Source of the DNA: Plectonema cf. radiosum LEGE 06105
Lineage (GTDB): Bacteria > Cyanobacteriota > Cyanobacteriia > Cyanobacteriales > Nostocaceae
Direction of reading: 5' to 3'
DNA: 42,696 nucleotides
Assembly (NCBI RefSeq): GCF_015207665.1
Contig: NZ_JADEWL010000052.1
Span: 1-42,696 of the forward strand
Part shown: positions 1 through 42,696 of the stretch, piece by piece
How positions within the stretch are numbered: the first letter of the stretch is position 1
Layout of the letters: each line of letters starts with the position of its first letter
Position numbers and translations under genes: made by a program
The notes under the pieces: generated by a model
Databases searched by the model: none
What the model saw: only the letters and a program-made list of their open reading frames with translations
Told to the model about the DNA's origin: nothing

Positions 1-114
1 CCCATCCCCCCATCCCCCATCTCCTACTCGATCAGATTAAGAAAATAAGCAAATCGATTTTTTGGCAAATCCGTTAAAATTATAAAAGATTGATTATAGA
101 TAAAAGGGAAAAAC

Positions 115-450
115 ATGATTAGTTTTAGTCCTTCAATAAATTCTGATAATAATATTTCTAAGTTAACTTATAGTGTGCTGATTGAAAGTGAAGAAGATGG
201 TCAATTCTTTGCTGTGGTGCTAGGTTTATCAGACTGTAAAAGCTACGGTAAAACTGAAAATGAAGCTCTAGAAAATTTACAACAGCTTTTGCAAAAACGT
301 TTACAGAATTCTAAAATAGTTACATTAGAAATAAATTCGTCCCAAACTGATAACCCTTGGACAAAAGTAGTTGGTATGTACAAGGATAATCCTCTTTTTG
401 ATGAGGTACTGGCTGATATAGAAACAGAACGTACTCAACTTAATGCATAA
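115..450 (+). CDS. HicB-like antitoxin of a VapC-type pair, truncated by an in-frame stop
   Basis: The 111-residue product has an N-terminal HicB/DUF1902-like fold signature (YSVLIESEEDGQFFAVV, then a helix with the G-KTENEALENL pattern) and a C-terminal segment (NPWTKVVGMYKDNP) like the toxin-binding tails of cyanobacterial antitoxins paired with PIN toxins. It is presumed to neutralise the toxin encoded just downstream at 495. The reading frame stops at TAA 448-450, but the same frame continues for 15 more codons (IEEYYKQIDAEDRIK) and ends in TGA 496-498, which overlaps the toxin GTG start as GTGA. The tail reads like the normal antitoxin end, so the TAA is probably a recent nonsense mutation (for example GAA to TAA). 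The product may still work, since only about 16 residues would be lost. The HicB-like label is tentative; the pairing with the PIN gene is firmer. Confidence 0.72.
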   Translation: MISFSPSINSDNNISKLTYSVLIESEEDGQFFAVVLGLSDCKSYGKTENEALENLQQLLQKRLQNSKIVTLEINSSQTDNPWTKVVGMYKDNPLFDEVLADIETERTQLNA

Positions 451-494
451 ATTGAGGAGTATTATAAACAAATTGATGCAGAGGATAGGATAAA

Positions 495-932
495 GTGACA
501 GTTGTTTGGGTGCTAGATACTGACCATTTATCGCTTTTTCAGAGAGAACATCCAACTGTTACCCAGCGTCTCAATCAAATTAACTTTGTAAATACAGCTA
601 TAACCGTTGTGACACTGGAAGAACAAATGAAAGGCTGGTTAAATGTGATTAATAAATATAATGATCAACCTTCCCAATCTGAAAAATTAATACTCGCTTA
701 CAAAGGATTAAGGGATGGGATCGAATACCTTAACAAGCTCAGATTGCTTGACTTTAACCAACCTGCTTACAATGTTTATCAAGAATTAGTTTGTCAGAGA
801 ATTCGTATCGGTACGAGAGATTTACGCATTGCCGCGATCGCACTTTCGATAAACGCGATTTTGGTGACACGTAATACTAAAGATTTTGCCAAAGTACCTA
901 ATTTACAAATAGAAGATTGGACAATATCTTAG
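495..932 (+). CDS. VapC-type PIN-domain ribonuclease toxin
   Basis: A 145-residue PIN-domain protein, the presumed toxin of a type II pair. VapC toxins are Mg-dependent endoribonucleases, usually cutting tRNA or rRNA. The acidic active-site pattern is visible: D8 (and D10) in WVLDTDHLSLF, E42/E43 in VVTLEEQMKG, D109 in GTRDLRIAAIAL, and D130 in TRNTKDF near the end. Length is normal for the family. The start is GTG 495, preceded by GAGGA at 481-485, and it overlaps the stop codon (TGA 496-498) of the ancestral, longer antitoxin frame, the classical arrangement for translational coupling. With the antitoxin now ending at 450, the toxin must start on its own ribosome site. It looks intact, with all catalytic acids present. 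Confidence 0.85.
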   Translation: MTVVWVLDTDHLSLFQREHPTVTQRLNQINFVNTAITVVTLEEQMKGWLNVINKYNDQPSQSEKLILAYKGLRDGIEYLNKLRLLDFNQPAYNVYQELVCQRIRIGTRDLRIAAIALSINAILVTRNTKDFAKVPNLQIEDWTIS

Positions 933-986
933 TGGAAGAATTGAATGTTTAAAGATTAACACTAATTGACAGTGAACAGTTGACAC

Positions 987-1742
987 TTAACAGTTATCAG
1001 TTATCAATAAACCACCCCATAATGCTTTAACTAACTTATCTGTTAATTGGGTTCCTAACATCTGCGCTGCCATTTTATTACCGGGGTCGCATTCAGCGCT
1101 ACTCCGACGTATAAATAAATCACGTTCGGTTAAGGTAGACCGCATATTTTCGGTTACGGTTGGGGCTTCATCTACCCATTTTAACCAGCGTTCAAACATT
1201 TCCAAGGCAACAGTACGAATCAAATTAAGTGTATCATTGTTCGGCAAACAGGTATAGCACAAACTTACAGGTGATTGAAAAGAGCGGATATAAGCGCTTT
1301 TACTAGTAAATGATGTTAAATCAGGATTTGCTTGTAATTTTAGAAATGTCTCGTTTACAGGTTCGTAATAACGATTAATATATTCAAGGTCAGTATAAAG
1401 GTCGGTACGAGGAATATAATCCATATAAAATAAGATATTGGGAAGCGTACCGAATTCAAAAACTAAATGCGGAACTTGAATATGGGAACTCAACCAGACG
1501 GTTAAACGCATTGTATTAAAGTTAGATTTTCCCGGATTTCCCAACCAAGAATGCACCAACCAATCAATTTCTTTGCCTTGAAAAGCATTTAGCGAACCTT
1601 TTAAATTACCATCTTGACTGCTATATTCTTTTAAATCTTCGGTAGATGGTTCTGGTTGTAAATCAAAACGTCTTTCTATTTTCTGTTTGAGTTCGCAGGT
1701 GATAGCCCATAACTGTTCAAATACATCTTTACTATCTGCCAT
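987..1742 (-). CDS. Red chlorophyll catabolite reductase (RCCR/ACD2) family protein
   Basis: This 251-residue protein matches the RCC reductase family. In plants that enzyme is a ferredoxin-dependent bilin reductase that reduces the red chlorophyll catabolite made by pheophorbide a oxygenase to a fluorescent one. The recognisable stretch is the middle: VPHLVFEFGTLPNILFYMDY, then PRTDLYTDLEYINRYYEPVNE, KSAYIRSFQSPVSLCYTC, corresponding to the plant FGTSP, PRKDL and YIRS..SP regions. Length is close to the mature plant enzyme, and no transit or signal peptide is seen. It lies 60 bases downstream of, and on the same strand as, an FAD monooxygenase, and 2.4 kb from a PAO-type Rieske gene on the other strand, which would supply its substrate. 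RCCR homologues are known in cyanobacteria, but their substrate there is not established; phycobilin-type reduction is an alternative. Confidence 0.72.
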   Translation of the reverse strand: MADSKDVFEQLWAITCELKQKIERRFDLQPEPSTEDLKEYSSQDGNLKGSLNAFQGKEIDWLVHSWLGNPGKSNFNTMRLTVWLSSHIQVPHLVFEFGTLPNILFYMDYIPRTDLYTDLEYINRYYEPVNETFLKLQANPDLTSFTSKSAYIRSFQSPVSLCYTCLPNNDTLNLIRTVALEMFERWLKWVDEAPTVTENMRSTLTERDLFIRRSSAECDPGNKMAAQMLGTQLTDKLVKALWGGLLITDNC

Positions 1743-1802
1743 CGGTTTGTTTAATTTCTAATGTTACGCTTGTATCATAAAGTAAAACGTCAAATTTTGC
1801 TG

Positions 1803-3104
1803 TTAGTTTATTTTTTCAGCATAAAACTTTTGATTGGCATTTTTCACCTTGGATATCCAACCTTGGTGGGATTTTAAAATTTCTGAAAAAGAAAGTGTGG
1901 TCGTAGATAATACTTCTCTCAAAGGAGGTTTAAATAATTGAGGAGATAGTTTATGCATGACTTTAGCAAAAGTTTCTCTTAAAAGAAACTCCGTAAACAG
2001 AACTTTGGAACTCGGATATACATTTGTGTCGAGTTCCCACAATGCATAAACATCTGATTGACGACAAATCGTAAACTGCTCCAAAGCCAAATTCCAATCG
2101 TCACCATACTCATCTAATAAGTTATCGAAGATAAAGGTATCCTCAAAAGCAACATTGCAACCTTGACCCAAAGACGAAGTAATAGCATGAATTGCATCTC
2201 CGATTATTAGTACATTGTCATTATGATGGAAGCGGTTACAGCGAGTTTTTAATTGAGTCGAAAATGGTTTTTCGACAAAATTTTCAGCTTCTTGTTCGCT
2301 GACTAATTCACCCACTATTGGGATATTTTGCTGCAAGTAAGCAAATACATCTTCTTTACTATTAAGACCAATTATTTTTTCCGCATTGCGTGGAAAGAAT
2401 AAAAGACCGATAAAGTTTCCGTCTAATTGGGGAACTGCTCCAAAAGTAATCCCTTCTTCTATGCGCCAAATATGAATGCAATCAGATTTCAATTGGAAAT
2501 CAGTTCTTTGATTATTACCAGAAATAAACAGTGTTTTGTAGCAAGAATTGGCGTATTTTTGCTCAAATTCAAAAAAATCGGAGTTTAAAAAATGCTTTCT
2601 AACCGTAGAACGCGCACCATCTGCGCCAATTAATATATCATAATCGACATGAACAAATTCTTTTTCTGCTCCAATTGCAAAAGTAACTTGTTTAGCATCA
2701 AAATCTACACTATGACATTGATAGTTAAAATTAATCTTTACTTGACGATCGCTTTCCTCTAAATGTGACAAGAGAGTCATCACCACACTAATACGGTCAG
2801 TATTATATATCGGTTGTTTTCTCGAAAGAAATTGCATCTTGCCACTTTTTCTGTGTATAATAGTACCTTTATTTTCTACACATTTAGCTTTAAGCGCCGC
2901 TTCTAATCCTGGAATTTTTCTCAAAGCTCTTAGTCCCCTTTCGCTTATACCATAGGGGATGGTTCTAGAATTTGATAAAGGAACTTTTCTTGGGTCACTA
3001 CGGCGTTCATATATCTCTATTTTATATTGACCACCACGACGTGATAAATGATGAGCAAGGAGAACTCCACAAGGCCCAGCACCGACTATGACAACTTTTT
3101 TCAT
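1803..3104 (-). CDS. FAD-dependent monooxygenase, kynurenine 3-monooxygenase-like
   Basis: A group A flavoprotein hydroxylase of about 433 residues. Three family motifs are present: the N-terminal dinucleotide fold KKVVIVGAGPCGVLLAHHL, the DG motif in ILIGADGARSTVR, and the GD motif in VLIIGDAIHAITSSLGQG followed by NVAFEDTFIFDNLL, which resembles kynurenine 3-monooxygenase. The enzyme would use NAD(P)H, FAD and oxygen to hydroxylate a substrate that cannot be named from sequence. The open frame extends 35 codons upstream to 3209, but that part is not family-like, and AAAGG lies about 11 bases before the ATG at 3104, so the shorter start is preferred. It is co-oriented with the RCCR gene 60 bases downstream and diverges from the NmrA-like gene across a short promoter region, so it may take part in tetrapyrrole breakdown (inference). 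Confidence 0.8.
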   Translation of the reverse strand: MKKVVIVGAGPCGVLLAHHLSRRGGQYKIEIYERRSDPRKVPLSNSRTIPYGISERGLRALRKIPGLEAALKAKCVENKGTIIHRKSGKMQFLSRKQPIYNTDRISVVMTLLSHLEESDRQVKINFNYQCHSVDFDAKQVTFAIGAEKEFVHVDYDILIGADGARSTVRKHFLNSDFFEFEQKYANSCYKTLFISGNNQRTDFQLKSDCIHIWRIEEGITFGAVPQLDGNFIGLLFFPRNAEKIIGLNSKEDVFAYLQQNIPIVGELVSEQEAENFVEKPFSTQLKTRCNRFHHNDNVLIIGDAIHAITSSLGQGCNVAFEDTFIFDNLLDEYGDDWNLALEQFTICRQSDVYALWELDTNVYPSSKVLFTEFLLRETFAKVMHKLSPQLFKPPLREVLSTTTLSFSEILKSHQGWISKVKNANQKFYAEKIN

Positions 3105-3228
3105 AAATGTATGTACCTTTAAATAGGTATTGTCCGGTTTCTCAATGATTTCATTTTTATACAGGCTTGAATTATTTAACATAAAAAAACGATAACAAGC
3201 AAGATACATATTCTACAGAAGGATAAAT
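3105..3228. promoter_or_regulatory. Divergent intergenic region between the FAD monooxygenase and NmrA-like genes
   Basis: About 124 AT-rich bases separate the two divergent transcription units of the putative chlorophyll-catabolism cluster, so promoters for both must lie here or within the extended frame. The plus-strand gene has AGAAGGATAAAT directly before its ATG, giving AGAAGG as the ribosome site. No operator repeat was recognised. Confidence 0.5.
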
Positions 3229-4137
3229 ATGACTAAAATTCTACTCATCGGAGTTACAGGTGGTACTGGTGGAAATGTTGTTAAAGGTTTTCTCAAACAG
3301 GGAGTAACCAATTTGCGGGCTATAACTCGCAAAATCGATTTAAATCGTCCAACTTTAAAACAAATCAATGATGCAGGAATCGAGTTAGTTGAAGCAAATC
3401 TTGATGATCAAAACTCGTTAGAAACAGCTTTTACAGATGTTGAAGCGGTTTATTGTCATGCTACCGCACCCGATACAGCTAAACCCCAACCCGAAGAAAT
3501 TGAAAGAGCGAAACGTGTTGTAAGTGTTGCGAAAAAAGCTGGAATTAAACACTTTGTTTATAACTCTGCTGGTGGAGTTGATCGAAATACCAAAGTTAGT
3601 CATATACAGCAAAAAGCTCAGGTAGAACAAATTATCAAAGCGGCAAATTTACCCGCAACTATGTTACGTGCTTGCTTGTTTATGGAAGAATTTTGGAAGA
3701 AATATACTCGTCCCGGTATCCTTAAAGGTACTTTCCGATTTTCCATTCAACCTGATAAACCTTTACACCTAATTACAACCAAAGACATGGGAAGGATTGC
3801 AGCTTATGTAATCAACCATCCCGACAAATACATCGGTAAAGAAATCGAACTCGCAGGTGATGTATTAACCCCCCAACAAATGGCGATCGCCTTTTCAAAA
3901 GCTCAGAAAAGCAAAGTTGTTCACCAAGAAGTTCCTGCTTGGATATTTCTATTATTTTTGCAAAAAGAACTTTACAACATCATCCAGTTTTATCGAAATC
4001 AAGGTTATCAAGCCGATGTCAACTATCTAAGAGCAGAATTTCCCGGTTTACTGACAACTTTTGATCAGTTTTTGCAAGAAACCGATTGGGGAAACCCGGA
4101 ATCGAATTATGAAACAATGAACAATAATGGGTATTAA
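3229..4137 (+). CDS. NmrA-like NAD(P)-binding reductase (atypical SDR)
   Basis: A 302-residue Rossmann protein of the NmrA/HSCARG atypical short-chain dehydrogenase type. The dinucleotide-binding motif is ILLIGVTGGTGGNVVKGFL at residues 4-22, followed by RAITRK at the end of beta-2, the position that usually selects NADPH. FVYNSAGGVDRN and the ACLFMEEFW region also fit the family. These proteins are either redox sensors or small-molecule reductases, and the sequence does not decide. The stop TAA 4135-4137 shares its last base with the ATG of the next gene (TAATG), so the two are almost certainly co-translated. The last 15 residues (GNPESNYETMNNNGY) are low-complexity, and the following gene lacks its N-terminus, so this junction may be a deletion scar. 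Confidence 0.82.
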   Translation: MTKILLIGVTGGTGGNVVKGFLKQGVTNLRAITRKIDLNRPTLKQINDAGIELVEANLDDQNSLETAFTDVEAVYCHATAPDTAKPQPEEIERAKRVVSVAKKAGIKHFVYNSAGGVDRNTKVSHIQQKAQVEQIIKAANLPATMLRACLFMEEFWKKYTRPGILKGTFRFSIQPDKPLHLITTKDMGRIAAYVINHPDKYIGKEIELAGDVLTPQQMAIAFSKAQKSKVVHQEVPAWIFLLFLQKELYNIIQFYRNQGYQADVNYLRAEFPGLLTTFDQFLQETDWGNPESNYETMNNNGY

Positions 4138-5375
4138 TGGATGATATTTGTCCCCATAAGTTGGCGCAGTTATCTTTAGGAAGTATTAATGAAAATGGCA
4201 ACTTAATGTGTCGTCATCATGGTTGGTGTTTTGATGGGACAGGAAAATGTACAAATATTCCAATGTTGAGCGATGAAAAAGCTTTAGAAACTGCTTGTAA
4301 CAGCGAGCGATCGCAAGTCACAATATATCCTACTCAAGAGTTACAAGGATTACTTTGGATCTGGATGGATAATAGTCCCACTGCTTTTGAAGATTGTACT
4401 TTAAAGCAACCCGCAATTATGCCAGAATATAAGCTTGATAGCTCTTTGACAGATTGGTTTATGTCAGAAGTTCCTGTTGGTTATACTGTTTCAGTTGAAA
4501 GTACTTTTGACCCTTCTCACGCCCAATTTTTGCATGAAGGGATTGCTGGATTTTCTCCAGAAAGAGCTATTCCAATGCATCATTTTGAAATTTTTGGGGA
4601 AGTCTCTCCTGAAGATGGTTTTACTTTAAAGCATTCCGGTTACAATGTTTTTAACAAAGATATGGATGCTACGCGGAAGTTTACTCCACCCTGTTCTAAT
4701 ACAACAATTTACGAATATTCTAACGGTAAATCTATTTTATTTCAATTATATTTTGTTCCCATAAAACCAGGTTATTGTAGATATATTGGAAAGTCGATTT
4801 CTGATGCATTTCCCCAAAAACGTAACTTCTGGTTTGAACTATTACCAAAATATTTACAAACTGGCTTAAAACATTCATCTAATTATAAGTTAGGTAATCA
4901 AGATTTAACAATGATGCACTCCCAAGCTGTTAACGAATCTATAGGGGATAAAACTTGGCAAAAGTCATATTTTATGCCTTCCTTAGCTGACGTTGGGATT
5001 GTTAGTTTTCGGAAATGGTTAGATGAATTTGCCGGAGGTAAACCTTCATGGCAAGGAGTAACAGAAAGACCTTTTCAAGAATTAAGCGATGAACAATTAT
5101 ATGACATATGGCACAGACATACAGAGCATTGTCCTAATTGTCGGCAATCTTTAGTTTTTATAGATAAAGTAAAAGATTTTTGTCAAAACTTTACAGCGGT
5201 ATTGACAATCTTGGCATTATTGTTAATAGTAATTAATCTACCTTTAAAAATAGTTTTTATACCAGTTCTGCTTGGTATCTTGAGTTTAATTTGCTCTTAT
5301 AGGTTAAGCTCAATTCGGGAACGCTTTATTAGCAGTATTCCTAAAACAGGTTTACCTGTGGTAAAATTATATTAG
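4137..5375 (+). CDS. Pheophorbide a oxygenase-type (PAO/Lls1/Tic55/PTC52) Rieske oxygenase, N-terminus missing
   Basis: A 412-residue Rieske non-haem iron oxygenase. The [2Fe-2S] ligands are C5 and H7 (DICPHKLA) and C25 and H28 (NLMCRHHGW). The mononuclear iron site is visible at D125, H128 and H133 in TFDPSHAQFLHEG. The C-terminus carries the CxxC pair C332/C335 (EHCPNCRQS) followed by two hydrophobic membrane helices, the hallmark of the PAO/Tic55/PTC52 subgroup. PAO opens the chlorin ring of pheophorbide a, and the product is the substrate of RCCR, encoded 2.4 kb away. The oddity is the start: residue 5 is already the first cluster ligand, whereas family members usually have roughly 60-90 residues before it. 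No upstream extension is possible in this frame (stop TAA at 4125). The protein may therefore be N-truncated and perhaps non-functional. Confidence 0.78.
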   Translation: MDDICPHKLAQLSLGSINENGNLMCRHHGWCFDGTGKCTNIPMLSDEKALETACNSERSQVTIYPTQELQGLLWIWMDNSPTAFEDCTLKQPAIMPEYKLDSSLTDWFMSEVPVGYTVSVESTFDPSHAQFLHEGIAGFSPERAIPMHHFEIFGEVSPEDGFTLKHSGYNVFNKDMDATRKFTPPCSNTTIYEYSNGKSILFQLYFVPIKPGYCRYIGKSISDAFPQKRNFWFELLPKYLQTGLKHSSNYKLGNQDLTMMHSQAVNESIGDKTWQKSYFMPSLADVGIVSFRKWLDEFAGGKPSWQGVTERPFQELSDEQLYDIWHRHTEHCPNCRQSLVFIDKVKDFCQNFTAVLTILALLLIVINLPLKIVFIPVLLGILSLICSYRLSSIRERFISSIPKTGLPVVKLY

Positions 5376-5781
5376 GGCTTGCTGTAAAAGCTTTTTGGTT
5401 AAGATAGGGAATAGTAAATATTATCCGACTTACGCAATTGTCACAAAATACGGGTGGTGCGTGAATATAATTCGTAATTAGGGTTCCCCATAAATAAAAT
5501 TTAGGGGAACCGAACATTGCCGCCCCTGAAAGACATCCACGGATAAATCTGGGGGCTATGTCCTGACGGACACGCGCAGCGTACAGACCATAAAATTTAC
5601 TCGGTGACGCAGATTTTACGTAGTGATAATTCTTTGTAGCGTTAGGCACCATTTCATTGCCTTGAATCATTCATGCTGCTAAAATCAAGCTTTTTTCTTT
5701 GTTACAATAAGTAGAAAGAATCATCCCCAACTAAAACTATTACTATAGGACGATAACCTCTTAAAACCGGGAATCAGGCAT
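5376..5781. other. Intergenic region of short dispersed repeats
   Basis: About 400 bases without a credible gene. It contains an inverted repeat at 5482-5511, patches of GC-rich repeat-like sequence (around 5560-5585, CTGACGGACACGCGCAGCGT) and fragments such as ATAATTCGTAATTAG that recur in other spacers of the window, for example near 8420. A 109-codon minus-strand frame across it has no family-like features and is judged chance. The last 80 bases, ending in an AT-rich stretch, presumably hold the promoter of the Uma2 gene. Confidence 0.6.
5482..5511. repeat. Perfect-armed inverted repeat (hairpin), possible terminator
   Basis: GGTTCCCC at 5482-5489 pairs with GGGGAACC at 5504-5511. After one bulged A, TAAAT (5491-5495) pairs with ATTTA (5499-5503), leaving a loop of three A. 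The 13-pair stem would be very stable. It lies about 107 bases after the stop of the Rieske gene but lacks a clear T-run, so a mobile-repeat origin is as likely as termination. Confidence 0.6.
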
Positions 5782-6501
5782 ATGGTAGTCACATCAGAAA
5801 CCTCAACCAATATCATCTACCCCGACAGCGATGGACAGCCAATGGCAGATAATACCAAACAATTTCAATGGATAGTAACCATTAAAGAGAATTTGGAAAT
5901 TCTGTTTGCGTCACAGCCTGATGTGTTTGTGGCTGGAGATTTGCTGTGGTATCCTGTATTAGGAGAAACAACCCGTCAAGCACCCGATGTTTTAGTTGTG
6001 TTTGGTAGACCTAAAGGCGATCGCGGTTCTTACAAACAATGGCTTGAGGAAAATATCCCCGTACAAGTAGTATTTGAAATCCTCTCGCCCGGTAATACTC
6101 TTAAGGAAATGGCAAAAAAACTCAGCTTTTACGAGCGCTATGGAGTTGAGGAATACTATATTTACGACTCCGATAAAAATGACTTAAATGGTTGGTTAAG
6201 AACTCAGGAATCGGGACAAAATCGCCTAGAAGTAATTGAAGAAATAAATACTTGGGTTAGTCCCCGTTTAGGTATACGTTTTCATCTCACACCCCAAACC
6301 TTGGAAATATATCGTCCCGATGGTGAGAAATTTCTAACTTCTGTGGAACTAGCACAACAGCGAGAACAAGAACGTCAACGTGCAGAAATTGAGCGTCAAC
6401 GTGCCGATAATGCGGAAACCCAATTGTTCGAGGAGAGACAGCGTTATCAGGATTTATTGAAAAAGTTGCAGGAAAAAGGTATTGACCCGGAACAATTATA
6501 A
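5782..6501 (+). CDS. Uma2-family (DUF820) putative endonuclease with C-terminal coiled coil
   Basis: This 239-residue protein belongs to the Uma2/DUF820 family, which is greatly expanded in cyanobacteria and predicted to have a PD-(D/E)xK nuclease fold. Family markers are VFVAGDLLWYPVLG, the acidic QAPDVLVVFG, VVFEILSPGN and YERYGVEEYYIYD. Residues about 185-235 form a charged coiled coil (ELAQQREQERQRAEIERQRA and on), which is common in this family. The biological role is not established; these genes are often scattered and mobile. The start at 5782 gives the usual MVVTSE opening. The gene converges with an amidohydrolase remnant whose end is only 6 bases from its stop. Confidence 0.85.
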   Translation: MVVTSETSTNIIYPDSDGQPMADNTKQFQWIVTIKENLEILFASQPDVFVAGDLLWYPVLGETTRQAPDVLVVFGRPKGDRGSYKQWLEENIPVQVVFEILSPGNTLKEMAKKLSFYERYGVEEYYIYDSDKNDLNGWLRTQESGQNRLEVIEEINTWVSPRLGIRFHLTPQTLEIYRPDGEKFLTSVELAQQREQERQRAEIERQRADNAETQLFEERQRYQDLLKKLQEKGIDPEQL

Positions 6502-6506
6502 CTGTT

Positions 6507-6831
6507 TTAAGCAAACCTTAAATACCTTCCCCTCGCACTACCCAAAACTTTCCCCTGATCATAAATCAAATCACCCCGCAAAAGCTTTACTTTCGCTAAC
6601 AGCATCTTGAGATAAAGGTTGATAGATACCGACGTGCATATGAGAATCAACCACACCGGGGAATCCTAACAAGTTTTTAGCGTCGAATATTTCTTTAGTT
6701 TCCTCTGGTTTAATATTGGGTGCGATACGGCTGAATTTACCATTTCTGATATCAATATCCAGCTTTTCAATAGATTGTTGATGCGGACGCACTACACGGA
6801 CATTTTTGATAACTCGATCAAATTATGACAT
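6507..6831 (-). pseudogene. Remnant of a dihydropyrimidinase/dihydroorotase-like amidohydrolase: both ends joined, middle deleted
   Basis: Read on the minus strand, ATG 6831-6829 is followed by TCA and then a stop TAA (6825-6823). The frame continues with FDRVIKNVRVVRPHQQ and reaches the metal-binding GVVDSHMHVG and SQDAVSESKAFA, which is the N-terminal part of a D-hydantoinase/dihydropyrimidinase-like enzyme. It then hits TGA, but shifting by one base gives GDLIYDQGKVLGSARGRYL and a stop near 6507, which reads like the C-terminal end of the same enzyme. So about 80 N-terminal and about 20 C-terminal codons are fused across a lost centre of several hundred codons, with a frame change and an extra stop at codon 3. 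The product cannot be active. Its family is clear, but its exact former substrate is not. Confidence 0.75.
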
Positions 6832-6938
6832 TGCAATATTAGGTATAAATATAGGATGTGTTAGTGTGATTGGTAACGCGCCATTTATTTTTTACTAGAA
6901 GTCGCACGCAATGCAATACCGCACATTTTAACAATAAC

Positions 6939-7949
6939 TTATGCTGCTACAGTCTCTACTGCTTTATCCCGAACTTTAAAGTAATAATAGAGGTTTGCAA
7001 CAGTTAAATCGGAAGCTTGCTGGAGATTGCGAGGAACTAATGTTTTGTACCCAGCAACGTTAGCTTGTTGATTCACATAATTTTCATATTGTTTACGTAA
7101 ATCTGGATTGAACATAAATATTAATTGGTCATGTAAAGAGTAATAATGTGATTTTTCCCTTAAGTTTTCGTAGATAACTTGTTCTGGTGGAATTGATACT
7201 ATTACAGTAGATTTATCCGCTATATCTTCAGTATCTGAAATATTAAAATCGCTGCTATTTAAAAGTTCAAGCTCATCGCTGGGAAGATTTTGTATCCAAT
7301 TAATTTGATTTTGCCATGTTTCTACAATTGCTAAGTCGTGGTTGCGAATGCGGCTCATTTCTGGAAATAGAAAATTGAGTTCGTCTTCTGAAGCGCAGGA
7401 ATCAACTATCTGACAAGCGTTTTCACAAATGTGGTTTTTGAGATGATCAAGGCGATCGCTAACTGCGGACATTTCATTTTGCACTTGATAGGTAGTCACA
7501 ATTGCTTGCTCAATAGCCCAAGCGCATTCTAATCGACGCAGTTGTCCTGCTGCACAAGTTTCTTCTAATAATTGCGGGTTTGTATAGCTCGCTAATGCTT
7601 GATATAACATTCCTCTGACTGCATCGATTTCACCATTCCTGCGACTGTCATCTTGGATTTGCATCGCAGAGCGGAAGCGTTGTAAAGCTTGAGTAAATAA
7701 GCCATATGCTTGTGCTAAAACTACGCGATGTTGTTCAAATTTAATATCTTGAGCTACCTGTTCAATAACCTGCCTAATCTCCGTTCCTTGGTCTCTGAGG
7801 GCTTGTTTTAAGTCAATAAAGCCGTTTTTGACCTCCAAGCGCATTTGCTTAATGTCTTCACGAAGTTGTAATGTTTGCTGTAAATTAATCGCCGATAGCG
7901 CGATCGCGGCTACTGTCCCTACACCAATCAATGCAGTGGTTGCTTGCAA
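6939..7949 (-). CDS. Uncharacterised membrane-anchored protein, likely N-terminally truncated
   Basis: I do not recognise a characterised family. The 336-residue product starts with a hydrophobic segment (LIGVGTVAAIALSAINL, about residues 7-23), followed by a probable coiled coil (LREDIKQMRLEVKNGFIDLK to about residue 65) and a helical, Cys-containing middle (HICENACQIVDSCASED). The only in-frame start nearby is a TTG at 7949. The frame stays open upstream and encodes SGLQALQTSVGVLQ, which looks like native coding sequence rather than leader, so the true start has probably been lost. The loss point, about 7985, coincides with the 5' end of a dynamin fragment on the other strand. The architecture (membrane anchor plus long coiled coil) would suit a partner of a membrane-remodelling GTPase, but that is inference. 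Confidence 0.6.
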   Translation of the reverse strand: MQATTALIGVGTVAAIALSAINLQQTLQLREDIKQMRLEVKNGFIDLKQALRDQGTEIRQVIEQVAQDIKFEQHRVVLAQAYGLFTQALQRFRSAMQIQDDSRRNGEIDAVRGMLYQALASYTNPQLLEETCAAGQLRRLECAWAIEQAIVTTYQVQNEMSAVSDRLDHLKNHICENACQIVDSCASEDELNFLFPEMSRIRNHDLAIVETWQNQINWIQNLPSDELELLNSSDFNISDTEDIADKSTVIVSIPPEQVIYENLREKSHYYSLHDQLIFMFNPDLRKQYENYVNQQANVAGYKTLVPRNLQQASDLTVANLYYYFKVRDKAVETVAA

Positions 7950-7985
7950 AACACCAACGCTGGTTTGTAAAGCTTGTAATCCAGA

Positions 7986-8387
7986 TTGAACACTGATGCA
8001 GCAATCTTTCTTACAAATGCTTCCCGTGCTTTAACACAAGGAGAACGCGCTTTACTGCATGAGTTGAAAACTCAACTTAATCGTGGAGATAATTCAAAAC
8101 CAGCGGATAATCTTTTTATTATCGGTAACTTTATGGATTTAGTGCGTACCGAAAAAGGACGCACACAGGTGAAACAACGAATTGAAAAGTTTGTACAAGG
8201 TGATAATCCCATAATTACAGGTGAAAATCGCGTTCATTTTATTTCTGTACAAGCAACTTTAGACGCAATTAAAAATGGAGTCGAAGATGAGTATTTAAAA
8301 ACTTTTAGTCATTTTATAAAGTCACTATCGTACTTTTTGACTTTGGAACGTTGCTTCCCCACGGGTGGTAGCGATTTCAGCAGTTAG
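7986..8387 (+). pseudogene. Internal fragment of a dynamin-like GTPase
   Basis: The open frame from about 7986 encodes DAAIFLTNASRALTQGERAL, then NLFIIGNFMDLVRTEKG and RVHFISVQATLDAIKNG. This corresponds to the second half of the GTPase domain of bacterial dynamin-like proteins, where the N-MD segment sits in place of the usual G4 nucleotide-base motif. The P-loop, switch regions and all of the stalk and membrane-binding part are absent. The frame has only a TTG start, no ribosome site, and a non-family tail after FLTLER. It is therefore a fragment of a much longer gene (usually 600 residues or more) and very unlikely to hydrolyse GTP. Confidence 0.65.
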
Positions 8388-8580
8388 GGGGAAGATAACG
8401 GATAAATTATTGTAGCGGAATTCGTAATTCGTAATATTTCCCTCCGGGAGACGCTACGTGAACGTAATTCACAATTAATTCGGGTATCAACGGTTCAACC
8501 CTTCGACACTCCCTACTCCCTTTATTACAAGTGTTTAACCGGACATGATATTACTCTATAAACATCTTTGTTAACTTTAT
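8388..8580. other. Repeat-rich spacer after the dynamin fragment
   Basis: About 190 bases with no gene. It has repeat-like pieces including GTAATTCGTAAT, CCTCCGGGAGACGCTACG and CCGGACATGATA (8539-8550). The last of these recurs in reverse complement at 18522-18533. The region separates the fragment from the end of the histidine kinase gene. Confidence 0.5.
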
Positions 8581-9879
8581 CTATTTTGTATGAGTAATGG
8601 GAATTTCAATGAAAAATGTTGTCCCTTCCATAAGAATAGAATCAAAATATAATTTACCACCGTGCTTATCTGTAACTATTTCATAGCTAATAGATAAACC
8701 CAAACCAGTACCTTTACCCACTTGTTTCGTCGTGAAAAATGGGTCAAATATTTTAGAATGTATTTCTGGAGGAATTCCGCAAGCGTTATCAGCAATCATA
8801 ATTTTTATATAATTATGGTCAACTTTTTGAGTAGAAATTGTAATCTGATTATAAATATTTTTGTGATTATCTGGTTTTTCTTCAAAAGCATCGATAGCAT
8901 TGGCAATAATATTCATCAATACTTGATTTAACTGACTGGGATAACATTCCACAAGAGGAATATCACCATAATCTTTAACTATTTGAATTTCATTATCTTG
9001 GGATGTTGTTTTTAACTTATTTCCTAAAATCATCAAAGTACTATCAATCCCTTGATGAATATCAACTTTCTTAAATTCAGCTTCATCCAAACGAGAAAAA
9101 TTACGCAGCGATAAAACTATTTTATAAATACGTTCGGTTCCTACCTCCATAGAATCAAGTAATTTCATAAAATCTTCTTTAATAAAATCAAAATCAATTT
9201 CTGCAATTTTATTTTGAATTTCTTGAGAAGGTTGGGGATAATTGTGTTGATAAAGTTCTAATAATTCGACAAAATCATCAGCGTATTCTCTAGCAGGAAC
9301 AAGATTACTGTAAACAAAGCTCACAGGATTATTGATTTCATGAGCAACTCCAGCTACCATTTGTCCTAAACCTGACATCTTTTCGCTATGAATCATTTTA
9401 GCTTGAGTACGCTGAAGTTCTAATAATGTTGTTTCTAGCTGTTGAGTTTGTAAATTTAACTTTTGTTCTATTTCTTTGCGTTCAATAATTTCTGTTTCTA
9501 AAGCTATATTTAAAGCTTCAAGTTTTGGAACATTAGGAATAGCTAATAATTTTGGACTTAACCAAAAAAGTAATATTGCCGTAGATAAAGATATTACCGC
9601 AGTAGAAGCTTTTAACCAACCAGAAACCCAATAATTAGGATGCCATAAAGTCCAAACTTCCGCCAAATGGGTAAAACCACATAAAATAATAAAAGCACTA
9701 AAACATAGAAATATCCAATCAAAAGGAATATCTTCTCGTCTGTGAACTATACAAACAAGCATAATCGGAATTATAAAATAAGCCAATGCAATCAGAGAAT
9801 CTGAAATTAGATGTAGCGAAACCAATCCAGTTTTCCATAGATAACAATGTCCGTGAGGAATAAAAATCGTAGACAGCAT
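8581..9879 (-). CDS. Sensor histidine kinase with ethylene-receptor (ETR1)-type membrane domain
   Basis: A 432-residue kinase. Residues about 24-110 form three membrane helices that align closely with the ethylene-binding domain of plant ETR1: SDSLIALAYFIIP and AFIILCGFTHLAEVWTLW. D27, Y34, P38, I64, C67 and H71 correspond to ETR1 D25, Y32, P36, I62, C65 and H69, including the two copper ligands. A coiled coil (about 119-160) leads to a HisKA domain with the phosphorylated H180 in GVAHEINNPVSF. It is followed by an HATPase_c domain with the N box (NIIANAIDAF), DNACGIPPE, FDPFFTTKQVGKGTGLGLS. The GAF domain of plant receptors is absent. No response regulator gene is adjacent. Such kinases occur in other cyanobacteria, where one Synechocystis member binds ethylene; ligand binding here is inferred from conserved residues. 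Confidence 0.85.
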   Translation of the reverse strand: MLSTIFIPHGHCYLWKTGLVSLHLISDSLIALAYFIIPIMLVCIVHRREDIPFDWIFLCFSAFIILCGFTHLAEVWTLWHPNYWVSGWLKASTAVISLSTAILLFWLSPKLLAIPNVPKLEALNIALETEIIERKEIEQKLNLQTQQLETTLLELQRTQAKMIHSEKMSGLGQMVAGVAHEINNPVSFVYSNLVPAREYADDFVELLELYQHNYPQPSQEIQNKIAEIDFDFIKEDFMKLLDSMEVGTERIYKIVLSLRNFSRLDEAEFKKVDIHQGIDSTLMILGNKLKTTSQDNEIQIVKDYGDIPLVECYPSQLNQVLMNIIANAIDAFEEKPDNHKNIYNQITISTQKVDHNYIKIMIADNACGIPPEIHSKIFDPFFTTKQVGKGTGLGLSISYEIVTDKHGGKLYFDSILMEGTTFFIEIPITHTK

Positions 9880-10119
9880 ATTATAAAGAATACATTTTTT
9901 CCAGTTTAACTTGAAAAATCTGGAAAAGTAAGGAGATTGTATACGTATTCTTTGATTACCTCGACAATCGTCTTTTAATTAATATGGTATGTGTACAGGA
10001 CTCAATGTGAAAAATTGAAAAAAAATCAGTATATCTAACTATTGCCTCTTCCCTATTCCCTATTTCCTATCCTCTGAATATTTGATATATATCAAAATTC
10101 AATTCCTTCTAGAACAACT

Positions 10120-11253
10120 TCAATCCTTAGCTACTTTGATCACAAAAGTTACCAACCATGGACCAAAAGCAATAATAATTAACATTCGTGTTAACTGCAT
10201 CGCTAATACTAAACCAGTATCACCACCCAACTGCATCACAGTCGCAACCATTGCTTCTAATCCTCCTGGAGTAAACCCTAATAAAGAGGTAATAGTATCA
10301 ACTTGGGTAAATACATGAAACGAGTAACCAACACCAAGACATAAAATAATCAAGGAAACTACTAAAGCAATTTGAATTAATACCGCTTTCAATAATTTAT
10401 TTGCAGTTTTAATATCAAATTTAAACCCAATCGAAATACCTACAAATAATAATCCCATAGCGAACAACCATTGAGGAACCTGTAATTGATCGGGTAAACT
10501 CCAAAATACTCCCAACGCCACTAATAATGTGCCTAAAAAACCTGATGCAGGCAAATTTAACCGATTTCCTCCCCACATCCCCACAACACAACACAAACCT
10601 AATATCGCTAAATTCAACCACATCGGAAACGAATGATTATTTGCTGTTGTCATCGCGATCGCTGTTGTCACAGAATTATTCAAATCAGCAGGGAAAAACA
10701 AACCAGCCGCACTTGGTATCAGTAAAACTACTATGAGCAAACGTAAATATTGGAACAAAGCCACTGCTACCGCATCCGCTCCCATTTCCTCGGCAATGGG
10801 AACAATACTAGAAGCAACACCGGGAATAAAAGCGACAAAACCTGTAACTTTATCTATTCCAGACCATCGAGATAATAAATATCCATGAAACAAACTCAAA
10901 CTACCAGAAATTAACACGCACAAGAGCAATGGTACTGCATAAGTTGCAGCAAAATTTATTGTTTCCCAAGAAAAACGTACCGCAGTTCCCAGGGCAATAA
11001 ATGCTTTACCAAAAGAAATAAAAATCTTTGGTAATGGTTGGGGATTACCTCGGATACTTGAATAAACCATTCCTCCAATCATCGAACCTAACAACCAACC
11101 GACAGGAATTTGCAACCAATTAAATACAAAACCAGCAGCAATTCCTATAGTTAATTGAAAGATAATAGTAATTATTTGGGGTACATAGGAAGTGAATTTA
11201 TCTTGCCATTCATTAAAATCATCTTTTTCTAAAAATAAAATTTTATCAATCAC
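10120..11253 (-). CDS. AbrB-family integral membrane protein (AbrB duplication, putative transporter)
   Basis: A highly hydrophobic 377-residue protein with about ten membrane segments and the internally duplicated AbrB-membrane (COG3180) layout. The first half has LQIPVGWLLGSMIGGMVYSS and FVAFIPGVASSIVPIAEEMG; the second has LNLPASGFLGTLLVALG and LLGFTPGGLEAMVATVMQLG. The repeated PGG/PG-(x)n-E segments are typical. The family is often labelled ammonia monooxygenase or AbrB regulator in databases, but it is an integral membrane protein of unknown substrate, unrelated to the DNA-binding AbrB. The only available start is GTG 11253. No co-transcribed partner is obvious. Confidence 0.8.
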   Translation of the reverse strand: MIDKILFLEKDDFNEWQDKFTSYVPQIITIIFQLTIGIAAGFVFNWLQIPVGWLLGSMIGGMVYSSIRGNPQPLPKIFISFGKAFIALGTAVRFSWETINFAATYAVPLLLCVLISGSLSLFHGYLLSRWSGIDKVTGFVAFIPGVASSIVPIAEEMGADAVAVALFQYLRLLIVVLLIPSAAGLFFPADLNNSVTTAIAMTTANNHSFPMWLNLAILGLCCVVGMWGGNRLNLPASGFLGTLLVALGVFWSLPDQLQVPQWLFAMGLLFVGISIGFKFDIKTANKLLKAVLIQIALVVSLIILCLGVGYSFHVFTQVDTITSLLGFTPGGLEAMVATVMQLGGDTGLVLAMQLTRMLIIIAFGPWLVTFVIKVAKD

Positions 11254-11464
11254 AAAGCAATGTATATAAATATATATTATTTTTAATAGAGAGATGTTAA
11301 AAATTATCGTTATGAATAGGGAATAGGGTTGGGGGAAAATTTTTATAACTGAGTGGTAATTATATAAATAATCAAGGCTTAACTACTTAAGAGTTTCCTA
11401 GCCTTTACAAATTGTTTAAAAATTAATTAAAAATTAAACAGTATTCCTATATTGAATTAACAAA
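11254..11464. other. AT-rich intergenic region
   Basis: About 210 very AT-rich bases upstream of the AbrB-family gene and downstream of xisI. They presumably hold the AbrB-gene promoter. No RNA gene, repeat family or clear terminator was seen. Confidence 0.4.
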
Positions 11465-11800
11465 TTATCCCACAGCAAATTCTGTAAATTGTCGCTTAAA
11501 AGGAGAATGAAAAGCTAGGACAATATCTTGTTTAGGGACTCTTCGCTGTACTAATTCATTCGCAACACCATCTTCAGTTCCATCATGCTGTATCCAAATT
11601 TTATTATCTTTAATATCGAGATGAATTACACATCCATATATTCTGCGTTGATTAGACCAACCTACATGAATTAGTTGATAATGATTTCTTTCTGTATCAA
11701 AAACAATTTGTGGTTCTACATCTTCATTGCTTGATTTTATCGCACCATGTTCTCGTAGAATATCTTGAATTATTTGCCGATATTTATCTAGCTTTTCCAT
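11465..11800 (-). CDS. xisI: XisI, fdxN-element excision controlling factor family protein
   Basis: The 111-residue product matches XisI over its full length: YRQIIQDILREH, IVFDTERNHYQLIHVGW, RIYGCVIHLDIKDNKIWIQ, DGTEDGVANELV, and PKQDIVLAFHSPFKRQFTEF at the end. XisH and XisI were found in Anabaena, where both are needed, together with the recombinase XisF, for excision of the fdxN element during heterocyst differentiation. Many filamentous cyanobacteria carry extra xisH/xisI pairs of unknown role. The ATG at 11800 lies inside the 3' end of xisH (stop 11790-11788), so the pair overlaps by 13 bases. The gene itself is intact, but its partner is frameshifted and no xisF-type recombinase is present in the window. 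Confidence 0.9.
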   Translation of the reverse strand: MEKLDKYRQIIQDILREHGAIKSSNEDVEPQIVFDTERNHYQLIHVGWSNQRRIYGCVIHLDIKDNKIWIQHDGTEDGVANELVQRRVPKQDIVLAFHSPFKRQFTEFAVG

Positions 11801-12208
11801 TTCACAATTACCTTTTTTATAGGGTCATATATAATTAATTTTACTTGATAGCGCTCTATCAAAAGTCTTGGCAATTCTAAACTAAAAAACGAGCGATAAG
11901 TATCGAATGGAATTGCTAAATAGAGTATTCTTTCTGGCTGCTCTTCTTCTAAAGCCATCTGATACTTCAAAAATTGCCCTAAAGCCGTACTAAATTCTGT
12001 TGTTGCAGAAGTTCCAACAAAACTTTTGATTTCGACAGCTATCTTTTCTTCATTTTTTTGCGCGGCTATAATTCTATCCACACCTAAATCAATGTATAAT
12101 TCTAACCCACCGAAACGTAAGTAAAAAAAGTGGGTCATGTGTAATCCTCCATCCCTCTTTTTCTAAAGCAGATTTTACAACTTCATGAAAAATATCCTTT
12201 GCAGGCAT
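11788..12208 (-). pseudogene. xisH: XisH, fdxN-element excision controlling factor family, frameshifted in a 7-T run
   Basis: ATG 12208-12206 begins a good XisH N-terminus (MPAKDIFHEVVKSALEKEG, then WRITHDPL). At a run of seven T on the coding strand (12129-12123) the frame changes: the expected HDPLFYLRFGG is obtained only if the run has six T. Beyond it, the frame used from 12138 gives the rest of XisH: LRFGGLELYIDLGVDRIIAA, KIAVEIKSFVG, TEFSTALGQFLKYQMALE and PERILYLAIPFDTY. The D and E-x-K residues (YIDLG, AVEIK) fit the predicted PD-(D/E)xK nuclease fold. The fragment starting at 12138 lacks the first helix, so it is probably inactive unless the frame is restored. A slippage switch or a sequencing error in the homopolymer are alternatives to true decay. 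Confidence 0.82.
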
Positions 12209-12501
12209 AATTATACTATTAATTAGCAGACAATATGATTATAAATAAATTTCAATCATAAACTAGACAATCTTAAATTCCCTTGACCTTCCAAGCTTCC
12301 ATCAAAAACCTATCCTTCCACAGGAGAATCGATAATATGCTATTGATAATCAAGTTAAAAATAATCTGTTGACACTTGTATTTATTCAGATTCACAGACT
12401 TGAAATTTTCCCTTGAATTTTTATCCTTCACACGCAAACTGTTAACTGTTCCCTACTACCTACTCCCTTTTCATTCGTATAAGCGATATTTATTACCTAA
12501 A

Positions 12502-13527
12502 ATGGCTAATCAACAAAAAGCTGAAATTCAAGGTATTTATGAGGTTTGTATTGGCGTTATAGATGCAATATCGGCAATTCAATACTGGCAAAAATTCGGT
12601 TATCACATCGGTGATACTGGTGAATTAACTGCCACTGATTCTGATAAATTATACGGCATAAATTCCGCATTACGTTCAATTCGGCTTTTTCACCAAAATT
12701 CCGATCATGGTTTAATTCGTTTAATGACTTGGGAAAAACCAATTAATCAAGGTTTGGGTATCACTTCGATGAAAGTCAAAGGCAATCGTTGGGCTACTAC
12801 TTTAACGAATGATTGCTTAAATATTTTAAATCATATTGAATCAGCAAAAGCTGCTGGTGAAACTATTAAATACACTAATCCCTCTTGGGAAGTAATCTAC
12901 AACAAAGAAAGAAAAATCCGTCCTTTTATAGATGAAATTGTAGGTGTAAGAGAAATGTTGTTGCTCCAACCTTTAACTCGACAAGTTTTATTTCAAAGAT
13001 TCGGCTATAATTTACCTAATTACGGAAATGTTAACCAAAATTCAGCTTTCAAAACCAGTCAATTTACTCATATGGGAATAATAGTTCAAGATGATAGTAA
13101 AGAGATTTTAAACTTTTATGAGGAAGCCTTGGGTTTATTACGGGTTCGTGATGATGTAGAAACTAGTTACGAATCTTCTGTAGCAGGTAGAGAAATCTTT
13201 GATTTAGAACCTGGTGAAAAATTTATTGTCACAGCTTTTGACGAACCACGTTCTTCTACAACTGATTTATTCGCAGCACGTTCTGGTAGACTTTATATTA
13301 TCCGCTTTCCTGAATTTATTCAACTAAAAAATGAATTTGAGAAAGCACAACCGGGATGTTTGGGAATGTGTTTGTATACTTACCGTGTATCTTTCATAGA
13401 AGATTATTTGAAAGCGATTCAATCAAGTTCTGCAAAAAATATTACAGCTATTGAGAATAATGAGTTTGGGGAAAAGAGTTTTTCTTTTACAGCACCAGAT
13501 GGTTATTTTTGGACAATTATTAGTTAA
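12502..13527 (+). CDS. VOC-fold (glyoxalase/bleomycin resistance/dioxygenase superfamily) protein
   Basis: About 341 residues with two vicinal-oxygen-chelate modules. The N-terminal one covers about residues 10-120 (GIYEVCIGVIDAISAIQYWQ, SIRLFHQ, LIRLMTWEK). The C-terminal one covers about 185-341 (FTHMGIIVQDDSKEILNFYE with EEALGLL, GRLYIIRFPE, and the closing FTAPDGYFWTII). The paired beta-alpha-beta-beta-beta units could form one metal site, and E or H ligands are plausible (THMG). The substrate is unknown. The frame is open 42 codons upstream to 12376, but that stretch overlaps a CTACTCCC-type spacer repeat and is not family-like, so the ATG at 12502 (MANQQKAEIQG) is preferred. No linked pathway genes are present. 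Confidence 0.75.
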   Translation: MANQQKAEIQGIYEVCIGVIDAISAIQYWQKFGYHIGDTGELTATDSDKLYGINSALRSIRLFHQNSDHGLIRLMTWEKPINQGLGITSMKVKGNRWATTLTNDCLNILNHIESAKAAGETIKYTNPSWEVIYNKERKIRPFIDEIVGVREMLLLQPLTRQVLFQRFGYNLPNYGNVNQNSAFKTSQFTHMGIIVQDDSKEILNFYEEALGLLRVRDDVETSYESSVAGREIFDLEPGEKFIVTAFDEPRSSTTDLFAARSGRLYIIRFPEFIQLKNEFEKAQPGCLGMCLYTYRVSFIEDYLKAIQSSSAKNITAIENNEFGEKSFSFTAPDGYFWTIIS

Positions 13528-14117
13528 TAATTCTCAATGATTGGCGATTGAATTTTGAAAGTTAATAATTTACATTTAACTTTTTTGAAATTTTACTTTA
13601 GTTAAGCTTTGAGGAAAGCAAATTTTACTATACAGGTGCTGCTGCTGGTAAATTGGGCTTGGATGAGTTTGTATAGAGCTTCGCCTACCGCTGTATAAAG
13701 CTGGAATCACAGCACCTCCTTTGTCTGTTTTCTGGGTTATGAAGCTGCAAAGGATATCCGAGGAGCAACAGTTCCTGTTTGCGGTAATATTTAAAGGAAT
13801 ATTTAAGAAGATACTTGATAAAAGCTCCTTTTTAGTGCATCATGTGCCAATTAGATATTTACCTAATTTACGAACAAACCTGAATGACACTTTATGACAT
13901 CGTTTATATAATTAAGCCGGAAACATCTAACCAACTTGAATCTCACAATGATGCTCGAATAAATCAGATAGATATACAATTGTCAGTGGTGCCTAAGTCT
14001 AATTTACACAGTTAAGGGTAGGGAAGCGAGATTAAGCAAAAATTAAATGCAAATTATTTGTTTATTTTGATTTTTATAGAACTTGTTTCTGCTTGTTATT
14101 TTCTTCAAAGCGCCACG
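13528..14117. other. Long spacer, possibly with decayed coding or structured RNA sequence
   Basis: About 590 bases without a recognisable gene. Bases 13634-13717 form a nested inverted repeat (listed separately). Short open stretches (for example 13735-13795, reading GYEAAKDIRGATVPVCG) look protein-like but are interrupted and match nothing I know. The last 200 bases are ordinary AT-rich sequence and probably contain the adenylate cyclase promoter. No tRNA cloverleaf was found. Confidence 0.45.
13634..13717. other. Nested inverted-repeat structure, candidate structured RNA or cis element
   Basis: AGGTGCTG (13634-13641) pairs with CAGCACCT (13710-13717). Inside, TATAGAGC pairs with GCTGTATA with one mismatch around a TTCGCCTACC loop. 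The two-level stem is 84 bases long, lies about 110 bases after the VOC gene, and has no T-run after it. No known riboswitch or small RNA family was recognised. Confidence 0.35.
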
Positions 14118-16457
14118 ATGAAATACCATGTACTAGAGAAAATTTTTAATAAACACAATGCACCACGCAAATTTGAAAGCTTGGAGCTAGATAGTAATTT
14201 TTTTATTTTACATCTATCTAAGCAGGTGCAAAGTTTTGCTTATTATCCTCAAGAGGTAATTTTACAACAAGATGTCCGTCTTGGATTTCCGGAGTTTGTT
14301 GGACTTGAAGATGTGATGACATCTATTATCAAAGGAGAGCAGGAATTATTTGAATTAGAAGGTATTCACCGAGTTAGTCAAGAAAAAGGTGATTTTTATA
14401 TAGATATATATATTGTCGGTGAACCTATTGAGAATAGATTAATTATTTTAATTGAAGATGTAAGCCATCGGATGCAGCTGGAGCAAAAGTTAAATCAAAG
14501 AGTCAATGAAACGAACTTGCTCTCCAGTACTTTGGTTGCTTATAAAAATTACATGGATAAGGTTATCGCGTCAATGGCAGATGCGTTGATTGTAACTAGT
14601 AAATCCGGAAAAATAAATAAGGTAAACCAAGCAACTATAGAGTTATTAGGCTATAGAGAAGAAGAATTAATCGGTAAACAGATTTCTTTAATCATAGATG
14701 ATAATCAATTATTACAAAAAGCGATTCAACAACGTTCTTTATACAAAAAATATTTTCAAAATGTAGAAGTAGTTTGTCGGACTAAATCAAAAGAAAGAAA
14801 ATTAATTGCTTTTTCTTGTTCAGTAATTAGCAAGCAAATTAATGGTGTAGAAGATATCGTTTATATTGGTCGAGATATTACTGCTAAAAAACGCCGTCAG
14901 CAGCGTAAAAGCGCTCAGTATGAAATCACAAAAATTTTATCAGAATCAATTGGTGTAAAAGAAGCAATACCGCAAATTTTGCAGACTATTTGTGAAAGTT
15001 TGGGATGGGATTTGGGAGAATTATGGACTCCGAGTCAATATTTAAATGCCAACCATAAATCTTCGAGCAATTCTGTTTTAAGATGCGTAGAAATGTGGTC
15101 ATCTCGAAGAGTTGATGTGCGCGAATTTGAAGCAGTTACTTGGCTAACAACTGTGACAAGTGGAATTGGTTTAGCGGGTAAAATCTGGGAAACTCTTTCT
15201 CCTTTATGGTGTGAAGATATAGCCAATGATGATATTTGTCCGCGATTGAATCAGGTAGAAAAAACACAACTACACGCAGCTTTCGGTTTCCCGATTTTGC
15301 GTGAAAATAAAATTTTGGGAGTGATGATTTTTTTAAGTCGAGAAGTATCCTTTAAAGATGAAGATTTGTTGCAAATGATGGTTTCTATTGGTAGTCAAAT
15401 CGCGCAGTTTCTACAACGGAAAGAAGCAGAATCAGCACTGTTAGAAAGTGAGGAAAGATATCGCGATTTATTTGAAAATGCTAATGACTTAATTCAATCG
15501 GTTAATCCTTATGGGCGTTTTTTATATGTTAATCGTGCTTGGAGGGAAACTTTAGGATATAGTAAAGCTGATGTGACAAAAATTAACGTATTTGATATTA
15601 TCCATCCCGATTTTAAACAGCGCTGTCGAGATGTTTTTTATCGCATTATCTCAATCGGTAATTTTGAACATCTTCAAGCTGCATTTTTGACCAAAAATGG
15701 TCAAACCATCTTTTTAGAAGGAAATGTTAACTGTAAAATTGTTGAAGGTAAACCAACCGCTATCCGTGCTATATTTCGCGACGTTACTGCTAGAATTTCA
15801 GCGGAAAAAGCATTGCAAAATCAACAAGAACAAACTGAACGTTTATTACTTAATATTTTACCAGTTAGCATCGCCAATCGTTTGAAACAAGGAGCCGGTA
15901 TAATCGCCGATAATTTTGACGATGTGACAGTTTTATTTGCAGATATTGTCGGTTTTACTGAAATTGCGGCTTCGCTGAGCGCTACAGCTTTAGTAAGTTT
16001 ATTAAATCAAATTTTTTCCGTATTTGACCGTCTTTCGCTAAAATATGGTTTAGAGAAAATAAAAACCATCGGTGATGCCTATATGGTTGTTGGCGGTTTA
16101 CCAACAAGAATGGATAACCATCCCCAAGCTGTTGCTTCAATGGCATTAGAAATGCAAGATGCTATGATTGTTTTTAATCAAAGAAATAATTTAAATTTTA
16201 ATATTCGCATTGGGATTCATACTGGTTCCGTCGTCGCCGGGGTAATTGGACTGCAAAAATTTACTTATGATTTATGGGGAAATACGGTAAATATTGCCAA
16301 CAGAATGGAATCTCATGGTTTAGCTGGAAAAATTCAGGTGACAGAAGATACTCATAAACGATTGTGTAAAGATTTTATTTTAGAAAAACGTGGTGAAATT
16401 TCTGTTAAAGGAAAAGGTAAAATGACTACTTATTTCTTGATTGGGAGAAGGGAATAG
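14118..16457 (+). CDS. Class III adenylate cyclase with PAS-PAS-GAF-PAS sensory domains
   Basis: A soluble cyclase of about 780 residues. Approximate order: PAS-like region 20-115, PAS 145-265 (ALIVTSKSGKINKVNQATIE, GRDITAKKR), GAF 285-440 (LCESLGWDLGELW-like, FGFPILRENKILGVM), PAS 450-565 (LFENANDLIQSVNPYGRFLY, FRDVTARI), a signalling helix (LLLNILPVSIANRLKQG), and the catalytic domain 590-775. Metal-binding D609 (LFADIVGFTE) and D653 (KTIGDAYMVV), the adenine-selecting lysine in EKIKTIGD with D718 (TYDLWGNT), and transition-state N725 and R729 (VNIANRMES) are all present, so it should make cAMP from ATP. The frame is open back to a TTG at 14058, but that adds only a hydrophobic leader; the ATG at 14118 is preferred. 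The sensed signals are unknown. Confidence 0.9.
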   Translation: MKYHVLEKIFNKHNAPRKFESLELDSNFFILHLSKQVQSFAYYPQEVILQQDVRLGFPEFVGLEDVMTSIIKGEQELFELEGIHRVSQEKGDFYIDIYIVGEPIENRLIILIEDVSHRMQLEQKLNQRVNETNLLSSTLVAYKNYMDKVIASMADALIVTSKSGKINKVNQATIELLGYREEELIGKQISLIIDDNQLLQKAIQQRSLYKKYFQNVEVVCRTKSKERKLIAFSCSVISKQINGVEDIVYIGRDITAKKRRQQRKSAQYEITKILSESIGVKEAIPQILQTICESLGWDLGELWTPSQYLNANHKSSSNSVLRCVEMWSSRRVDVREFEAVTWLTTVTSGIGLAGKIWETLSPLWCEDIANDDICPRLNQVEKTQLHAAFGFPILRENKILGVMIFLSREVSFKDEDLLQMMVSIGSQIAQFLQRKEAESALLESEERYRDLFENANDLIQSVNPYGRFLYVNRAWRETLGYSKADVTKINVFDIIHPDFKQRCRDVFYRIISIGNFEHLQAAFLTKNGQTIFLEGNVNCKIVEGKPTAIRAIFRDVTARISAEKALQNQQEQTERLLLNILPVSIANRLKQGAGIIADNFDDVTVLFADIVGFTEIAASLSATALVSLLNQIFSVFDRLSLKYGLEKIKTIGDAYMVVGGLPTRMDNHPQAVASMALEMQDAMIVFNQRNNLNFNIRIGIHTGSVVAGVIGLQKFTYDLWGNTVNIANRMESHGLAGKIQVTEDTHKRLCKDFILEKRGEISVKGKGKMTTYFLIGRRE

Positions 16458-16489
16458 TTAGGAGTTAGTACCACCGGAGTTAGGAGTTA
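16456..16489. repeat. 34-base dispersed repeat, copy 1
   Basis: A 34-base sequence made of two GTTAGGAGTTA-like units around TACCACCGG starts at the last bases of the adenylate cyclase gene. An identical copy lies at 42632-42665, just after another gene's stop. Both copies are followed by similar AT-rich then CCTTGTCC sequence. Confidence 0.85.
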
Positions 16490-16531
16490 ATAATATAAAT
16501 TTTTCCTTGTCCTCTTGTCTCCTCATCCTCT

Positions 16532-16580
16532 AATTCCCAATTCCCAATTCCCTATTCCCTATTCCCTATTCCCTATTCCC
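16532..16580. repeat. Heptanucleotide tandem repeat abutting a start codon
   Basis: Seven units of seven bases: AATTCCC three times, then TATTCCC four times. The array ends one base before the ATG at 16582, so the DUF2301 gene has no Shine-Dalgarno sequence; the space where one would be is repeat. This is the short tandemly repeated repetitive sequence type known from heterocystous cyanobacteria. Confidence 0.9.
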
Positions 16581-16581
16581 T

Positions 16582-17235
16582 ATGACTACACAAACACGGA
16601 TACCAGAAATTTATCAAGGTCAATTTGGCGAATTTACCATTACCAAAGATGATAGATTTGGCGTAATTATCTATCGTGGGGGATTGGCGATCGCCGCACT
16701 TTGTTTTGCAATAGGTACGGCTTTGGTATTGCTCAACGATAATCCCAATTTTCAGTTACTCACGTTTTTATACGCTGGTTTTAGTATTGCTCTCGGCGTG
16801 AGCTTAGTAACTATTCATATCTACATGGTAGAGTTGCACAGGATATTACAACTTTTTTGGGCTATTGGCAGTATTTCCGCAATTATTTTCGCTTTTTCTA
16901 ACAGCCAAACCTTAGCGCAAACAATTTACAACTATCCCCTAACTATATTAGGAATTGGTTTTACTTTTGCAGCATTGACGGGTATTTTTTTCAAAGAAGC
17001 TTTTTGTTTTAACCGCTTAGAAACCAAAGTGCTTACTCCCGTAGTTCCGTTACTGCTTTTAGGACACATGACCAACATTCTTCCTATCGAGGTAGAAAAA
17101 GGATTATTAGCCGTTTGGGCGGTATTTTTTCTAGTTTTCGCAATTCGTAAAGTTGTACAGGCAATTCCCCCAGATATTGGAGATAAATCTGTATTTGAAT
17201 ACCTAAAAGGTCAAAGGTTAAAGGTTAAAGGTTAA
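16582..17235 (+). CDS. DUF2301 integral membrane protein
   Basis: A 217-residue membrane protein with about six hydrophobic helices (for example GLAIAALCFAIGTALVLL and LLTFLYAGFSIALGVSLVTI). It matches the cyanobacterial DUF2301 family through YQGQFGEFTITKDDRFGVII, IHIYMVELHRILQLFW, TGIFFKEAFCFNRLE and PLLLLGHM. The function is unknown. The gene is bracketed by heptamer repeats: one ends at the base before the start codon, and another encodes its last residues (GQRLKVKG) and stop codon. The body of the gene looks intact. Translation presumably starts without a canonical ribosome site, or the repeat-derived 5' region acts as a weak leader. Confidence 0.85.
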   Translation: MTTQTRIPEIYQGQFGEFTITKDDRFGVIIYRGGLAIAALCFAIGTALVLLNDNPNFQLLTFLYAGFSIALGVSLVTIHIYMVELHRILQLFWAIGSISAIIFAFSNSQTLAQTIYNYPLTILGIGFTFAALTGIFFKEAFCFNRLETKVLTPVVPLLLLGHMTNILPIEVEKGLLAVWAVFFLVFAIRKVVQAIPPDIGDKSVFEYLKGQRLKVKG

Positions 17236-17254
17236 AGGTTAAAAGTCAAAGGTG
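17206..17254. repeat. AAAGGTT heptamer repeat spanning the DUF2301 stop codon
   Basis: Seven units of seven bases, mostly AAAGGTT, with AAAGGTC, AAAAGTC and AAAGGTG variants at the edges. The DUF2301 stop TAA (17233-17235) lies inside the array, so repeat-number changes would alter the protein's C-terminus. Confidence 0.9.
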
Positions 17255-17376
17255 AATAATAGTTAGCAGTTGCAATCCCTCATCTTCTCCATCTTCTCAT
17301 CCAATGCCCTATCCCTATGCCCAATTTTTAATCCAATTTTTGGGAATACTAAACTAGTAGGGATGAGGATAAAAAG

Positions 17377-18492
17377 TTGACGGAACGTGCATACTGGCTT
17401 GCTTGGTCTCAGATTTCGGGGGTGGGACCAGTTTTAATGCAAAAATTATACCAACATTTTGATTCGGCAAAAACTGCTTGGACCGCTGATTCTTCTCAAT
17501 TGAAAGAGGTTGAAGGTTTTGGTTTGCAAACTTTACAAAAGGTAGTCCAACAACGTTCCCAAATAAACCCAGAACAGTTTCTCAAACAACACGAACAAGA
17601 CAATCCCAATTTTTGGACACCAGCAGATGTAGAATATCCCCGGTTGTTGCGAGAAACTCCTAGCCCTCCACCCGTACTGTATTATAGCGGTAAGATAGAA
17701 TTACAAGAAAATTCAGCCCAAAAACCCCTCGTGGCGATAGTGGGAACTCGTCAACCTACAGAATATGGTATCCGCTGGACGCGCCGTATTAGTACCGCTT
17801 TGGTAGAAAATGGTTTTACGGTGGTTTCTGGTTTAGCGGAAGGAATTGATACTGCTGCTCACTCCGCAGCAATTAAAGCTTCTGGACGCACCATTGCAGC
17901 TTTAGGAACTGGTGTAGACGTGGTGTATCCCGCGAAAAATCGGGAATTATACAAACAAGTTTTGGCTCAAGGCCTTGTTATCAGCGAATATCCCGCAAAA
18001 ACTGCACCCCATCGGACTCATTTTCCCCGACGTAACCGGATTATTGCGGGTTTATCTCGTGCTGTATTAGTTATGGAAGCACCTCAAAAATCGGGTGCTT
18101 TGATTACTGCTGACTACGCAAATGAATTTGGTAGAGATGTTTACGCATTACCCGGAAGACTCGATGATTTTTCCTCCCAAGGATGCTTGAAGTTAGTCTC
18201 TCAAGGTGCTACTCCAATTCTCAAGGAATTAGATGAATTACTCAAAATGCTCGGTGCGATTCCTCAAGTTGCCAATATAAGGAATTTAACATCGGATGTA
18301 GAGAAACCATTACCAGATTTACCACCCGAATTACATCGAGTAATGCAAACAATTTCTGCGGAATCTTTACCTTTTGATTTAATTATTCAACAAACCCAAA
18401 TGCCAGCTTCAGCAGTTTCTAGCGCTTTATTACAATTGGAATTAATGGGATTGGTAAGCCAGCTTCCAGGAATGCGATATCAAAGAAATTGA
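17377..18492 (+). CDS. dprA: DNA-processing protein DprA
   Basis: A 371-residue DprA/Smf protein that loads RecA on single-stranded DNA taken up during natural transformation. The N-terminal helical region (RAYWLAWSQISGVGPVLMQK, with a helix-hairpin-helix-like GVGP) is followed by the Rossmann-like DprA core: VAIVGTRQPTEYG, VVSGLAEGIDTAAHSAAI, FPRRNRIIAGLSRAVLVMEA, KSGALITADYANEFGRDVYA and LPG. A C-terminal winged helix of the DML1 type (LIIQQTQMPASAVSSALLQL, ELMGLV) completes it. The start is TTG 17377, with GGATGAGGAT upstream, and gives the usual TERAYWL opening; no ATG is available. The gene stands alone after the DUF2301 gene, 141 bases downstream. Full length and apparently functional. 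Confidence 0.93.
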   Translation: MTERAYWLAWSQISGVGPVLMQKLYQHFDSAKTAWTADSSQLKEVEGFGLQTLQKVVQQRSQINPEQFLKQHEQDNPNFWTPADVEYPRLLRETPSPPPVLYYSGKIELQENSAQKPLVAIVGTRQPTEYGIRWTRRISTALVENGFTVVSGLAEGIDTAAHSAAIKASGRTIAALGTGVDVVYPAKNRELYKQVLAQGLVISEYPAKTAPHRTHFPRRNRIIAGLSRAVLVMEAPQKSGALITADYANEFGRDVYALPGRLDDFSSQGCLKLVSQGATPILKELDELLKMLGAIPQVANIRNLTSDVEKPLPDLPPELHRVMQTISAESLPFDLIIQQTQMPASAVSSALLQLELMGLVSQLPGMRYQRN

Positions 18493-18543
18493 CTCCGGAG
18501 GCTTCTAACATTAAGGAATGGTATCATGTCCGGGAACACTCAA

Positions 18544-18620
18544 CAATTACCAATTACCAATTACCAATTACCAATTACCAATTACCAATTACCAATTACC
18601 AATTACCAATTACCAATTAC
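18544..18620. repeat. Eleven perfect CAATTAC heptamers
   Basis: CAATTAC is repeated exactly eleven times (77 bases) without a single variant, between the convergent ends of dprA and gloB. The absence of variation suggests recent expansion by slippage. It is not a CRISPR: the unit is too short and there are no spacers. Confidence 0.97.
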
Positions 18621-18662
18621 CAATAAAAGTATTTTTGCTTGATTGATAGTCGTTGTTGATTT

Positions 18663-19436
18663 TCAATATCTATCTTTCATCCCTCGTAATCGCGCAAAAG
18701 TCTGCACCGAATCTCTACTATTTGTAGCCAATTGTAATGCTGGTTCTTCCCATCTGAGAAACGGATTAGTCTGTTTTTCTAATCCTAATAATGAGGGAAC
18801 GGTAGCTTCTTCACGACTACGATGTGCTTTTACTTGCTTCAATCGCTGCTGAAGTTCCGGGTTTTCACCATCAACAGTTAAGGCGAATTTTAAATTATTC
18901 AAAGTATACTCGTGAGCGCACCAAACCCGCGTATCGTCGGGTAAAGCGCGGATTTTACTCAGGGAATTTACCATCTGCTCTGGTGTTCCTTCAAACAAGC
19001 GACCACAACCGCCAGCAAATAAAGTATCACCACAGAATAACTCTCCCGTCTCTCCTGATTTCTCTGGGGGGAAATAGTAAGCTATATGAGCGCGGGTATG
19101 TCCGGGAACGAACAAAACCTCAGCAGTGCGATGAGAGAAAGAAACGCGATCGCCATCTTCTAAAAAGACTTTTTGACCGGGAATTCTGCCTTTATCGGAG
19201 CTTCCACCATAAACTATTAATTGCGGAAACTTCTCAATTAATTGTTGATTGCCACCTACATGGTCGTAATGATGGTGAGTATTAAATATTGCAACTAATT
19301 CTGCTTTGAGTTCGTGAAGTTTTGTTAAAACAGGTTTTGCTTCGGCTGGATCAACTACAGCAGCAATATTTTGTTTATTATCGTATAGCAAAAATATATA
19401 ATTATCTGAAAGTGCGCTGATGCGAAATACTTGCAT
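18663..19436 (-). CDS. gloB: Hydroxyacylglutathione hydrolase (glyoxalase II)
   Basis: A metallo-beta-lactamase-fold thioesterase that hydrolyses S-lactoylglutathione to lactate and glutathione in methylglyoxal detoxification. The metal motif THHHYDH (ligands H54, H56, D58, H59), then [32 protein letters not shown] and [15 protein letters not shown] provide the remaining ligands and the characteristic glyoxalase II signature. Starting at ATG 19436, the length is 257 codons, the usual size, and GAGG lies eight bases upstream. The open frame reaches 19460, but the added eight residues are not needed. Monocistronic, converging with dprA. Confidence 0.93.
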
Positions 19437-19856
19437 AAGTATAGCCTCTGATTTATTCACCCCAGCATCAGTTTAGCGAATTATATCATTTCTAGTATTC
19501 CACCACATTAATTTTGAATGGTTAGTTTTTCCCAAAATTGTCTAGAGACTTTATGTATAACGTCTCTACAGCACGTCGGTAGACGAACAAACCCCTCATA
19601 ACTTATGTGGCAGACTACTAGTTATAATTTGCTGTTGGCTGGTAATTGGTGATTACTCCCTTCCTTTATCTCTTTTCTTCGCGTTCTCAGCGTCTCTGCG
19701 GTTTTTTTTTCGGTAATCATAAAGAAAACCCGACTTCTGTGATTACTCGTTGGGGTATATGTCGGGTTTTGATGATAAGTCGGTTGGGGTTAAGGATATT
19801 TTTCGTAAAAACCCGACTTCTATGATTACCCTACTCCCTACTCCCTACTCCCTGTA
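19437..19856. other. Spacer with CCCGAC repeats and hairpins
   Basis: About 420 bases without a gene. Near gloB there is a TAGAGAC/GTCTCTA inverted repeat (19543-19568). A T-run and three arms of a dispersed repeat follow (19725-19821), then a CCCTACTCCCTA-type low-complexity tract that runs to the stop of the malectin-domain gene. The gloB promoter probably lies close to 19450-19520. Confidence 0.55.
19725..19821. repeat. Dispersed inverted repeat with AAAACCCGAC/GTCGGGTTTT arms
   Basis: AAAACCCGAC at 19725-19734 pairs with GTCGGGTTTT at 19761-19770, and a third arm, CGTAAAAACCCGACTTCT, lies at 19804-19821. The same 18-mer recurs at 37788-37805. Placed 3' of the minus-strand malectin gene, the hairpin may also act as a terminator. 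Confidence 0.75.
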
Positions 19857-22800
19857 TTAAACAAAATTCCCAGAACCAAATAATGGTAAAAACGCATTAC
19901 TGATCAAAGAACTTTGACCTTCGGTTGTAACTAAAACGTCTAACAAATCACCAGAGATATCATCAAATGAGGGTAGAATACCAATAATTTGCTTATCAGA
20001 AACTGAAGTTAAAGTCACTAGTTCATCCCCAATTTTAACGCTAGTATTACTCAAATCTCCAAATTGTTCGCCACCGATAATAAATAAATTACCACCTGTA
20101 GCAGGCGCTCTCCAAGGGAAAATATCATAAGCAGTAGCACCACTTACAGTAATATCATTGGGAGTTGAAACATCTATTTTACTGCCACTTAAGTTAATCC
20201 CTACTATAGCTCCTCCGGGACCTGTTACTATATCCAAGGCTTTGGATTGGGAATCTAAAACTTCTTGATTGACAACTTGGGTACCATCGCTCGATAAAGT
20301 GACGTTGAATGATTCTCCATTCCACTTTTGAGTAATTAAATTACCTCGCATTTGTCCACCGAATGTATTTGCTCGATACTCGTCAATACCGTTAGTAGAT
20401 GCGGGAAAAGTTGTTAGTGGTGCAGTATAAACCCCTGGAATAGTCGGTTCTTTGTCACTGTAATAAACATTCTGACGGGGGTCTTCTTGTCCGCGATTTC
20501 GATTAGGATGACCGTAATAGCCGTTTTCTACAATCAGATTTAATTCATCTGGTGCATTTTTAACTGGAATTTGGGTTGTAGCAGAAGTCGATACATCACC
20601 AAATCCACCATTCGGACCATTATCTGTAGCATACATTAATCCTTGAGTAGTCCAAACTAAATCAAAAGAATTACGTAGACCACTAGCATATACAGATACA
20701 TCAACTCCAGGAACTACCTTCGCAACATCTCCAAATACCTGACTGATTGCGGGGTCGAATGTTAATCCTTGTGGAGGCTGAAAATCAGGTGGTAATTGAT
20801 ATTTAATTTCACCATTGAAATTAGGTTTGGTAATTTCTGCTTTTAAAATTGCAGCAGCAAATGGAGACTCAGGAATTCCACCAATTTTATCTGCTGGTAT
20901 ACCTGCATTTGTATTACCACCAACCGCAATATATAGATTACCTTCGTTATCAAAGGTCATACTATTAACACCATGGTCGTGATTGGAAACTGGTAATCCA
21001 GTGATTAATGGCTGAATTGTAGAAAATAGTGGTCCTTCTAATATTGATACCTGTCCGCTGTAGGGAGATAATTCAGTGACTGGAAAATCTGAACCTCCAT
21101 TTGCATAGAGCTTGTTATGGGATACATAGATAGTAGGAGAGTCAGAAGTATCGTATGGGTTAAATGCGATACCTAATATATTATTATTCGATACTCCCTT
21201 CAAGGTGTTTATGGTTTGAGTATTTATGACATTGTAATTTTCATCAAAAGTATATGCTTTAATTTCACCCGAATATGAACCAACATACAATCTATGGTCT
21301 GGACCCCAAGCTGCTGCTGTTGGTTTGGACATAGTTGCAACCGTCTTTTTCGTAAAGTCAATAGTAACGATATCGTCATCACCAACAAAAACTGGGATGT
21401 TAGTCAAATTAAGACTATTGTAGTCATTATCAAGACTACTGATAGTATGTAGAATATTTACAGTTTGATTTCCCTGTGGAAGATTATCATCTACAGCCTT
21501 AACAGTTATGGTTTGAGGTACATTCCAATTATTTGGAGTAAAAGTAATGGTATTAGTACTTGTGGTGATTCGGTCATTCAAACTTAAGTTTATAGTGACA
21601 TCAGCAGTTGGTTGACTATTTAAAATTATGGAATAAGTATCTCCTGAAGTTTCACCCTCAACTACAGAAGTATTCCCATCTGTTTGCTTGAAAATAACTT
21701 GAGGTCCGCTCAGAGAAATAATTTCAATTGCTGAAATTTTAGCGTTATCCACACTAGCATTAAAGTCTAGATTCAAAAAACCATCAGTAATATTTACATT
21801 ATTAATCGAGTAGATATAAGCTGAATCTTTCCCAGGAAAAAAAGCATTTTTAGATTTAGCAAAAATATCTAAGTCATCAAGGACTTTTTCTCCTTCTACA
21901 GATACATCAAATAAACGTTTATCAAAATCATTGAAATAAATTTCTGCAAAATGTAGATTAACTTTGTAGTTACCATCGATTACAGGTATGTCATATCCCA
22001 GATTTTTAGCCCAACGTTCTGTCTGATAAAGTCTATCTTCCTCTGTTTTGAAAATATCTGCTTTGGTAGAATATGTGCGACCTCCATCAAAATACTGGTC
22101 AGCCTTCCACAAGTTACCGTTTGCATCTGTATAAGCACTTCCACCAGCGTTAATGCGAATAATATTTGATGTGGGATTTGGTTCTGGATTTGGGTCGGGG
22201 TCTGGAGTAGGGTCGGGGTCTGGAGTAGGGTCGGGGTCTGGATTTGGGTCGGGGTCTGGAGTAGGGTCGGGGTCTGGATTTGGTACTGAACCGCCAATAA
22301 TTTCAATGGCTGCTAACTTTGCATTATCAGAATTAGTCAGAAAATCTAAATTTAAGGTTCCATCGCTGACGCTTAGATTAAAAGATTTATCTAAGGCAAT
22401 ATTTTTACCACCTGCTTCTGTAAAGATGTCAAGGTCATCAATAACCAATTGACCTTCGGCAGATAAATCAAAACTTCTCTTAGCTGCACTATCCCAATAC
22501 AGTTCTGCAAACTTCAGAGTTACTTTGTACTCACCATTTGTGACTGGGACAGCATAGGATAAATTTTTTGTCCAGCGTTCGGTTTGATATAACTTATCGT
22601 CTTCGGTGTTGGATATACTCGCTTTACTAGAATATTTGCTACCTCCAGTAAAATACTGGTCAGCCTTCCACAAGTTACCGTTTACATCTGTATAAGCACT
22701 TCCCCCAGCGTTAATACGAATAATGTTTGGTGTGGGGTCTGGTTCTGGTGTTGGGTCTGGTTCTGGTGTTGGATCTGGTTCTGGTGTGGGGTCTGGTTCT

Positions 22801-23738
22801 GGAGTTGGGTCTGGTTCTGGTGTTGAAGCAGATTGAATTTGTATTATTTGCACATCAGAAAGTAAACCTGTATTCCCTTCTGAATCTTTAGCAACTGCGA
22901 CAATATGATTTATTCCTCCCTCACTTTTAGATTTTTTGAGGGTAATTGGAATATCCACAAAACCGTTTAAACCAATAGTTGCAAAGTTTTCCTCTATTCC
23001 TATAGCTGAATTAGCTTCAAAAGGGTCGATATCGAAACCATCATAATCATCAAGAAATAAACCTGCTTCAACAACTAGTAATGCGACTTGAACACCAGAT
23101 GTACCAGAAATTCTGACTGTTTGATTGAGTTCTGAAACTACGGTAGGTAAAGAAGATAGGCCTAAAACTTCAACTGTAAGTTTAGGAGATAAATTAGATT
23201 TAATTACAGCTTGGGAGCCATCTAAAGTACCGGGAATCCTGTAAGTTTGTCCGGTATAGGTGGCATTATTATCAAAATCGACCGTTATTGTTGATCCTGT
23301 TAATTCCAATCCCGACACACTTCCAGAATCTTGCGGACCTGGTTGAGGTAAACCCCTAACACTTGTTGGATCTACATCAGCAGAGAAAGTAAATGTTTCA
23401 CCTGGGTTGAAATCATTAAAGTATATTTCTAATGCATCATAACCATCGTCGCGAGATTTAATAAAATTACCCGATATCAGCCCGGTACCTCCCTGACTAT
23501 CAGGAGTAAAACCTTTACCAACCGGGTCTCCAGCAATACCATCGGGGTCGAATACTAAATCTGGAAAAATACTAGTACTCAAATCGATAGTAACTTTATT
23601 TATCTTTTCACCGTTGGTTGAATTATTTTTAATAACAAAACTACCACTACGATAAGTACTATTGTTAATGGTAGTGCCGCTAGGATTGATGATAAATAAT
23701 GCTTTCTCAGTGTTTTGGTTATTATTTTGTTCTGCCAT
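19857..23738 (-). CDS. Large multidomain protein: two malectin-like domains, Calx-beta-like region, sorbosone-dehydrogenase-like propeller
   Basis: The 1293-residue product begins with an acidic beta-rich region (1-300). An acidic PEPDPT linker (about 304-336) leads to a malectin-like domain (IIRINAGGSAYTDVNGNLWK, about 338-480). A second PDPDPT linker (484-522) leads to a second malectin-like domain (about 525-675). A Calx-beta-like segment (VVEGETSGDTYSIILNSQ, 680-790) precedes a six-bladed propeller (795-1205; KPTAAAWGPDHRLYVG, NHDHGVNSMTFDNEGNLYIA, DELNLIVENGYYGHPN) resembling glucose/sorbosone dehydrogenases, and an IPT/TIG-like end (NLFIIGGEQFGDL). Malectin domains bind sugars, so this is likely an extracellular or sheath-associated sugar-binding protein. 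There is no N-terminal signal peptide; type I secretion would fit but is unproven. AGAGG precedes the ATG. Confidence 0.8.
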   Translation of the reverse strand: MAEQNNNQNTEKALFIINPSGTTINNSTYRSGSFVIKNNSTNGEKINKVTIDLSTSIFPDLVFDPDGIAGDPVGKGFTPDSQGGTGLISGNFIKSRDDGYDALEIYFNDFNPGETFTFSADVDPTSVRGLPQPGPQDSGSVSGLELTGSTITVDFDNNATYTGQTYRIPGTLDGSQAVIKSNLSPKLTVEVLGLSSLPTVVSELNQTVRISGTSGVQVALLVVEAGLFLDDYDGFDIDPFEANSAIGIEENFATIGLNGFVDIPITLKKSKSEGGINHIVAVAKDSEGNTGLLSDVQIIQIQSASTPEPDPTPEPDPTPEPDPTPEPDPTPEPDPTPNIIRINAGGSAYTDVNGNLWKADQYFTGGSKYSSKASISNTEDDKLYQTERWTKNLSYAVPVTNGEYKVTLKFAELYWDSAAKRSFDLSAEGQLVIDDLDIFTEAGGKNIALDKSFNLSVSDGTLNLDFLTNSDNAKLAAIEIIGGSVPNPDPDPTPDPDPNPDPDPTPDPDPTPDPDPNPEPNPTSNIIRINAGGSAYTDANGNLWKADQYFDGGRTYSTKADIFKTEEDRLYQTERWAKNLGYDIPVIDGNYKVNLHFAEIYFNDFDKRLFDVSVEGEKVLDDLDIFAKSKNAFFPGKDSAYIYSINNVNITDGFLNLDFNASVDNAKISAIEIISLSGPQVIFKQTDGNTSVVEGETSGDTYSIILNSQPTADVTINLSLNDRITTSTNTITFTPNNWNVPQTITVKAVDDNLPQGNQTVNILHTISSLDNDYNSLNLTNIPVFVGDDDIVTIDFTKKTVATMSKPTAAAWGPDHRLYVGSYSGEIKAYTFDENYNVINTQTINTLKGVSNNNILGIAFNPYDTSDSPTIYVSHNKLYANGGSDFPVTELSPYSGQVSILEGPLFSTIQPLITGLPVSNHDHGVNSMTFDNEGNLYIAVGGNTNAGIPADKIGGIPESPFAAAILKAEITKPNFNGEIKYQLPPDFQPPQGLTFDPAISQVFGDVAKVVPGVDVSVYASGLRNSFDLVWTTQGLMYATDNGPNGGFGDVSTSATTQIPVKNAPDELNLIVENGYYGHPNRNRGQEDPRQNVYYSDKEPTIPGVYTAPLTTFPASTNGIDEYRANTFGGQMRGNLITQKWNGESFNVTLSSDGTQVVNQEVLDSQSKALDIVTGPGGAIVGINLSGSKIDVSTPNDITVSGATAYDIFPWRAPATGGNLFIIGGEQFGDLSNTSVKIGDELVTLTSVSDKQIIGILPSFDDISGDLLDVLVTTEGQSSLISNAFLPLFGSGNFV
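22176..22290. repeat. 18-base coding repeats for the PDPDPT linker (second linker)
   Basis: Units such as GTCGGGGTCTGG alternate with AGTAG or ATTTG to encode Asp-Pro-rich hexapeptides between the two malectin-like domains. They are nearly identical at DNA level, so copy number may vary. The first linker has a related array at about 22733-22826. Confidence 0.8.
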
Positions 23739-24342
23739 TTTTTCCTCTCATTAATTTAGTAAATTAGTAAAATTGTTTAAATCGAAAATTAGCCGTAATC
23801 TAATCTCCGGCAATGTGAAAACTATCGTTAACTACGGAATTACAAGTAGAAACTAAGCATTACAGGCATTGAAGTTTTTTTAATTTATGATTCGCCCAAC
23901 TTAGCTATCTCGTACTGATTTAGGTAAATCAAAATCCGAGATGATAGTACGTGATAAATATTTAAAACTTCTTGCTTAAATTTCAATGCAATCTGAGTTT
24001 TTAGATATCTAATATGCTGCTATTAATAGCGGACATATAAAATGCGATCGCAATATTACTTTGGTTATTTTACTTGGGGTAACAATTATGTATAACTAGT
24101 ATTTATACTGCTTTATTACTAAAGTCAGAATATATCTAATGCATAATCTGACTATTATTTTGCTCTAAAAAGTTCCTGAAATTTGAAGCAAGTAAGTTGA
24201 AATTTTCTCTGCTTTCTAAAAAGCGTTAATTATGCTGAATGAGTCAACAAATTTATGGTAGAAAATGAATGATTCCCATTTGAGGTTATCGTATCGTATA
24301 TTGTTAGACTCATTGCAAAAATAGATTTTAAGCTATTTAGTT
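23739..24342. other. Non-coding region upstream of the malectin-domain gene
   Basis: About 600 AT-rich bases between the 3' end of a minus-strand glycosyltransferase-like gene and the malectin-domain gene. No ORF, repeat family or RNA gene was recognised. The length suggests a long leader or a complex promoter for the large gene. A ribosome site GAGAGGA lies directly before its ATG. Confidence 0.5.
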
Positions 24343-25395
24343 CTAAACTGGAAAAGAAGTAGTAAATTTTCCTTTCATATTTGCGATTTTACTAATTTTC
24401 TTAGTTACTTTCTCAAACCATCGATTTACTTTAGTTTGAAAACTAGGTGCTTTCAGAAGTAAAGGTTTTTGTTCTGGTTGTTTCATAAAACGATAATTTA
24501 AAAAGATATCTTTAAAAGGAATATCAATATCTTCTCCTTTAGACAATCTGGTGAAATCAATTGATGGATAACCCATATAGTGAATCCGATGAATCGGTTT
24601 AACGCCCTCTTTATTAAATAAAACGTTATCAATAACAACAAATGGATCTGCATTAGCACAGTTACCACATCTATCCTGAGCATTAGGGCTAAGGGTAAAA
24701 TTGAATTGGGTGCGATTGGATCTGATTGTCATATAGTTAAACAAGAAAGCATCATCCCACCAAGCTTGACCGTTTACCCAAACTGCTTCACCATCTTTAG
24801 TGATTCGCTTGAGCAACATATCTAACTCTTGAGCATTGAAAATTCCCCGTTTCGAGCCAAAAAAGCTAGAACAATGGAGTTTAGATTTGATTTCAGTCTG
24901 GGTAAATATACCAGTGGCTTCAATTAAGGGAATATTTAACGCTGCATTAGCTTGAGATTTAGTATGTTCCCAATCATCAAAAATGAAATCATAAGTCTGC
25001 AACTTTTCTTGAACATCTGTAAGCGGTTTCATTGCTAAACTATCTGCGTCAAAAAAGACAAACTGCTCGAAAATTCCGTCAAACGCTACGAACTTACGAT
25101 GTAGTTTTCCTGCATACCAACGGGGATGTAATTGCTGAGTTTGTAAAGCTTCTGGATGAACGTTGGCAAACTGACGAGCAAACTCTTCCCAACGGTCTAT
25201 TGAGGACTGGTCTTCAAATAAAGTAACGTTAGGACGCGAATCAATTTCTTGCTTAACTCTAGTTAAACGATTGTCAAAAGGAATTACACAAACCGGAATA
25301 TCACAACCGACATTAGCTTCAATACTGTTTAAGAGCGCAACTAGCTGATCAAATACTACATCGTTGGCAAGGGTGTAAATACCAAAAGCTTTCAT
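24343..25395 (-). CDS. DxD glycosyltransferase-like protein (Npun_R2821/R2822-type family), paralogue 1
   Basis: A 350-residue protein with a GT-A-like outline: N-terminal GIYTLANDVVFDQLVALLNS, a predicted nucleotide-sugar region (IPVCVIPFDNRLTR), and a DxD motif at D116-A-D118 (FVFFDADSLAM) that would bind metal and sugar nucleotide. It shares the opening, the DxD context and the C-terminal HYMGYPSIDFTRLSKGEDID region with the gene at 32018, and more distantly with that at 33027. A Cys pair (DRCGNCANADPF) is peculiar to this copy. The family name is recalled from Nostoc punctiforme annotation; no activity is known to me. It lies on the opposite strand from, and about 0.8 kb before, the glycan cluster, with a normal AGAG ribosome site. 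A sugar transferase role is inference. Confidence 0.72.
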   Translation of the reverse strand: MKAFGIYTLANDVVFDQLVALLNSIEANVGCDIPVCVIPFDNRLTRVKQEIDSRPNVTLFEDQSSIDRWEEFARQFANVHPEALQTQQLHPRWYAGKLHRKFVAFDGIFEQFVFFDADSLAMKPLTDVQEKLQTYDFIFDDWEHTKSQANAALNIPLIEATGIFTQTEIKSKLHCSSFFGSKRGIFNAQELDMLLKRITKDGEAVWVNGQAWWDDAFLFNYMTIRSNRTQFNFTLSPNAQDRCGNCANADPFVVIDNVLFNKEGVKPIHRIHYMGYPSIDFTRLSKGEDIDIPFKDIFLNYRFMKQPEQKPLLLKAPSFQTKVNRWFEKVTKKISKIANMKGKFTTSFPV

Positions 25396-26185
25396 AAGTA
25401 ATTCTCTTTAAAAAAATATCTTATGAATCATTTCTAACAAAACCTATGTGAAAAATGGATATAAATAATGTAAATATTACGTAATTCATGTGAATACTAT
25501 GCAAACTCTCCGTAATTATTTGTACGTAAAAATACTTGATGAGCTTCCGTGGGGATAAGCAGTATATGGCAATACTATTTATGTACGCAAAATATTTAAG
25601 TTCTGGGTAATCGGTAATGCATCATGCTCAACGGTTTTGGACTGCTATATTACTAATCGTATATTTAATCTAGTACAGCACGGCGTAAATAAAGCAACCA
25701 TTTAAAATGCTTGAAACCCTTATCCTCTAATATTTTTGCTCGCCGTAGGCGCGGTCTGTTTTGACTTTTGACGAACGCGCAGCGGTACTAGTAGTCCACC
25801 AAGGGAACTTTGCCTGGGGTTTATGCAATTTACTATTCACCGGGGAACGCCGGTAGGCTTACTGCCCGCCGAGAATTGGCGGAGTAGCGGTGACTACTAA
25901 CTACTCCCTGGCCCACCCGGCATTTTTGGCTTGGTCGAGTACTAGCCGTGATAATACTTAACTAAATATATAATCCTTTAGGCTTTTGTAGAACTATCAG
26001 TAAATTCGCTCTAGGATAAGTAGTAGATGTGAAGTTAGACTGTGACTCGTATTTTTATATAATAAAAATGGGTTAAAATGCCGTTTTTATCTAAATGAAG
26101 TTGCAAAACTTCGCTGAAATTGGCAAGGGTTTCTACTAATATTATTGATTACATCTCTTTCTAAACTGAATTGTTGTGGGGAACC
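25396..26185. other. Divergent non-coding region with a GC-rich repeat island
   Basis: About 790 bases between divergent glycan genes. The outer parts are AT-rich and should hold promoters for both directions. Bases about 25740-25945 are strikingly GC-rich and made of short repeats and inverted repeats: CCGG/CCGG around 25839-25852, CCGCC/GGCGG (25866-25882) and GGAGTAG/CTACTCC (25881-25907). No ORF or RNA gene was identified. The island looks like degenerate dispersed-repeat material. Confidence 0.55.
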
Positions 26186-27376
26186 GTGCAAAGTAAGAAA
26201 CAAGCAAAAGTTTCTATAATTGTTAGCGATTTATCCAGTGCTGGTGCGGGTAGATGGGGTGGTGGTGGAGTACGTTCATTTTTACTTGCCCAAGCACTAC
26301 GAAAGCTTGAATATCAAGTGGAAATTTTAGGATTTGTGTTTGGCGATCAACCAGCGGTAAGTTCTCAATCTGAAATTCAGGTTTGTAGTTTTAATGGTTA
26401 CAATTATCCACGATTTCTATCATCAGCGACGGAACTTTTGCAGAAACTTGATGGTGATATTATTTATGCAATGAGACCGAAACCTACTACTTTTGGTTTA
26501 TCGTTATTAAAAAGATTAAAGACTCGTAAACCTGTAATTTTAGATATCGATGATTGGGAATTGAGTTGGGTTGGTGGAGAAAAATGGCAATATAACCCTT
26601 CTTTAAAACAACTTGGTAGAGATGTGTTGAAATCGGAAGGTGCTTTGAGATATCCAGACCATCCATTGTACTTAAAATGGATGGAAAATATGACTCATAA
26701 AGCTGATGTAATTACCATTCATACTCAATTTTTGCAGAAAAAATTTGGTGGGGTTTATATCCCAAATGGTAAAGATACTTCACTTTTTAATCCCGAACTT
26801 TATAACTCTGAGGAAAGTAAAAAGCGTTATGGACTTTCTGAATATAAAATACTCATGTTCCCTGGTGCGCCAAGACCTTATAAAGGGGTAGAAGATGTTT
26901 TAATAGCTTTAGATAAGTTAAATGATTCTACTTTAAAATTGGTAATTGTCGGTGGTAGTCCCTATGATGATTATGATGCTCAATTAAAAGAAAAATGGGG
27001 ACGTTGGATAATTCAATTACCAAAATATCCATCGGATAAAATGCCGGATATTGTTGCATCTGCGGATGTAATTGTTGTTCCTCAACGAGATACTCCCGCA
27101 GCTTTAGCTCAGTTTCCTTTGAAATTAACAGATGGAATGTCAATGGCAAAACCAATTTTAGCAACAAGAGTAGGCGATATTCCAGATATTTTAGGAGATG
27201 CTGGTTATTTAGTTGATTCTAGTAGTCCAGAACAAATAGCTGACAAGATTGAGTTTATTTTCCAGAATTTTGCATCAGCTATTGAAAAAGGTAAAATAGC
27301 TAGAGAAAGATGCATTAAATACTATAGTGTAAACACTATGGCATCTACACTATCTGAAATTATTTCTGGTTTATGA
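26186..27376 (+). CDS. GT4-type glycosyltransferase
   Basis: A cytoplasmic GT-B glycosyltransferase of about 396 residues. The N-terminal half has the glycine-rich acceptor-side loop (SSAGAGRWGGGGVRSFLLAQ) and ILDIDDWELSW. The C-terminal half has the donor-binding pattern: ILMFPGAPRPYKGVEDVLIA, KLVIVGGSPYDDYD, DIVASADVIVVPQ, and FPLKLTDGMSMAKPILATRV in place of the usual E-x7-E region. It would transfer a sugar from a nucleotide donor to a growing glycan. The start is uncertain: GTG 26186 follows GGGG, while a TTG at 26171 adds five residues. It is the first gene of the plus-strand glycan cluster, 79 bases before the ABC exporter gene. Confidence 0.82.
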   Translation: MQSKKQAKVSIIVSDLSSAGAGRWGGGGVRSFLLAQALRKLEYQVEILGFVFGDQPAVSSQSEIQVCSFNGYNYPRFLSSATELLQKLDGDIIYAMRPKPTTFGLSLLKRLKTRKPVILDIDDWELSWVGGEKWQYNPSLKQLGRDVLKSEGALRYPDHPLYLKWMENMTHKADVITIHTQFLQKKFGGVYIPNGKDTSLFNPELYNSEESKKRYGLSEYKILMFPGAPRPYKGVEDVLIALDKLNDSTLKLVIVGGSPYDDYDAQLKEKWGRWIIQLPKYPSDKMPDIVASADVIVVPQRDTPAALAQFPLKLTDGMSMAKPILATRVGDIPDILGDAGYLVDSSSPEQIADKIEFIFQNFASAIEKGKIARERCIKYYSVNTMASTLSEIISGL

Positions 27377-27455
27377 GGTATATTTTTGCCATAAAAAATA
27401 TTCATTTAAATGAAAATTGTCTCAATTCCAATTATAAAAAATAATTAAAATCTCA

Positions 27456-29702
27456 ATGTCTACAAGAAACCTAATTTACAGATTTGCAAAACCTTATCCA
27501 GGCTGGATTATCATCACCATTATATTAGGATTCTCAGGAGCTTTATTTAATGGGGTTAGTACTGCATTAATTGTGCCAGTAATTTTAAGAATTGTCGGGC
27601 AAGATGTAGATTTAACAAGTGCGCCTCCGATTATTAAATCTATTATGTCTCCATTCGATGATTATCCAGAGAATTATCGTTTGGGACTGATGGCTGGAGC
27701 GATTATATTAACTATTGTTTTCAAGAATGCAGCCACTTATGCAAGTAGTTTGACATCAAGTACTTTGACACGCCGTTTAACTGCGGATATGCGGCAAACA
27801 GGGGTAAACTTATTATTAGAAATTGACATTGATTATTACTCAAAGATGAAAGTTGGTGATTTAATCAACCGTCTGGGGGTAGAAAGTTCCCGCGCTGCCA
27901 GTGCTTTACGTAATGTGATAAAACTGGTAATTTTGGGGATTACAATTTTAGTTTTTACTGGCATATTAGTATCAATCTCTTGGCAGTTAACCATTGCGGC
28001 GACATTATTATTATCTTTGGTAATGATAGCAAATCAGTATTCGATTAGCCGTTCTAAAAAGTTTGGTAAAGAGTTAAGCGAGATATCGAAAGGATATTCG
28101 ATCGCGATGTTAGAAACTTTAAATGGAATACGTTTAGTTAAATCAACTGGGAATGAAAATAAAGAATTTGAAAAGATTAAAAAATTGATTCAAGACCGGG
28201 AAGCGGCAGACTTTGAATCTCAGATTAATTCGGAAATAATTGCACCTGTTAGTGAAGTAATGGGTATTTCGGCTTTGCTTGGCATTGTATTTTTAAGTCG
28301 CGCTCTTTTTAATAACCAAATTGCTTCTCTTTCAGCAGTACTGTTGACATATTTATTAATTCTATTAAAAGTACTACCGTTAATATCTCAATTAAATACA
28401 GTTCGTAGTAATTTTGCTAATACTGTTGGGAGCATTGAGATTATTGCCGATTTTTTAGACGTAGAAAATAAACCGTTTATGAGTAACGGTAATTTAAGTT
28501 TTACCAAGCTAGAAAAAGGAATACATTTCAATTCAATTTCCTTTAGTTACCCGAACCATGACAAATTAATTCTTAAAGATATTGATTTATATTTACCTCG
28601 TGGTACTACATTGGCTTTAGTTGGTGGTTCCGGTGCAGGTAAATCCACATTAGCCGATTTGTTACCAAGATTTTACGACCCAAATGCCGGTAAAATTACC
28701 ATTGACGATATTGATTTACGAGAATTTAATTTACAATCATTGCGAAAAGCAATGGGAATCGTTTCTCAAGACACCTTCCTTTTCAACGATTCCGTAAGAA
28801 ACAACATTGCTTATGGAAAATCCCAAGCTAGCGATGAGGAAGTGATTTCCGCAGCTAAACGCGCTAACGCTTACGAATTTATCACCAAATTATCCCAAGG
28901 ATTCGACACAATAATTGGCGATCGCGGTGTGATGTTGTCTGGAGGGCAAAGACAAAGACTTGCCATCGCCCGTGCTTTACTACAAAACCCCGATATTCTC
29001 ATCCTTGATGAAGCGACAAGTGCTTTAGACACCGTTTCGGAAAGATTGGTACAAGAAGCAATCGACGATTTGAGTCGCGATCGCACTACTTTAGTCATCG
29101 CTCACCGTCTTTCTACAGTGCAAAAAGCCGATCAAATAGCGGTTTTAGATCAGGGACGTTTAGTAGAAATCGGAACTCATCACGAGCTTTTGCAAAAAGG
29201 TGGTTACTATAAACGTCTTTATTCGATGCAATTTGGAGAACAAAAGAAAACTGAAAGTAACCGTCAGCAAAGTTTGGTACGGATATCTTACGAAATGCGA
29301 ACCAGGTTAAATTCTACGATTGGTTTTTTACTTTTACTGCTTGATAATTCAGTAGAAAATTCTCAAGAACGAGAAGAATTAGTGGAAGAATCTTATAAAT
29401 CAGCTTGGAAGATTCTAAATATTGTTGATATTTATGACGATGTTTTTACTTTACAAAAAAATTGGCAACTAGTATCAACAATAGAAGAAAGTCAGGGGCA
29501 AATGAATCCAGAGCAAACCTTAAAAGATATCTCTAATGGTTTTCGTAACCATATTGAATCAATACTTGGTTCGTTAAATTTATTAGTCAACCAAAAGGAA
29601 AATAATCATCAATTCCAAGATGAAATAGTTTATCAGGCTTACCAATCAGCATTAAATTTATTAAATGAGTTAAAACACTTTGAGGATACAATTAAATCTT
29701 AA
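27456..29702 (+). CDS. MsbA-type ABC exporter with C-terminal tandem degenerate HisKA-like modules
   Basis: A 748-residue half-exporter: six membrane helices (1-330), then an ATPase domain with Walker A (VGGSGAGKSTLAD, about 388-400), signature LSGGQRQRLAIARAL (about 493), Walker B (ILILDEATSALD) and H-loop (VIAHRLST). Family members end near residue 595, but this one continues about 150 residues. The extension contains ISYEMRTRLNSTIGFLLLLL with EESYKSAWKILNIVD, then ISNGFRNHIESILGSLNLL with YQAYQSALNLLNELK. Both resemble the helical-hairpin dimerisation domain of cyanobacterial histidine kinases (SHEIRTPLNGIIGSL type). The phosphorylated His is replaced by Y612 and N694, so these would be interaction modules, not kinases. 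It probably flips a lipid-linked glycan or glycolipid. The next gene starts five bases after its stop. Confidence 0.88.
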   Translation: MSTRNLIYRFAKPYPGWIIITIILGFSGALFNGVSTALIVPVILRIVGQDVDLTSAPPIIKSIMSPFDDYPENYRLGLMAGAIILTIVFKNAATYASSLTSSTLTRRLTADMRQTGVNLLLEIDIDYYSKMKVGDLINRLGVESSRAASALRNVIKLVILGITILVFTGILVSISWQLTIAATLLLSLVMIANQYSISRSKKFGKELSEISKGYSIAMLETLNGIRLVKSTGNENKEFEKIKKLIQDREAADFESQINSEIIAPVSEVMGISALLGIVFLSRALFNNQIASLSAVLLTYLLILLKVLPLISQLNTVRSNFANTVGSIEIIADFLDVENKPFMSNGNLSFTKLEKGIHFNSISFSYPNHDKLILKDIDLYLPRGTTLALVGGSGAGKSTLADLLPRFYDPNAGKITIDDIDLREFNLQSLRKAMGIVSQDTFLFNDSVRNNIAYGKSQASDEEVISAAKRANAYEFITKLSQGFDTIIGDRGVMLSGGQRQRLAIARALLQNPDILILDEATSALDTVSERLVQEAIDDLSRDRTTLVIAHRLSTVQKADQIAVLDQGRLVEIGTHHELLQKGGYYKRLYSMQFGEQKKTESNRQQSLVRISYEMRTRLNSTIGFLLLLLDNSVENSQEREELVEESYKSAWKILNIVDIYDDVFTLQKNWQLVSTIEESQGQMNPEQTLKDISNGFRNHIESILGSLNLLVNQKENNHQFQDEIVYQAYQSALNLLNELKHFEDTIKS

Positions 29703-29706
29703 TTAT

Positions 29707-30927
29707 ATGAAAAACACTAATTCCAAAAAACACTATATTTATTTTATTAAAGAAGAGTTGCCCAAACCGGAAGCTCATTTAGTCCAGTCTACCAATGCAG
29801 CTAATGCTGTTGCAAATTTAGGATATTCTACAGTTTTGATATATCCTTGTAGAGGAAATGCAGCTTTAAACCCGATAAATTTAATCAATCCTTTTCGACC
29901 GAGAAAAACACCTGAAAAACTGATTAAATATTATAATCTTCAAGAAAAGCTCAAAGTTTCTCCTTTACCGATGCCTTTTCCCATCGACTATATTAAAACG
30001 AAATTTACGAATTCTAATACTATTGCTTCAAAATATTATTTTCCTTTTCATATTCTTCCCACTACTAAAATAGTTCACAGTCGCGACTGGAATTTTATTG
30101 AAGCTGCGGTAAAAAATGGCGTTCCGGTAATTTACGAACACCACCACCACGAAAATAAACCATTTGTTCAAGAAATAGTCAGAAGTCCGCTATTTCAGAT
30201 TGCTGTTACGGTAGCAGATACAATAAAAGAAAGCATGATTGCTAATGGAATGCCACCGGAAAAAGTTGTTAAATTACACAATGGTTATAATCGCTTGTTC
30301 ATGGAGAGACATCCAGTAGCAGCCACAGAATGGCGTAAAAAACTACTAAAAAATGGTAGAGAAAAATTAGTAGTTTATTCCGGTGCTTTAGAAAAATTTA
30401 AAGGAATTGATATCTTAATTGAAGTAGCAAAAAATTTACCTGAAATTCAGTTTGTATGTGCGGGAGGTAAAGAGAAACAGGTAATTCATTATCAACAATT
30501 AGCTCAAGAAAAGCAGATTGATAATATTACTTTTATCGGCTTTATCTTACAACAAGAATTAGCATCATTATTACAAGCAGCGGATATATTAGCTCATCCC
30601 CACTGTTCCGGAGCTGCTGCAACTTTTACTTCTCCCTTGAAGCTATTTGACTATTTTGCTTCCGGAACACCCATTGTATCCACAAGAATTCCTTCCCTCA
30701 CAGAATTTGAAAATACTAAAGCAATTTCTGCTTGGTGCGAACCCGATAACCCAAATGAATTTACCGCATCGGTAGCGCGAGTTTTAGAAACTCATCCTCG
30801 AAAAATTGAAGGTTATTCTAATAGCATCGAATTCGTTAAACAATTTTCTTGGGAAAATCGAGCTGCAAAAATTATCAGTTACGTTGATGAATCTTTAAAA
30901 CCACAAATAATTGATGTAGAGACGTAG
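29707..30927 (+). CDS. GT4-type glycosyltransferase
   Basis: A GT-B glycosyltransferase of about 406 residues. The N-terminal half carries LVQSTNAANAVANLGYSTVL and KIVHSRDWNFIEAA. The C-terminal donor domain has LVVYSGALEKFKGIDILIEV, IQFVCAGGKEKQVI, ASLLQAADILAHPH and SPLKLFDYFASGTPIVSTRI, the normal GT4 nucleotide-sugar site with its acid replaced by the FDYF variant. Donor and acceptor cannot be named. ATG 29707 is five bases after the ABC stop, giving tight coupling; the upstream in-frame TTG at 29680 would overlap the ABC gene and is less likely. The 3' end overlaps a hairpin (30920-30940) that may terminate or attenuate the transcript. Confidence 0.83.
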   Translation: MKNTNSKKHYIYFIKEELPKPEAHLVQSTNAANAVANLGYSTVLIYPCRGNAALNPINLINPFRPRKTPEKLIKYYNLQEKLKVSPLPMPFPIDYIKTKFTNSNTIASKYYFPFHILPTTKIVHSRDWNFIEAAVKNGVPVIYEHHHHENKPFVQEIVRSPLFQIAVTVADTIKESMIANGMPPEKVVKLHNGYNRLFMERHPVAATEWRKKLLKNGREKLVVYSGALEKFKGIDILIEVAKNLPEIQFVCAGGKEKQVIHYQQLAQEKQIDNITFIGFILQQELASLLQAADILAHPHCSGAAATFTSPLKLFDYFASGTPIVSTRIPSLTEFENTKAISAWCEPDNPNEFTASVARVLETHPRKIEGYSNSIEFVKQFSWENRAAKIISYVDESLKPQIIDVET

Positions 30928-30940
30928 CATTGCTACGTCT
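30920..30940 (+). terminator. Hairpin at the end of the second GT4 gene, possible terminator or attenuator
   Basis: AGACGTAGC (30920-30928) pairs perfectly with GCTACGTCT (30932-30940) around an ATT loop and is followed by TTCCTATTCC. The 5' arm includes the gene's stop codon. The T-run is short, so readthrough to the GT10-like gene is plausible. Confidence 0.5.
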
Positions 30941-30981
30941 TTCCTATTCCCTATTCCCCCCAATCCTATTCCCTGATTAAT

Positions 30982-31953
30982 ATGAATAAAATTAAAATTG
31001 GTATGATAAGCAGCTATAGCGCTTTAGATAACAGAAGCGATTGGCTATGGCAACAAACTCCGGAAAACTTTGGTGTTTGGGATAATATTCAACTGATTGC
31101 AACACATCCAAAACCAGACTTTTTGGTAATGTACAATTATACAAATTTTCCTACATTACCGCAAAAACATTTATTTTTTTGGAAAACCAAACAAAAGCAA
31201 GCAGAATATGAAAAAGCACAGCGATTATTTCAAGAAAAATTGCGGGGAGTACCTAAAGAAAGAGTAATTTATCTGTTAAGGGAACCACCTTTAGAAGAAG
31301 TCATAGAAAAAAATAAAAGGTCTTATAAAATAGCTCAAAATTACTGTAGCTACGTTTCTGGACCAGATGATTATGCACCAAATCCGGATTATATGCCAGC
31401 AATTTGGTATTACTCTAATTCATTCCGAGAATTAAATGAAATGCCACCACCAGGGAAAGAGAAATCTTTGAGTTGGGTGACATCCGGTATCAATCGCACC
31501 GAGAATCATCGCAAGCGTTTGGCATTTTTAAAAATGTTACGAGATAGTGAATTAGAACTCGATTTATACGGACGTGATTTACCAGATTGGGCAAAAGGAA
31601 GCGGAGAACTTACTAATAAATGGTACGGGATGGCACCTTACTACTACAACTTATCAGTGGAAAATTACGCTGAAAATGATTGGTATGTCAGCGAAAAACT
31701 TTGGGATGCTTTATTAGCCTGGTGTTTACCAATTTATTATGGTGGTTCTGCTGCTGATAAATTATTACCTCCGGGTAGTTTTTTAAGATTACCAAGTTTG
31801 GATGAGAAAGGATTTGATTATATCAAAGAAATCACCTCTACACCTGATGCTTGGTATGAAGCGAAAGAAGCAATTGCAGAAGCCAGACAAATTATTTTAC
31901 ATAAATTGAATTTAATTTCATGGCTCTCAAATTATGTCAAAAAGTTTGATTAA
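30982..31953 (+). CDS. GT10-family fucosyltransferase-like protein
   Basis: The 323-residue protein has the GT10 (alpha-1,3/4-fucosyltransferase) C-terminal donor motif: NLSVENYAENDWYVSEKLWD, then ALLAWCLPIYYGGSAAD and LPPGSFLRLPSLDEKGF. This corresponds to the family's F-E-N-S...YVTEK...G-PVV-G pattern that binds GDP-fucose. The N-terminal part (GMISSYSALDNRSDWLWQQT, DFLVMYNYTNFP, VIYLLREPPLEEV) also fits bacterial members. It would add fucose or a similar deoxysugar to an acceptor glycan. It follows the GT4 gene by 54 bases and precedes two DxD paralogues, all on the same strand, so one pathway is likely. The donor specificity is assumed from the family. Confidence 0.8.
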   Translation: MNKIKIGMISSYSALDNRSDWLWQQTPENFGVWDNIQLIATHPKPDFLVMYNYTNFPTLPQKHLFFWKTKQKQAEYEKAQRLFQEKLRGVPKERVIYLLREPPLEEVIEKNKRSYKIAQNYCSYVSGPDDYAPNPDYMPAIWYYSNSFRELNEMPPPGKEKSLSWVTSGINRTENHRKRLAFLKMLRDSELELDLYGRDLPDWAKGSGELTNKWYGMAPYYYNLSVENYAENDWYVSEKLWDALLAWCLPIYYGGSAADKLLPPGSFLRLPSLDEKGFDYIKEITSTPDAWYEAKEAIAEARQIILHKLNLISWLSNYVKKFD

Positions 31954-32017
31954 TTGTTAACAAAATGTTTATAATCCCCAAGACAGAAAAGGTTACTACA
32001 AGATTATGGAGAGTTAA

Positions 32018-33022
32018 ATGACTGAAGGCATCTATATACTTGCTAATGATGTGGTTTATGACCAATTAATAGCTTTACTCAATTCTATTGAAGTGAATGT
32101 AGGTCAAAAATATCCTATTTCTATTATTCCTTATGATGACCGTTTAGAAAGAATCCAGGAGGAAATAAAAAATAGAAATAATGTAGAAATATTTACAGAT
32201 ACTTTAGCAATTAAACTTTGGAAAGACTTTTGTACGGAAATTTGGCAAACACATCCAGATGCTTTCAAAACTTGGCAGGAAAAGGGAATTTCCGGATTGT
32301 ATCGGGAGGGAACTCATCACAGATTTGGCGGATTTGAAGGTATTTTTGATAAGTTCATATACTTAGATGCTGACATTCTAATACTCAATTCATTAGATTA
32401 TATATTTGAAAAACTAGAACAAAAGGATTTTGTTGTTTATGATTTCCAACATAAAGATTTGAGTCATGTATATAATGTTAATTCAGATAAACTAATAAAT
32501 ATTTTTCCACAATCTCGTCTTGATAGGGAAATATTTTGTTCTGGCTTTTATGGTACAAAAAAAGGTTTGTTTGATGCAGAAAGACGAAAATATTTATTAT
32601 CACAATTACAGACTGGAGAAGCAGAAATATTATACAAGAGCGCTCCAGACCAAACAATTCTCAACTACATGGTAATGCGGTGTTCCATTGACAGCTATAA
32701 TTTTTCTCATCATTTACCAGAAACAGAAATAACTGGCTGTTGCGTAACTTCACCCCATTTTGAAGAACGTAATAATGTCGTATATGACGGAGAAAATCGC
32801 TTAACTTATCTGCATTATATCGGTTTATCTGCTAACCTATTTACCCGCCTTTGTAATGGAGAAAATATCGATTTTCCTTACCGCGAAACTTTCTTACATT
32901 ATCGCTATTTACACGAACCAGAAAAGCGACCTAAATTTACTACAAAACCGAAAGCTTACAACGCACCACCAAGTTTTACCACAAAAGTTTTAAGAAAATT
33001 AGGATTAAAAATTGGAGTATAA
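32018..33022 (+). CDS. DxD glycosyltransferase-like protein (Npun_R2821/R2822-type family), paralogue 2
   Basis: A 334-residue protein clearly related to the minus-strand gene at 24343. Shared features are the opening GIYILANDVVYDQLIALLNS, IPYDDRLERIQEE, DxD at D117-A-D119 (FIYLDADILIL), CSGFYGTKKGLF, and the closing YIGLSANLFTRLCNGENIDF and FLHYRY. The DxD and fold outline suggest a GT-A sugar transferase, but no member's activity is known to me. GGAGAG lies just before the ATG. The stop is five bases upstream of the third paralogue's ATG, so the two are surely co-translated and may act as partners or successive transferases. Confidence 0.75.
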   Translation: MTEGIYILANDVVYDQLIALLNSIEVNVGQKYPISIIPYDDRLERIQEEIKNRNNVEIFTDTLAIKLWKDFCTEIWQTHPDAFKTWQEKGISGLYREGTHHRFGGFEGIFDKFIYLDADILILNSLDYIFEKLEQKDFVVYDFQHKDLSHVYNVNSDKLINIFPQSRLDREIFCSGFYGTKKGLFDAERRKYLLSQLQTGEAEILYKSAPDQTILNYMVMRCSIDSYNFSHHLPETEITGCCVTSPHFEERNNVVYDGENRLTYLHYIGLSANLFTRLCNGENIDFPYRETFLHYRYLHEPEKRPKFTTKPKAYNAPPSFTTKVLRKLGLKIGV

Positions 33023-33026
33023 CCAA

Positions 33027-33953
33027 ATGAAAACTAGAGGAATTTATATCATTGCGAATGACAAGGTATGCGACCACGCTATTGCCTTACTTAATAGCAT
33101 TCGTCTCCACGATAAAGAAACCCCAATTGTGATGATTCCTTATGATGATAATTATCACAAAATTGCTCACATTCTTGATAAATATTATGGAGTAGGTGTT
33201 TACGAAGATTTAGAATTTATTGACCGCTTGTCAAATAAATTATACGAAACATTTGGTGGTAAATTCTTTGCTCGTCCCAATCAATTTCGCAAGCAAGCTT
33301 GTTGGTTTGGTCCCTTTGACGAGTTTTTATATATCGATACAGATATTGTTGTCTTTGAAAAAATTATTGATAACCTCAACTATTTAGAAAATACTGACTT
33401 TATTTGCTGCGATTATCAGCATCTGGGTGGACTCAGAAATGTATTTAGTCCTCAAGTATTGGAAGCAAAAGTATTTACAGAAAACGAAATTAAAGATATC
33501 TTTAACGGCGGTTTTTGGGGTTCTAAAAAAAACCTGATATCCGAAATTGATTTGTACGACACCTTCGCAGAATGTGCAGCGCATCCAGAATACTTTGATT
33601 TCTCAGAAAAAACTTCCGATCAGCCAATCATTAATTATATGTTGCTCAAGCGGATTCCTAACCGCTTCAATATAGTTCGTAGAGAAGGGAAAGCACCGGG
33701 GAATTGGGGAGGAACATCCCACTTTTTATCTGAAGGACATAAACTTATTGATCCAACAGTCAATCAACCCTTACAATACCTGCATTGGGCGGGTATTCGT
33801 ATTGAACCCGGTTGTCCTTACTGGGAAATTTGGGAACATTATCGCAACTTGAACCCCCAATTACCCCCACCAGTATTTCCAGAGAAACCCAAACAAACTT
33901 CCTGGCAAAAAACTGTGAATGAAGCTAAATCTTTTTTGCGTTCGTTGAAGTAG
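33027..33953 (+). CDS. DxD glycosyltransferase-like protein, diverged paralogue 3
   Basis: About 308 residues with the same plan as its upstream neighbour but more diverged: GIYIIANDKVCDHAIALLNS, VMIPYDDNYHKIA, DxD at D104-T-D106 (FLYIDTDIVVF), NGGFWGSKKNLI, and the ending LQYLHWAGIRIEPG then EIWEHYRNLNPQLPPPVFPE. ATG 33027 is preferred because GGAG lies at 33014-33017; the frame also has a TTG at 33012 inside the previous gene. Three such paralogues within 10 kb around an exporter and other transferases point to sequential sugar additions on one product (inference). Confidence 0.73.
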   Translation: MKTRGIYIIANDKVCDHAIALLNSIRLHDKETPIVMIPYDDNYHKIAHILDKYYGVGVYEDLEFIDRLSNKLYETFGGKFFARPNQFRKQACWFGPFDEFLYIDTDIVVFEKIIDNLNYLENTDFICCDYQHLGGLRNVFSPQVLEAKVFTENEIKDIFNGGFWGSKKNLISEIDLYDTFAECAAHPEYFDFSEKTSDQPIINYMLLKRIPNRFNIVRREGKAPGNWGGTSHFLSEGHKLIDPTVNQPLQYLHWAGIRIEPGCPYWEIWEHYRNLNPQLPPPVFPEKPKQTSWQKTVNEAKSFLRSLK

Positions 33954-33981
33954 GGAATGGGGGATAATAAACAGGTGATTT

Positions 33982-34033
33982 GTAGTGCGAGCGGGACGCT
34001 TGCGCTTCGCGCACGCTACGAAGACCGCACTAC
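33982..34033. repeat. GC-rich inverted repeat between glycan genes
   Basis: GTAGTGCG (33982-33989) pairs with CGCACTAC (34026-34033), enclosing GC-rich sequence with CGCTTGCG and TTCGCGCACG. It is a dispersed-repeat-like element in the spacer before the asparagine-synthetase-like gene. It may fold in RNA and separate the transferase operon from the next gene. Confidence 0.6.
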
Positions 34034-34112
34034 CTTAACCTATCAAAACTAATGTGGTCGAATAAAAGCATCTGTTTTTTATCCTACCCGCTCCCTTTTA
34101 AATAATATTTTT

Positions 34113-35963
34113 ATGCCTGGACTAGTTGGATTTGCCGGTGGTCGTGAGTGGAGTAATTGCTCTGGTATTTTAGAGACAATGCGGCAAGCGATTACCCACC
34201 GTGCATTTTATCTCACCGATGAATTGTTTGGACATAATACAGTTTGGGCAACGCGATCGCAATCTAATCAACAGCAACGAGAACCCCAACCCTTACGAGC
34301 TAACTCCTGCTATCTATGGCTAAATGGAGAGTTATACAATCGTCAAAAATGCCCGATTGCACCAGATGGTCGGCTAGCTAGTTCCGAAGTTGCAACCGAT
34401 ACACAGTGGATGCTCACAGCTTACGAATACCATCGTCAAACTGAGCAACCTTGGCAGTTTCTCCATCCCCTTGACGGTCAATTTCATGGGGTACTCTACG
34501 ATACGCGGATTCGTCAAGTGCATTTAATTAATGACCGTTACGGGGTTCTCCCTCTACATTGGACTATTTGGCAAAATACCCTGGTTTGGGTATCGGAAAT
34601 CAAAGCTCTATTGGCTCTACCGGGTTATCAACCCCAACTCGATGGCGATACAATTGAAGATTTTCTGGGTATTCGCTATCCACTAGGCGATCGCAGTTGG
34701 TTTAAAGGAGTCGAACGGCTTGCTGCTGCGACCGTTTTAACTTGGGATGAACAGCGAACAACGCTTTCTAGTCACCGTTACTGGACTTGGGATGATATCC
34801 CCGGCTTAGAAACTCTCCCTGACCGTCGTGACATTGTGAAAGAGCTAGGAGAAGTGTTTACGATGGCTGTGGAGCGTCGCACTCATTTGGGGGAGCGGCT
34901 GGGTATCCCCCTCAGCGGTGGACTCGATTCCCGCGCCCTGCTCGCTGCTGTTACCACTCAGATGACACCCGTAACCGTTACCTACGGTCAAGCAAACTGC
35001 GATGACGTATTAATTGCTCAGCGGGTTGCTCAAAAAGCGGAGGTTCCTCACCATTGGCTGGAGATGAATGCTGATAATTGGCTGGATTCACGCATTCCCT
35101 TACTATGGCAAATGGATGCACCAGCTAGCATTATCCATCTGCAATTTAGCTCGATTACATCTTGGATTGGCGAGCATCGGCTTTTTGATGTTGCGTTACA
35201 TGGTGAATGGGCAGACCGCTTTGATGGCTCTCAATTTTTTGCAGCGGATGATTTCGACCGATTTGTGCGTCGTCAACTGGGTTTGGATCGGTTAGCGCGT
35301 TCGGATAGACACCATCAAGCAGTTCGCGATCGCGCTCATGCCTATTTTCAAAGTTTGGGGTATTCTTCCTATCAATTGGCTATGGATAGTCGCTGTCGGT
35401 CTTTTATTTCTAAAGATTGGCGAATTGCAACTGTAGCAGGGCTGAATCTTCGCATTCCCTGCATGGACAATCAAATCCAAGAATTTTGGTACGCGCTCAA
35501 CGGTACGAAAGAAGATTTAACAGGACTATACCATTTAATGTTGCTCGACCGTTTCCCCAAACTTTTTAACCGCTTACCCTGGCAAAAAACTGGACTACCT
35601 TTAAATGAATCAGTCGTTCCCTTCGGATTCTATGGTAAGTTAACAACTTTACGTCGAAAAACCTGGAAAAAACTTTTCCGTAAATTAAACCAGCCCCATA
35701 AATCTCCAAAATCTCTGCATAATTTCGCCGAAAATAATACTTGGCTGCGGCAAGAACCAGCTAAATCATACATTACACAGTTGTTAAATGCACCGGATGC
35801 CCTTTATCCAGAATTTTGCGATCGCGAAGTAACCCGGACTGATTGGGAAAATCACCTGAACGGGCAAGATTTATCTGACCGCATTGGTACGGTGTTTACT
35901 TTAGAACTGTGGATGCAGCAACTGTTTAATGGTCGGTACCGTCACGGAATTAATAGGTGCTAA
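34113..35963 (+). CDS. Asparagine-synthetase-like protein lacking the N-terminal nucleophile
   Basis: A 616-residue protein with the two-domain layout of glutamine-dependent asparagine synthetase. The N-terminal Ntn-type domain (about 1-210) keeps LWLNGELYN, GQFHGVLYD and NDRYGVLPLHW, but the catalytic Cys2 is replaced: it begins MPGLVGF instead of MCGIxGF. The C-terminal ATP-pyrophosphatase-like domain has the PP-motif PLSGGLDSRALLA (about 266-278) and RIPCMDNQIQEFW. Without Cys2 it cannot hydrolyse glutamine, so it probably uses ammonia or another amine, or activates a carboxylate as beta-lactam or lasso-peptide synthetases do. By eye its codons are richer in G and C than those of its neighbours. 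Related proteins occur in glycan clusters; its position suggests amide modification of a sugar or a carrier (inference). Confidence 0.8.
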   Translation: MPGLVGFAGGREWSNCSGILETMRQAITHRAFYLTDELFGHNTVWATRSQSNQQQREPQPLRANSCYLWLNGELYNRQKCPIAPDGRLASSEVATDTQWMLTAYEYHRQTEQPWQFLHPLDGQFHGVLYDTRIRQVHLINDRYGVLPLHWTIWQNTLVWVSEIKALLALPGYQPQLDGDTIEDFLGIRYPLGDRSWFKGVERLAAATVLTWDEQRTTLSSHRYWTWDDIPGLETLPDRRDIVKELGEVFTMAVERRTHLGERLGIPLSGGLDSRALLAAVTTQMTPVTVTYGQANCDDVLIAQRVAQKAEVPHHWLEMNADNWLDSRIPLLWQMDAPASIIHLQFSSITSWIGEHRLFDVALHGEWADRFDGSQFFAADDFDRFVRRQLGLDRLARSDRHHQAVRDRAHAYFQSLGYSSYQLAMDSRCRSFISKDWRIATVAGLNLRIPCMDNQIQEFWYALNGTKEDLTGLYHLMLLDRFPKLFNRLPWQKTGLPLNESVVPFGFYGKLTTLRRKTWKKLFRKLNQPHKSPKSLHNFAENNTWLRQEPAKSYITQLLNAPDALYPEFCDREVTRTDWENHLNGQDLSDRIGTVFTLELWMQQLFNGRYRHGINRC

Positions 35964-36110
35964 TTCTGTATGAATAAGGACTAAAAGCTGCTCATTTCCA
36001 CAATAACTGTAATTAATATCAATTCCCTTTAGTGCATAACTATCCGGTATTTTTGCTTATTACTCTTTAAGAGATATAGTCAATTTGTACAAATACAAAA
36101 AATACCGCAA

Positions 36111-37586
36111 ATGTCAAATATCAACGGTACGATGATGCAGTATTTCCATTGGTATATTCCTGATGATGGAACACTGTGGGATAAGGTAAATACGACAGCG
36201 AAAGAGTTAAGTCAGGCAGGTTTTACCGCTATGTGGCTTCCACCTGCTTATAAAGGAATGGGTGGGACTTACGATGTCGGATATGCTGTTTATGATATGT
36301 ACGATTTGGGTGAATTTGAACAAAAGGGTTCTGTTCGTACTAAATATGGCGATCGCCAGCAATATTTAAATGCAGTCAAATCTCTACAAAGTTCGGGAAT
36401 TCAAGTTTATGCGGATACGGTATTAAATCACCGTATTGGTGGTGATGATACGGAAATTGCCAAAGCAACACCTTTTTATCAACACGATCGGTTAAATCCT
36501 AAAGGTGGGATGAAAGATATTAAGTGTTATACCCATTACAAGTTTCCCGGTAGAAAGGGTAAGTATTCTCAGTTTGAATGGCATTGGTGGCATTTTGATG
36601 CTGTTGATTACGATGAATACACTCAAGATTCTTCAACTATCTATCTACTCGAAGGTAAGGTATTTGATGATTACGTTGCTTTAGAAAACGGTAATTTCTC
36701 TTACTTGATGGGATGCGATTGCGATTTCCAGAATAAAGAGGTGCAAGATGAAATTATCAATTGGGGTAAATGGTATCTCGATACAACTGGTGTTAATGGC
36801 TTCCGTTTAGACGCTATCAAACATATTTCATCATGGTTTTTCCCGATATGGCTCTCGGAAATGGAACGTCATGCAGGTAAAGAAATATTTGTTGTGGGTG
36901 AATATTGGCATAATGATATCAATACTTTGCACTGGTACATTGATGCAGTACAAGGTAAAATGTCGGTTTTTGACGTACCCCTGCACTATAATTTCCACTA
37001 TGCGAGTAAATCCGGTGAAAGTTACGATATGCGCCGGATTTTAGATAATACCTTGATGCAACAGCGTCCCACCCATGCGGTGACTTTTGTTGAAAATCAT
37101 GATTCACAACCGTTGCAGGCTTTAGAAGCACCCGTAGAACCATGGTTTAAACCTTTAGCATATGCATTGATTTTATTGCGTCAAGAAGGCTATCCCTGTG
37201 TATTTTACGCGGATTACTACGGTGCGGAATATGAAGACTATGGAAGGGATGGCAATCGCTATCCGATTTATTTAGTTTCCCATCGTTGGTTAATTGATAA
37301 ATTCCTGTATGCGCGTCAGAATTTTGCCTATGGTTATCAGTACAATTACTTTGACCATTGGGACATTATTGGTTGGACTAGATTGGGTAATCCAGAACAT
37401 CCCAAAGCAATGGCAGTAATTATGAGCAACGGTGCGGGAGGAAGTAAATGGATGGAAGTGGGTAAACCCAACGCCAAATTTTACGACTTAACCGAACACG
37501 TTAAAGAAACCGTTTACACCAATGAATGGGGTTGGGCTGAATTCCGCTGCAATGGGGGTTCTGTATCTGTGTGGGTAGAAGAATAA
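36111..37586 (+). CDS. Alpha-amylase, GH13 (cytoplasmic type)
   Basis: A 491-residue GH13 alpha-amylase of the intracellular, subfamily-5 style: MMQYFHWYIPDDGTLWDKV opening, AMWLPPAYKGMGGTYDVGY, ADTVLNHRIGGDD. Catalytic residues are D234 (nucleophile, GFRLDAIKH), E264 (acid/base, VVGEYWHND) and D331 (FVENHDSQPLQ). There is no signal peptide, so it should act on glycogen or maltodextrins in the cytoplasm by internal alpha-1,4 cleavage with retention. It closes the plus-strand run of carbohydrate genes, 147 bases after the synthetase-like gene, and is followed by a strong hairpin. A housekeeping role in glycogen use is as likely as a role in the glycan pathway. Confidence 0.92.
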   Translation: MSNINGTMMQYFHWYIPDDGTLWDKVNTTAKELSQAGFTAMWLPPAYKGMGGTYDVGYAVYDMYDLGEFEQKGSVRTKYGDRQQYLNAVKSLQSSGIQVYADTVLNHRIGGDDTEIAKATPFYQHDRLNPKGGMKDIKCYTHYKFPGRKGKYSQFEWHWWHFDAVDYDEYTQDSSTIYLLEGKVFDDYVALENGNFSYLMGCDCDFQNKEVQDEIINWGKWYLDTTGVNGFRLDAIKHISSWFFPIWLSEMERHAGKEIFVVGEYWHNDINTLHWYIDAVQGKMSVFDVPLHYNFHYASKSGESYDMRRILDNTLMQQRPTHAVTFVENHDSQPLQALEAPVEPWFKPLAYALILLRQEGYPCVFYADYYGAEYEDYGRDGNRYPIYLVSHRWLIDKFLYARQNFAYGYQYNYFDHWDIIGWTRLGNPEHPKAMAVIMSNGAGGSKWMEVGKPNAKFYDLTEHVKETVYTNEWGWAEFRCNGGSVSVWVEE

Positions 37587-37611
37587 ATGGATTTTGGATT
37601 TTAGATTTTGC

Positions 37612-37652
37612 GGAAAGTTTGGGGTGTAGATTCTCGAACCCCAAAACTTTCC
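37612..37652 (+). terminator. Likely terminator of the amylase gene
   Basis: GGAAAGTTTGGGGT (37612-37625) pairs with ACCCCAAAACTTTCC (37638-37652), a 14-pair stem with one bulged A and a 12-base loop, about 25 bases after the stop. A short T-run (ATTTTAGATT) follows about ten bases on. The surrounding spacer to 37964 holds a second repeat hairpin and otherwise nothing recognisable. Confidence 0.65.
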
Positions 37653-37742
37653 AAGACAGATTTTAGATTGAAAGTAGAGACATAGTTAAGAGTTAGGTCT
37701 TTTTCTTCTTTTGTGTAAAACCTGAATTTTTCCTGGGATAAA

Positions 37743-37805
37743 AAGTCGGGTTTTGATGAATGTTATAAGCGTATTACGAATATTTATCGTAAAAACCCGA
37801 CTTCT
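37743..37805. repeat. Dispersed inverted repeat with AAGTCGGGTTTT arms
   Basis: AAGTCGGGTTTT (37743-37754) pairs with AAAACCCGACTT (37792-37803). The right arm belongs to an 18-mer, CGTAAAAACCCGACTTCT, identical to 19804-19821. It sits between the convergent amylase and PilP/GspC-like genes, where it could serve as a bidirectional terminator. Confidence 0.8.
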
Positions 37806-37964
37806 TTAACTTGAAGCATGGAAAATTTAAAATTTGTTGTCGTAGATGCTTTTTTTAGGCTTGCCCTGATGATATCTTGTTAATAACAAATTAATCTAAA
37901 GCTACAATACATTGGTCTTTTAAGTAGATTGTTTGCAGGTTTCTATTTAATCATTGCGAATTAT

Positions 37965-39308
37965 TTAAAATTTTTGTCCGGCAAAAATTGAACGTACTTC
38001 TCCATTACGGCGAATTATGGCTTCTCCGTTGGCTACCTCTACTAAAGTCCAACCACTAGCTCCAATGTTTTCGCCGATTTGGATGCGACGAGTGATACCG
38101 TTAACTTTAAATAATGCGGCAGATTGTTCTCCTAGTTCTAATAATCCTTCCAAGATGTGGGAAGAAGGTGAAACTGCTGCTACCTTTTGTTCTTGCTGAA
38201 CTAGTGCTGGGGAAGTTGCTGCGGTTTGTTTTGGTGCTGCAACTGTTGCAGGCTCTTTCATTTTAGGCAGATCGGGAACTTGTCTTACATTAACAGGTTT
38301 GGTTTTCACTGCTAATGGTGTGATTTCTCTGATAGACGCGAAAGCTGCAATTTTTTCTGGTGGTTTGGTTTTGGCTGCTTTCACGGGTGCGGCTTCTTTA
38401 GCTTTGTTGTCAGATGGCTTTGGTGCAACTCCCTTGGATGCTGTAGTAACTGGTGGTAAGGGTGTTGGGGCTTGCGCTAGGGGTGCCTCGACAGATGGGG
38501 GTGCATAGCGCATCGGTTGCGGAGCTTGATACACGGGTATGTAAATTCTTTCTACAACTCTGGTAGAACGAGTGGGTAATGGCTTAGTATTGTTGGCAAT
38601 TGTTGGTGCTGGTAGATTTGAAACTGGTTGATTTGCGTAGGCTAAACTTACTTGATTGGCGGATACAGGAGCAGCAGCAATATTATTATTCGCAGAGACT
38701 TTATCTTGTAGATTTTGTTGTTTTTCGATGATTGCTAGCGCTCCGAGCATATAGTCAACTAAATCTGCCTTGATTTCAGCTTGAGTGGGTGTAGTTATTT
38801 GTGGTTCTAATACTTTTTGTTGTAAAGCTGGTTCTTGCAAGGCAAATTGCAATGATTTGGAACTGAGACGATTCAAAAGCCCGCTGTTTATTGCCCAATT
38901 CATCGCGGCGATCGCCAATCCCAAACCTGCTCCCACTGTAAGTAACTGTCTGAAGTTACGCCAAATTTTCCGACGCGGTTTTTTGGTTGTTCGAGCGGTT
39001 TTAGGGATTTTGCTGCCCGCAGTGTTGATTTTTGCCGCGATTCGGCGTTGTTCGGCTGAGCCGATGGGACTGATGATGGTAGGGGGTGGAACTATTTGCA
39101 GTAAGTTCGTTTTCTGCAAGCTCAACTGTGGCTGTGCTTGAACGATTCGCGAACTCAAATTACCGCTACCATCGAGAACACAGTCAATATCGGCAAAAAG
39201 TTCGTCCATCAAGTCATCAGCATAATTGTCCATCGTCCAAGGTTCGCTGACGATTAACTCTTGAGATGGTTCTGGAAGTACGAAATTGGTGCTAGCTGTT
39301 TGAGACAT
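37965..39308 (-). CDS. Cyanobacterial PilP/GspC-like single-pass membrane protein
   Basis: A 447-residue protein with a cytoplasmic N-terminus (acidic, then basic KKPRRKIWRNFR), one membrane helix (LLTVGAGLGLAIAAMNWAI, about 120-140) and a long Pro/Ala/Lys-rich periplasmic linker (about 200-385). A small C-terminal beta domain closes it: LEGLLELGEQSAALFKVNG, RRIQIGENIGASGWTLVEV, AIIRRNGEVRSIFAGQKF. The end resembles the PilP/GspC homology region, which links inner-membrane parts to the secretin in type IV pili and type II secretion; the linker would span the peptidoglycan. That resemblance is by pattern only, and the protein may be a cyanobacterium-specific cell-envelope factor. It is transcribed alone, downstream of mnmG on the same strand after a 255-base gap with a possible hairpin. 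Confidence 0.62.
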   Translation of the reverse strand: MSQTASTNFVLPEPSQELIVSEPWTMDNYADDLMDELFADIDCVLDGSGNLSSRIVQAQPQLSLQKTNLLQIVPPPTIISPIGSAEQRRIAAKINTAGSKIPKTARTTKKPRRKIWRNFRQLLTVGAGLGLAIAAMNWAINSGLLNRLSSKSLQFALQEPALQQKVLEPQITTPTQAEIKADLVDYMLGALAIIEKQQNLQDKVSANNNIAAAPVSANQVSLAYANQPVSNLPAPTIANNTKPLPTRSTRVVERIYIPVYQAPQPMRYAPPSVEAPLAQAPTPLPPVTTASKGVAPKPSDNKAKEAAPVKAAKTKPPEKIAAFASIREITPLAVKTKPVNVRQVPDLPKMKEPATVAAPKQTAATSPALVQQEQKVAAVSPSSHILEGLLELGEQSAALFKVNGITRRIQIGENIGASGWTLVEVANGEAIIRRNGEVRSIFAGQKF

Positions 39309-39475
39309 AACGATTTAGCTTTATTAATTCGTTCGGTAAGGGCGATTTATGAAATCTTTACCTTTGTAAATTTGCCCTTGTAAATGTGAGTAAATCTGAA
39401 TCTAAAAAGAACTGTTTCCTTACTGAGGTAGTTACGGAAGAGTTCATCAAGTTTAAGTATCTATTTCAACCTATA

Positions 39476-39537
39476 CCAGGGAGATGTTGACGATTTTTTG
39501 CTTTTTTGTATGTTATCAATCATACCAGCCTCCCTGG
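39476..39537. repeat. CCAGGGAG/CTCCCTGG inverted repeat between mnmG and the PilP-like gene
   Basis: The 8-base arms (39476-39483 and 39530-39537) are perfect, with a 46-base AT-rich loop containing T-runs. It lies just 3' of mnmG on the minus strand and may be part of its terminator or a promoter-proximal element of the PilP-like gene. Confidence 0.45.
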
Positions 39538-39563
39538 ATACACCATACTACTATACTCGCGCT

Positions 39564-41501
39564 TCATAAAGATTGTTTTGATGTTAGAGCTACAAGTTCA
39601 GTCTGGTAATGGTTTTTACGCAATTCTAAAAATATTAGTAAAGCATTTACATCGGCGGGGTTGACTCCACCGATACGTGCTGCTTGACCAATGGTGAGCG
39701 GTTTTACCTTGTTTAGTTTTTCCCGCGCTTCTTTGGAAAGGGTATCAATAGAGTCATAATCCAAGTCCCCAGGTAGGGAACGATTTGCTTGACGGGCAAT
39801 TTGATCGATTTGATTTTGCTGTCTGGCTAAATAGCCGGAATATTTAATATCGATTTCTGCACCTTCTTTTTCAGCACGTTGTAAATCGGGATTTGCTAGT
39901 CCATATTTGATTAACTCAGCGTAATGGAATCCTGGACGACGCAACAAGTCAGCAAGGGTAATTGAACCTTTGATTACTTGTTTGGTGTCCGCTACTATTG
40001 CTTTACCTACATCGTCATTTTCCTTAACCCGTGTAGCATACAGCCGTTCTTTCTCGGCGGTAATATTCTCTTGCTTGCGGGTAAATAATTCCCAACGGCG
40101 ATCGTCAATCAAACCAACTTCTCTTCCGAGGGGTGTTAATCTTTGATCGGCATTATCGGAACGCAATAACAAGCGATATTCCGATCTACTAGTTAATACC
40201 CGATAAGGTTCGCGCAAATCTTTAGTACACAAATCATCAATTAAGGTACCGATATAACTTTGCTCGCGGGAGAAAACTATCATTTCCTGATTACGAACAA
40301 ACCTCGCTGCATTAATTCCGGCAACAATTCCTTGAGCTGCGGCTTCTTCGTAGCCAGTTGTACCGTTAATTTGTCCCGCACAAAATAAACCGGCGATTTT
40401 TTTGGTCATTAGTGTGGGAAAACACTGAGTCGCTGGCAAATAATCATACTCGACGGCATAAGCTGGACGTAACATTACGCAGGTTTCCATACCCGGAAGA
40501 CTACGTAACATACGTAGTTGCAAATTTTCCGGCAGACCTGTGGAAAACCCTTGTATATACAGTTCGGGAATATCTCTGCCTTCGGGTTCAATAAAGATTT
40601 GATGACTTTCTTTATCGGCAAACCGGACAATCTTATCTTCAATGCTGGGACAATAACGGGGACCTTTCGCATCCACCCAGCCGCCATAAACCGGAGAAAG
40701 ATTAAGATTATCTCGAATCAATTGATGAGTTTCCGTTGTCGTGCGGGTGATATAGCAAGGTAACTGTTGCTTTTCTACCCATACTTCCGGGTCAAAACTA
40801 AACCAGCGAACGTCTTCATCTCCCGGTTGTAGAATCATTTTGCTGTAATCAACCGTGCGCTTATCTACTCGTGCGGGAGTGCCAGTTTTGAGGCGACCTG
40901 TTTCAAATCCCAGACGTTGTAAAGTTTGGGTCAAACCCTCAGCGGCGAATTCCCCAGCGCGTCCAGCTGCCATTGACTTATTGCCGACCCAAATTCGTCC
41001 TCCCAAAAAAGTACCTGTGGTGAGGACAACAGCTTTACATTCAAAGGCGACACCGAAATAAGTTTCAACGCCGATAACTTCATCGTTAGCGCCCAAAACT
41101 AAATCCGTCACCATTGATTCACGGACGCTTAAATTTTCTTGATTCTCAACAATTCTTTTCATCACCAGGGCATATTCACGCTTGTCAGTTTGAGCGCGTA
41201 ATGCCCATACAGCGGGACCCCGTGAAGAATTGAGAATCCGTTTTTGTACGTAAGTACGGTCTGCCATTTTGCCAATTTCGCCGCCGAGTGCATCGACTTC
41301 GTGGGTTAACTGAGACTTTGCCGGACCTCCGACAGCAGGATTGCAGGGTTGCCAAGCAATTTTATCCAAGTTGAGTGTCAATAGGAGGGTACGACAGCCC
41401 AGGCGTGCAGTAGCTAAAGCCGCTTCACAACCAGAGTGACCTGCACCGACAACTATGACATCAAAAGAGTCTTGGAACTCAACACAATTGTGCATGGTCA
41501 T
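39564..41501 (-). CDS. mnmG: tRNA uridine-5-carboxymethylaminomethyl modification enzyme MnmG (GidA)
   Basis: A 645-residue FAD protein which, with MnmE, installs the cmnm5 or nm5 group on wobble U34 of certain tRNAs. The FAD fold is at the start ([20 protein letters not shown]), followed by the family signatures [64 protein letters not shown] and [21 protein letters not shown]. The helical C-terminal tRNA/MnmE-binding region ends in [20 protein letters not shown]. It is full length. ATG codons at 41501 and 41495 are both possible. No mnmE or rsmG neighbour is present. It is a conserved housekeeping gene. Confidence 0.97.
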
Positions 41502-41764
41502 ACGTAGAGTTCAGCATGATTTGGGGTTAATCTAATTTTAACCGATACTGTGTTTTTCTGATTGTACCTTGCCGATAAAATACTACGCAGAACCACTGTT
41601 ATTTTTTTTGAAAAATAAAATTATTATTGCTATTAAGAGCTTACGTGTAAAATATTTTATTGAATTTTTCTAGCAAAATTTAATCTGAGATTTTAATGTA
41701 TTTTTTCCAACTTTAATTTACATTTTCGAGATTGTTTAGTATGAAATTTTACTTTTAACTCTAA
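41502..41764. other. Divergent AT-rich intergenic region
   Basis: About 260 bases separate the divergent mnmG and D,D-peptidase genes and should contain both promoters. Very AT-rich; no RNA gene or repeat was recognised. Confidence 0.45.
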
Positions 41765-42625
41765 ATGAAAATAACTTTTAGAAGCATCGCGTTTTTCCTT
41801 ATTGCAATATATATAGTTGTGACTTTTGTAGCTAGCGATAGAATCGCTCATAGCAAACCAGCTAACGATATCGAACAGATAGAAAACTGCTTAGTTGATA
41901 AACTTTTGAATCAGGAATGTACCGTTACCCCAACACCGAAAATCTCGCCGATTCCAGAGTATATACCTAGCCCTACTCAGACTTTAACTGATAAAGAACG
42001 GTTTATTGCAGCACTAATGAATCAGTTACGTAATATTCCTCAATCCAATAGTTATGAATATATTTTGCTACGTGCTTACGGTGCGCCATTTGTGAATTTA
42101 GAGTCAACAATTAAATTACCAGCAAAAGTAGTATTTAGTAATCATCAAGAAACTCAAGAATTTCAAGCTACTCTGACAAAGGGAAAAGTCACAGGTACAA
42201 ACAATTGTTATTTGCAATCTGCGGCTGCTGACGCTTTAAATAAAGCCCGCAGTCAAACAAATTTTCGGCTCAAATCTGGTAATGCAAAAAGTGACTGTAC
42301 TCGTGATTTTGCAACCACTGCCAAGTTTTGGAAAAAATATACTAACTCTAGAACATTAGATTTAGTTAGACAAGGAAAAGAAACGAGAATTTTGGGTATA
42401 GTCGCACCACCTGGTGCTTCACAACATTTATGGGGATTAGCAATTGATTTAGGAGTAATTAATCAAAAGCAAACACAAGCTTTAAATCAAAACGGTTGGT
42501 ATCGTACCGTAGAATATGATGCACCTCATTGGACTTATGTCGGTTATCCACCAGAAAAATTACCATCATTAGGTTTTAAAAAGAAACTTATCGGGGGAAT
42601 TACTTATTGGTTAACACCGTTATGA
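41765..42625 (+). CDS. VanY-type D-alanyl-D-alanine carboxypeptidase (peptidase M15B-like)
   Basis: A 286-residue secreted or membrane-anchored protein. Residues about 7-25 (IAFFLIAIYIVVTFVAS) are a signal anchor, followed by a Pro/Thr-rich linker (TPTPKISPIPEYIPSPTQ). The C-terminal LAS-type Zn-peptidase domain shows SQHLWGLAIDLGV (the S-x-H-x6-D zinc motif) and EYDAPHWTYVG (general base and third zinc ligand region). YLQSAAADALNKARSQT and NFRLKSG fit the M15B/VanY fold. It would trim D-Ala or another D-amino acid from peptidoglycan stem peptides in the periplasm. No vancomycin-resistance genes are linked, so a cell-wall remodelling role is likely. A 34-base dispersed repeat follows the stop. 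Confidence 0.82.
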   Translation: MKITFRSIAFFLIAIYIVVTFVASDRIAHSKPANDIEQIENCLVDKLLNQECTVTPTPKISPIPEYIPSPTQTLTDKERFIAALMNQLRNIPQSNSYEYILLRAYGAPFVNLESTIKLPAKVVFSNHQETQEFQATLTKGKVTGTNNCYLQSAAADALNKARSQTNFRLKSGNAKSDCTRDFATTAKFWKKYTNSRTLDLVRQGKETRILGIVAPPGASQHLWGLAIDLGVINQKQTQALNQNGWYRTVEYDAPHWTYVGYPPEKLPSLGFKKKLIGGITYWLTPL

Positions 42626-42631
42626 GTTATG

Positions 42632-42665
42632 AGTTAGGAGTTAGTACCACCGGAGTTAGGAGTTA
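42632..42665. repeat. 34-base dispersed repeat, copy 2
   Basis: Identical to 16456-16489 and also directly after a stop codon, followed again by AT-rich then CCCCTTGTCC sequence. The window ends 31 bases later. Confidence 0.85.
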
Positions 42666-42696
42666 TTAGTTTAAATTTCTCCCCATCCCCTTGTCC

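Follow-up and report, generated by a model that had tools for sequence, protein, structure and literature searches.

The stretch of DNA analysed here (hereafter the window) is the entire contig C13, of 42,696 nucleotides, from the 7.6-Mb genome assembly of Plectonema cf. radiosum LEGE 06105, which comprises 323 contigs. Near one end it carries genes for an RCCR-family protein, a kynurenine 3-monooxygenase (KMO)/VioC-like FAD monooxygenase, an NmrA-like oxidoreductase and a PaO-family Rieske oxygenase (Table 1), and ORF and Pfam analyses confirmed that these four genes lie where the initial annotation had placed them. We compared the region with corresponding loci from Richelia sp. SL_2_1 (L002), a Rivularia (L004) and G306, a genome from the same genus as the host (L117).

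Table 1. Features of the window discussed in the text.
Feature	Position	Strand	Evidence and remarks
RCCR-family protein, 251 aa	987..1742	-	PF06405 7e-26; FDBR/RCCR fold (predicted); E96 and D219
KMO/VioC-like FAD monooxygenase, 433 aa	1803..3104 (ORF extends to 3209)	-	FAD_binding_3 8e-24; PDB KMO 6lkd 1e-50
NmrA-like oxidoreductase	3229..4137	+	PF05368 5.6e-44; divergent from FAD monooxygenase
Block of 4.47 kb, missing from the corresponding site of L002, L004 and L117	4115..8583		Genome comparison
PaO-family Rieske oxygenase gene of 412 codons, truncated at its 5' end	4137..5375	+	PaO and partial Rieske domain
N-terminal fragment of a cyclic amidohydrolase (residues 11-92 of 493)	6577..6822	-	67% identity

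The FAD monooxygenase gene lies 60 bp upstream of the RCCR gene on the same strand, and its start was inferred by comparison with L002. The stop codon of the NmrA gene overlaps the ATG of the Rieske reading frame and, as judged from the ends of the L002 and L004 genes, the final residues of the NmrA-like protein (beyond approximately position 4114) derive from an insertion.

Two further regions of the window differ from its relatives. Positions 1-953, which follow the RCCR stop codon, have no match in L002 and contain a VapC-like PIN gene (495-932) preceded by a small ORF; this could reflect a contig-end effect or else a further insertion. With respect to L002 and L117, the window also has a second additional block, of approximately 1.4 kb (9977-11386), which carries the gene for an AbrB-family (PF05145) membrane protein (10120-11253).

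The RCCR protein and its distribution

The 251-residue protein matched the PF06405 profile with 91.3 bits, well over the cut-off of 24.9, along model positions 6-251 of 253, and the best match of its predicted fold in VIA-align was Arabidopsis RCCR, of the RCCR/FDBR fold; the assignment to the RCCR family that had been proposed for it thus stands. Structural alignment with Arabidopsis RCCR (PDB 2zxk/3aga) gave 22-25% identity. F218 of the plant protein is replaced by Q in the window protein, and with the residue offset derived from this position, E96 and D219 correspond to E154 and D291 of Arabidopsis, which are pocket residues of the plant enzyme. Among 43 aligned cyanobacterial RCCRs, the aspartate is kept in all and the glutamate in 29, the window protein included. 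The plant reaction need not be performed by all of these proteins, since the E154 equivalent is absent from the other 14 (L039, L045, L047, L054, L055, L057 and L058-L065), where A or V takes its place. Two of these loci, L057 and L064, carry two RCCR genes each, one copy with the glutamate and one without, and an NmrA gene lies between the copies.

Characterised RCCR-family proteins, as well as bilin reductases of the same fold, perform ferredoxin-dependent reduction of linear tetrapyrroles. By analogy, the window protein most likely uses ferredoxin to reduce such a molecule, which could be a bilin or an oxidised chlorin. A less probable reading is that it works apart from chlorophyll breakdown, as a bilin reductase acting on biliverdin or a phycobilin, with the copies devoid of the glutamate possibly serving as non-catalytic bilin-binding proteins. 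This is somewhat doubtful for a reductase whose best fold match is an RCCR and whose PDB relatives found by sequence are RCCRs only.

When the RCCR genes of the window and L002 were compared, a dN/dS of 0.58 was obtained from few changes (dS 0.047), versus 0.09-0.16 for three other compared genes; the constraint on the window RCCR itself thus looks weak. PF06405 was detected in 35 of the 388 genomes drawn from the host's order. A draw of 367 genomes from the phylum yielded 13 matches, all of them in the host's order and already present in the set of 388, so that this second draw adds absences only. A search for RCCR on plasmids returned no match.

Genes that accompany RCCR

We examined 40 other RCCR loci by tblastn (6 records and 34 genome stretches, two sets that possibly overlap, with a reach of at most approximately 10 kb per side). 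Near RCCR, we found an aldehyde dehydrogenase (ALDH) gene in 28 loci, an amidase of the nitrilase superfamily (CN hydrolase) in 24, the calycin-barrel protein DUF3598 in 19, NmrA in 18 and the FAD monooxygenase in 2 (L002 and L056), and we rejected the last as a conserved RCCR partner; five loci carry none of amidase, ALDH, NmrA and FAD monooxygenase. NmrA is present in 19 loci when the window is counted. In 17 of them it is encoded upstream of an RCCR gene in the opposite orientation, the exceptions being L050 (upstream, same strand) and L060 (downstream, opposite strand). The four-gene order first described in the window therefore recurs in other cyanobacteria where RCCR and NmrA are concerned, and does not recur for the FAD monooxygenase or for the Rieske gene (0/40), neither of which is regularly kept with RCCR. 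In L059, L060, L061 and L068, the usual place of NmrA, divergent from and close upstream of RCCR, is occupied by a gene of the methylisocitrate-lyase/PEP-mutase family.

Co-occurrence was also counted over the 388 genomes. NmrA (E <= 1e-90) was found in 27 genomes, 17 of the 35 with RCCR versus 10 of the 353 others, and the amidase (E <= 1e-50) in 74, with 24/35 versus 50/353; the corresponding Fisher values, 1e-13 and 1e-11, ignore kinship between genomes. The amidase occurs without RCCR in 50 of its 74 genomes, and in all eight RCCR-free stretches fetched for it (L127-L134) the amidase-ALDH pair stands alone, so that the amidase has an independent function. RCCR is missing from L118 and L127, where the amidase is faced by an NmrA gene or its remnant; this looks like loss.

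In the host, the ALDH and DUF3598 orthologues are located on another contig, C103, which from its first bases onwards takes up the L002 order directly after RCCR. An amidase orthologue was not found in the host genome (best match 27%), and the cyclic amidohydrolase is present there only as a fragment. The host genome is thus without parts of the wider RCCR neighbourhood.

The Rieske gene and the 4.47-kb block

The Rieske protein of the window scored 48.4 bits against the PaO profile PF08417 (cut-off 27). Its PaO scores (48-51 bits) can be compared to those of the 72 matches in RCCR genomes, of which 54 reach at least 80 bits. Placement in the PAO family refers here to these profile scores, and no plant member was among the PDB matches listed for the protein. 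It resembles PAO, TIC55 and PTC52 in its PaO domain, in the retained iron-sulphur ligands (CxH..CxxH) and, judging by eye, in a C-terminal CxxC (HCPNC); a hydrophobic stretch that may form membrane helices was likewise read by eye. Unlike them, it is devoid of the N-terminal part of the Rieske domain: only model positions 39-83 of 88 are covered, versus 1-83 and 1-82 in the intact relatives L098 and L110. The description as a PAO-type Rieske oxygenase is correct as to family, with an incomplete Rieske domain. Approximately 50 N-terminal residues are missing, an in-frame stop codon (4125-4127) lies upstream of the reading frame, and a working product is unlikely from a gene with nearly half of the Rieske domain gone.

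Relatives of this protein (at least 54% identity over at least half of the query) were found in 26 other genomes, and we compared the neighbourhoods of 19 of them. In 17 of the 19 the ORF measures 458-500 aa. The relative in L105 shares its internal Met start with the window gene and that in L107 is split by an in-frame stop codon; given these broken or late-starting members, genes of this subfamily may be lost readily. Versus four relatives, the truncated gene has a dN/dS (0.14-0.18) like that of four pairs of intact relatives (0.15-0.18), indicating that the truncation is recent, or that selection continues.

Comparison with L002 identified two matching stretches in the window, at 954-4114 (95%) and 8584-9976 (96%). 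The gap between them is only about 40 nt in L002, versus 4.47 kb in the window, and homology to most intact Rieske relatives starts within approximately 8 bases of the left join. In both L004 and L117, NmrA adjoins a histidine kinase gene and there is no Rieske gene. Since there are two joins into one site, a simple misassembly is less likely, as far as the assembled sequences can tell. Taken together, the alignments indicate that the Rieske gene arrived on a 4.47-kb insertion at the end of the NmrA gene, in which case its closeness to RCCR would be the product of local rearrangement. The block also holds the 82-residue cyclic amidohydrolase fragment, whose longer homologues lie near amidase-ALDH genes in other genomes. 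We note that in L117 (positions 6438-8313) the place of the FAD monooxygenase-RCCR pair beside NmrA is taken by a glutathione S-transferase and a distinct FAD monooxygenase.

PAO and RCCR act in sequence in the breakdown of chlorophyll in plants, and the initial annotation had interpreted their co-location in the window as such a pair. This interpretation fails here: with the Rieske gene truncated at its front and inserted on a block that L002, L004 and L117 do not have, the host carries no conserved PAO-RCCR pair for chlorophyll breakdown. The surroundings of related genes point in the same direction. None of RCCR, NmrA, FAD monooxygenase, amidase, ALDH or DUF3598 was detected in any of the 19 neighbourhoods of Rieske relatives, and tblastn identified no window-type Rieske gene in the 40 other RCCR loci. 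The three other genomes that have both RCCR and a Rieske relative keep them apart, either on different contigs (G327, G381) or, in G383, 5.9 Mb from each other on one 7.3-Mb contig (1.4 Mb if circular). The truncated gene is the sole PF08417 match in the host genome, and in 3 of the 35 RCCR genomes (G295, G363 and G017) nothing matches PF08417 at E <= 0.001.

The same observations bear on the proposal of a single chlorin-opening pathway in the host made up of the Rieske oxygenase, FAD monooxygenase, NmrA reductase and RCCR. All four proteins are present, the Rieske remnant retains an open frame and has a low dN/dS, and the overlap between the NmrA stop codon and the Rieske ATG would allow coupled translation; nevertheless, the damage to the Rieske domain, the restriction of the gene to a block missing from close relatives, the 19 neighbourhoods devoid of RCCR and the three RCCR genomes without a PF08417 match make this proposal very improbable.

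A conserved RCCR-NmrA module and its relation to known systems

We consider it probable that the window contains a genuine RCCR in a conserved NmrA module, beside which a truncated Rieske gene was inserted without becoming a member. The module itself would consist of the RCCR-family reductase gene and the NmrA-like gene, with the KMO-like flavin monooxygenase gene positioned between them in the host lineage and the PAO-type Rieske gene, brought to the end of NmrA by the 4.47-kb insertion, remaining outside. The NmrA-like protein may act on the same product as RCCR, or on a related one, as may the amidase, aldehyde dehydrogenase and calycin-fold binding protein in genomes that have them.

A weaker form of the PAO-RCCR link survives, in that intact PAO-type Rieske genes of another subfamily lie near RCCR in three genomes. 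In L060 (G055), the gene after RCCR is NmrA, on the opposite strand, and next come amidase, ALDH, Rieske and DUF3598 genes on the RCCR strand; this intact, 455-aa PaO-family Rieske gene is found behind RCCR in 1 of the 40 loci. Genes of the L060 type also lie at distances of roughly 10 and 20 kb from RCCR in L137 (G372) and L138 (G376), with an Asp/Asn-hydroxylase-like gene and a cyclic amidohydrolase nearby, and a fourth is part of an amidase-ALDH run without RCCR in L130 (G152). The four proteins are 55-60% identical to each other, whereas their identity with the window protein, across the part aligned by BLAST, is 24-27%. The chance of finding three genes placed in this way near RCCR was put at 0.006-0.008 by a rough Poisson estimate made post hoc. 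Two other candidates were rejected, namely a 361-aa Rieske gene upstream of RCCR in L054, for which no PaO domain was reported, and a 397-aa ORF between ALDH and DUF3598 in L007, which carries no Rieske motif and looks transposase-type by eye.

A further reading, to which we attach low probability, is a wider catabolic neighbourhood of RCCR, amidase, ALDH and the DUF3598 calycin, joined in some genomes by an intact Rieske oxygenase of PAO type and a cyclic amidohydrolase. Speculatively, the oxygenase would carry out the opening and RCCR the reduction, ALDH would oxidise a formyl group, the cyclic amidohydrolase would open the imide ring and the amidase would free ammonia. The outcome, equally improbable at present, would be conversion of an open-chain tetrapyrrole into smaller cyclic imides or lactams, with recovery of nitrogen. 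It is just as much of a long shot that this represents complete breakdown of open-chain tetrapyrroles in a set of filamentous cyanobacteria, with the calycin as carrier and the host keeping only a broken-up remnant. The plant pathway ends at phyllobilins; if the wider reading were true, a bacterial pathway would extend beyond it and return tetrapyrrole nitrogen to the cell.

For the RCCR-NmrA module, our preferred reading, the consequences are twofold. One apparent linked PAO-RCCR pair in bacteria is removed and explained as an insertion, and the steady partners of RCCR, NmrA (usually divergent) and the amidase/ALDH/DUF3598 run, provide a testable lead on its role in cyanobacteria, to which the intact PAO-type Rieske genes near RCCR in a few genomes add. 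Our literature search, whose coverage lies outside most subscription journals, found no study of the cyanobacterial RCCR gene neighbourhood among the matches listed, which included PMC10151467 and PMC2716323. The description of RCCR homologues from cyanobacteria dates from 2009 (PMC2716323) and covers Npun_R3277 and Npun_R3279, which are adjacent to each other; the excerpted text of that paper gives homology and expression, does not give other neighbour genes, and offers speculation as to role and origin. The side-by-side Npun pair, as it appears in those excerpts, belongs to the same family as the window protein, and the RCCR pairs of L057 and L064 resemble it.

The other proteins of the locus are related to known enzymes at the level of family. 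By sequence, the FAD monooxygenase is closest to kynurenine 3-monooxygenase and VioC, both aromatic flavin hydroxylases, and its VioC score is 177 for a cut-off of 760. For the NmrA-like protein, the closest solved relative by sequence is PDB 5f5l (molecule name 'Monooxygenase', 9e-37), presumably KstA11, a match that is informative at family level only. Lastly, the RCCR gene of the window differs from plant RCCR in its gene partners, which are NmrA, the amidase and the aldehyde dehydrogenase.
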